Shown here: positions 1-42,796 of the stretch, in pieces | Layout: each line of letters opens with the position of its first letter | Numbering within the stretch: the stretch's first letter is position 1 | From: Vibrio sp. 10N.286.49.B1 | GTDB lineage: Bacteria; Pseudomonadota; Gammaproteobacteria; Enterobacterales; Vibrionaceae | Direction: 5' to 3' | Assembly (NCBI RefSeq): GCF_002873335.1 | Contig: NZ_MCUW01000033.1 | Span: 62,311-105,106 of the forward strand | Length of the DNA: 42,796 bases | The notes under the pieces: model-generated | Told to the model about the DNA's origin: nothing | What the model saw: only the letters and a program-made list of their open reading frames with translations | The model's database searches: none | Program-made: the position numbers and the translations under genes

Positions 1-21
1 AGACCCTAGACCCTAGACCCT
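1..21. repeat. Three tandem copies of the heptamer AGACCCT
   Basis: Bases 1-7, 8-14 and 15-21 are identical AGACCCT units, reading AGGGTCT on the minus strand. The array is cut by the window edge, so its true length is unknown. It abuts and slightly overlaps the stop codon of the degenerate EAL gene and so marks the 3' end of the leftward flagellar operon. Short heptamer arrays of this kind occur between Vibrio genes as far as I recall, but their function is not known to me. Confidence 0.8.
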
Positions 22-833
22 CATATCTCTTCATTATGTGCATCACCAAATGACCGAAATGACATTGCCGTGGGGAGGTCGCTGAAATAACCAAAATAAT
101 AACTCGCACCCAGTCGCTTAAATTGAGTGAGTTCCTCTTGATTGCAGATTCGGCCTGCAATCCATTGAATGTTATTGCGACGGCAAAAACGGACGAGTGG
201 TAATAACGCGGTTCGGTCTTGTTTGCTTTCTATGGTCACCGCGACCTTAAAAGCATCAGGAGAAAGGGGAAGTAGGTCATTGAACATGGATTGGGATGGT
301 GCGATGTCGACCCACAAGGCAAAGGCGAATTCTTTGATCGTATTCGTAATGGCTAAAGTGGTTGGATGTAATGTACTGGTCTCGCCGAGTTGCAGCGAGG
401 GGATGATGTGGTAAAACGCGCCGGCATGAAAGCGGACAATTTGATTGAAATAATAATGCCCCGGCGCCCAGATCAACGCGTCATGACTGATGGGGACGAC
501 CACATTGCTGATGAAGTTGGGATGGAAGGTTTCTATTTGAAACTTGGTTTGGCGCAGCGCGAGATAAAGGCTGTAGAGATCGAGACAAAATCGCATGCAA
601 GGCGAGAGATCAAATAGGTAAACACTTTGCTCACTTTGGCTGCCGAAACGAAGCGTCAGGTGCTGATAGACGATATCGCCAGTGTTGGTATCTCGAATAG
701 CCTGACATGCATGATGGATGTCATTGGCTTTGAATGCAGAAAAAATCAGTTGGTCATCTTCTGTGACGACATGTTGACCAATCAACTCACTGAGATACTG
801 ATACAGCGCTTGATTTGAAGTGAGATTATCCAA
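21..833 (-). CDS. Degenerate EAL-domain protein, candidate regulator linked to lateral flagella
   Basis: The 270-residue protein keeps the overall order of an EAL fold but not its catalytic residues. NVVVPIS (about 110) sits where EAL proteins have the NLS segment. LQLGETST (about 148) replaces the L-E-I-T-E-S motif, and WVDIAP (about 173) replaces the DDFG loop. The C-terminal part (IQWIAGRICNQEEL, then LGASYYFGYF) matches the end of the family, where QGY is usual. No EAL signature is visible, so cyclic-di-GMP hydrolysis is not expected; a protein- or ligand-binding role is inferred, as with enterobacterial YdiV. Its ATG overlaps the end of flhA by 8 bases, implying translational coupling and membership of the flagellar operon. 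Family assignment is moderate because similarity is judged by eye. Confidence 0.65.
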   Translation of the reverse strand: MDNLTSNQALYQYLSELIGQHVVTEDDQLIFSAFKANDIHHACQAIRDTNTGDIVYQHLTLRFGSQSEQSVYLFDLSPCMRFCLDLYSLYLALRQTKFQIETFHPNFISNVVVPISHDALIWAPGHYYFNQIVRFHAGAFYHIIPSLQLGETSTLHPTTLAITNTIKEFAFALWVDIAPSQSMFNDLLPLSPDAFKVAVTIESKQDRTALLPLVRFCRRNNIQWIAGRICNQEELTQFKRLGASYYFGYFSDLPTAMSFRSFGDAHNEEI

Positions 834-2919
834 GATTGCCTACCACATTTATTTGTTTGTTATCAGGTATTTCGTTATATGACAGGACAGCTAAACCTTG
901 GGAAAAGGTGCGAGCATAGCGTGCCAACAACGGTCTTAATTGCGGCATCACCAATAAAATCGGTGCCAGCCCTTGCTGCTTAAGTTGTTGCTTGATAAGC
1001 GGCATGTTTTGTTGGAATTGATTGAGGATGTTGGGCTCAATAGGAAAGCTATCAAGCATGACGGTACCGCTGGCCTGTGCTTGTTGCAGTGAGGTCATTA
1101 GCATCTGTTCTAGTTCATCCGATAAGGCATACACGTTGAGGTCTTTGCGCTGGCCAGCGATCAAATTGACCAAGGTACGTCGCAGAGCACAACGAACATC
1201 AGCGGCTAATAAAATGGGGTCTTTGGTGTTCTCGGCGGATTCCAGCATGGTGTTGGCAATGGTGCGAATATCCTTGAGAGGAACCTGATCGGCAAGCAGT
1301 TGTCTGTACACCTTTAACTGTTGTGACAAGCTTAATGCTGCACTCAGTGCCTCAGAAAGCTTGGGGGCTTGCTGGGTAAGCCGTAGATTCATAGCATCCA
1401 CATCATCATGATTGAATAGCTCGGCTAGGTGCGTCTTCATGATTTTACTGATGTGAGTGGCAATCACGGTCGCATCGTCCACGACTTGATAGCCCATATT
1501 CAATGCCTTGGCTTTATCCTGATGGGTGATCCACACGGCTGGAAGGTGATAAGCAGGGTCACTGCCTAAGATGCCATCGATCTCACCATACGTTTCGCCG
1601 ACGGCAATCGCCATTAAACGGTCGGGTTCAATCATCCCTTCTTCAATAATCTCGCCATTCAGCGATAAGGTGTACTGGTTGGGTTTTAAGTTCAGGTTGT
1701 CGCGAATTGCCACCTCGGGCAGCAGGTAGCCTACTTGCTCTGAGAGATTCTTACGCACGCCGCGAATACGTTGAGTAAGGGGCGCCCCTTGTTCTTTGTT
1801 GACCAAATGCACTAAGCGATAACCCAAGGCAAGCGATAGGCTTTGCACGTGAGGGATGTCCTCCCAGACTAGGGCGATATCGGGATTATCGTGCATGGCT
1901 TGGGAGATCGCGGCCACTTCATCGAGTTGGGGATCGGCAGGGATGGATTTGGATTGTCGCCAACCGGCAAAACCCAAAGCAGCGGCGAAAGTGAAGAAAG
2001 CTAGATGCGGCATACCCGGTACCATGCCAATGATCAGCATGACAATAGCAACAGTAAATAATGTTGAGGGTGTGGCCAGCAGTTGCTTTTGCATGGTTTC
2101 GGCCATGCCACTGTCACTGTCGTTGATTCTCGTGACGATAATGGCGGCAGAAGTGGCGAGGAGCAGGGATGGGATCTGTGCGACTAAGCCATCACCAATG
2201 GTAAGTAGTGCATAGGTTTTGAAGGCTTCTGACGCGGCCAATCCGTGTTCAAACACCCCGATACTGATACCACCAATGATATTGATGAATAGGATCATTA
2301 ATCCGGCAATGGCATCGCCACGCACAAACTTAGAGGCTCCATCCATTGAGCCGTGAAAATCCGCTTCGTTGGCGACTTCTTGACGACGTTGTCTGGCTGA
2401 CTCTTGATCGATCAAGCCAGCATTAAGGTCGGCGTCTATCGCCATTTGTTTGCCGGGTAGGGCATCTAAGGTGAAACGTGCTGATACCTCTGAGATACGC
2501 TCGCCACCCTTGGTAATCACCACAAAGTTGATGATCATGAGGATAACAAAAATCACCATACCGACAACGTAGTTGCCGCCAATTACGACCTCACCAAAGG
2601 CTTGGATGACTTTACCCGCGGCATCGCCTCCTTGATGTCCTTCGAGTAAAACAATGCGAGTTGAAGCAACGTTCAAGGTTAACCGCATTAGGGTCGCGAT
2701 AAGCAAGATGGTTGGAAAGATAGAAAAATCTAATGGGCGCTTCGCGGTGGTACTGACAAGAAGAACCAGTATGGCGAGCACAATATTGAAGGTAAATAAG
2801 GCATCGAGTAATAGAGGGGGCAGTGGCAAAATGACCATCGCCAGGATCATCAGCAACACCACAGGGATAGCAATGTACCCTTTGCTGGACCGCTGAATGT
2901 GCTTGAGTCGGTTTAACAT
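826..2919 (-). CDS. flhA: FlhA, flagellar type III export gate protein (lateral-type set)
   Basis: A 697-residue protein of normal FlhA length. The first about 330 residues contain multiple hydrophobic segments and the FHIPEP-family signature region around RLTLNVASTRIVLL and GGNYVVGMVIFVILMIINF; the remainder is the cytoplasmic domain that docks chaperone-substrate complexes. FlhA forms the nonameric ring of the flagellar export gate in the inner membrane. A good ribosome-binding site (AAGGAA) stands about 7 bases before the ATG. It follows flhB after 70 bases and overlaps the downstream EAL-like gene, so it is the penultimate gene of the leftward operon. Assignment to the lateral rather than polar system rests on the neighbouring lafK/motY arrangement. 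Confidence 0.96.
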   Translation of the reverse strand: MLNRLKHIQRSSKGYIAIPVVLLMILAMVILPLPPLLLDALFTFNIVLAILVLLVSTTAKRPLDFSIFPTILLIATLMRLTLNVASTRIVLLEGHQGGDAAGKVIQAFGEVVIGGNYVVGMVIFVILMIINFVVITKGGERISEVSARFTLDALPGKQMAIDADLNAGLIDQESARQRRQEVANEADFHGSMDGASKFVRGDAIAGLMILFINIIGGISIGVFEHGLAASEAFKTYALLTIGDGLVAQIPSLLLATSAAIIVTRINDSDSGMAETMQKQLLATPSTLFTVAIVMLIIGMVPGMPHLAFFTFAAALGFAGWRQSKSIPADPQLDEVAAISQAMHDNPDIALVWEDIPHVQSLSLALGYRLVHLVNKEQGAPLTQRIRGVRKNLSEQVGYLLPEVAIRDNLNLKPNQYTLSLNGEIIEEGMIEPDRLMAIAVGETYGEIDGILGSDPAYHLPAVWITHQDKAKALNMGYQVVDDATVIATHISKIMKTHLAELFNHDDVDAMNLRLTQQAPKLSEALSAALSLSQQLKVYRQLLADQVPLKDIRTIANTMLESAENTKDPILLAADVRCALRRTLVNLIAGQRKDLNVYALSDELEQMLMTSLQQAQASGTVMLDSFPIEPNILNQFQQNMPLIKQQLKQQGLAPILLVMPQLRPLLARYARTFSQGLAVLSYNEIPDNKQINVVGNLG

Positions 2920-2989
2920 GAAGATTCCTTTTCTCTATTCGTTCGTGTGTTAATAAGTGTGTCAGTCAATTCGTGAATAACGTCATACG

Positions 2990-4117
2990 TCAGTGCCGTA
3001 AATGCTTGGGGATTGAAAATGACGGTATGGGTAAAGGTTTGCCTCCGGCTCCATTGCGAAATGACCGGAGCTGCATGACATACGTGAGAATATGCGCAAC
3101 CGCGATGTACAGCTGACTCGGTATCGCTTGCTCGATGGCGGTAGTGTGGTAAATCGATCGCGTGAGTGGTGGTGAGTGTAAGATCTCCACATGATTCTCT
3201 CGGGCAATGCGTTGAATATGCATCGCGGTTTCATCAACGCCCTTTGCCACGACAAATGGGGCGTCTGATAAAGTGGTGTCGTACTTAAGAGCGACAGCAT
3301 AATGAGTGGGGTTTGTGATCACCACATCAGCTTTTGGCACGGTTTTTTCAATTTTTCTGCGGGCAAATTGCTGTTGGATTTGGCGAATGCGTTGCTTGAC
3401 CTCTGGACGTCCTTCGTTACTTTTGTATTCTTCTTTGAGTTCTTGTTTGGTCATTTTAAGTTGTTTAAGGTGCTCCCAGCGCTGGTAAGGGATATCAACA
3501 ACCCCAAAAATTAATAGCGCCACGCCCATCAAGAGTAATCCTTCAAATAAAATGCTCATAATGAGCGTTACGCCTTGATTCAGCGTAAGTTGCTGCATGC
3601 CTAAGAGGTTTTGGATATTGCTATTGAGGTAGCTATAAAGCAGGGCGAAGATGATAGCCACCTTGAAGGTCGACTTGAGCAACTCCGCGATAGAACGTGT
3701 TGAGAACATGCGTTTTAGCCCAGCAAGCGGACTGATTTTGCTCAATTTAGGTTGAATGTTGGCCGGACGAAATATCCAGCCGCCTAACAGTAAACTGCTC
3801 GCCACGGCTACAATGACAATGACCACAAACATCGGCAACAGCAGCTCGATAATAATGCCAAGGCTATGACCAAGGTGCTCAATTGACTGCATGGGGTTGT
3901 CGAGGTCCTCACGAGTTAGGCTCATATTGAAACGAAAAACCCCAGAGATCTGCATCCATATTTGTGGCAGTTGGCTATTAAAATACAAGGCAACCGCAAC
4001 AAATATGACCGCTGAAGTGAATTCTTTGGCTCGTGGGATTTGTCCTTCTTGGCGGGCCTTCTTAACTTTTTGTGGTGACGCTTTTTCAGATTTATCCTGA
4101 CTCGATTGTTCGCTCAT
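2990..4117 (-). CDS. flhB: FlhB, export switch protein with self-cleaving NPTH motif
   Basis: FlhB (375 residues) is the substrate-specificity switch of the flagellar export apparatus. A charged N-terminus (MSEQSSQDKSEKASPQK) is followed by four hydrophobic segments between about residues 33 and 210, then the cytoplasmic domain. The autocleavage motif N-P-T-H is intact at about 269-272 in VVITNPTHYAVALKYD, the same position as in enterobacterial FlhB. Cleavage between Asn and Pro switches export from hook to filament subunits. The start codon overlaps the fliR stop (ATGA-type overlap), indicating coupled translation. The last about 30 residues are a poorly conserved tail. Confidence 0.96.
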   Translation of the reverse strand: MSEQSSQDKSEKASPQKVKKARQEGQIPRAKEFTSAVIFVAVALYFNSQLPQIWMQISGVFRFNMSLTREDLDNPMQSIEHLGHSLGIIIELLLPMFVVIVIVAVASSLLLGGWIFRPANIQPKLSKISPLAGLKRMFSTRSIAELLKSTFKVAIIFALLYSYLNSNIQNLLGMQQLTLNQGVTLIMSILFEGLLLMGVALLIFGVVDIPYQRWEHLKQLKMTKQELKEEYKSNEGRPEVKQRIRQIQQQFARRKIEKTVPKADVVITNPTHYAVALKYDTTLSDAPFVVAKGVDETAMHIQRIARENHVEILHSPPLTRSIYHTTAIEQAIPSQLYIAVAHILTYVMQLRSFRNGAGGKPLPIPSFSIPKHLRH

Positions 4118-4890
4118 ATCGCCCCCACAACAAAGGTATTTAAGTGACGCAACACCTCATGAACCAGCGCCGTGTAGCGACTAGGAATACCACTGACGGT
4201 GAGTAAAATACTAAACAAGCCAAGCAACATAGTCATTGGAAAACCAAGCGCGTAGACATTAAGGCTAGGCGCTGCACGGTTCATCACACCAAAACTGATG
4301 TTGGCCAAAAGCATAGAGACGATCGCAGGTAGAGCTAAAGCCAGCGCCGACGCAAACATCCAACCAAACAAAGCAATGACTTGATGTAGCGCGTTCATAC
4401 TTAGCCCTGAGCCAACAGGCCAAATGACAAAGCTCTGCACGAGAATATCGATGACCAATAAGTGCCCCTCTAGGGCGAGAAAGAGCAGCGTTGATAACAA
4501 CAAGAAAATACGCCCGAGGATGGCCACGGAGAGTCCGTTGACGGGGTCATTCATAATGGCCATGCCAAGTCCCATTTGCATGGAGACAATTTGACCTAGC
4601 ATGGTGAAAATGGAAAAAAACAGATGCAGAATCAACCCAAAAAATAGCCCCCACAAGGCTTGTTCGAAGGCTAGGAATAAGGATGTCATTGAGAATAAAT
4701 CAACCGCTGGCATCACTGGCATGAGTGGCGCGGTGATGACCACGATAGAGAGTGCTAACAGGCTTCTTACCCAAAGTGGAATCAGCGCGTCACCAAAAAA
4801 TGGCATGGAAAGAAAGGCGGCGCCAATTCGAAAGAAGGGCCACCAAAGCTGTCCAAGCCATTGTGAGAGATCGGCAAAAGTAAGCTGCAT
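4114..4890 (-). CDS. fliR: FliR, flagellar export gate membrane protein
   Basis: A very hydrophobic 258-residue protein with about six membrane segments and the FliR-type stretch around MQMGLGMAIMNDP and LSVAILGRIFLLLSTLLFLALEGH. FliR assembles with FliP and FliQ into the helical export gate core of the basal body. The length is close to the family norm of about 260. The stop overlaps the flhB start by 4 bases, and the start overlaps the last base of fliQ, so the three genes are translated as a tight block. No missing region or frame problem is seen. Confidence 0.95.
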   Translation of the reverse strand: MQLTFADLSQWLGQLWWPFFRIGAAFLSMPFFGDALIPLWVRSLLALSIVVITAPLMPVMPAVDLFSMTSLFLAFEQALWGLFFGLILHLFFSIFTMLGQIVSMQMGLGMAIMNDPVNGLSVAILGRIFLLLSTLLFLALEGHLLVIDILVQSFVIWPVGSGLSMNALHQVIALFGWMFASALALALPAIVSMLLANISFGVMNRAAPSLNVYALGFPMTMLLGLFSILLTVSGIPSRYTALVHEVLRHLNTFVVGAI

Positions 4891-5159
4891 TAGCCGATCA
4901 TTCCTGGAATGTTATGAAATAAATAATCAAACAATTCCATGATTTTTCGTAGCATCCAATGACCGGTAAAGATCACCATTAATAGCGTGGCAATCAGTCG
5001 TGGTAAAAAACTTAAGGTTTGCTCTTGGATTTGAGTGGTCGCCTGAAAGATAGCAATCACTAAGCCCACTCCCAGTCCGGGCAGTACCAACACCATCACG
5101 ATATTGATGATCAGCCAAATGGCATTGGAGAACAGCGTGACAGTCATTTCTGGGGTCAT
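4890..5159 (-). CDS. fliQ: FliQ, small flagellar export gate protein
   Basis: An 89-residue protein made of two transmembrane hairpin helices (about 10-42 and 50-75), the standard FliQ layout. The family-typical segments LPGLGVGLVIAIFQATTQIQEQTLSFLPRL and FTGHWML are present. FliQ subunits pack around the FliP/FliR core of the export gate. The ATG at 5159 has GGAAG 5 bases upstream; an internal ATG four codons later is possible. It lies between fliP and fliR in the canonical PQR order. Confidence 0.95.
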   Translation of the reverse strand: MTPEMTVTLFSNAIWLIINIVMVLVLPGLGVGLVIAIFQATTQIQEQTLSFLPRLIATLLMVIFTGHWMLRKIMELFDYLFHNIPGMIG

Positions 5160-5174
5160 TGTGCTTCCTTTATG

Positions 5175-5972
5175 CTAACCAAAACTGGCTGAGAGTGTGC
5201 CAACCGTCATGGCCCAGCCATCGACTAATACAAACACCACAAGCTTAAATGGCAGTGAGACGATGAGCGGTGATAGCATCATCATCCCCATCGCCATGAG
5301 GACACTAGCAACCACAAGATCGATGATGAGAAACGGAATGAACAGCATAAATCCAATCTGAAAAGCCGTTTTAAGCTCGCTGATCACAAAGGCAGGCAGT
5401 ATGACAGCAAAAGAAATGTCTTCGACGTTTTGGTCGAGTGGCTCGTTGGCAATACGCAACATCTGTTCTAAAGCGTTTTGTTGAGTCTGTGCGAGCATGA
5501 AATTCCGGACCGGTTTCTCTGCGGTGGAAAAAGCCTGTATCAGCGTTATCTTGCCATTATCGTAAGGCTGAAAAGCGTCTTCGTAGACCTCAGTCCAGAC
5601 AGGACGCATGATGAGGATGCTTAAGCTGAGAGCGATGCCTACTAAAACACGATTGGGTGGACTTTGTTGCAAGCCTAGCGCCTGTCGAAGGATGGCCAGA
5701 ACGACAATGATGCGGGTGAAGCTGGTGGCCATTAAAATGAACGCTGGCAAAAAGCTGAGCGCGGTCATCAATAGTAATATTTGTAGCTTAACGCTGTACG
5801 CTTGATCGGACTGACCATCGTTGACGGTGAGAAAGGTTAATCCATTATCAGCCGCAGCGGGAAGGCTCACTGCACAAAGTAGGGCAATGACGCACCACGT
5901 TAGCATGCCTCCAAATGAAGGCCTGCGTGAGGTGCGTGCGGGGTTAGAACCGATGAGGCAATACTGTCGCAC
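5175..5972 (-). CDS. fliP: FliP, flagellar export gate protein with signal peptide
   Basis: FliP is the main subunit of the export gate core. The conserved regions SFTRIIVVLAILRQALGLQQSPPNRVLVGIALSL and the terminal PFKLVVFVLVDGWAMTVGTLSASF are present. Two starts are plausible. A GTG at 5972, right after the fliN stop, gives 265 residues with a 22-residue leader rich in Arg. The ATG at 5906 gives 243 residues beginning directly with a signal peptide (MLTWCVIALLCAVSLPAAA), which fits the usual FliP length better, though its GGAGG is only one base from the ATG. The longer form is listed because it is contiguous with fliN. Confidence 0.93.
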   Translation of the reverse strand: MRQYCLIGSNPARTSRRPSFGGMLTWCVIALLCAVSLPAAADNGLTFLTVNDGQSDQAYSVKLQILLLMTALSFLPAFILMATSFTRIIVVLAILRQALGLQQSPPNRVLVGIALSLSILIMRPVWTEVYEDAFQPYDNGKITLIQAFSTAEKPVRNFMLAQTQQNALEQMLRIANEPLDQNVEDISFAVILPAFVISELKTAFQIGFMLFIPFLIIDLVVASVLMAMGMMMLSPLIVSLPFKLVVFVLVDGWAMTVGTLSASFG

Positions 5973-6341
5973 TTATTGGCCCATCGTCGTTAGTGCTGAA
6001 TCCACAACATCGATCAATCGCAAGCCATATTTATCATTGATAACCACAACCTCAGCGTGACCCATTAAAGAGCCATTGACCTTAACGTCCAGTGGTTCGC
6101 CATTCAGTTTGTCCAATTCAATAACGCTGCCTTCTCCTGCACTCATTAATTCGCCAAGGGCGATCTCTCTACTCGCGACCTCAAGTGTCACGGTAACTGG
6201 AATGCTCTTAAAAAAGCTAAGATCACGCTCGGCGGGCGTTGGATCACCGATAGGCGCATCGGTATCAAATCCTTCTAATTGAAAGTCATCAAATCGTAGC
6301 TCATCACCATCAAATGCAGTGTGGTCAGGGGTATCACTCAT
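5973..6341 (-). CDS. fliN: FliN, flagellar C-ring switch protein
   Basis: A 122-residue protein with an acidic, variable N-terminus (to about residue 40) and a C-terminal SpoA domain. The domain shows the family pattern SIPVTVTLEVASREIALGEL, then EGSVIELDKLNGEPLDVKVNGSLMGHAEVVVINDKYGLRLIDVV. FliN forms the base of the C-ring and helps dock the FliH-FliI export ATPase. Its ATG overlaps the fliM stop by 4 bases, and its stop is immediately followed by the fliP GTG. The standard switch pair FliM-FliN is therefore co-translated. Confidence 0.95.
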   Translation of the reverse strand: MSDTPDHTAFDGDELRFDDFQLEGFDTDAPIGDPTPAERDLSFFKSIPVTVTLEVASREIALGELMSAGEGSVIELDKLNGEPLDVKVNGSLMGHAEVVVINDKYGLRLIDVVDSALTTMGQ

Positions 6342-7171
6342 TGGTTGCTTTCCTTGTCATTATTTAAAATCAAAACCAGTTGTCCATCTTGCTCCGCCAC
6401 ACGGCCCGTAAATAGGCGCTCTTTGCCAATATGGACGGGGGCAGAGGTCAGCAAATCAATCGGTAAAATGTCGTTCGGTTGAAGATTGAGCACTTGTGTC
6501 AAAGGCAGCTCTGTCTTACTCAGTTGAACGTTGAGTCGTACTGGTGTGCTTTGTAAAGCATATTGAAAGTCGCTAGCAATATGTGGGCTGGGCGTTAGCG
6601 CCAATTCATCAATGAGCGTCTGAATCAAGACACTATCCACATGAATCATGAGTACGGCCTCAGCATCATGATGAGTAGGGTGTGGATAACGGATACGTAA
6701 AGTCGCGATGATCCCCATGCCATTGTGGGGAGGAGTCTCGGTGGTTTGCCATTGCTCGGTTGGTGCCACCCAAGTGCTGATCAGCTGTGCGATCCGTTCT
6801 TGTAACCGTAAGTCACTCGCGGTCAGTATTTGAGTCGTGCGTTCGATACTTGCCCCATAAAAATGATCAGCAAGACGCACGAGCAATGAATCAGTGAGGT
6901 TAACGGAAAGCCGTCCCCCAGAGTTGTGCTGCAAGACACTATAGCTGATGAGATTGGTTGCCGCGGGTGGTTCTTCAGTTAATGTCAGCGTTTCGACGTT
7001 GACATTAACTGAAGAGCTATTGAGCCAAGATTGTAACGCTTGGCGTAGTGTATGACTGGCGTGTAAACATTCTTGCTCTAACTTGTTTTTGACAATATGA
7101 ATCGGCTTACCCAGTAATTCGACACTGAGTGATGGGGCTTGATGTGACGTTGAAGAATGAACAGTACTCAT
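6338..7171 (-). CDS. fliM: FliM-type switch protein lacking the CheY-binding N-terminus
   Basis: At 277 residues this is shorter than chemotactic FliM proteins (about 330). The C-terminal SpoA-like part (DFQYALQSTPVRLNVQLSKTELPLTQVLNLQPNDILPIDL) is the FliN-homologous domain and secures the family. The usual N-terminal peptide that binds phospho-CheY (pattern LSQDEIDALL) is absent: the protein begins MSTVHSSTSHQAPSLSVELL. The middle CheC-like domain is also divergent and shows no clear GGxG motif. This fits a lateral-type motor that cannot be switched through FliM in the standard way. First gene of the leftward operon; a weak GGTGA precedes the ATG. Confidence 0.88.
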   Translation of the reverse strand: MSTVHSSTSHQAPSLSVELLGKPIHIVKNKLEQECLHASHTLRQALQSWLNSSSVNVNVETLTLTEEPPAATNLISYSVLQHNSGGRLSVNLTDSLLVRLADHFYGASIERTTQILTASDLRLQERIAQLISTWVAPTEQWQTTETPPHNGMGIIATLRIRYPHPTHHDAEAVLMIHVDSVLIQTLIDELALTPSPHIASDFQYALQSTPVRLNVQLSKTELPLTQVLNLQPNDILPIDLLTSAPVHIGKERLFTGRVAEQDGQLVLILNNDKESNQ

Positions 7172-7453
7172 AATTTCACCAAAACATGATTAAGATATTG
7201 ACGTGACTAAATATCAATAATCTAAATTATTAGTCAGGCGTGTTTTAATTAGTCTACTCTGTTTTTTTTATTTATTTTTAGTTGAAATATATAAATGTGT
7301 GAACTTGGTTCATATGTTTGTTTGTGTCTTATAAAAGCATCTTTAAATAATAAATGAATGAGGTTAGTTTGATGGAATAATAAATATTAAAAAATATAAA
7401 AACAATGCAGGCCAGTATTAAAAATAGGCTTATAAAATCTTTGGATTATTAAG
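7172..7453. promoter_or_regulatory. AT-rich divergent promoter region between fliM and motY
   Basis: These 282 bases separate two divergent flagellar operons and must hold both promoters. The stretch is strongly AT-rich compared with its flanks. I looked for a sigma-54 site (GG-N10-GC type, consensus TGGCAC-N5-TTGC) on both strands and found none convincing. The only GC-bearing island is near 7406-7414 (ATGCAGGCC). No protein of reasonable size is visible inside. Activator sites cannot be assigned from the sequence alone. Confidence 0.5.
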
Positions 7454-8602
7454 GTGTTGTTTTTGTGGGTTATTCTATCGCACTGTTTTATGTTAATGAC
7501 TGGTTGTGAGTTATTATACATATTGTTACATATCAGAATTGGTATAAATATGATTATTTGCTTTACTAGAGAGTGTTATGTTTATTTAAATGAATCTATT
7601 TCATTTAGGAAGTTGTATGGCATACTCCGGTCGGAAGTTATACTTCCGCTTTTGCTATTTTTAAGTGCATTTTTTTGGGTTAATATCTCACTTGCTAATG
7701 ATGTTATTATTCCAATGGATGTTGTTGAGTGGGAGTTTATTGACACGGAATTTAAATGTCAGCTTCGTTATTCAACATCGGATGCGGAATATATTTCCTT
7801 TCTAGCGGAACCTAATCGCCCCATGTCATTAATGGTGACAATGGGTGACTTTTCACAAGCCGTTTTAGTTCAACTATCCCCTCCGTGGCAGACCCCTGCC
7901 CAAAGACGAGAAGTTGCTAGTTCAATACGTAATCAGACAGAAATGCTGGAATTTCAACAGGGAATAGAATCCTTCATTAAAGCATTTTCTAATGGTGCGT
8001 GGATGCGCATAGAATCTCGTCATGTCGGTACTGCTCTCGCAATGTCTAACCCAGCGAACGCTTCATCAAACGATAAGCAATCATCCCCTCGTGAACCCTC
8101 TAGCGACAGCTTAACCATCCCTTCTACACGAGTTGATCACGCTTATACACAATTCAACCAATGTCGACGTACGCTACCTAGCATGTCTTATGAGCAGGCT
8201 CGAGATATCGAGCTGAGCTTTCGAGTAGGGCAGCGTGTGATAGATGCCTCACAACGCGCGGTGTTGAAGTCTCTATCAGGTTATATCCAATCAGATAAGA
8301 CGGTGCAGCGCGTACTGATCGATGGGCATACCGATAACGTGGGGTCATCAATGGGCAATCTGCAACTATCACGAATTCGAGCCGATGACGTTGCCAGCAT
8401 ATTGCTCGATCTAGGGATACCCGATCCGTTAATTGAAGTTAGAGCACACGGGGACCGCTATCCGATCAGCAGCAACACAACTCAAATTGGACAGGCTAAG
8501 AATAGACGAGTGACCGTGAGAGTTATTCGTCAATCGGTAGATAAATCGATACATACATTAATGTCTTCTCAGGATGAGAAAACAGAGGTAGCGCTGAAAT
8601 GA
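7454..8602 (+). CDS. motY: MotY-like periplasmic OmpA-domain protein of the flagellar T-ring
   Basis: The mature part begins after a clear signal peptide (hydrophobic VILPLLLFLSAFFWVNISLA, about residues 63-82 of the longest frame). It continues with a MotY-like N-domain (VVEWEFIDTEFKCQLRY) and ends with an OmpA/MotB peptidoglycan-binding domain (VLIDGHTDNVGSSMGNLQLSRIRADDV, then GHGD-like AHGDRYP). MotY proteins form part of the T-ring that holds stators of Vibrio motors. The start is uncertain: the frame opens at GTG 7454, with in-frame ATGs at 7490 and 7550 and a TTG at 7613 just before the signal peptide. None has an ideal ribosome-binding site, and the true protein is probably shorter. 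The stop overlaps lafK by 4 bases. Confidence 0.85.
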   Translation: MLFLWVILSHCFMLMTGCELLYILLHIRIGINMIICFTRECYVYLNESISFRKLYGILRSEVILPLLLFLSAFFWVNISLANDVIIPMDVVEWEFIDTEFKCQLRYSTSDAEYISFLAEPNRPMSLMVTMGDFSQAVLVQLSPPWQTPAQRREVASSIRNQTEMLEFQQGIESFIKAFSNGAWMRIESRHVGTALAMSNPANASSNDKQSSPREPSSDSLTIPSTRVDHAYTQFNQCRRTLPSMSYEQARDIELSFRVGQRVIDASQRAVLKSLSGYIQSDKTVQRVLIDGHTDNVGSSMGNLQLSRIRADDVASILLDLGIPDPLIEVRAHGDRYPISSNTTQIGQAKNRRVTVRVIRQSVDKSIHTLMSSQDEKTEVALK

Positions 8603-9954
8603 ATAAGGACATTTTACTGGTAGAGCCTTGTGACAACGACGCTCGCGCTTTGATGACAGTCTTGCATCAAGAGGGTTTCACTGTTCGGCATGTTAAAACA
8701 GGGCGTGCGGCATTAATGGAAGCGCCTGCCGTCATTAACTTGGTGAGTTCAAACCTGCCGGATATGAGTGTTCGTGAGTGGATCATTTGTCAGCAGCGCA
8801 AGGCTAACTCAGGGGTTGCAATCGCGATTGTCGGTCAAGATCAGGGCCTGTTAGCGGCTGAGGCAATGAAAGCGGGTGCGACGGACTATTTATTACGTCC
8901 TTTTGAGGATAGGCAGCTGACCAATTTGCTTCATCGAGTCGAGGCGTTAGAGAAGCCGATGGCGAATATCGTCGCGGAGTCTTGGCGTAGCAAACAGGTA
9001 TTGCAGTTGGCCCACCGAGCCGCCTGTACCAACGCAAGCGTGTTGATCTCTGGCGAATCGGGAACGGGCAAAGAGGTATTAGCCCATTATGTACACGATC
9101 AGTCTCCTCGTGCGATGGGGCCGTTTGTTGCGGTGAATTGTGCTGCTATTCCCGAATCCATGTTGGAGGCGGTCCTGTTTGGTCATGTTAAAGGCGCTTT
9201 TACTGGGGCGTTAGCCTCTCAAAGTGGCAAGTTTGAAGAGGCCAATGGTGGCACGATTTTGTTGGATGAAATCGGCGAAATGTCACCGGCTGTGCAAGCC
9301 AAACTATTGCGTGTTTTACAAGAAAGAGAAGTAGAGCGAGTGGGCAGTCACAAGGCGATAAAGCTCGATATTCGAGTGATTGCTGCCACCAATAAAGACC
9401 TAAGAAGTGAGGTTCAAAAAGGCCTCTTTCGTGAAGATCTTTATTATCGCCTTGATGTATTGCCTTTGTATTGGCCGCCACTGCGAGAGCGTAAAGATGA
9501 CATTTTGCCGATCAGTCATTTCTTCATTAATAAATACAAAGAAAAGACGTCTTGCCACTTGTCGGAAGATGCACAGTCTGCCCTAAGCCAGTATCACTGG
9601 CCCGGTAATATCCGTGAACTTGAGAATGTGATTCAGCGTGCGCTGGTGATGCGTCACGGTGATTACATTACCGCCCATGATCTAATGTTGCCAGTTGACG
9701 CCTCCATGATGAAACAGGGGGGTAAATCAGAATTGCCGGTGAGAAGTGGCACAGGCAGTGCCATCTTTGGTCATGTTGAGGTGAAGAAGCAAGCAGAGTT
9801 CCAATTTATCTTAGAACAACTGCGTCACTTTGGCGGCAATCGTACCAAAACAGCCGACGCCCTTGGGGTGTCAACACGAGCACTGCGCTACAAACTAGCG
9901 GCGATGCGCGAGCAAGGAATTGATTTACAGTCGGCGTTAGGGTCGGCTGCATAA
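8599..9954 (+). CDS. lafK: LafK-type sigma-54 activator, lateral flagellar regulator
   Basis: A 451-residue NtrC-family protein: receiver-like domain (1-115), AAA+ ATPase (about 125-355) and a Fis-type helix-turn-helix (about 415-445, GGNRTKTADALGVSTRALRYKL). Walker A is GESGTGKE (152-159), the sigma-54-contacting GAFTGA loop is at 199-204 and Walker B is LLDE (221-224). The receiver is degenerate: the phospho-acceptor Asp is replaced by Ser (about residue 50, in LVSSNLPDM), and the conserved Lys of the KPF motif is Arg100. Activity without phosphorylation is therefore expected, as in the FlrA/LafK group. Its location between motY and fliE matches the V. parahaemolyticus lateral cluster from memory. 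It probably activates both divergent operons with RpoN. Confidence 0.93.
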   Translation: MNKDILLVEPCDNDARALMTVLHQEGFTVRHVKTGRAALMEAPAVINLVSSNLPDMSVREWIICQQRKANSGVAIAIVGQDQGLLAAEAMKAGATDYLLRPFEDRQLTNLLHRVEALEKPMANIVAESWRSKQVLQLAHRAACTNASVLISGESGTGKEVLAHYVHDQSPRAMGPFVAVNCAAIPESMLEAVLFGHVKGAFTGALASQSGKFEEANGGTILLDEIGEMSPAVQAKLLRVLQEREVERVGSHKAIKLDIRVIAATNKDLRSEVQKGLFREDLYYRLDVLPLYWPPLRERKDDILPISHFFINKYKEKTSCHLSEDAQSALSQYHWPGNIRELENVIQRALVMRHGDYITAHDLMLPVDASMMKQGGKSELPVRSGTGSAIFGHVEVKKQAEFQFILEQLRHFGGNRTKTADALGVSTRALRYKLAAMREQGIDLQSALGSAA

Positions 9955-9966
9955 AGGAGAAGTGTG

Positions 9967-10323
9967 ATGGCGATGCAACCTATCAGTAATATGGTCTCAG
10001 CAGAACAACTCATGCTGACTAAGCTGCAATCCATGCAGCATCAAATACAACCAGATTTTGTCGTGTCTTCTAATCCGGTGGACACATTGCAACCCCTTGC
10101 CCCCATGTCTTTTTCTGGTGCAATGAAAGGGGTACTTGATCGCGTGAATGAACACCAGTCGTTGGCGAGCAATAAAATGTCGGCGGTTGAAACCGGGCAA
10201 AGTGACGACCTCGTTGGCGCGATGGTCGCCAGTCAAAAGGCGAGCTTATCATTCTCCGCGTTGATGCAGGTTCGCAACAAGGTGGTGTCCTCCTTTGATG
10301 AAATCATGAAGATGCCGGTGTAG
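9967..10323 (+). CDS. fliE: FliE, MS-ring/rod junction protein
   Basis: A small 118-residue protein ending in the FliE pattern LVGAMVASQKASLSFSALMQVRNKVVSSFDEIMKMPV, which is diagnostic. FliE joins the MS ring to the proximal rod. AAGGAGA lies 6-12 bases upstream; an adjacent GTG at 9964 could also start the frame, but the ATG at 9967 has better spacing. It sits 12 bases after lafK and immediately before fliF, the standard order of the fliE-J operon. The N-terminal 50 residues are variable, as usual for the family. Confidence 0.95.
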   Translation: MAMQPISNMVSAEQLMLTKLQSMQHQIQPDFVVSSNPVDTLQPLAPMSFSGAMKGVLDRVNEHQSLASNKMSAVETGQSDDLVGAMVASQKASLSFSALMQVRNKVVSSFDEIMKMPV

Positions 10324-12078
10324 ATGATGTCAGAATTAACCTCACAAGTGATGCCAGCTTCGACATCTGCCGAGCCGTCTTCCGCGAAAAAACAAACGTT
10401 TGTTAATGCGGGTGATATGAACCATAAGCTAAAACAGTTGTGGTCGAGTTCACAGCGAAACCTAGTGCTTTCTGCGGTATTAGCCGCCATTGTTGCCGCC
10501 ATCATTGTCGTGGCGTTATGGAGTTCTTCACAAAGCTATCGATCACTGTATAGCCAACAAGAGCGTTTCGATATTGGTGACATCATTTCAGTATTGGAAG
10601 CAGAAGGCATTGCGTATCGCCTCCAAGAGCAGAACGGGCAGGTGATGGTGGCTGAAGGCCAGGTGGCGAAAGTTCGTATGCTTTTGGCCGCAAAAGGAGT
10701 AAAAGCGCAATTGCCAACGGGTTTAGACGCACTGAAAGAAGACAGCTCGCTCGGCACCAGTCAGTTTATGGAGAACGCTCGCTACCGACATGGATTAGAA
10801 GGGGAATTGGTTCGTACCATCATTTCTTTGAATGCGATTACTAATGCACGAGTGCATCTCGCTATTCCGCGTCAAACGCTGTTTGTTCGTCAGCAAAGTG
10901 AAGAGCCATCAGCCTCGGTCATGATTGAGTTAAAAGCAGGCGATGATCTTAAACCGGAACAAGTAGAAGCGATTATCAATCTTGTGGTAGGCAGTGTGAC
11001 CGCAATGAAGCCGGAATTCGTCTCAGTGATTGACCAGTATGGTCGTTTACTCAGTGCTGATATCGGTTCTATGGAGGCCGGTAAGGTCAATGCCAAGTAC
11101 TTAGATTATCAAAAAAGCGTAGAGAAGCAGGTGATACAACGTGCTGCCGACATGCTGACGCCGATTGTTGGCCCAAGTAATTACCGAGTGCAGGTCGCTG
11201 CCGATCTTAACTTTAGTCAAGTCGAAGAGACGCAGGAGATTCTTGACTCGGCCCCTGTTGTGCGAACAGAACACAGTATTCAAAATAACAGCATTGATAA
11301 TATTGCACTCGGGATCCCCGGCGCGCTGAGCAACCAACCGCCGGTAACGGGCGAGGTCGCGACACAAGACAGCAAGAATACCAATGCCCGCAGTGAGTTG
11401 AATCGTCAGTATGCCGTCGGAAGTAGCATTCGTCGTACGCAATATCAACAAGGTGCAGTCGAACAGCTGAGTGTCTCAGTGTTGCTCAATGAAGCGGCGG
11501 CACCAAATGGAACCGCGTGGACGGAAGCAGAGAGAACACAAATTTCAGCGATGGTCATGGATGCGGTTGGGATATCCGCTGCACGAGGCGATCGCTTAAA
11601 TGTGATGAGTTTCAGTTTTACCCCTATCGAGATTGAAGCGGCGCCTACAATGCCGTGGTGGCAAGACCCAACGGTGCAGCAGCCACTGCGATATGTCATC
11701 GGTGGGTTGTTGGGCATGGCGATGATCTTCTTTGTATTGCGGCCATTGATTATGCATCTCACTGGCGCTGATCAGCGTAATGACATGCTCGATTTTGCCG
11801 ACCCTCCACAAGATGATTATCAAGAAAACCTGCAAACCAAAGAAGAGCGAGCGCGAGAAGAGATGCTCAATCGTAAATTGTCTGAAAAAGGCATTACGTC
11901 AACATCCTCGGGGTTGGACGCCAGCAGCGACATGCTGCCGCCAGCCGGATCGCCATTAGAGATTCAATTAAAGCACTTGCAACTTATCGCCAATGAAGAA
12001 CCTGAGCGTGTTGCCGAAGTCCTTAAACAATGGGTGAATGTGAATGAAAACAGCGCAGTTAAAACCAGCAACGCTTAG
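10324..12078 (+). CDS. fliF: FliF, MS-ring protein
   Basis: FliF (584 residues) builds the MS ring in the inner membrane. It has a first transmembrane segment (about 42-62, VLSAVLAAIVAAIIVVALW), the ring-building motifs (YRSLYSQQERFDIGDIISVLEAEGIAY; LPTGLDALKEDSSLGTSQFMENARYRHGLEGELVRTI), a variable periplasmic region, a second transmembrane segment (about 457-475) and a cytoplasmic FliG-binding tail. The ATG follows the fliE stop directly, with a second ATG at 10327. The last 35 bases overlap fliG, an unusually long overlap but in keeping with the compact operon. Confidence 0.97.
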   Translation: MMSELTSQVMPASTSAEPSSAKKQTFVNAGDMNHKLKQLWSSSQRNLVLSAVLAAIVAAIIVVALWSSSQSYRSLYSQQERFDIGDIISVLEAEGIAYRLQEQNGQVMVAEGQVAKVRMLLAAKGVKAQLPTGLDALKEDSSLGTSQFMENARYRHGLEGELVRTIISLNAITNARVHLAIPRQTLFVRQQSEEPSASVMIELKAGDDLKPEQVEAIINLVVGSVTAMKPEFVSVIDQYGRLLSADIGSMEAGKVNAKYLDYQKSVEKQVIQRAADMLTPIVGPSNYRVQVAADLNFSQVEETQEILDSAPVVRTEHSIQNNSIDNIALGIPGALSNQPPVTGEVATQDSKNTNARSELNRQYAVGSSIRRTQYQQGAVEQLSVSVLLNEAAAPNGTAWTEAERTQISAMVMDAVGISAARGDRLNVMSFSFTPIEIEAAPTMPWWQDPTVQQPLRYVIGGLLGMAMIFFVLRPLIMHLTGADQRNDMLDFADPPQDDYQENLQTKEERAREEMLNRKLSEKGITSTSSGLDASSDMLPPAGSPLEIQLKHLQLIANEEPERVAEVLKQWVNVNENSAVKTSNA

Positions 12079-13060
12079 TCATGTAGAGCGTACGGCACTG
12101 GTGCTTCTCGGAATGGGGGAGGATGCAGCCGCGCAAGTATTCCAACACTTTACTCGTGATGAAACACAACGTGTGACGAAGGCCATGGCACAGCTCAGTG
12201 GGATCAAAAGCGACAGCGCTAAACAGGTCATCCAACACTTCTTTGATGATTTTCGTCAACATAGTGGGATTCGTGGCGCCTCTAAGGCTTATTTGTCAAA
12301 TACGCTTCGCAAGGCACTGGGCAATGATTTAGCGAAAGGTCTGCTCAATAACCTGTATGGCGATGAAATTCGCAATAATATGCAGCGACTACAGTGGGTT
12401 GATGCAGAAATTCTGGCGCGATTCATTGCGCAAGAGCATCCTCAAATGCAGGCTATATTCTTGGCCTATTTGCCGGCTGAAACGTCATCGAAGGTGTTGG
12501 AACAGTTACCCGCAGACTATCACGATGAGCTGTTGTATCGCATCGCTCGTCTACAAGAGATTGAGCATGATGTTGCCAACGATTTAAATGATTTAATTGA
12601 GCGTTGTATTGAACATGTTTCCAGTAGTCAAAGCGCCCCGCTGTCGGGGGTGAAACAGGTCGCCGATATTATTAATCGTTTCTCGGGTGACAAAGCCATG
12701 TTGATGGAAATGCTCAAGCTTCACGATGAAGACGTGGTGAATGAGATAGAAGAGAATATGTTCGACTTTATGGTTCTCGGCAGACAGCGAGAAGACACGA
12801 TGGACCGACTGGTACAGCAGATACCGCTTGAATTGTGGGGGGCGGCCTTGAAAGGTGCAGATATTACCTTGCAGCAAGCCATTAAGCGCTCAATGCCACA
12901 ACGATTAATTCAGGCCTTGGAAGACGACATGCAGATGAGAGGCGCGGTACCTGTCAGTGCAGTAGAGCGTGCGCGTACTGAGATCATGCAATTGGTCAAG
13001 GCGATGTCTGAGGCTGGAGAAATCGAGCTGTTGTTGTACGAAGAACAAACGGTGGAATAA
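12044..13060 (+). CDS. fliG: FliG, flagellar motor switch/torque protein
   Basis: FliG (338 residues) couples stator force to the C-ring. The N-terminal FliF-binding domain (HVERTALVLLGMGEDAAAQVFQHFT), the middle domain with the E-H-P-Q motif (IAQEHPQMQAIFLAYLP) and the C-terminal torque domain with its charged helix (LDRL-type QREDTMDRLVQQIPLELWGAALKGAD) are all present. The ending DDMQMRGAVPVSAVERARTEIMQLVKAMSEAGEIEL matches family C-termini. The start lies inside fliF, 35 bases before its stop, with no strong ribosome site, which suggests coupling. No chemotaxis gene is adjacent. Confidence 0.97.
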   Translation: MKTAQLKPATLSHVERTALVLLGMGEDAAAQVFQHFTRDETQRVTKAMAQLSGIKSDSAKQVIQHFFDDFRQHSGIRGASKAYLSNTLRKALGNDLAKGLLNNLYGDEIRNNMQRLQWVDAEILARFIAQEHPQMQAIFLAYLPAETSSKVLEQLPADYHDELLYRIARLQEIEHDVANDLNDLIERCIEHVSSSQSAPLSGVKQVADIINRFSGDKAMLMEMLKLHDEDVVNEIEENMFDFMVLGRQREDTMDRLVQQIPLELWGAALKGADITLQQAIKRSMPQRLIQALEDDMQMRGAVPVSAVERARTEIMQLVKAMSEAGEIELLLYEEQTVE

Positions 13061-13063
13061 CGC

Positions 13064-13894
13064 ATGTCTCAGAAAACTAGTGTGCATAAGCAAAAGCACG
13101 GTGCTTTAAAGCGATTGAACCAAAGACCATCACTTCAAGGGCGAATAACGAGCAAGCCTATACTGAGACTGGCGGCGTCGGATTATCGGCCACATCGTTT
13201 TCCTCCGGTTGCGCCCGCCATTCAGGACGATGACTTATCATCGGACATGATGTGGGGGGATGGGCCTTCACAAGCGGATGTACAGCAAAAATTAGAGGAA
13301 GGGTTTCAGCAAGGCCTTGATCAGGGGCATCAGGAAGGCGTTGTACAAGGCATGGAGCAAGGTCGTCTTCAAGGCTCACTTGATGGGCAAAAAGAAGGTT
13401 TTCAAAAAGGGTTTGTCTCTGGAGAGCAATCAGGGAAACAGGCCTTTCTTGATGCAATTAAACCCGTGAATGAGATCCACCATCACCTAGAGCGCTGGCA
13501 GGAAGAGAAGGAGCAACAGCAAAGACACGTAATCTGTGAGTTGGTACAAAAGGTTGCCCAACAAGTCATTCGCGCAGAGCTCACGCTTATGCCACAACAA
13601 ATATTGGCGCTAGTCGATGAAACCCTTGAGGCGATGCCGGGTAAAACAGAGCAAGTTATGGTACATCTTAACCCTCAGGACCTAGAGCGCATTACCAATA
13701 TTAATGCCGATTTACCGGCTCACTGGAAGCTGGTCGCCAAGCCAGAGTTGCCGGTTGGTGGATGCCATTTGGTGACCGATGATGCCGAAGCGGATGCTAG
13801 CTGTGATTCGCGTTTAGAAACCTGTATGGATAACGTCAAAACTCACCTTCTTGATGAGGCGTTGCCCGCCAACAATGAGCATGATAATGACTAG
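13064..13894 (+). CDS. fliH: FliH, negative regulator and stalk of the export ATPase
   Basis: A 276-residue protein with the FliH layout: variable N-terminus, a run of G-x-x-x-G-type glycine repeats (about 86-125, GFQQGLDQGHQEGVVQGMEQ and onward) that forms a long helix, then the C-terminal V/A-ATPase E-subunit-like domain (KVAQQVIRAELTLMPQQILALVDETLEAMP, then VMVHLNPQDLERI). FliH dimers hold FliI at the C-ring. It begins 3 bases after fliG and overlaps the start of fliI. The glycine repeat is well preserved. Confidence 0.94.
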   Translation: MSQKTSVHKQKHGALKRLNQRPSLQGRITSKPILRLAASDYRPHRFPPVAPAIQDDDLSSDMMWGDGPSQADVQQKLEEGFQQGLDQGHQEGVVQGMEQGRLQGSLDGQKEGFQKGFVSGEQSGKQAFLDAIKPVNEIHHHLERWQEEKEQQQRHVICELVQKVAQQVIRAELTLMPQQILALVDETLEAMPGKTEQVMVHLNPQDLERITNINADLPAHWKLVAKPELPVGGCHLVTDDAEADASCDSRLETCMDNVKTHLLDEALPANNEHDND

Positions 13895-15242
13895 TCATTC
13901 TTCGGTGCCACTGGCCAATAGACTGCATGATGCGATGGCGTCGCTAGAGAGTGTCCCAGTTGCCAAGGTGACGGGGAGGCTGGTCAAGGTTAATGGCTTG
14001 ATGCTACAAGCGGTCGGTTGCCGTTTTAAACTAGAGCAACGATTCTTAGTCGAAACCGCAGAAGGCGATATGATTGAAGCGCAGGTTGTCGGGTTTGATC
14101 ATACCGTAGCTTATCTTATGCCCATCCGTCGCTTAGGTGGCTTATTTGCAGGCGCAAAAGTGATTCCGTTGGAGGGTGATAGCCATGTGCATTTAGGTTA
14201 TCACTGGCTTGGAAGAGTTGTGAATGGCTTGGGTGAGGTATTGGATGATGGGGTTCCTTTAACTGGGGGGGATCGTGTTTCTCTTGAACCGCAGCCTATT
14301 AACCCCTTAAAACGGCGACCAGTCGACACCCCATTAGACGTGGGTGTTCGCGCGATCAATGGGTTGTTGACGGTGGGGAAAGGACAACGTATTGGACTGA
14401 TGGCCGGCAGTGGCGTAGGGAAAAGTGTCTTGATGGGCATGATTACGCAAAATACACAGGCCGACGTCATTGTCGTTGGGCTTATCGGAGAGCGAGGTCG
14501 TGAGGTTCGGGAGTTTGTGGAGCGAAACCTCACCCCAGAAGCAAGGCGTAAAGCGATTATTATCGCCGCCCCTGCGGATGAGTCGCCATTGATGCGACTC
14601 AGAGCAACCTTATTGTGCCATCGTGTTGCCGAATACTTCCGCGATAAAGGAAAAGATGTCCTGTTACTCATGGATTCGTTAACGCGCTACGCCATGGCGC
14701 AAAGAGAGATTGCTTTAGCATTAGGTGAACCCCCTGCCTCGCGTGGTTATCCACCTTCGGTTTTTAGCGTCTTACCACAGTTGTTAGAACGAGCTGGTAA
14801 CAGTGAACATCCAGATGGCAGTCTTACCGCGATTTATACTGTATTGGCGGAAGGAGATGACCAGCAAGACCCGGTTGTTGATTCTGCACGTGCGATATTA
14901 GATGGCCACGTAGTGTTGTCGCGAGCCCTTGCTGAGCAAGGACACTACCCTGCCATCGACATCAATGCCTCTATTAGCCGATGCATGAATGCTTGTACAC
15001 AACCTGCCCATCAAACAATATCGAACCAATTTAGGCAACGCTATGCAAGTTACCTTCAGGTGAAAGAGTTACTGCCCTTAGGGGGCTATCAACCTGGGCA
15101 AGACCCTGAGCTTGATTGTGCGGTTGCAATGCATCCACAGTTAAAAACCTATTTGTTGCAGAGCGCGCAGGAAGCCGTGAGTTATACCGACAGCTTAGCG
15201 CAACTGGCGCAGATGTTTGCTGGCGATCAGGTGGTAAACTAA
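13875..15242 (+). CDS. fliI: FliI, flagellum-specific export ATPase
   Basis: An F1-beta-like ATPase of the flagellar type III export system. Walker A is GSGVGKS (about residues 178-184), Walker B is LLLMDS, and the DSLTRYAMAQREIALALGEPPASRGYPPSVF region is a strong family signature; GLIGERGREVREF is also present. Starts at 13851 (TTG), 13875, 13881 and 13887 (ATG) are all in frame. I chose 13875, which gives 455 residues, but 13887 is equally possible since no ribosome-binding site decides. The start overlaps the end of fliH. The product powers unfolding and delivery of export substrates. Confidence 0.95.
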   Translation: MSMIMTSHSSVPLANRLHDAMASLESVPVAKVTGRLVKVNGLMLQAVGCRFKLEQRFLVETAEGDMIEAQVVGFDHTVAYLMPIRRLGGLFAGAKVIPLEGDSHVHLGYHWLGRVVNGLGEVLDDGVPLTGGDRVSLEPQPINPLKRRPVDTPLDVGVRAINGLLTVGKGQRIGLMAGSGVGKSVLMGMITQNTQADVIVVGLIGERGREVREFVERNLTPEARRKAIIIAAPADESPLMRLRATLLCHRVAEYFRDKGKDVLLLMDSLTRYAMAQREIALALGEPPASRGYPPSVFSVLPQLLERAGNSEHPDGSLTAIYTVLAEGDDQQDPVVDSARAILDGHVVLSRALAEQGHYPAIDINASISRCMNACTQPAHQTISNQFRQRYASYLQVKELLPLGGYQPGQDPELDCAVAMHPQLKTYLLQSAQEAVSYTDSLAQLAQMFAGDQVVN

Positions 15243-15284
15243 TCATGCGTTTGTGACCGAGCTTTAATCATAAGGACCACCATC

Positions 15285-15719
15285 ATGGAGAGTAAAATTA
15301 GAGCGGTAGGGACATTGACGCTTGTTGAAGAGGCGCAGCGTGATCGGATTGGTTCGCAATTAGAATGTGCACGACAACAAAGCGAAGCCCTACAAGCTCG
15401 CCTCAATGCACTAACGGAGCTTAAGTCGTTTCATCAGGCACAGGGACCATCAATGTCTTGTCGACTGAGTTTAATGAATATGACGATGGTCGATCGAATG
15501 CTGCAAACCATGCTGCATCACCAGACGCACGAACAGGCCGTCATGCAGGCTGAATGTCATGCGATACAAAACCAGCTGCAAAAAAAATCTCAGAGGGTGC
15601 ATGGCTTAGAGCAGGTCCTTGAGCGCTGGCAAAACAAACAAAAGTATGAAAAGGCAAAACGCGATCAGAAGTTAACCGAAGACATCATTAATTCACGCTT
15701 GAAGCTGAGAAAACTGTAA
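15285..15719 (+). CDS. fliJ: FliJ-type general chaperone of flagellar export
   Basis: A 144-residue, highly charged, Gln/Lys-rich protein predicted to be almost entirely coiled coil (VEEAQRDRIGSQLECARQQSEALQARL; ending KYEKAKRDQKLTEDIINSRLKLRKL). FliJ proteins are short coiled-coil factors that resemble the gamma subunit of F1 and sit in the FliI hexamer. Sequence similarity is weak, as always for FliJ, so the call leans on its position directly after fliI and its size of about 145. It is the last gene of the rightward flagellar operon; no terminator is visible before the LexA-like site of rmuC. Confidence 0.85.
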   Translation: MESKIRAVGTLTLVEEAQRDRIGSQLECARQQSEALQARLNALTELKSFHQAQGPSMSCRLSLMNMTMVDRMLQTMLHHQTHEQAVMQAECHAIQNQLQKKSQRVHGLEQVLERWQNKQKYEKAKRDQKLTEDIINSRLKLRKL

Positions 15720-15722
15720 TTA

Positions 15723-15742
15723 AACTGGACATTTATCCAGTA
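15723..15742. promoter_or_regulatory. Candidate LexA (SOS) operator upstream of rmuC
   Basis: The 20-base stretch AACTGGACATTTATCCAGTA contains CTGG-N8-CCAG, a palindrome with the 16-base spacing of gammaproteobacterial LexA boxes (CTGT-N8-ACAG). The right half resembles the imperfect box of E. coli uvrB. One base per half departs from consensus. It lies 45 bases before the rmuC start, in the right place for an operator. RmuC is a recombination-linked protein, and I recall rmuC being listed in the Vibrio SOS regulon, which makes the call plausible but not proven. Confidence 0.55.
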
Positions 15743-15786
15743 TAAATTACCATTAGCGTTAGAGAAATGCTGATGGCTGGCCAACA

Positions 15787-17301
15787 ATGCAATGGATAAT
15801 TGAACATCAAACCCTCCTACTTTCAATCACTTCTGTCTCAACCTGCTTAGGGTTTTCTGCGGCAGCCATTTTCCATTTTAAAGCCCGTCAAACGGCGGAA
15901 ATGATGGAACAAAAAGCGCAAATGGCGCACATGGCAATGACGCAAGACATCGATCGTTTACAATCTGCATTGAAAGACGCCAAACAAGAACTTGATGAGC
16001 TCGATGATGAGCGCGACAAGTCGGCTTTTGAGCTTAAGCAAGCTCATGGCAAGGTCATGGCGGCGGTAGAAAAACTGCGTTACTTTGAGGCGGTGAAATT
16101 AGAGCGTCAGCAATACGCTGAAGAGCTTGAACGTGTCCGCCAGGCACGCTCTGCTTCTGAAACAGAATTGCGTGAGCAGATTGCGACGTTCCAGCAACAA
16201 CAGCGTTCAGACAATGAAAAACGCCATCTACTGGAGCAGTCAGAGCAAAGGCTGAAAGAGCAGTTTGAGCGTTTGGCTCACCAAGTACTTGAAGCGAATA
16301 CGAACAAAGTGGATGCGCAAAACCGTCAGAGCCTTGATGGTATTCTGACGCCACTAAAAGATCAGCTCGAAGGCTTTAAAAAACAAGTGAATGACAGCTT
16401 TAACCAAGAAGCGAAAGAGCGCCATACGCTGGTCCATGAACTCAAAAATTTACAGAAATTAAATGACCAAATGACCCGAGAAGCGATGAACCTGACACAG
16501 GCGCTCAAGGGGGACAACAAACAACAAGGCAATTGGGGTGAGGTTGTTCTTGCGCGCGTACTGGCAGAGTCAGGACTGCGAGAAGGGCATGAATATGAAA
16601 CCCAAGTGAATCTGCAAAATGAAGCAGGTAAACGCTTTCAACCCGATGTCATTGTGCACCTTCCTCAAGAGAAACAAGTCGTCGTGGATTCTAAAATGGC
16701 GCTGGTTGCTTTTGAGCGTTACTTCAATGCGGAAGTTGACGAAGAAAAAGAACAGGCGTTGCGAGACCATTTATTGGCACTGCGAAACCACATTCGCGGT
16801 CTATCACAAAAAGACTACCATCAATTACGTGGGATCCGTTCTTTGGATTATGTCTTGATGTTCATCCCTGTAGAGCCCGCTTTTCAGCTTGCGATTCAGG
16901 CAGATCCGAGCTTAGTTAAAGACGCGATGGAGCACAATATTATCTTGGTAAGTCCAACGACTCTGCTCGTAGCGTTACGGACGATAGACAACCTTTGGCG
17001 CAATGAAAGACAAAACCAAAATGCTCAGGTCATTGCCGATAAGGCAAGCAAGCTTTACGACAAGCTAAGATTGTTTGTTGATGATATGGAAGCCTTGGGT
17101 GGTGCATTGGATAAAGCCAACCAAAACTACCAAGGCGCAATGAACAAGTTGGCCACTGGGCGTGGCAATGCCATTCGTCAGGCTGAAAGCTTTAAACAAC
17201 TGGGCGTGGAGGTGAAACGCTCAATTTCATCGTCGGTCACAGAAATTGCACAAAATGATGCGCTGGTGGAAAGACAACCAGAGTCGGATAAAGTAAACTG
17301 A
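15787..17301 (+). CDS. rmuC: RmuC, DNA recombination protein
   Basis: A 504-residue protein with an N-terminal membrane segment (about 10-30), a long coiled coil (about 35-240, rich in Glu, Gln and Lys) and a C-terminal PD-(D/E)xK-nuclease-like RmuC domain (GNWGEVVLARVLAESGLREGHEY, then FQPDVIVHLPQEKQVVVDSKMALVAFERY). In E. coli RmuC limits inversions between short repeats; its biochemistry is little known. It precedes ubiE as in other Vibrio genomes and starts the conserved chromosomal backbone after the flagellar block. A LexA-like box lies just upstream. The ATG chosen has a weak ribosome site. Confidence 0.95.
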   Translation: MQWIIEHQTLLLSITSVSTCLGFSAAAIFHFKARQTAEMMEQKAQMAHMAMTQDIDRLQSALKDAKQELDELDDERDKSAFELKQAHGKVMAAVEKLRYFEAVKLERQQYAEELERVRQARSASETELREQIATFQQQQRSDNEKRHLLEQSEQRLKEQFERLAHQVLEANTNKVDAQNRQSLDGILTPLKDQLEGFKKQVNDSFNQEAKERHTLVHELKNLQKLNDQMTREAMNLTQALKGDNKQQGNWGEVVLARVLAESGLREGHEYETQVNLQNEAGKRFQPDVIVHLPQEKQVVVDSKMALVAFERYFNAEVDEEKEQALRDHLLALRNHIRGLSQKDYHQLRGIRSLDYVLMFIPVEPAFQLAIQADPSLVKDAMEHNIILVSPTTLLVALRTIDNLWRNERQNQNAQVIADKASKLYDKLRLFVDDMEALGGALDKANQNYQGAMNKLATGRGNAIRQAESFKQLGVEVKRSISSSVTEIAQNDALVERQPESDKVN

Positions 17302-17348
17302 CCGTCGGCAGCGCCGGGGTAATGTCGCGCTGCGTATGAGGAAGAATA

Positions 17349-18131
17349 ATGACGGATACTAACGTGCAATCGAATCAAGTAAATCAACAAGATGAAACCA
17401 CGCATTTTGGTTTCGAAACCGTGTCTAAGGGTGAAAAAGTCACACGTGTGGCTGAAGTTTTTCATTCAGTAGCGGCTAAATACGACATTATGAACGACTT
17501 GATGTCGGGCGGTGTCCATCGTTTATGGAAACGCTTTACGATTGATTGCAGCGGCGCAAGACCTGGCCAGCGCATTCTTGACTTGGGTGGCGGCACAGGG
17601 GATTTGACTGCAAAATTCTCTCGTATTGTTGGTGACCAAGGCCATGTAATTTTGGCTGATATTAATAACTCAATGTTAAATGTCGGCCGAGATAAGCTTA
17701 GAGATACCGGGATTGTCGGCAATGTACATTACGTACAAGCAAATGCCGAAGAGTTGCCGTTTCCTGATAACTATTTTGATTGTATTACGATTAGCTTCTG
17801 TCTTCGTAATGTGACTGACAAAGATAAAGCCTTGCGTTCAATGTACCGTGTCCTTAAGCCCGGTGGCCGTTTGTTGGTGCTCGAGTTTTCTAAACCAATT
17901 CTAGAGCCGTTGTCAAAAATCTACGACGCGTACTCCTTTCACTTGTTGCCTAAAATTGGTGATTTGGTGGCAAATGATGCGGAAAGCTATCGCTACCTAG
18001 CTGAATCTATTCGTATGCATCCCGATCAAGTTACCCTAGAAGGCATGATGCAAGACGCCGGTTTTGAGCATACTAAATACTTCAACCTGACCGGTGGTAT
18101 TGTTGCCTTGCACCGTGGCTACAAATTCTAA
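17349..18131 (+). CDS. ubiE: UbiE, ubiquinone/menaquinone C-methyltransferase
   Basis: A SAM-dependent methyltransferase of 260 residues acting on the quinone ring in both ubiquinone and menaquinone synthesis. The SAM-binding motif [15 protein letters not shown] (about 72-86) and the family blocks [34 protein letters not shown] and [14 protein letters not shown] are intact. The length is close to the enterobacterial enzyme. GAGGAAG lies just before the ATG. It begins the ubiE-ubiJ-ubiB cluster, with 11 bases before ubiJ, so the three are probably cotranscribed. Confidence 0.98.
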
Positions 18132-18142
18132 GGGATAGCAAG

Positions 18143-18793
18143 ATGCCATTTGATCCATTAGTGACAGCGGTGGTTGAAACCACACTCAATACTTTAATTC
18201 AAGATGATGATGAGCTTGTTAAGCGCGTATCACGTCTGAAAGGTCAAGCGATTCAAATTCATTTGCGTGAGTTTAATAAATCACTGACCTTTATTTTCAG
18301 TCATCAAATCGATGTCCTGGCTAACTATGAAGGCGTGGCGGATTGCTCATTGTCACTGAATTTGTCGGTATTACCGGAGCTCAAAGAGCAGGCCAATATT
18401 ACCCAACTGATTAAGCAAGATAAGCTTGAATTAGAGGGGGATATTCAGCTCGCGCAAAAATTCGCTCAGTTAATGACAGATAGTAAACCTGATTTAGAGG
18501 AATGGCTGTCTCGAGTCACAGGAGATGTTGTTGCTCATAGCTTGGTACAAAGTGCTAAGGGCGCATTGAGTTTGGTTTCTTCTCAGGTCAGTAAGCATCA
18601 AGACCATTTTGGGCAAGTGCTGACTGAAGAGTGGAAAATTGCACCGGCGCCATTGGAAATTGCGGCATTTTGTGACCAAGTAGATGATGTACGCAGTGCA
18701 GTGGATAAATTTTCCATTCGTATTGAACGTCTGCTGGAATCAACTACAGCGCCTGTCATTGAATCCTCAGACAATCACCCGGAGCCACTATGA
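18143..18793 (+). CDS. ubiJ: UbiJ, SCP2-domain ubiquinone biosynthesis accessory factor
   Basis: A 216-residue protein with an N-terminal SCP2 sterol-carrier-like lipid-binding fold (about 10-115, [30 protein letters not shown] and ISLNL-type [13 protein letters not shown]) and a C-terminal helical segment. In E. coli UbiJ binds quinone intermediates and scaffolds the soluble Ubi complex with UbiK. The call rests on its place between ubiE and ubiB and on the SCP2 pattern. It overlaps the ubiB start by 4 bases, indicating coupled translation. Confidence 0.94.
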
Positions 18794-20424
18794 CTCCGAG
18801 TGAAATAAAGCGCCTGTATCAGATTGTTAAAGTTCAATTGGAATTTGGATTGGACGAGCTCATTCCAACTCACCAATTAACCAAAGCCCCAATCCTGGCT
18901 CGTAAATCTTTGTTTTGGATTAAGAATGTGCACCCAGAAAAGCCATTGGGTGAGCGTTTACGTCTGGCGCTGCAAGAGCTTGGTCCTGTGTGGGTTAAGT
19001 TTGGTCAGATGATGTCAACGCGTCGCGACTTATTTCCTCCTCATATCGCGGATCAGCTAGCTTTATTGCAAGACCAGGTGTCGGCATTTGATGGGGAACT
19101 TGCGAAAACTCACATTGAAAAAGCGCTTGGTGGACCTGTTGAACAGTGGTTCAGTGATTTTGATATTCAGCCGCTGGCTTCTGCTTCGATCGCACAAGTA
19201 CATACGGCGACGTTAAAAGAGAATGGTCGAGAGATCGTTCTTAAAGTCATTCGCCCTGATATCCGCCCAGTGATTGACGCGGATATAAAGCTAATGTACC
19301 GGTTGGCCGGTATCGTAGCCAAAGCCTTGCCTGAAGCGCGCCGATTAAAACCGGTCGAGGTAGTGCGAGAATATGAGAAAACCCTGCTTGATGAGTTAGA
19401 TTTGCGCCGAGAGGCTGCGAATGCCATTCAACTTAGGCGTAACTTTGAGGGCAGTGAAGAGCTATATGTCCCAGAAGTCCTCCCTGACTTTAGCAGTGAA
19501 AGCCTCATGGTTTCGGAGCGGATCTACGGCATACAGGTCAGTGATATTGCTACACTGCAAGAAAACGGCACGAATATGAAGCTGTTAGCTGAGCGTGGTG
19601 TGACGGTGTTCTTCACGCAAGTATTCCGCGATAGTTTCTTCCATGCTGATATGCACCCCGGAAATGTTTTTGTTAGTTATGAACATCCAGAGAATCCCAA
19701 GTGGATTGGACTAGATTGCGGCATCGTTGGAACGCTAAATAGTGAAGACAAGCGATATTTAGCCGAGAATCTATTAGCCTTCTTTAATCGTGATTATCGC
19801 AAGGTGGCTGAATTGCATGTTGATTCAGGCTGGGTTCCCGCCGACACCAATGTGGATGAGTTTGAGTTTGCTATTCGCATGGTATGCGAGCCTATTTTTG
19901 CTAAGCCATTGTGTGATATTTCTTTTGGCCATGTGTTATTGAACCTATTCAACACGGCTCGCCGCTTTAATATGGAAGTTCAGCCTCAGTTAGTCTTGCT
20001 GCAAAAAACGCTGCTTTATATTGAAGGGTTAGGCCGCCAGCTTTATCCTCAACTTGATTTGTGGGAAACCGCGATGCCATTTTTAGAAAAATGGATGGCC
20101 AATCAAGTTGGGCCACAAGCCGTGATTAATGGCATTAAGGAGCGCGCGCCGTTTTGGGCAGAAAAATTACCTGAATTACCGGAGTTGTTGTACGATAGCT
20201 TGAAACAAGGTCGTATGATGAATCAACGTGTTGACATGTTGTATCACGGTTATCGTGAAACAAAACGGCAACAAGGGACTGGTAAGTTTTTATTTGGTGT
20301 GGGTGCAACATTAATCGTATGCTCGGCCATATTGCTTGAAGGCTCCTACCAGCAGTTCGCCATTGTTTCTGGTGTTGTCGGTATCACATTTTGGCTGTTA
20401 AGTTGGCGTGCTTATCGACGTTAA
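18790..20424 (+). CDS. ubiB: UbiB, atypical kinase-like ATPase of ubiquinone synthesis
   Basis: A 544-residue ABC1/ADCK/UbiB-family protein. The KxGQ motif ([15 protein letters not shown]), an Ala-rich loop in [12 protein letters not shown], the catalytic-loop equivalent [10 protein letters not shown] and the metal-binding LDCGIVG are present. Two hydrophobic segments at the C-terminus (about 500-540) anchor it in the membrane. The family supports early ubiquinone biosynthesis, probably by extracting lipid intermediates. It starts within the last codons of ubiJ. No truncation is seen. Confidence 0.97.
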
Positions 20425-20471
20425 GCGATAAACTTCTTTTTATTTATTGAGTAAGACCCGAGGTAAAGAAA

Positions 20472-20741
20472 ATGGGTGGTATTAGTATCTGGCAACTTCT
20501 TATTATTGCTGTCATCGTTGTATTGCTATTTGGCACCAAGAAACTACGCGGTATTGGTGGTGACTTAGGTGGTGCCGTCAAAGGCTTCAAAAAAGCAATG
20601 AGTGAAGAAGAGTCTTCAGAGAAATCTTCAGCAAAATCCAAAGAAAACGATGCGGATTTTGAACCAAAGAATCTTGAGCAACAAAAAACAGAGGCTCAAG
20701 CAGAACCAATGGAAACTAAGAAAGACAAAGAGCAGGGTTAA
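20472..20741 (+). CDS. tatA: TatA, twin-arginine translocase pore subunit
   Basis: An 89-residue protein with the standard TatA layout: a short N-terminal segment, one transmembrane helix ([18 protein letters not shown]), the F-G-x-K-K hinge ([24 protein letters not shown]) forming the amphipathic helix, and a charged tail. TatA oligomers form the passage for folded proteins across the inner membrane. AGGTAAAG precedes the ATG. It lies 47 bases after ubiB and 3 bases before tatB. Confidence 0.97.
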
Positions 20742-20744
20742 TCT

Positions 20745-21128
20745 GTGTTTGATATCGGTTTTTGGGAACTGGTACTCATATCTGTGGTTGGTTTAGTTGT
20801 CCTCGGACCTGAGCGTTTACCCACGGCAATTCGCAGTGTTTCTCGCTTTATTAGTTCAGCAAAGAGCATGGCAAATAATGTCAAAGATGAACTTTCACAT
20901 GAGTTGAAGGTTCAAGAGTTACAAGACAATTTGCGTAAAGCTGAAAAAATGGGCATGGAAGACCTGTCTCCAGAACTTAAAAGTTCTGTAGAAGAATTAA
21001 AGCGTGCAGCACAAGACGTCACTCGTCCTTATGCGAAAGATAAGGTGGAAACCACTGAGGAAGCATCTTCAGTGGCTGCTGATGTTAAGCCTGCGGAAAA
21101 TGAGTCTCCAGATAAAAAAGTTGAATAG
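20745..21128 (+). CDS. tatB: TatB, twin-arginine translocase receptor subunit
   Basis: A 127-residue protein that starts with GTG at 20745, three bases after tatA. It begins [26 protein letters not shown], the diagnostic TatB start with the invariant Glu in its transmembrane helix and the GPERLP hinge. An amphipathic helix and an acidic tail follow. TatB with TatC recognises twin-arginine signal peptides. A terminator-like hairpin follows directly, so tatC may be transcribed less than tatAB. Confidence 0.97.
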
Positions 21129-21155
21129 GGGCGGATGATTCGCCCTTATTTTTTT
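21126..21155 (+). terminator. Hairpin with T-tract between tatB and tatC
   Basis: TAGGGGCG (21126-21133) pairs with CGCCCTTA (21141-21148), one G-T wobble, around a 7-base loop; a run of seven T follows. It starts within the tatB stop codon. It has the form of a rho-independent terminator inside what is usually one tat operon, so it may set the tatAB to tatC ratio. Confidence 0.7.
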
Positions 21156-21208
21156 GTATATCGAAGATCGCCCATACTTAGTCATCTTCCTATTTCTTTG
21201 AGGTTCTC

Positions 21209-21958
21209 ATGTCTACCGTCGAACAGACGCAACCTTTGATCAGTCATTTACTCGAACTGAGAAATCGACTGTTACGTGCCATTGCATCGGTATTGGTTGT
21301 TTTTCTCTGCTTAATTTATTTTTCTGGCGATATCTATGATTTCGTGTCTAAACCTTTAGTTGAGCGCCTGCCTGCTGGCGCAACGATGATCGCTACGGAT
21401 GTTGCCTCACCATTCTTTACGCCATTAAAACTGACGTTAGTCGCCTCTGTTTTTATCGCAGTTCCGTTTATTTTGCATCAGGTCTGGTCGTTTGTTGCTC
21501 CTGGCTTGTATAAGCATGAGAGACGCTTGGTGATGCCACTGATGTTTTCTAGCTCGTTGCTTTTTTACTGCGGCGTTGCTTTTGCGTATTTTGTTGTTTT
21601 TCCACTTGTCTTTAGTTTCTTTACCGCTATCTCTCTTGATGGTGTTGATTTTGCGACGGATATTTCGAGTTACCTCGATTTTGTCTTGGCGCTCTTTTTA
21701 GCCTTTGGTATCGCATTTGAAGTGCCTGTCGCGATCATTCTATTGTGCTGGACTGGCGCAACCGATGTGGAAAGTCTGAAAGAGAAACGCCCTTATATTG
21801 TGGTTGGGGCATTTGTTGTGGGTATGATGCTCACGCCTCCAGATTTGATCTCTCAAACGTTGCTCGCGATCCCGATGTGTCTGCTGTTTGAGGTTGGGTT
21901 ATTTTTTGCGAGATTTTATACCCGTAAAAAAGATGACCTTGATGAGCAAGAAGAATAA
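21209..21958 (+). CDS. tatC: TatC, twin-arginine translocase core subunit
   Basis: A 249-residue polytopic protein with six membrane segments and the TatC signatures [16 protein letters not shown] at the N-terminus, [12 protein letters not shown] after the second helix, FGIAFEVPV in the fourth and [24 protein letters not shown] near the end. TatC binds the twin-arginine signal peptide. AGG lies about 8 bases before the ATG. The stop codon runs into a strong terminator. No defect is seen. Confidence 0.98.
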
Positions 21959-21984
21959 AAAAACGGCCGAATGGCCGTTTTTTT
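21957..21984. terminator. Bidirectional rho-independent terminator after tatC
   Basis: A perfect 12-base stem, AAAAAAACGGCC (21957-21968) with GGCCGTTTTTTT (21973-21984) around the loop GAAT. The A and T tracts make it work on both strands, so it can end tatC rightward and the small Cys/His-rich gene leftward. Confidence 0.93.
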
Positions 21985-22106
21985 ATTCTCTGGTGTGATA
22001 TCCGCAGAACGTTAAGAACATGATGTGAGTTACGGTTTGTTCGGGTGGCGTATCTACCAGGAACGGTTGGATAGGCTTTGTATGATTGCTGTCGATGAGA
22101 CACTGC

Positions 22107-22220
22107 CTAGATAATAATCTTGTATCCACAAGCCGTACAAATATAAATTTCTTTGATGCCTTTTAGCCTTTGCCACAAAGTTCGTTTGTGTCGTTGTAAT
22201 AAAACTCCGTGTTTACACAT
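22107..22220 (-). CDS. 37-residue Cys/His-rich putative zinc-binding peptide
   Basis: This frame is too short for usual gene calling but looks real. Its ATG at 22220 has AAAGGA about 7 bases upstream, and it ends with TAG at 22107-22109. The product starts MCKHGVLLQRHKRT, continues LWQRLKGIKEIYI and ends CTACGYKIII. Cys2, His4, Cys28 and Cys31 make a C-x-H plus C-x-x-C-G set that could bind one zinc, like a half zinc ribbon. Eleven Lys/Arg residues suggest nucleic-acid contact. It stands alone, facing tatC, and can use the bidirectional terminator at 21957-21984. I do not recognise a named family; function unknown. Confidence is limited because no conservation test was possible. Confidence 0.6.
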   Translation of the reverse strand: MCKHGVLLQRHKRTLWQRLKGIKEIYICTACGYKIII

Positions 22221-22373
22221 GATTTATTCCTTTAATTTCGATAGGGCACAAGCTTAGCTTTTTGAGGCTTGGATTAGGACGTATATTCTACTGATGGCAG
22301 TGCATCAAGAGAATGTCAAAATTGAAGCGACATCACAATTTAATATAACTTAAATGTAAGCTTGCAATATTTG

Positions 22374-22387
22374 TGTGACTGGTCACA
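22374..22387. promoter_or_regulatory. Perfect 14-base palindrome TGTGACTGGTCACA except its centre
   Basis: TGTGAC and GTCACA half-sites face each other around TG. Half-sites resemble those of CRP/FNR-family regulators, but the spacing is 4 bases between TGTGA and TCACA instead of 6, so a CRP site is not claimed. It lies about 150 bases upstream of the small Cys-rich gene. The regulator is unknown. Confidence 0.35.
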
Positions 22388-22503
22388 TAGTTAAGGGCCT
22401 GTTTGAGTTTTAAGGCTGTGACATGATGACTTTACTTAGAGATGGAAATAGGGTGTTTTCGAAGGGAAAATAACTTATTTTTGTTTATCGGTTGGCAAAG
22501 AAA

Positions 22504-22540
22504 CAACCTGTATCGACCGTTCGTTTAGGAATACAGGTTG
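22504..22540 (-). terminator. Hairpin downstream of tatD
   Basis: CAACCTGTAT (22504-22513) and ATACAGGTTG (22531-22540) form a perfect 10-base stem with a 17-base loop. On the minus strand the stem is followed by GTTTCTTTG, a modest T-tract, which fits termination of leftward tatD transcripts about 75 bases after its stop. Confidence 0.55.
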
Positions 22541-22615
22541 ATTTAATACCTATGTGTTCTGGCTAGAGTGAATCGAATGGTTTAGAGAATGCACATTCAG
22601 TATTACTCGATATTG

Positions 22616-23377
22616 TTACAACTTAAAAAGCGCTTTAGCATTGTTTGTCGTTGTAACGATTAGTGATGAGGTATCGGTATCACGACATTGCGCAATACGT
22701 TCTAAAACCAACGACGTATAAGCGGGTTCATTGCGTTTTCCGCGATGAGGAACTGGCGCTAAATATGGGCAATCTGTTTCTAGGATGACCCAGTCCATAT
22801 CCAATTCAGGGATAACCTTATCCATCCCAGAGTTTTTGAACGTTGATACTCCCCCTAACCCTAGATGAAAACCGAGAGCGTTGATCGCTTTGGCTTCTTC
22901 TAGGCTGCCACCAAAGCAGTGGAAGACGCCTTGCAGTGTGCCGTCTTGCTCTTTTTTTAATAACGTTAGGGTCTCTTCAATCGAATCCCGAGTGTGAATT
23001 ACAACGGGCAGGTTACGTTCTTTTGCCCAGTTTAACTGAGTGATAAACGCGTATTCTTGCTCAGCCTTGTAAGTTTTATCCCAATATAGGTCGATACCGA
23101 TCTCCCCCACGGCGATAAAATTGTGTTTATCGAACCAACCCAAAATTTCATTTAAGGTCTCTTTCACGTTGCCATCGACGTAACAAGGGTGCAGCCCCAT
23201 CATGGAGCGACATACCGATGGGTAGGCGGCTTCAGTTTCAAGCATCGGTTTGATTGAGTTGAGGTCAATATTGGGCAGCAATATTTGCTTTACACCTGCT
23301 GCGAGAGCGCGCTTTACAACATCGTCTCTATCAGCATCAAATTCTTCTGCGTATATGTGGGCGTGGGTATCGATCAT
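22616..23377 (-). CDS. tatD: TatD-family metal-dependent nuclease
   Basis: A TIM-barrel hydrolase of the TatD family with metal-binding residues in DTHAHIY at the start, the internal E (AVGEIGIDLYW), VIHTRDS, FHCFGGSLEEA and the terminal ETDCPYLAPVPHRGKRNEP. Members are 3'-5' DNA exonucleases linked to repair. I start it at the ATG at 23377 (253 residues, MIDTHAHIY), the normal family start; the open frame continues 43 codons further upstream with a non-homologous sequence. It is convergent with the tat operon and divergent from hemB. A role in protein translocation itself is not supported by what is known of the family. Confidence 0.94.
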   Translation of the reverse strand: MIDTHAHIYAEEFDADRDDVVKRALAAGVKQILLPNIDLNSIKPMLETEAAYPSVCRSMMGLHPCYVDGNVKETLNEILGWFDKHNFIAVGEIGIDLYWDKTYKAEQEYAFITQLNWAKERNLPVVIHTRDSIEETLTLLKKEQDGTLQGVFHCFGGSLEEAKAINALGFHLGLGGVSTFKNSGMDKVIPELDMDWVILETDCPYLAPVPHRGKRNEPAYTSLVLERIAQCRDTDTSSLIVTTTNNAKALFKL

Positions 23378-23531
23378 TAAAAGGCTGCTTAAATGTGTAA
23401 ATAATAGCGTAAGTATATACACAAGTGACGCTAACGAAAATCGATGAACGGATTGGGAGTTAGGTTGTGGCGTTGGTTGAGCATTTTGCTGTTTTACTAC
23501 TAGCATGATGACTTGAGAGTGATATGCTTAG

Positions 23532-24599
<1,068 letters not shown>

Positions 24600-24618
24600 T
24601 TAATGACAAATAGTCTGG

Positions 24619-24647
24619 AAAAGGTCGGCATTTGCTGGCCTTTTTTT
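24619..24647 (+). terminator. Rho-independent terminator of hemB
   Basis: GGTCGGC (24623-24629) pairs with GCTGGCC (24634-24640), with G-T wobbles, flanked by AAAA before and seven T after. It lies 20 bases past the hemB stop and inside the extended open frame of the next gene, which argues that the acetyltransferase starts after it. Confidence 0.8.
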
Positions 24648-24659
24648 ATCGAGGTCGAA

Positions 24660-25109
24660 ATGTTAGTTCGTGAAGGCAGCTTAGCTGAGGTTGTGTCGAT
24701 TGTTGAAGACGTGGACGAGTTTGTTCACAAGGAAACCGTAATAAGTTTGCAGTCTCGCCTTGGCAATAAACGTGGTTTAGTTCTTGTTGCTGAACATGAT
24801 GGGCAGTTACTTGGGTTTAAGATCGGTTATGAGATTGATTCGACGATATTTTATAGCTGGTTTGGTGGTGTCGCTCGCCACGCTCGTCACCGTGGCGTCG
24901 CACAAGCCCTCTTGGACTACCAGGAAAAGTGGGTAAAGGAGCATGAATACAAGAAGATAACGGTTAAATCACGCAACCAGTACCCTTCTATGCTGCGTTT
25001 ATTGCTTAAAAATGGTTATCTAATTGAAGGGGTTGACAAGAGAAGCCCACTTGTTGAGTCGCGGATTATGTTTAGTAAGCCGTTATGCGATGTGAGCAAT
25101 ATGGAGTAA
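24660..25109 (+). CDS. GNAT-family N-acetyltransferase
   Basis: A 149-residue GNAT fold with the acetyl-CoA pyrophosphate-binding pattern in RHARHRGVAQALLDYQEKWV (R-x-x-G-x-A type), preceded by LVLVAEHDGQLLGFKIGYE and followed by the motif-B-like KITVKSRNQYPSMLRLLLKNGYLI. The substrate cannot be told from sequence. An in-frame ATG at 24603 exists, but it would place the hemB terminator inside the gene; the ATG at 24660 has GAGG six bases upstream and is preferred. It lies between hemB and the small RNA gene ryhB. Regulation is unknown; residual readthrough from hemB is possible. Confidence 0.85.
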   Translation: MLVREGSLAEVVSIVEDVDEFVHKETVISLQSRLGNKRGLVLVAEHDGQLLGFKIGYEIDSTIFYSWFGGVARHARHRGVAQALLDYQEKWVKEHEYKKITVKSRNQYPSMLRLLLKNGYLIEGVDKRSPLVESRIMFSKPLCDVSNME

Positions 25110-25142
25110 ATAAGGTAAGTGATAACTATTCGCAATAAATGC

Positions 25143-25174
25143 TTGACGATTTAAATGAGAACGATTACTATTAT
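25143..25174 (+). promoter_or_regulatory. ryhB promoter overlapped by a Fur box
   Basis: TTGACG (25143-25148) and TACTAT (25166-25171) are 17 bases apart. Overlapping the spacer and -10, TGAGAACGATTACTA resembles the 7-1-7 Fur consensus TGATAATNATTATCA at about 10 of 14 positions. Fur repression of this promoter under iron sufficiency is the known control of ryhB in Vibrio and E. coli. Confidence 0.75.
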
Positions 25175-25178
25175 CTCG

Positions 25179-25384
25179 TCTTAAGGGGAAACACTTTTTG
25201 CTTTACTGAGTCCTCACCGCATTATGCGGTAGTACTCAAAAATCATAAGTTGGATTCTTTTTTGACACGACATTGCTCACATTGCTTCCAGTGTATTTAT
25301 AGCGTTTGGTTGGGTAGTTGGTCTCAAATTCGAGATACCCCTCCTTCAATTATGCTAGGCGACATCTATGATGTCGCTTTTTTT
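25179..25384 (+). ncRNA. ryhB: RyhB, iron-stress small regulatory RNA
   Basis: The block CACGACATTGCTCACATT and the following GCTTCCAG (25266-25291) are identical to the conserved pairing core of E. coli RyhB. The RNA runs from just after a Fur-controlled promoter to the terminator at 25359-25384, about 205 bases, much longer than the 90-base enterobacterial form and in line with the long Vibrio RyhB. The core pairs with mRNAs of iron-using proteins with Hfq and causes their decay when iron is scarce. The location before polA matches, as I recall, V. cholerae. The 5' end is estimated. The genuine transcript overlaps an accidental 101-codon frame, not a protein gene. Confidence 0.95.
25359..25384 (+). 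terminator. Terminator of ryhB
   Basis: GCGACATC (25359-25366) pairs perfectly with GATGTCGC (25370-25377) around TAT and is followed by seven T. A textbook rho-independent terminator, as Hfq-binding RNAs need. Confidence 0.95.
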
Positions 25385-25737
25385 CTATTTAAAAATTGTT
25401 CGTTCTATCAGCAATGCACTTCAGCACATTATCCTACCTGTTGAGGTTTACCTTCAAAATGGTTTTCCACATTACGTGATCCGCAGAGGATCATATTGAG
25501 TGGCTTTGATCTGTATTATTTTACTTTTAAAACATATGGTTACGATGTGTTTTTGTAAATGTTCGCAAAGTTATTCTTTTACGGTAACAACACTATAAAC
25601 AGACTTATCCACAGTTCTTAGCATCGTTGGAGAGAGTAAAACTCTAGCGCTGTGTATCTAACCAGTGAAAGGTCGTAGCATAGTATAAACAGACGTGGCA
25701 TCCTTATACGAAATCCCCCAATCTTGGATGACTAGAC
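25385..25737. other. Upstream region of polA
   Basis: This 353-base AT-rich stretch between ryhB and polA has no supported gene. It must carry the polA promoter, which I cannot pin down. A perfect DnaA box is at 25605-25613. A small inverted repeat GATCC-GCAGA-GGATC lies near 25480. Just before polA the ribosome site is poor (no clear AGGA close to the ATG at 25738). Confidence 0.5.
25605..25613 (+). promoter_or_regulatory. Perfect DnaA-box sequence TTATCCACA upstream of polA
   Basis: The nine bases match the strict DnaA consensus. It is a single site 125 bases before polA. One such match is expected by chance roughly every 130 kb per strand, so a regulatory link to the replication initiator is suggestive only. 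Confidence 0.4.
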
Positions 25738-28533
25738 ATGGCTCATATACCAGACAACCCGCTGATTCTCATTGATGGCTCTTCTTATCTTTATCGTGCA
25801 TTCCACGCTTACCCTGAAACCATGAGTAACGGTGAGATACCAACGAATGCGGTTTATGGTGTAGTGAATATGCTGCGAAGCATGATGCGCCAGTTTGCTT
25901 CTGATCGCATTGCTGTTGTGTTTGATGCCAAAGGTAAAACATTTCGTGATGAGATGTATCCTGAGTACAAGGCTAACCGACCGCCAATGCCGGATGATCT
26001 TCGTTGCCAGATCGAACCCCTACACAACGTGATTCGAGCGATGGGCCTACCGTTAATTTGTGTCCCGGGTGTCGAGGCCGATGATGTGATTGGTACGTTG
26101 GCTCACCAAGCTTCCCAAGCCGGTATGCCAGTATTAATAAGTACTGGTGATAAAGATATGGCGCAGCTGGTTGATGAAAACGTCACGTTGATCAATACCA
26201 TGACCAATGTTGTGATGGATACGGAAGGTGTCATCGAAAAATTTGGTATTCCACCTGAATTGATCATCGATTACCTTGCCCTAATGGGGGACAAGGTCGA
26301 TAACATACCAGGTATTCCTGGGGTGGGGGATAAAACAGCGACGGCTTTATTGCAAGGTATCGGTAGCATCAAGCATATTTACGAGCGCCTTGATGATATT
26401 GCAGCGTTAGGCTTCCGTGGCTCTAAAACCATGGCTAAAAAGCTTATTGAACATAAAGAAAATGCAACGCTGTCTTATGACCTGGCTACGATTAAGCTGG
26501 ATGTTGAGCTTGACTATAAACCGGAAGAGTTATTAAAACAGACCCCTAATACCGATAACTTAACGGCGCTTTTTGCCCAGTTGACTTTTAAATCGTGGTT
26601 GAATGAACTGCTGGAAGGCGGGACAGGTGAAGTGGTGGCGGATGGGAGTGCAGCAAATCGCTCAGCCCCGTCTTCTACTCAGGCAGAATCCGAGATGGAT
26701 GTGTCTGCGGTGACGATCGATCGTAGCCGTTATGAGACCATTTTGACGCAAGAGCAGTTTGCAGTCTGGATTGAAAAATTAAAATCCTGCCCTGTATTTG
26801 CTATTGATACCGAAACTGACAGCCTAAATTATATGGTCGCGAATCTTATAGGCTTGTCCTTTGCGACAGAAGAAGGCGTTGCCGCTTACCTGCCTGTGGC
26901 TCATGACTATATGGGTGCGCCAGAGCAACTTGATCGTGATTGGGTGCTTGCCCAGCTTAAGCCGTTACTTGAGGATGAGAGTCTAAAGAAAGTCGGTCAA
27001 AATCTAAAGTACGATGCGAGTGTATTAGCGCGTTACGATATTGAACTCAAAGGTATTGAGTTTGATACGATGCTCGCGTCTTATGTGTACAACAGTGTCG
27101 GTGGTAAGCACGACATGGATAGTTTGGCATTAAGATTCCTACAACATAGCTGTATTTCATTCGAGCAAGTGGCAGGTAAAGGCAAATCCCAACTGACATT
27201 CAATCAAATAGAATTAGATGTAGCCTCTCCTTATGCCGCGGAGGATGCTGACGTAACGCTTAGACTTCACCAGCGTCTGAATGCTGAACTAGAAAAAAAT
27301 GAAGCCTTGCAGCGTATCTATAAAGAAATAGAAGTTCCATTGGTCCCTGTACTGTCTCGCATTGAGAGAACCGGCGTACTGATTGATGACATGCTGCTAG
27401 GTGCTCAATCTCAAGAATTGGCGCTTAGGCTGGATGAATTAGAGAAAGAAGCCTATGAAGTGGCAGGACAAGAGTTCAACCTGAGTTCGCCAAAACAACT
27501 GCAAGCGATTTTATTTGAAAAAATGGCGTTACCTGTAATTAAGAAAACGCCGTCAGGTGCCGCTTCGACGAATGAAGAAGTATTACAAGAGTTGGCCCTA
27601 GACTATCCATTACCAAAGTTGATCTTAGAGTATCGTGGACTGGCAAAACTAAAATCGACTTATACCGATAAGTTACCAAAAATGATTAATGCTGAAACGG
27701 GAAGGGTTCATACCTCATACCATCAGGCCGTAACCGCGACGGGGCGTTTATCCTCCACCGATCCAAATCTACAGAATATCCCTATTAGGAATGAAGAAGG
27801 ACGTCGTATTCGCCAAGCATTTGTGGCTCCGCATGGGTGGAAAATTCTCGCGGTCGATTATTCCCAAATTGAATTGAGAATTATGGCGCATTTATCTGGA
27901 GATCCGGCTCTTTTAGATGCCTTTAAACATGGTAAGGATATCCATGCTGCAACCGCTGCTGAGATTCTTGGTGTGGATATTGAGAACGTCTCGACTGAAC
28001 AGCGTCGCCGAGCAAAAGCCATTAACTTTGGCCTTATTTATGGAATGAGTGCGTTTGGATTATCTAAACAGTTAGGTATCCCTCGTCGAGAAGCCCAAGA
28101 ATATATGGATACGTACTTTGAGCGCTATCCTGGTGTGATGCAATATATGGAAGACACTCGCTCGGCTGCATCTGAGAATGGTTATGTTGAAACTATTTTT
28201 GGTCGTCGTCTGCATCTTCCCGAGATTAAATCTCGTAATGCGATGCGACGTAAAGCGGCAGAGCGTGCAGCGATAAACGCACCGATGCAAGGCACGGCAG
28301 CCGATATCATTAAAAAGGCAATGCTACTGGTTGATGAATGGGTAGAAAATGAGGGTGATGGTAAAGTTCGAGTTCTAATGCAGGTTCATGATGAACTGGT
28401 ATTTGAAGTAGAATCGTCATTCTTAGGCGAAATTGAAAGTAAAATACAAAAGTTGATGGAGTCTGCAGCAGACTTAGCGGTGCCTCTTGTCGCGGATAGT
28501 GGTCATGGTGATAACTGGGATCAGGCTCACTAG
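25738..28533 (+). CDS. polA: PolA, DNA polymerase I
   Basis: A 931-residue, full-length DNA polymerase I. The N-terminal 5' nuclease domain (about 1-300) has [35 protein letters not shown] and [19 protein letters not shown]. The 3'-5' exonuclease (about 330-520) keeps the catalytic D-T-E ([10 protein letters not shown]). The polymerase domain carries motif A ([16 protein letters not shown]), motif B ([19 protein letters not shown]) and motif C ([10 protein letters not shown]). It fills gaps in repair and removes Okazaki primers. Upstream is ryhB; downstream are a terminator and spf, the conserved order in this family. Confidence 0.99.
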
Positions 28534-28566
28534 TCAATTATTGAGCAGTTTTTAGCGTAATTCATG

Positions 28567-28595
28567 AGCCAGCGCACAAACGCTGGCTTTTTTTT
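28567..28595 (+). terminator. Terminator of polA
   Basis: AGCCAGCG (28567-28574) and CGCTGGCT (28581-28588) form an 8-base stem with loop CACAAA, followed by a T-run. It lies 34 bases past the polA stop. Confidence 0.93.
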
Positions 28596-28707
28596 ATCAA
28601 TAATAAAGTTATTTAAAGAGAAAATATTCGGTGTGTTAATAAAACTATAATGAAAATAAACTACAAAATTAGTTTCATTTTTAGATCAGTTGTTGTACAT
28701 TGGTTGC

Positions 28708-28812
28708 GTAGGGTACAGAGGTAAGATGTTCTATCTTTCAGACCTTTTGTTTCACGTTATTGGATTAGGCTGATTCAGCCGCCCCAGTCAGTATTTGACT
28801 GGGGCGTTTTTT
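28708..28812 (+). ncRNA. spf: Spot 42 RNA, carbon catabolite small RNA
   Basis: The sequence begins GTAGGGTACAGAGGTAAGAT and continues nearly base for base with E. coli Spot 42, including the unpaired GACCTTTT region and the terminator GCCCCAGTCAGTATTTGACTGGGGC with six T. About 105 bases long, it lies between polA and engB as in Enterobacteria and Vibrios. Spot 42 with Hfq represses mRNAs of catabolic genes and is itself repressed by CRP-cAMP in E. coli. A -10 TACATT (28696-28701) and -35 TTTCAT (28673-28678), 17 bases apart, fit the start at 28708. Confidence 0.98.
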
Positions 28813-29040
28813 CTTGTGCGAAAGAAAAATAATCCCATTATCTTTCATGCCTTCACCTTGTTTTACTATTCATCTCCTTTTACGAACTCAGTTATTCCTG
28901 TAATTAAACAACCTTCACACTTTTAATAATTTCAGATTGAAATCAAGTTACGTGATTTTTTAGTGGTTAAATTATTAACGTATTGAATATGTTGAAATAA
29001 GTTTTTATTTTTTGAGTTTGATAAAGGTAGGATGTAAAGA
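28813..29040. other. Region between spf and the second small RNA
   Basis: About 230 AT-rich bases with no gene. The right end should carry the promoter of the next RNA: TTGAGT (29012-29017) followed after 17 bases by TAAAGA is one weak option. Confidence 0.4.
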
Positions 29041-29172
29041 GGGAGAGTTGAAGAGGTCACACTTTGCAGACCTTTGAATTGAATAAATAGCTATTTTGAT
29101 GGAATCTTGCATCAAACAATAACTAAATCTTCTCTCTCCCATTGCCCTGCCAGGACGGCGGGGCGTTTTGTT
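29041..29172 (+). ncRNA. Structured small RNA between spf and engB, VSsrna24-like
   Basis: No protein fits here, but the stretch folds well by eye. GGGAGAG (29041-29047) pairs with CTCTCCC (29134-29140) to close the structure. Inside, AGGTC (29054-29058) pairs with GACCT (29069-29073), and TTTGATG (29095-29101) with CATCAAA (29110-29116). A terminator hairpin follows: GCCCTGCC (29144-29151) with GGCGGGGC (29157-29164), then GTTTTGTTT. The distance from spf, about 230-260 bases, agrees with the Vibrionaceae RNA VSsrna24 described downstream of spf in Aliivibrio salmonicida, as I recall. Ends are estimated and the identity is a positional inference. Confidence 0.7.
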
Positions 29173-29230
29173 TCTATCGTATGGGTTTACTTCGCAAAAT
29201 ACGTTGTTCGCATTGTGCTTTTTACGCGCC

Positions 29231-29899
29231 TCAATCTTCTGATTGCGACGCTTCGTTTTGATCTAATTCTTCATCCTCTGCTATCACCTCAAATGCTGGC
29301 GCAAACCAGGTATCAAGCTTACGACGTAGTTGTTCGACACCTAAGCCTTTTAATGACGAAAATCCATCTACCTGAACATCGCCGTCAAATGTCGCTTCAG
29401 CTTGCTCTCGAATCTTAAGTATCTGAGCGTTGCGAGCCCCACTTTTTAGCTTGTCTGCTTTTGTTAACAAAACTTGGACAGGGATATTAGACTCAACGGC
29501 CCAAACAATAAGTTGTTGGTCGAGATCTTTCATTGGGTGGCGAATATCCATGAGTACAACCAATCCTTTTAGGGATTTACGCTTTTGTAAGTACTCACCT
29601 AGCGATCGCTGCCACTTTTTTTTCAATTCCAACGGGACTTGTGCAAAGCCATAACCCGGTAGATCGACGATATGACACCCTTCATCCACTTTGAAAAGGT
29701 TAATAAGCTGAGTACGACCAGGTGTTTTACTGGTTTTTGCTAAACTTCTTTGGTTGGTGAGTCGATTCAACGAACTTGACTTACCTGCGTTGGAGCGTCC
29801 TGCAAACGCAATTTCGATACCTTCATCTTCTGGCAAATGACGGATATCGGGCGCACTTGTTATGAAATGCGTGTTTTGATAATGAATTTTTACGCTCAC
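29231..29899 (-). CDS. engB: EngB/YihA, ribosome-assembly and cell-division GTPase
   Basis: A 222-residue TrmE-Era-EngA-EngB-Septin GTPase. G1 is GRSNAGKS, G2 falls at PGRTQ ([10 protein letters not shown]), G3 is DLPGYG and G4 is TKAD. It is needed for 50S subunit maturation. I start it at the GTG at 29899 ([13 protein letters not shown]), which has GGAG six bases upstream and gives the family's usual N-terminus; the frame stays open 29 codons further upstream. The gene faces polA-spf and its acidic tail ([15 protein letters not shown]) ends close to the small RNA terminator. Confidence 0.95.
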
Positions 29900-30108
29900 T
29901 GTTAACTCCATCTCGACTTTGTGTAGTCGATTGATTACTTTTTTGTGAAATTGTGTAAAATAACCGTGCTCGGCATATGGCCACACATTGTACCATGAAC
30001 GGTGTTAATTGCCCGAGTTACCTTATTTTGCTCGTCAAACGAATAATAATAACGACGTAACTCTGATGGATAGTGGTACTGGAAGCTTAATAATTATAAT
30101 GGAATGTC

Positions 30109-30726
30109 ATGAAAAAATTAGCGCTAATCTTGAGCCTTGTAGCCAGCTGTTCAGTATGGGCTGAAGGTAATATTGAAGCTGGTAAAGCAAAATCTCAAAC
30201 CTGTGTTGCGTGTCATGGTGCTGACGGTAATAGTCAGTTGGCGATGTACCCTAAAATCGCCGGTCAGCATGCAAAATACATCGAAAAGCAATTAAAAGAC
30301 CTAAAGCTAGGTATGACGAGTGCGGGTAAGCAAGGCCGTTATGAACCTGTAATGGGTGCAATGGCAATGCCATTATCTGAAGAGGACATGTCTGATTTGG
30401 CCGCGTATTATGCGTCGATGCCAATCTCTGCCAACAGCACTCCCGAAAATGTGGTTGCACAAGGTAAAACCTTGTATACGGCAGGCGATGCAGAACGTGG
30501 GATTACGGCTTGTATTGCTTGTCATGGACCAAGAGGGAATGGCACTGAACTTTCAGGTTTTCCAAAGATCTCTGGGCAACATGCTGATTACATTCAATCT
30601 CAGTTAGAAAAATTCCGTAGCGGCGATCGAGAAAATGATATGAATGCTATGATGCGAGATATCGCAAAAAAATTGAACGACGAAGATATTACAACGTTGT
30701 CGAAATACGTTGGTGGCCTGCATTAA
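30109..30726 (+). CDS. Di-heme cytochrome c4
   Basis: A 205-residue periplasmic protein. The signal peptide MKKLALILSLVASCSVWA is followed by two homologous cytochrome c domains, each with a heme motif C-x-x-C-H: CVACHGADGNS (about 32) and CIACHGPRGNG (about 138). Axial methionines are expected at MGAMAMPLS and in the matching region of the second half. Cytochrome c4 passes electrons from the bc1 complex to terminal oxidases, notably cbb3. It is divergent from engB and has its own strong terminator, so it is probably monocistronic. Similar to E. coli-absent but Vibrio/Pseudomonas-common c4 proteins. Confidence 0.95.
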   Translation: MKKLALILSLVASCSVWAEGNIEAGKAKSQTCVACHGADGNSQLAMYPKIAGQHAKYIEKQLKDLKLGMTSAGKQGRYEPVMGAMAMPLSEEDMSDLAAYYASMPISANSTPENVVAQGKTLYTAGDAERGITACIACHGPRGNGTELSGFPKISGQHADYIQSQLEKFRSGDRENDMNAMMRDIAKKLNDEDITTLSKYVGGLH

Positions 30727-30810
30727 CCGACAGTTTGACATCGTTTCGAACACTCTAGGTTAGAAAATAGTAGTCCAACGTTTGTTTCTTTTATTGCCAG
30801 TATCCGAGCA

Positions 30811-30848
30811 CACAAAGCCCTTCTCTTGAAGGGCTTTGTGCTTTTGTG
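30811..30848 (+). terminator. Strong terminator of the cytochrome c4 gene
   Basis: CACAAAGCCCTTC (30811-30823) pairs perfectly with GAAGGGCTTTGTG (30828-30840) around TCTT, a 13-base stem followed by CTTTTGTG. It sits 85 bases after the stop. Confidence 0.85.
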
Positions 30849-30945
30849 AGCTTGAGCATTAATCCACACTCTTTGTCATGAGTAAAGAAAGGCTATTTAT
30901 CTGGAGACTTTGTGCGACATTCGCCATAGTTTCTTCGTCTAAAAG

Positions 30946-30955
30946 TAAGCGCTTA
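30946..30955. promoter_or_regulatory. Palindrome TAAGCGCTTA upstream of csrB, possible VarA/GacA site
   Basis: The 10-base palindrome extends imperfectly to AAAAGTAAGC-GCTTATTTTA. It lies about 110 bases upstream of the csrB start, where GacA/VarA/UvrY sites sit in other species. The classical site TGTAAG-N6-CTTACA has wider spacing, so this is only a candidate. Confidence 0.35.
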
Positions 30956-31061
30956 TTTTAACGTTATGAATTATAAGATTTCTTTTTTTTATTTTAGAAT
31001 TGAAAGTGTGAATTCTTTTGTGCAGGTTGTTTTCATTGAGTGTTCTAGTAAATTAATCGCT

Positions 31062-31397
31062 GTCGACAGGACGTCGGCACAAGGATTAGGCGTCATGAAG
31101 ACGACCAGGGATGCTTGGCTTGGAAGCTAAGAAGAATAGATGGAGAACTTGGACTTGGAGTTCAAGTTGACACGGATGGTAACCTATCTCACGGTTGAGA
31201 AATATTAGGGACAGGGTTTAGGAAGAACTCTCGCAGATGGTTTTGCTAGGGATTACGAAAACGCATCAGGACGATGACCAACAAGAATTAGCAGTGGAAG
31301 CAATAATAATAAATGGATATTTGTGAGGCATTAGTCAATGCTGACCGGTTTCGCCATCTGGCGATAGAAAGCGACAGGTTATTCTGTCGCTTTTTTT
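31062..31397 (+). ncRNA. csrB: CsrB-family RNA, decoy for the CsrA translational regulator
   Basis: The 336-base stretch begins GTCGACAGG, identical to the start of E. coli csrB, and holds 14 GGA triplets between 31068 and 31320, many in loops as AGGA or GGGA. CsrA dimers bind such motifs; the RNA titrates CsrA and so controls carbon storage, motility and quorum sensing in Vibrio. It ends in a terminator GCGACAG (31371-31377) with CTGTCGC (31384-31390) and seven T. A -10 near 31046-31054 fits the start. Vibrio species carry up to three or four such RNAs; which paralog this is cannot be told. No open frame competes. Confidence 0.92.
31371..31397 (+). terminator. Terminator of csrB
   Basis: GCGACAG pairs with CTGTCGC around GTTATT and is followed by seven T. 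AAA before the stem extends pairing with the T-run. Confidence 0.93.
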
Positions 31398-31408
31398 ACG
31401 TCTCCAAT

Positions 31409-31439
31409 AAGTTAAATGAGAGTTTATATCATTTAACTT
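31409..31439. promoter_or_regulatory. 11-base perfect inverted repeat, candidate operator
   Basis: AAGTTAAATGA (31409-31419) and TCATTTAACTT (31429-31439) are perfect inverted copies around GAGTTTATA. The right arm ends at the -35 element (TTGCGA, 31438-31443) of the methyltransferase promoter, and no T-run follows, so an operator is more likely than a terminator. The binding regulator is unknown. Confidence 0.5.
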
Positions 31440-31470
31440 GCGACAATTGTTGATATCGATTATCATTTTC
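31438..31470 (+). promoter_or_regulatory. Promoter with near-consensus Fur box before the methyltransferase gene
   Basis: TTGCGA (31438-31443) and TATCAT (31461-31466) are 17 bases apart. Over the -10 lies TGATATCGATTATCA (31451-31465), matching the 7-1-7 Fur consensus TGATAATNATTATCA at 12 of 14 positions; the 19-base form matches 15 of 19. Iron-dependent Fur repression of the downstream gene is therefore a strong inference. Confidence 0.75.
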
Positions 31471-31490
31471 ATCTCTATGGAGGGTGACAA

Positions 31491-32303
31491 ATGAGAACGA
31501 CCAAGCAACCCGAAAGTAAACATCTGAATGTTCCGGCAAAATTACTGAGGCCATTATGGTTCAGAAGTCGTGAAAGCTTGTTAGACGATGGGTTAGTCTA
31601 CGATCCCATCGCGTCATACGCGTGTCGTCGTTGTCATCTTGCATCGGATTGCCTATCTGGGAATATTGATCAAAGCCAGCTATTACATGCAACATTAACG
31701 CAGGTTTGCGATTTGCACGTTAAGCGCTTCTTAGAAGTAAACCCTAATGGGTGGGTGATAAACGTTGGTGCTGGATTAGATACGCGTTTTTACCGACTCG
31801 ACAACGGCCGTTGCCGATGGATTGAGATTGATACCAATGAGCATTTAGTTTGGCGTCAGCGCTTATTCTACCGAAGTGAGCGCTACCAACTTATGTGCGG
31901 CTCTATTGATGATATGACATGGCTGCAAGAATTACCAAATGAGCAATCTCAGCCAATATTAGTGGTATGTGAACAGGCGTTACTTGATCGTAGAGAGAAT
32001 CGAGTTGCTCATTTTATTCAATCTATCGGTTGTCACTTTCAGCATGCACAAGCATGTGTCGTGTTAGCGGGTGACCATAGCCAGAGCCGTTTAGGTATGA
32101 AGATGGGCTGTGAAGATTATGCTCATGGCTTTAAAAATGCGACTCAGTCGCTACTGAATTGGCTACCCTGGATCCATCGCGCAATCTTAGTTTCACCCAT
32201 CGACCAGCAATGTCTGCGCTGGAGTCGCTGGCAAAGAATATTGGCTAAGTTACCCATTTATAAAAATCGGCTTACGCCTAATGTGGTCAATATTCATTGG
32301 TAA
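31491..32303 (+). CDS. Class I SAM methyltransferase of the leucine carboxyl methyltransferase (LCM) type
   Basis: A 270-residue protein with the LCM-family SAM-binding motif INVGAGLDTRFYRL (about 89-102) followed by WIEIDTNEHLVWRQRLF, where the acidic residue contacts the SAM ribose, and a mid-protein VVCEQALL block. The family is related to protein-phosphatase leucine carboxyl methyltransferase and to polyketide-synthesis PpmP-like enzymes; the substrate here is unknown. GGAGGG lies about 8 bases before the ATG. It lies behind a Fur box and a palindrome, and 120 bases before the MATE transporter gene in the same direction. The pair may act together, but that is inference. Confidence 0.8.
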   Translation: MRTTKQPESKHLNVPAKLLRPLWFRSRESLLDDGLVYDPIASYACRRCHLASDCLSGNIDQSQLLHATLTQVCDLHVKRFLEVNPNGWVINVGAGLDTRFYRLDNGRCRWIEIDTNEHLVWRQRLFYRSERYQLMCGSIDDMTWLQELPNEQSQPILVVCEQALLDRRENRVAHFIQSIGCHFQHAQACVVLAGDHSQSRLGMKMGCEDYAHGFKNATQSLLNWLPWIHRAILVSPIDQQCLRWSRWQRILAKLPIYKNRLTPNVVNIHW

Positions 32304-32350
32304 ACGTGAAAGGAATACAAATGTTCGCACTGTTTACAACGTGCGTTTAG

Positions 32351-32414
32351 CGATACCATAAACACTTCTATTGTGTTTATTCACCATGATTGCTCATAAC
32401 ATGGTGAGGTATCG
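32351..32414 (+). promoter_or_regulatory. Perfect three-way-junction RNA element in the leader of the MATE gene
   Basis: Three stems abut with no unpaired base at the junction. P1 is CGATACC (32351-32357) with GGTATCG (32408-32414). P2 is ATAAACAC (32358-32365) with GTGTTTAT (32373-32380), loop TTCTATT. P3 is TCACCATG (32381-32388) with CATGGTGA (32400-32407), 11-base loop ATTGCTCATAA. All 23 pairs are Watson-Crick. The last base of P1 is the first base of the GAGG ribosome site (32414-32417) of the GTG at 32423, so folding could limit translation. I know no named RNA family with this layout. A DNA cruciform bound by protein is the alternative. Confidence 0.7.
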
Positions 32415-32422
32415 AGGTCGAC

Positions 32423-33769
32423 GTGCCGTCCAATCCCTTCCATTCTTTGTTTCATCTTGACTTGCATCGCAGGGTACTCTTACTTGCTATACCTATGGTG
32501 CTGTCTAATATCACAGTCCCATTACTCGGCTTGGTGGACGCGGCGGTCATTGGGCATCTCGAACACGCTTGGTATCTAGGCGGTGTTGCTTTGGGCAGTA
32601 CGATGATCAGCGTGACATTCTGGTTGCTTGGTTTTCTTCGAATGTCCACGACAGGGTTAACTGCGCAAGCGTTTGGGGGTCAAGACCAGCGTCAACTCGC
32701 CTTAGTTTTTGTGCAAGGTAGCGTGATGGCACTAGGTTTTGCCGCCACTTTCTTGCTGTTTCATTCTTGGATGTCGGATGCTGTTTTTTCATTAAGTAGC
32801 GCGAGTGAACAGGTTAAGCATTATGGGGCTCAATACTTTGTGATTCGAGCCTGGAGTGCGCCTGCCGCATTGATGAACTTTGTGCTTTTAGGTTGGTTAC
32901 TTGGAACGCAAAACGCTAAAGCGCCAATGTGGATGGTACTGATTACGAATGTGGTCAATATTGTGCTCGATGTCATTTTTGTGATTGGTTTTGAATGGCA
33001 AGTGGAGGGGGCGGCATTGGCCTCAGTGATTGCCGATTATAGTGGCTGTCTATTTGGCTTATGGTGTGTTCGCAAGACATGGAAAGATCAAAACCTACCA
33101 ACGTTGGTTTCTTTATATACTGAAGCTACGCAGGACTTAGCGCGATTTGTACGGCTCAACCGAGATATATTTTTACGTTCACTATGCTTGCAAGCGACGT
33201 TCAGTTTCATGACCTTCCAAGGCGCTGCGTTTGGCGATGATATCGTGGCGGCTAATGCGGTGTTAATGAGTTTTCTCATGATTATTTCTTATGGCATGGA
33301 TGGGTTCGCCTATGCGATGGAAGCGATGGTCGGCAAAGCGATGGGGGCGCGGAATCGCGGTGAATTGGTTGAGTCGTTAATCGGTACCTTTTTCTGGAGT
33401 TTAGTGATCTGTTGCGTGTTAACCCTGCTCTTTTGGCTTTTCGGTGCAAGCTTGATTGCGATGATCACCTCCATTGATACCGTTCAGTTTCAGGCCCAAC
33501 ATTATCTCCCTTGGCTAATAGCGATGCCGCTTGTGTCGATGTGGTGTTTTCTATTTGATGGCATATTTATCGGAGCAACCAAAGGGCGAGAGATGCGTAA
33601 TAGTATGTTTATCGCAACCTGCTGCTTCTTTGCTATGTTTGCGCTTTTTTCAGGCTGGGGCAACCACGCACTATGGTTCTCAATGCTCAGTTTTATGTTG
33701 ATGAGAGGCGTAGGGTTAGCCATGATCTTTATACTACAGTGGCGTAAAGGCGAGTTTCTCGAGGCTTAG
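32423..33769 (+). CDS. dinF: MATE-family multidrug efflux transporter, DinF type
   Basis: A 448-residue integral membrane protein with 12 predicted helices and the MATE signature regions (VLLLAIPMVLSNITVPLLGLVDAAVIGHL, then FLRMSTTGLTAQAFGG and the repeat in the second half, DGFAYAMEAMVGKAMGARNRGELV). MATE proteins export cationic compounds using Na+ or H+ gradients. The start is GTG at 32423 with GAGG five bases upstream. The symbol reflects the DinF subgroup; the E. coli lexA-dinF context is not present and no LexA box is seen. Expression may be controlled by the structured leader at 32351-32414. Confidence 0.9.
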   Translation: MPSNPFHSLFHLDLHRRVLLLAIPMVLSNITVPLLGLVDAAVIGHLEHAWYLGGVALGSTMISVTFWLLGFLRMSTTGLTAQAFGGQDQRQLALVFVQGSVMALGFAATFLLFHSWMSDAVFSLSSASEQVKHYGAQYFVIRAWSAPAALMNFVLLGWLLGTQNAKAPMWMVLITNVVNIVLDVIFVIGFEWQVEGAALASVIADYSGCLFGLWCVRKTWKDQNLPTLVSLYTEATQDLARFVRLNRDIFLRSLCLQATFSFMTFQGAAFGDDIVAANAVLMSFLMIISYGMDGFAYAMEAMVGKAMGARNRGELVESLIGTFFWSLVICCVLTLLFWLFGASLIAMITSIDTVQFQAQHYLPWLIAMPLVSMWCFLFDGIFIGATKGREMRNSMFIATCCFFAMFALFSGWGNHALWFSMLSFMLMRGVGLAMIFILQWRKGEFLEA

Positions 33770-33827
33770 CTATTATTGATTCGATACCTTATAGATAAAG
33801 GGTTAGCTGAATATCTTGGAGGAAAGA

Positions 33828-33855
33828 GATAGGACGAAATAGCTTTCGTCCTATC
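33828..33855. terminator. 12-base perfect hairpin between convergent MATE and sthA genes
   Basis: GATAGGACGAAA (33828-33839) pairs perfectly with TTTCGTCCTATC (33844-33855) around TAGC. It lies between the two convergent stops and is placed like a shared terminator, but neither side has a T-run, so termination would be weak or of another kind. A role in 3'-end stability is equally possible. Confidence 0.5.
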
Positions 33856-33886
33856 ATGTTCTAAATGCAGTTTGGGTTGTTTGTAA

Positions 33887-35287
33887 TTAGAATAAACGGT
33901 TTAAACCATTGAGCGCTGCAACCCGGTAGGCTTCAGCCATCGTAGGGTAGTTAAATGTGGTATTCACAAAATACTCTATAGTATTCGCGTCGCCTTTTTG
34001 TTCCATGATGGCTTGTCCGATATGAATGATCTCTGCAGCACGCTCACCAAAACAATGTATGCCCAATATTTCTTTGGTTTCTCTATGGAATAGTATCTTT
34101 AAACTGCCGATATCCTTACCCGCAATCTGTGCCCGAGCAAGGTGTTTGAATGAAGAGCGTCCTACCTCATAAGGCACTTTTGCTTCCGTCAACTCTTGCT
34201 CGGTTTTACCCACTGAGCTGATCTCTGGAATCGTATAGATTCCAGTAGGAATATCCTCGATAAGAGTGCCCTCTGCTTCGCCTTGTGTAATGGCTTGGGC
34301 GACAAATCGACCTTGATCATAGGCAGCACTGGCGAGGCTTGGATAGCCAATGACATCTCCGACGGCATAGATGTTATCGATTTCTGTCTGGTAATTTCCG
34401 TCTACCTTTAATTGTCCACGAGAGTCCGGCGTCAAACCCACCGAAGATAGATTAAGGGCATCGGTATTACCGGTCCGTCCGTTGGCAAATAAGATGCAAT
34501 CGGCTCGCATCTTTTTACCTGAGTTTAGGTGCACGACAACGCCATCTTCAGTGCCCTCTATTTTCGCATAGGTTTCGTCATTGCGAATCATCATGCCACT
34601 GTTCCAAAAGTGATAAGACAAAGAGTCAGACATTTCATTGTCGAGAAAAGCCAGTAGTCGATCTCGTGTATTGATGAGGTCTGTCTTTACACCAAGGCCA
34701 CGGAACACAGAGGCATATTCACAACCAATGACGCCAGCGCCATAGATAATGATATGGCGTGGATCGTGTTCCAGAGACAAAATGGAATCACTGTCATAGA
34801 TGCGTGAGTGATCAAAGTCGACATCACTTGGTCGATAAGGGCGTGAACCGGTTGCGATAACAAACTTGTCGGCAGTGTAGGTATCGATAGTGCCGTCTTT
34901 CTTGGTGACTTCTAATGTTTTTCCGTCAAGAAAACGTGCGGTGCCGAATAGAAGGCTGCATTCATTGCGGTCGTAAAAACCCTGACGTAAACGGGTCTGT
35001 TTATCGATCACCGATTTGGCATGACCGAGAATATTGGAAAATGTAGAGTGCAAACTGGTATTGTTATTGCAAAACAATGGGTTGCTATTGAATTCGATAA
35101 TACGACTCACGGCATGGCGGAGTGCCTTAGATGGGATAGTCCCCCAGTGAGTACAACCACCGCCGACACTTGCTTCTTTTTCTATGATCGCGACGTTTAG
35201 ACCTGCCTTGGTCAAACCCATAGCGGCACCTTCGCCACCTGGACCACTACCAATAACAATGGCATCAAAGTGTTTGGAGCGACTCAT
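33887..35287 (-). CDS. sthA: SthA, soluble pyridine nucleotide transhydrogenase
   Basis: A 466-residue FAD flavoprotein of the disulfide-reductase family. It has the FAD motif [13 protein letters not shown], the family block [17 protein letters not shown], where the second redox-active Cys is missing as is normal for SthA, the NAD motif [19 protein letters not shown] and the C-terminal dimer domain ending [22 protein letters not shown]. It interconverts NADH and NADPH. It is divergent from fabR, the standard arrangement. ATG at 35287 with GAGGATTAC before it on the minus strand. Confidence 0.98.
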
Positions 35288-35707
35288 AAAGTAATCCTCT
35301 TTTCGCTAATAATACCAAGCCTATACCCCTCGTCGTATGAAAGACTGCTGATGAATGGGAGGGTGGTCCGTCAATCCAAGGTGACTAACGATATTGGTAA
35401 TTAACATTACGTAAATTTATGTTATCGGGATTCTAACGTATTATTAACGTAGGTAAATGAACCAGAGGCGATACAGTGTGAGTGATCACGGACTTTACGC
35501 CTAAATGACAGCATGACACGTATTCAGATATTTTAATATTGAGCGTAACCGAGTTGCGATTGCTTACAAAGTGATGTGAGATATGTAAAAGGTTTTGGCA
35601 AAAATCCCTTTATCGACACTTATACAAAGTGGCTATTCGCGCTATATTATTGGCTCTCCCACGATTACCGTTATAAATGGTAAACAACAAGTACACCTAG
35701 GTTAAAC
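35288..35707. promoter_or_regulatory. Divergent promoter region of sthA and fabR
   Basis: A 420-base region without a gene. It must drive sthA leftward and fabR rightward. Near fabR, TTACC (35665-35669) and GGTAA (35679-35683) form a short inverted repeat with 9 bases between that could be an operator or part of a leader. No E. coli-like oxyS gene or FabR consensus site was recognised here. Confidence 0.4.
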
Positions 35708-36349
35708 ATGAAATCAATGGGAATCCGTGCACAACAAAAAGAAAAAACGCGTCGTTCATTGATTGATGCTGCCTTCAGCCAACTCAGTGCTGACCGCAGT
35801 TTTTCGAATTTGAGCTTGCGCGAAGTGGCTCGAGAAGCGGGGATTGCACCGACTTCTTTTTATCGCCACTTCAAAGACATGGATGAACTGGGTCTCACCA
35901 TGGTAGACGAAGGAGGCTTGCTGCTTAGGCAGTTAATGCGACAAGCACGGCAACGTATTGTCAAAGAAGGCAGTGTGATTCGCACCTCGGTTGAAACCTT
36001 CATGGAGTTCATCGCGAGTAGTCCAAACGTTTTTCGACTGTTGTTAAGAGAGCGTTCGGGAACATCGTTTGAATTTCGTGCAGCAGTAGTGAGGGAAATG
36101 CAGCATTTTTCTGCCGAGCTGACCGAGTATTTGGTGAGCACAGGAATGGACCGTGATGAGGCGTTTGCTCAAGCTGAGGCATCGGTTATTTTGGTATTCA
36201 GCTCTGGTGCCGAGGCTCTAGATCTGAGTAAAGTGGAAAGATATGAACTCGCTGAAAGGTTGATTGTCCAATTAAGAATCGTGGCCAAGGGCGCATACTG
36301 GTATCGTAAAGAACGTGAACGAAACCGTCTAAAAGAAGGGTCGAACTAA
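35708..36349 (+). CDS. fabR: FabR, TetR-type repressor of unsaturated fatty acid synthesis
   Basis: A 213-residue TetR-family regulator closely resembling E. coli FabR from near the start ([24 protein letters not shown]). The helix-turn-helix is at about 38-60 ([20 protein letters not shown]), and the ligand domain keeps LRERSGTS and FSSGAEALD. FabR represses fabA/fabB in response to the saturated/unsaturated acyl pool. The start could be ATG 35708 or 35717; the second matches the E. coli N-terminus. The stop shares one base with the yijD start, so the pair is coupled. Confidence 0.96.
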
Positions 36350-36720
36350 TGTCTAAAGAAATTTCCTCTGAAAGTAATAACAGCGGTAAAAAAACACTCG
36401 TATTGGCGTTAATTGCTGGTATGTGTGGTAACGCGATGTTGTCTTGGTTGACGATTAGCGAAGTAGTATTCTCTATTTTTCCTTTGATTGCACTCGTGCT
36501 ATCACTGCAAGCTCTGTATCAAGAGTATTTAAAGAACCCAATCCCTGAAGACTTTCCAATGGTTGGTTTAGCCGCATTCTTTGTGGGTGCTTTTGGTCAT
36601 TCAGCATTTACTAAAGCTCAGTACCCGGATGCCGGTGGGAACTTTTTCGCGATTATTGTTGTTCTCGTGTTGTTGTTCTGGATCGGTAAGAAGCTCGGCT
36701 ACATCATGAAAGAAGCTTAA
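36349..36720 (+). CDS. yijD: YijD-family inner membrane protein (DUF1422)
   Basis: A 123-residue protein with three to four hydrophobic helices (LVLALIAGMCGNAMLSWLTI; VVFSIFPLIALVLSLQAL; MVGLAAFFVGAFGHSAF; FFAIIVVLVLLFWIG). It is the partner always found after fabR in Enterobacteria and Vibrios; the function is unknown. The N-terminus [15 protein letters not shown] is hydrophilic and probably cytoplasmic. It overlaps the fabR stop by one base and is followed by a strong terminator. Confidence 0.92.
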   Translation: MSKEISSESNNSGKKTLVLALIAGMCGNAMLSWLTISEVVFSIFPLIALVLSLQALYQEYLKNPIPEDFPMVGLAAFFVGAFGHSAFTKAQYPDAGGNFFAIIVVLVLLFWIGKKLGYIMKEA

Positions 36721-36735
36721 AAAATACACGCAAAT

Positions 36736-36766
36736 AAAAAAACGAGCCGTACGGCTCGTTTTTTTT
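36736..36766. terminator. Bidirectional terminator between yijD and trmA
   Basis: The palindrome CGAGCCGTACGGCTCG (36743-36758) is flanked by a run of A on the left and of T on the right, so it serves as terminator on both strands for convergent yijD and trmA. Confidence 0.93.
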
Positions 36767-36778
36767 GCTCAAAATTTA

Positions 36779-37891
36779 TTATTTTGTTTTCCGTTCTAGC
36801 ATGACACCGGCCTCGGTGTGGTGTGTGAACGGGAATTGATCGAATAGCGCAAAGCGAGTAATCGTATGGGTTTCACTGAGGACATCAAGGTTGTCTTTCA
36901 GTGTGTCTGGATTACAAGATATGTAGAGAATTCGTTCGTAGCCTTGGACCATTTTACAGGTATCGATATCCATTCCAGAACGTGGTGGATCAACGAAAAT
37001 GGTATTGCAGTTATAGCTTTTTAGGTCGATGTTCTGCTGCTTCAAACGACGAAACTCACGTTTACCTTCCATCGCTTCAGTAAAGTCTTCAGCTGACATG
37101 CGAACAATCTGTACGTTATCAATTTTATTAGCCGCGATATTAAACTGCGCTGAATCCACCGAAGGTTTAGCAAGCTCAGTCGCTAATACTCGTTCAAAGT
37201 TCTGAGCAAGTGCTAATGAGAAGTTACCGTTACCACAATAAAGCTCTAACAGATCACCGGAGCTTTCTTGAGTACAATCAACGGCCCATTCCAACATTTT
37301 TTGAGCCACAGGGCCGTTAGGCTGGGTGAAGCTATTTTCTACCTGTTGATAGGTAAAAGGTTTGTCATGCACCTGAAGCGTTTCGAGTACATAGTCTTGA
37401 TCAAGGACGATTTTCATTTTTCGTGCGCGACCAATTAGATTGAGCTTGAATCCTTCATCATTCAAACGCTGCTTTAATGCTGTCGCTTCTTGTTTCCATT
37501 CTTCATCTAGTTGGCGATGGTACAGTAGTGAAACTAATACCTCTCCGCTTAAGGTGGATAGAAAATCGACCTGGAACAATTTTTTTCTTAGGGCGTCGTT
37601 ACCTTTCATCGCCTCTATGAGCAAAGGCATTAAATCATTGATGAGTCGGCTTGCTGCGGGAAATTGGTCAACACGATATTTTTGACGAGTTTCTTGGTCA
37701 AACATGACGTAGTACATGTCGTCACCCTCATGCCAAATTCTAAATTCAGCACGCATGCGATAATGCTTTTCTGGAGACGTAAAAATTTCAAGTTCTGGCG
37801 CAGAGTACGGGGACATCATCGTAGTTAAACGTTGTGCTTTTTCTTCTAGCTGAACTTGGTAGCCTTCAGGTGTGAAGTCGAGATTTGCCAT
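36779..37891 (-). CDS. trmA: TrmA, tRNA (uracil-54-C5)-methyltransferase
   Basis: A 370-residue enzyme that makes m5U54 in the T-loop of tRNA (and m5U341 of tmRNA). The SAM motif [19 protein letters not shown], the [10 protein letters not shown] block and the catalytic-Cys motif [10 protein letters not shown] (near residue 330) are intact. Length agrees with E. coli TrmA (366). It is divergent from btuB's leader as in E. coli, where trmA/btuB is a classical divergent pair. Confidence 0.98.
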
Positions 37892-38061
37892 GATAATTGC
37901 CTATCGTCGGTAATGTGTATTGATGAAGAGGGCAGATTTTATTCAATCTCCGGTCGTTGTCCAGTTTTTCCCATGCTTGTTTACCAATAAAACAGGATAT
38001 TTATAGGTTAGTTCAATCTGATATAGACAAGTAACCATTCTGTGAATACCATTTCGACCTA
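37892..38061. promoter_or_regulatory. Divergent promoter region of trmA and btuB
   Basis: About 170 bases. For the btuB transcript, TTGTTT (37978-37983) followed after 17 bases by TTTATA is a possible promoter. Nothing else clear was seen. Confidence 0.35.
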
Positions 38062-38245
38062 GCTGGTGTGAGATGTTAAATGGAACCTCACGTAATAGGG
38101 AATCTGGTGTAAATCCAGAACTGACGCGCAGCGGTAAGAGAGAACGAAAACTCATTAGACACTGTACATAGTTACGGGAAGTCGAGTTGTAGATAAGATG
38201 GTTAGTCTTGTGCTCTCAAGTCCGAATACCTGCCAGCAACCAGGT
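38062..38245 (+). ncRNA. Cobalamin riboswitch (B12 element) of btuB
   Basis: The leader has the B12-riboswitch core: GGGAATCTGGTGTAAATCC (about 38098-38116), AACTGACGCGCAGCGGTAA shortly after and the B12 box-like AAGTCCGAATACCTGCCAGC (38219-38238). The 5' paired segment is GGTGTGAG with CCTCACG near 38065 and 38086. Adenosylcobalamin binding would shut off btuB, probably by hiding its ribosome site. Ends are approximate. About 65 bases separate it from the btuB ATG. Confidence 0.95.
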
Positions 38246-38310
38246 CGTTAACTCAACAAATAATAATGTGAGCGGCTCGGAAGGACTTACGCGATTAGGA
38301 TAATATAAAA

Positions 38311-40161
38311 ATGAACAAATCTTTTTTGGCGATAGCAGTGGCTGCATCGCTCTCTTCTTATGCTTCTTTTTCACTGGCAGAAGCTACTAGCCCAAATGAA
38401 CGTGCTCAATCCACTAATGAAACCATGGTGGTAACAGCAAACCGTGTTGAACAACAACTTAAAGATGTTCTTGCCCCAATAGAAATTGTTGATCGAGAGC
38501 AAATAGATGCAATTCAAGCGAAATCCGTCTCTGAAGTATTACGACGCTTACCAGGTGTGCAAGTGGCGAACCAAGGCGGGGTTGGACAAAATGCGGAATT
38601 GTATATTCGAGGTCGTTCAAGCAAGAATACGTTAGTATTAATCAACGGCGTCAGAATCGGTAGTGCCACAACGGGTTCTGCAAACCTTTCTGCAATCCCA
38701 CTGGATGGTGTGCAACGGATAGAAGTGATCCGTGGTGCTCGTGCTGCCGTTTATGGATCTGATGCGGTGAGTGGCGTCGTTAACATTATCACGACAAATA
38801 AGAACGGCTCTCCAAGTCGAGTTAAAATGGGAGCGGGCAGTTTTGGTAGCTACAATCTAGGCGGTACGCTGTCTCTAGGTGATGCACAAAACGGTTGGGT
38901 TAATCTTACGGCGACCCATCAAGCCAGTAACGGCTACAATATTCAACCAACGAGCTCTAATCCAATTGATGCCGATGACGATGGGTACACAAGCCAATAT
39001 TTAGTATTGGATATGGGTAAGAGATTGGACCAACATTGGCTACTCAAAGCGAATGGTTACTATCAAAAGCAAAATGTCGAGTTTGATAACCCTTGGACTG
39101 GTGTTGATAAATCAGACAGTGATTTGTATAGCGTCAGCATTGCTAGTGAATATACACGCAGTAACTTTGATTCATCACTTGCTTTAACGAGTAACCAAGA
39201 CAAAGCAAAATCCTATGGTCAGGGTGCTGAAGAAGGGACGATATCTACAAATCGAATCGCCGTTAATTGGAATAATAACCTTAAAGTGAACAGTGAATTG
39301 AGCCTAATCGGTGGCGTTGATTGGTATAAAGATAAAGTCGATAACACAACAAAAGCAATGACCAAAGATACCCGAGATAATGGTGCTGTGTTTTTAGGAG
39401 CTTTATACAATCAAGACCGTTTTTCTCTTGAAGGTAACGTTCGTCATGATGACAATAGTGCTTATGGTAACTACAACACTTATCAATTAGGTGGTGGTAT
39501 TAATATCACAGACCAATTTAAGTTTGTTGCCATGCACGGTACCGCTTTTAAAGCCCCCACATTTAACGAGTTGTACTGGCCTAAAGAGTGTGGGCCTTGG
39601 GGGTGTTATGAAGGTAACCCAAACCTCGTACCTGAAGAGTCTTCGACATCAGAAATTGCCTTGGAAGGTGAGTTAGCATTATTTGGATTTAGGTTAGGCG
39701 CATACCGTAGTAACGTAGACGAAATGATCGCAAGTAATGGTTCAACAAACGTCAATATTAACAAGGCAAAAATTGAAGGTATTGAAGTGGTTACCCGTTT
39801 TGATACTGGTGCTATTACTCATGAAGTCTCATACGACTATCTCGACGCAAAAGATGAAAGTACAGGGAAGGATCTTGTAAGACGAGCGCGTCATAGCGGT
39901 AAATGGAACGCGTCGTATAATATAGCGTCATGGAGATTCGATCTTAGCTATTTGTATCAGGGTAAGCGATACAATGATGCTGCAAATACGGATGTCTTGG
40001 ACCCATATTCGCTAGTAGATATTGCTGGAACCTACTATTTTGATAATGGTCTTAGCCTTGGTGCTAAAGTTGGCAACCTATTAAACGAAGAGTACGAAAC
40101 GGTCAGTGGTTATAAAACACCTGAGCGCAATTACTACGTAAATGCGATGTACGAATTCTAA
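38311..40161 (+). CDS. btuB: BtuB, TonB-dependent outer membrane vitamin B12 receptor
   Basis: A 616-residue outer membrane receptor. A signal peptide (about 1-23, ending SFSLA), the TonB box ETMVVTANR (about 37-45), the plug domain (VLAPIEIVDREQIDAIQAKSVSEVLRRLPGVQVA; GVVNIIT) and a 22-strand barrel ending in aromatic Phe (YYVNAMYEF) are visible. It imports cobalamins and is controlled by the riboswitch upstream. The start ATG has AGGATAA just before. Next are a hairpin and the Dph6-like gene. Confidence 0.97.
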   Translation: MNKSFLAIAVAASLSSYASFSLAEATSPNERAQSTNETMVVTANRVEQQLKDVLAPIEIVDREQIDAIQAKSVSEVLRRLPGVQVANQGGVGQNAELYIRGRSSKNTLVLINGVRIGSATTGSANLSAIPLDGVQRIEVIRGARAAVYGSDAVSGVVNIITTNKNGSPSRVKMGAGSFGSYNLGGTLSLGDAQNGWVNLTATHQASNGYNIQPTSSNPIDADDDGYTSQYLVLDMGKRLDQHWLLKANGYYQKQNVEFDNPWTGVDKSDSDLYSVSIASEYTRSNFDSSLALTSNQDKAKSYGQGAEEGTISTNRIAVNWNNNLKVNSELSLIGGVDWYKDKVDNTTKAMTKDTRDNGAVFLGALYNQDRFSLEGNVRHDDNSAYGNYNTYQLGGGINITDQFKFVAMHGTAFKAPTFNELYWPKECGPWGCYEGNPNLVPEESSTSEIALEGELALFGFRLGAYRSNVDEMIASNGSTNVNINKAKIEGIEVVTRFDTGAITHEVSYDYLDAKDESTGKDLVRRARHSGKWNASYNIASWRFDLSYLYQGKRYNDAANTDVLDPYSLVDIAGTYYFDNGLSLGAKVGNLLNEEYETVSGYKTPERNYYVNAMYEF

Positions 40162-40168
40162 TAAGTGA

Positions 40169-40196
40169 TACCGTCTCCGATAAAGAGGCGGTTTTT
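40169..40196 (+). terminator. Hairpin after btuB
   Basis: ACCGTCTC and GAGGCGGT pair (one G-T) around CGATAAA and are followed by TTTTT. It lies between btuB and the Dph6-like gene and would reduce but perhaps not abolish cotranscription. Confidence 0.75.
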
Positions 40197-40215
40197 CTAG
40201 GTAGTTAAAGAAGAT

Positions 40216-40878
40216 ATGAAAAACGTCATAATCAGTTGGTCCTCTGGCAAAGACTCCACGTTAACGTTAGAACGCTTAATCGAATCTGAGCACTATCATG
40301 TTGTTGGTTTGTACACGACTCATGTGAACGGCGAAGTTCCATTTCAAGTCACGCCATTGAATGTCGTGAAGATGCAAGCACAAAAACTGGATTTGCCATT
40401 AGTGGCGATTGAGTTGCCAGAGGTTTTCCCTTCGAATGAAATTTATCAATCCCTCGTCATCCAAGGTATAAAGTCCTCGGGATTAATGGTTGACGGAATC
40501 GCGTTTGGCGATATGTTTTGTAATGGCATTGTCGACTATCGCAAAAGCTATGTTGAGCCTGCTGGTTATGAAGCGGTGTTTCCATTGCTGGGGCAAGATA
40601 GCCATGATCTCGCGAATGAAATCATACAGCGTGGCATCGAGACGGTGATGGTTACAGTAGATAGAGGTGTATTACCTGAAGAGTTATGTGGGCAAGTCTA
40701 TTCTCGTGATTTAATTGACGCTCTGCCTAAAAATGTTGATCCCTGTGGAGAGGATGGAGAGTTTCATACCCTAGTGGTAAATTCTCGATACTTTTCCACG
40801 CCGATTACTCTCCAGTATGACGCTATTGAGACGGGGGAGCGATTTAGTCATCTCCGCTACAAAATTGTGTCAGATTGA
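40216..40878 (+). CDS. Dph6-like PP-loop ATPase (ATP_bind_4 / COG2102 type)
   Basis: A 220-residue PP-loop protein. The ATP pyrophosphatase loop is SSGKDST (about 9-15); the C-terminal D-P-C-G-E-D-G-E-F-H-T motif (about 175-186) is the signature of diphthine-ammonia ligase-like proteins. In eukaryotes and archaea the relative finishes diphthamide on EF-2, which bacteria lack, so the substrate here is unknown; amide formation or similar ATP-driven ligation is plausible. It lies 54 bases after btuB, past a terminator-like hairpin, and 70 before murI. The B12 context suggests cobamide salvage, which is speculation. Confidence 0.85.
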   Translation: MKNVIISWSSGKDSTLTLERLIESEHYHVVGLYTTHVNGEVPFQVTPLNVVKMQAQKLDLPLVAIELPEVFPSNEIYQSLVIQGIKSSGLMVDGIAFGDMFCNGIVDYRKSYVEPAGYEAVFPLLGQDSHDLANEIIQRGIETVMVTVDRGVLPEELCGQVYSRDLIDALPKNVDPCGEDGEFHTLVVNSRYFSTPITLQYDAIETGERFSHLRYKIVSD

Positions 40879-40948
40879 AAACTACTTGGTTTACGCTCTT
40901 GATGGTTCTCAGTATGATTGATGAGAACCTCATTAATGTTTAATTGCG

Positions 40949-41752
40949 ATGTCGAATCTAACAAATAGAAAAAATATCCTTATCTTTGACTCTGGGGTCG
41001 GTGGCTTATCCGTTTTTCAGGAAATTTATACCCGACTTCCTTTAGAGAACTACATCTATTTGTTTGATAACGAAGCCTACCCGTACGGCGAATTGAGTCA
41101 AGAGACTTTAATCGATAGAACCTGCACGCTTATCAAGCGCATGTTGACGACTAGAACGGTTGATATCATTGTTATCGCCTGTAATACCGCGAGCACTATT
41201 GTGTTGCCTCATTTACGTCAACAAACCTCTACTCCTGTTGTGGGCGTTGTGCCTGCTATTAAGCCTGCGTCATTGTTATCAAAGACAGCAGTGGCCTTGA
41301 TTGCTACTCCCGCGACGATTACTAGACAATACACGCATGATCTTATCCGGGACTTTTCTACCGATAGAGAAGTTAAATTACTAGGCTCTACACGTTTGGT
41401 TGAATTGGCGGAAAGTAAGTTAAGAGGCGAGAAAATAGCGCAGGAGGAGGTTAACCAGATTCTATCTACTCTCAATGGCTGTATTGATGTCGCTGTCTTA
41501 GGGTGTACGCATTTTCCCTTATTAAAAGAGGAGATTGGGGTAGCGCTGGGTGAGAATGTTGAATTGATTGATTCTGGAGAAGCAATAGCACGAAGAGTGG
41601 AGTGTTTGTTAGGAGATAGGGTTCAATATAAAAAGGCGGGAGAGATGGCCATGTTTTGTAGTGCGCCCCCTGAAGAGGAGGCAGCACTAAATAAAGCAAT
41701 ACAATTGTTAGGCTTTCCACCTATTCAATTATTTCCCCTTCAGGATGCTTAG
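40949..41752 (+). CDS. murI: MurI, glutamate racemase
   Basis: A 267-residue racemase that makes D-glutamate for peptidoglycan. The two catalytic cysteines are Cys78 (VIACNTAST) and Cys186 ([10 protein letters not shown]), with [11 protein letters not shown] at the N-terminus. The start ATG at 40949 lacks a strong ribosome site. Its end overlaps the convergent RRM gene by 32 bases. As in Vibrio and E. coli, it sits after btuB and before an rRNA operon. Confidence 0.97.
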
Positions 41753-42167
41753 GGTCATTGGCAACACGTACTTTTAATGTGCGCTGCATATAGTCTTTCT
41801 CATTGATAGCACTAATCGCGGCATCGACATCAGAGCTTGCCATAACAACAAACCCAAAGCCTCGGCGCTTTCCTGTTCTTTTATCCTTCATTAATCTCAC
41901 GGCAAAGACTTCACCATATTCACCGAACAAATCTCTGACGTGAGATTCGTTGGCTTTATAAGGTAGATTCCCTACATAGAGCGTTTTAGTGGAATTCGAT
42001 GATTCGGATACTTGTTTAGGTGCAGAGGTGGAAAGCTTTACGACGAAAAAAGTGGCAACCACACCAATAACAAACGCGAGAGCTGGTGAAACCGCGAGTT
42101 GAGAGAATATAATTCCCCCTAATACAGCTACTGCGATCACCATAAAGATTGATTTTTTAGAATCCAT
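41721..42167 (-). CDS. Membrane-anchored RRM RNA-binding protein
   Basis: A 148-residue protein with two hydrophobic helices at the N-terminus (about 8-24 and 28-45, separated by SPALA), a short linker and one RNA recognition motif at about 62-138. RNP2 is LYVGNL and RNP1 is [10 protein letters not shown], both with the aromatic residues that stack on RNA. The layout places the RRM in the cytoplasm, tethered to the membrane. Single-RRM bacterial proteins of unknown function exist, but the anchor is unusual. It is convergent with murI, with a 32-base overlap, and divergent from the rRNA promoters. Its promoter and RNA target are unknown. Confidence 0.88.
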
Positions 42168-42357
42168 ATATAAATACTACTTTTCTTAATTGCGAATAAT
42201 GGCATCTATCGTTAATAAATAGATATAAGAATATTACGTAGTTGAGAGGGATTTTTCCAATTAATTGATGTGATGTATTTCAAATGTTGGATTTTTATCG
42301 GCAAAACAGCCTTTTGATGGCATTTTAAGCAAACGAGAATTAATTTCAAAAAAAGGC
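42168..42357. other. AT-rich region between the RRM gene and rrn P1
   Basis: It contains A/T-rich tracts just upstream of P1 (AATTAATTTCAAAAAAAGG, about 42338-42356) suitable as an UP element. No gene is seen. Confidence 0.45.
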
Positions 42358-42385
42358 TTGTCATCAAGTGAGTGATCTCTATAAT
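42358..42385 (+). promoter_or_regulatory. rRNA operon promoter P1
   Basis: TTGTCA (42358-42363), a 16-base spacer and consensus TATAAT (42380-42385), with an A-rich UP-like tract before and a GC-rich discriminator (GCCGCC) after. Such discriminators give stringent and growth-rate control. Position before the boxA supports a rRNA role. Confidence 0.85.
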
Positions 42386-42467
42386 GCCGCCTCATCGACA
42401 CGGAATGAGACGAAAGTCACAAAGAAGAGTCGGTCTGGAAGGTAAAAAGAAAGTTTGAAAAAACCTC

Positions 42468-42495
42468 TTGACTCTCCAGCTGGGAAGCGTAAGAT
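42468..42495 (+). promoter_or_regulatory. rRNA operon promoter P2
   Basis: TTGACT (42468-42473) and TAAGAT (42490-42495) with a 16-base spacer; start of transcription expected near 42502 in GCACCCC, a GC-rich discriminator. A second tandem rrn promoter is typical. Confidence 0.75.
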
Positions 42496-42501
42496 TCGCA
42501 C

Positions 42502-42796
42502 CCCTAACGACGAGAAGCTTAGCTTCAAGTAAGTTAGAAATGCTCTTTAAAAATATAAACCTATATCAATCTGTGTGGACACTTGTTGATGATAATCATT
42601 ATGTTTGCTTCTGCTTTAGCAGAGATAAACAACTTCTTCGGAAGTAAAATGGTTTTCAATGAACACGTGACCTAAGGGTAGTAAGCTCGCTTACTGTCAC
42701 ACAGTCAAAATTCATTATCGTTCTGTTGGAGCGATAATAGCTTTAAAATTACTTCTTACTTTTTAAGTAAGGGACAGTTTTGAAGTCAGTATTCAT
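42502..42796 (+). other. 5' leader of an rRNA operon, 16S gene beyond the window
   Basis: From the P2 start to the window end lie boxA and about 245 bases of structured leader. GTTAAACA-like spacers and GTGTGG-type pieces resemble Vibrio rrn leaders. The 16S start (AGAGTTTGAT) has not been reached. RNase III processing stems cannot be checked without the 3' side. Confidence 0.85.
42541..42550 (+). promoter_or_regulatory. rrn boxA antitermination element
   Basis: TGCTCTTTAA is the exact boxA consensus bound by NusB-NusE, which prevents rho termination in untranslated rRNA. It proves that the transcript is a ribosomal leader. Confidence 0.92.

Follow-up and report, generated by a model that had tools for sequence, protein, structure and literature searches.

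In the mobile elements IS10 and IS50, the transposase gene is protected from outside transcription by a fold that read-through RNA forms over its ribosome site, and in Escherichia coli pyrC and pyrD the transcription start site lies within the left arm of a hairpin over the Shine-Dalgarno sequence. The gene that concerns us here, dinF of Vibrio, is a resident gene rather than a mobile element, and unlike those of pyrC and pyrD its leaders are without a conserved initiation motif. A hairpin in Bacillus subtilis has been proposed to block translation of sigG from RNA of the upstream operon promoter PspoIIG, and by the same account it cannot form in RNA from sigG's own promoter (PMC5942855). As sigG is portrayed there, dinF shares with it a GTG start and a hairpin that would block read-through messages; however, sigG encodes a Bacillus sporulation sigma factor, its hairpin has 20+ bp, and its own mRNA carries a second, small hairpin that was tested by mutation (PMC5942855). 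The phage T4 genes I-TevI, I-TevII, I-TevIII, segB, soc, and e are described as having a ribosome site concealed by a stable structure, which for I-TevI lies on the early and middle RNA; the position of the late promoter leaves the sequence required for the structure out of the late RNA (PMC2988022). The T4 genes follow the phage's temporal program as outlined in that source, whereas dinF is a bacterial chromosomal efflux gene. As far as these descriptions go, the device that we propose for dinF would fit beside the one proposed for sigG and the one described for T4 I-TevI. Direct RNA sequencing of V. parahaemolyticus, as summarized in PMC8577284, indicates that mainly singly transcribed genes are often read through into the next gene; the word dinF is absent from the main text of that paper. 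The HelD dual-promoter system for rifampicin does not fit, because its promoters are described as convergent (PMC12802891). Among the open-access articles listed by full-text searches, we found no usable published start sites or leader control for Vibrio dinF.

The window (the whole stretch of DNA analyzed, 42,796 nucleotides from Vibrio sp. 10N.286.49.B1) carries dinF downstream of a methyltransferase-like gene (Table 1) whose match to TIGR00027 falls below the family cut-off. No terminator-like site was found in window positions 32150 to 32500, and the methyltransferase-like gene is the likely source of read-through RNA into dinF. Of the 87 distinct loci whose flank is long enough to judge, 83 have a like neighbor on the same strand, 35 to 335 bases away; a different upstream gene occurs in the other 4 (L043, L061, L081, and L095). 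We found dinF matches in 187 of 227 Vibrio genomes (1e-100), the closest orthologs of the window's gene being those of V. methylphosphonaticus and V. qingdaonensis (85 to 86% identity), and collected 150 leaders, 103 of them distinct across the last 60 bases. Because GTG stands at the homologous place in 97 of these 103, the GTG start at 32423 is supported; the remainder comprise 3 TTG starts (L090, L102, and L106), 2 ATG starts (L076 and L092), and 1 start misplaced by the script. The 24 dinF leaders from other genera of the family have 9 GTG, 14 ATG, and 1 TTG start. In L090 and L102 the -10 region has CAA and the start is TTG, the usual combination being CAC and GTG; this may reflect start-codon pairing or shared ancestry. 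Elsewhere in the window, a cobalamin riboswitch (38047 to 38251) and Spot 42 RNA (28698 to 28813) score above the Rfam gathering threshold.

Table 1. Features of the dinF leader in the window and paired arms in other dinF leaders
Feature	Positions	Strand	Sequence (left/right for arms)	Basis and remarks
Upstream SAM-dependent methyltransferase-like gene	31491..32303	+		ORF; Pfam LCM 1.4e-6, 28.8 bits (cut-off 22.3)
P1 left strand	32351..32357	+	CGATACC	Sequence and RNAfold; overlaps -10
Inferred -10 hexamer	32354..32359	+	TACCAT	Conservation; lies across P1 and P2; conserved G at 32352
P2 left strand	32358..32365	+	ATAAACAC	Sequence and RNAfold
Predicted transcription start	32366	+		7th base after hexamer; inferred from -10 position
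P2 right strand	32373..32380	+	GTGTTTAT	Sequence and RNAfold
P3 left strand	32381..32388	+	TCACCATG	Sequence and RNAfold
P3 right strand	32400..32407	+	CATGGTGA	Sequence and RNAfold
P1 right strand	32408..32414	+	GGTATCG	Sequence and RNAfold; final base is first base of Shine-Dalgarno
Shine-Dalgarno	32414..32417	+	GAGG	Sequence; GAGG, GAGT, GGAG, or similar in most relatives
dinF, MATE family efflux transporter	32423..33769	+		GTG start; NCBIfam NF007690 431 bits (cut-off 409); Pfam MatE
Arms, L071			TTGTCACTC/GAGTGACAA	
Arms, L067			TTGCCACTC/GAGTGGCAA	
Arms, L093			TTTGCACTCTTC/GATGAGTGCAAA	
Arms, L019			ACTATCACCTCT/AGAGGTGATCGT	
Arms, L139			GTTAACCTCATCAG/CTGATGAGGTTAAC	
Arms, L141			CAGTTACACTCAGT/ACTGAGTGTAACTG	
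Arms, L119			TCACTAAGTT/AACTTAGTGA	Loop holds most of -10

A sequence-only reading of this DNA had described three stems directly upstream of dinF, and all three are present where it placed them: P1, P2, and P3 comprise 23 Watson-Crick pairs with 0 junction bases, the loops are TTCTATT and ATTGCTCATAA, and P1 does end on the first G of the GAGG (32414). RNAfold returns the same stems in a stretch of 111 bases (-33.4 kcal/mol, z of -4.06, none of 200 shuffles reaching this), together with an outer helix over the start codon (5' GTGCGTT with GACGTGC) that is lost when a slightly different stretch is folded. The argument that such a fold is unlikely by chance was borne out: 24 million bases generated by a first-order Markov model of the window's composition held only 4 perfect zero-junction three-way junctions of at least 15 pairs, the largest having 18, whereas the window holds one of 23 pairs and none other of at least 18. 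In the 179 collected loci (610 kb), the only junctions of at least 16 pairs were three copies of the window's locus. The perfect 23-pair junction is not a chance product. When 91 leader bases were searched against the genome to which the window belongs (E value of 0.001), they matched only their own locus, and a dispersed repeat or mobile element was rejected on this ground. Just upstream lies an open reading frame of nine codons (ATG to TAG, 32321 to 32350) that has a good Shine-Dalgarno sequence, shares its frame with dinF, and stops on the base preceding P1; it was set aside because the ATG is absent in L035 and the peptide is different in L041.

A TANNNT hexamer lies upstream of dinF in 102 of the 103 distinct Vibrio leaders, a conservation that is partly built in since the hexamer was picked by pattern. 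The sequences are TACACT in 58 leaders, TAAACT in 21, TACTAT in 8, TAACCT and TACCAT in 4 each, TAGACT and TACAAT in 3 each, and GACAAT in one; the distance from the hexamer's first base to the start codon is 29 to 37 bases in 89 core leaders and 61 to 71 in 13 long ones, which include the window. Two observations are independent of the picking: a G two bases 5' of the hexamer is kept in most leaders, both core (87 of 89) and long (11 of 13), and TACACT is the commonest hexamer of the region without any selection (58 of 103 leaders). Of 25 leaders from the family's other genera, 9 likewise carry TACACT, where shuffles lead one to expect 0.66; as only 2 of these 9 are strongly masked (at most 3 of 60 shuffles with as high an opening cost, as detailed below), TACACT appears to be kept for a reason of its own. 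The unpicked G and the recurrence of TACACT in other, mostly unmasked genera are why we take the conserved hexamer to be the putative -10 element of a dinF promoter; this assignment rests on conservation because a scan of the window leader found no consensus sigma-70 promoter. The predicted start would be the first base of the P2 loop, beyond the left strands of P1 and P2, and the first two bases of the P2 left strand form the end of the -10 while its remainder precedes the start. With the -10 and predicted start falling on these left strands, RNA from dinF's own promoter would hold only P3.

Hairpins in many Vibrio species join the -10 and start-site region to the Shine-Dalgarno sequence, with arms that vary while their complementarity is kept (Table 1). 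The left arm, which pairs the ribosome site, begins just after the hexamer or sometimes over or before it: it is mostly upstream of the -10 in L119 and L121, over it in L098, L139, and L141, and mostly after it in L044. The right arm, by contrast, is at the ribosome site in every case, an overlap that the arm search required. The inverted repeats of 14 bp in L139 and L141 (perfect) and L098 (near-perfect) contain the whole -10 and reach or abut the start codon. We examined covariation in one fixed register, chosen after viewing the stems, in 38 leaders with 32 distinct arm pairs. That register held 148 Watson-Crick cells versus 127.7 (sd 6.1) when partners were shuffled (0 of 2,000 reaching this count) and 69 to 97 in slid registers, and all four Watson-Crick types occurred at one pair; the arms of the dinF leader covary across Vibrio. 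Mismatches as first counted were G-T in 50 cases versus A-C in 8 (76 distinct arm pairs), and 18 versus 7 outside the Shine-Dalgarno sequence and start codon (65 arm pairs), but this asymmetry was rejected as proof of RNA because at the fixed register the counts (G-T 57, A-C 14) are near the shuffled expectation (55.7 and 18.2). Partners of the Shine-Dalgarno sequence peak 10 to 13 bases past the first -10 base and lie mostly upstream of the predicted start in 86 of 101 leaders (43 if that start is shifted by -2, 100 if by +2). A left arm that the own-promoter RNA either lacks or carries only at its extreme 5' end fits a masking of read-through RNA.

The cost of opening the interval from the Shine-Dalgarno sequence to the start codon was computed for read-through RNA, for own-promoter RNA beginning at the 7th base after the -10, and for RNA with its upstream sequence shuffled. 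Means across 102 leaders were 12.1, 4.7, and 7.7 kcal/mol, respectively, where the own-promoter RNA is shorter, so that 4.7 against 7.7 is not a like-for-like comparison. The read-through cost exceeded the shuffle mean in 94 of 102 leaders, and at most 3 of 60 shuffles were as high in 60 of 102, both counts coming from related species and therefore not independent. After clustering at 75% identity, 40 of 45 clusters were above the shuffle mean (mean difference of 3.25), and the mean shuffle fraction was at most 0.05 in 16 of 45. Masking of this kind is not general to genes, because only 10 of 33 window genes, dinF included, exceeded the shuffle mean (mean difference of -0.02), and in just 3 genes did no more than 3 of 60 shuffles reach the observed cost. 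Since the comparison of own-promoter RNA with shuffles is not like for like, better evidence comes from the dependence on the 5' end: in the 89 core leaders the cost drops as the 5' end crosses the -10 and start, from a mean of 8.6 kcal/mol at offset 6 to 4.6 at offset 12, with a plateau at offsets 11 to 13. Across the genus, then, the ribosome site is paired in RNA folded as it would come from an upstream promoter. Masking is not exclusive to Vibrio, and the tendency is weaker in the other genera of the family, where 15 of 24 leaders were above the shuffle mean and 5 of 24 had at most 3 of 60 shuffles as high. Hairpins beside TACACT were also seen in L155, L161, and L167 from these genera, such as ACACTGA with TCAGTGT just 5' of the GAGG in L155; among the three, only L161 is strongly masked in the sense defined above.

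The Shine-Dalgarno sequence itself is not unusually masked in the window, where opening the same interval costs 6.1 against 7.8 in shuffles, with 48 of 60 shuffles as high (51 and 53 in repeats). Wider footprints, picked after this measure had failed in the window, gave 12.2 in read-through RNA, 6.3 in own RNA, and 9.2 in shuffles for -14 to +3 (3 of 60 as high), and 20.9, 14.2, and 13.7 for -20 to +3 (0 of 60); the nearest relatives, L035 and L041, fail this wider test. Nor does the window's cost depend much on the 5' end, being nearly constant from offset 3 on (-9 and -14 footprints). Retention of the pairs in homologous leaders, on which the sequence-only reading had staked its case, held in part: P1 is largely kept (6 of 7 pairs in L035 and 5 of 7 in L041) and P3 is kept (8 of 8 and 7 of 8, two of them as G-U), but P2 is interrupted by gaps and mismatches in both relatives, with ungapped cells pairing 5 of 6 and 5 of 7, and is missing from the minimum-energy fold of each. 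A different pairing is seen in L041, where ATACCA and ACCTC join TGGTGT and GAGGT over the Shine-Dalgarno sequence and start. Strong masking is confined to L037 and L076 among the 13 long leaders; in L037 (the same sequence as L012), CCCCAA after the -10 joins TTGGGG at the Shine-Dalgarno sequence around an 11-bp hairpin, and opening costs 14.5 in the read-through RNA but 2.7 in the own-promoter RNA. Judged by comparison of these leaders, the three-way junction as such is a lineage feature and not a conserved class of RNA. What recurs is the link between the -10 and start zone and the ribosome zone, which is found also in some leaders where the distance is doubled, and this suggests that the window's fold may be a local version of a genus-wide arrangement in which the promoter is embedded in a fold.

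The sequence-only reading had gone further and proposed a switch of translation whose loops are contact sites for ligand, RNA, or protein. The stems do exist next to the ribosome site, and a link to translation is the reading with the most support, but a ligand riboswitch is unsupported: the loops are not kept in either of the two nearest relatives, and Rfam gave no family match at the dinF leader up to an E value of 5. A three-way-junction cis-regulatory RNA that is transcribed whole, senses a ligand, RNA, or protein, and switches translation would account for so perfect and improbable a fold next to a ribosome site; with P2 degenerate in the relatives, left strands that overlap the conserved -10, and sequence comparison pointing to neither a conserved aptamer core nor a known riboswitch family, we regard it as highly improbable. 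The confinement of the perfect P2 and perfect junction to the window lineage, together with the unmasked Shine-Dalgarno sequence there, is what one would expect if the junction had no regulatory role, P3 stabilizing the mRNA and P1 and P2 having been perfected by mutation (template switching in inverted repeats). This seems quite improbable to us given that P1 is largely kept in two relatives and that in some related species these two zones are joined by pairs of different sequence.

A regulator-bound DNA dyad, named earlier as the main alternative, remains a live rival, albeit a somewhat unlikely one. A dimeric regulator would bind the dyad over the -10 and start and repress or activate dinF, the RNA pairing being a by-product; the dyads do cover the core promoter, as the perfect repeats of L139 and L141 illustrate, and mismatch counts so near the shuffled ones mean that the fixed-register test does not demonstrate strand-specific selection on RNA. 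The arms differ between species, however, with little conserved beyond the hexamer and the Shine-Dalgarno partners; the left arm shifts relative to the -10 while the right arm stays fixed (as the search required), and the leaders appear to hold no conserved operator sequence at fixed spacing. Start-site choice of the pyrC and pyrD type, in which formation of the Shine-Dalgarno hairpin hinges on slight changes in the 5' end and translation follows nucleotide pools or polymerase state, would agree with the fall in cost between offsets 6 and 12 in the core leaders and with Shine-Dalgarno partners that straddle the predicted start by about 2 bases each way. Against this, initiation sequences are poorly conserved (0.05 to 0.68 bits at offsets 6 to 11) and the window's cost barely changes with the 5' end, and we think such a switch unlikely.

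We favor, at a probability of about one half, the reading that the dinF promoter is embedded in an RNA fold that masks the ribosome site on read-through RNA. From the computed fold, conserved hexamer, covarying arms, and energy difference we infer a start site, read-through transcription, and an effect on translation that would combine as follows. When transcription enters from the methyltransferase gene, the -10 and start region of the resulting RNA would pair with the ribosome-binding region and mask it, whereas RNA from dinF's own promoter would start past most of the left strand, lack the mask, and be translated; read-through messages would thus probably be hard to translate and the own-promoter message not. 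The left strand would pair the Shine-Dalgarno sequence directly in many Vibrio species. In the window lineage, with a leader about 35 bases longer, P1 would clamp the bases just 5' of the Shine-Dalgarno sequence with P2 and P3 stacked within it, and the own-promoter mRNA would keep P3 alone. A bolder version, which we consider doubtful, holds that across Vibrio dinF is read only from own-promoter RNA with the exact start base setting translation, that the choice of start (own promoter versus read-through, or shifts of a few bases) senses polymerase or nucleotide state on behalf of a drug or metabolite pump, and that the window lineage rebuilt this switch as a perfect three-way junction.

If the promoter-in-fold reading is right, a mechanism known mainly from phage genes and one sporulation gene would serve a resident efflux gene and span much of a large bacterial genus, and a co-directional gene would, with no terminator in between, be kept silent on its neighbor's message. 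Some 100 natural variants whose arms differ in sequence and position would then offer a comparative set for the effect of the start site on translation.
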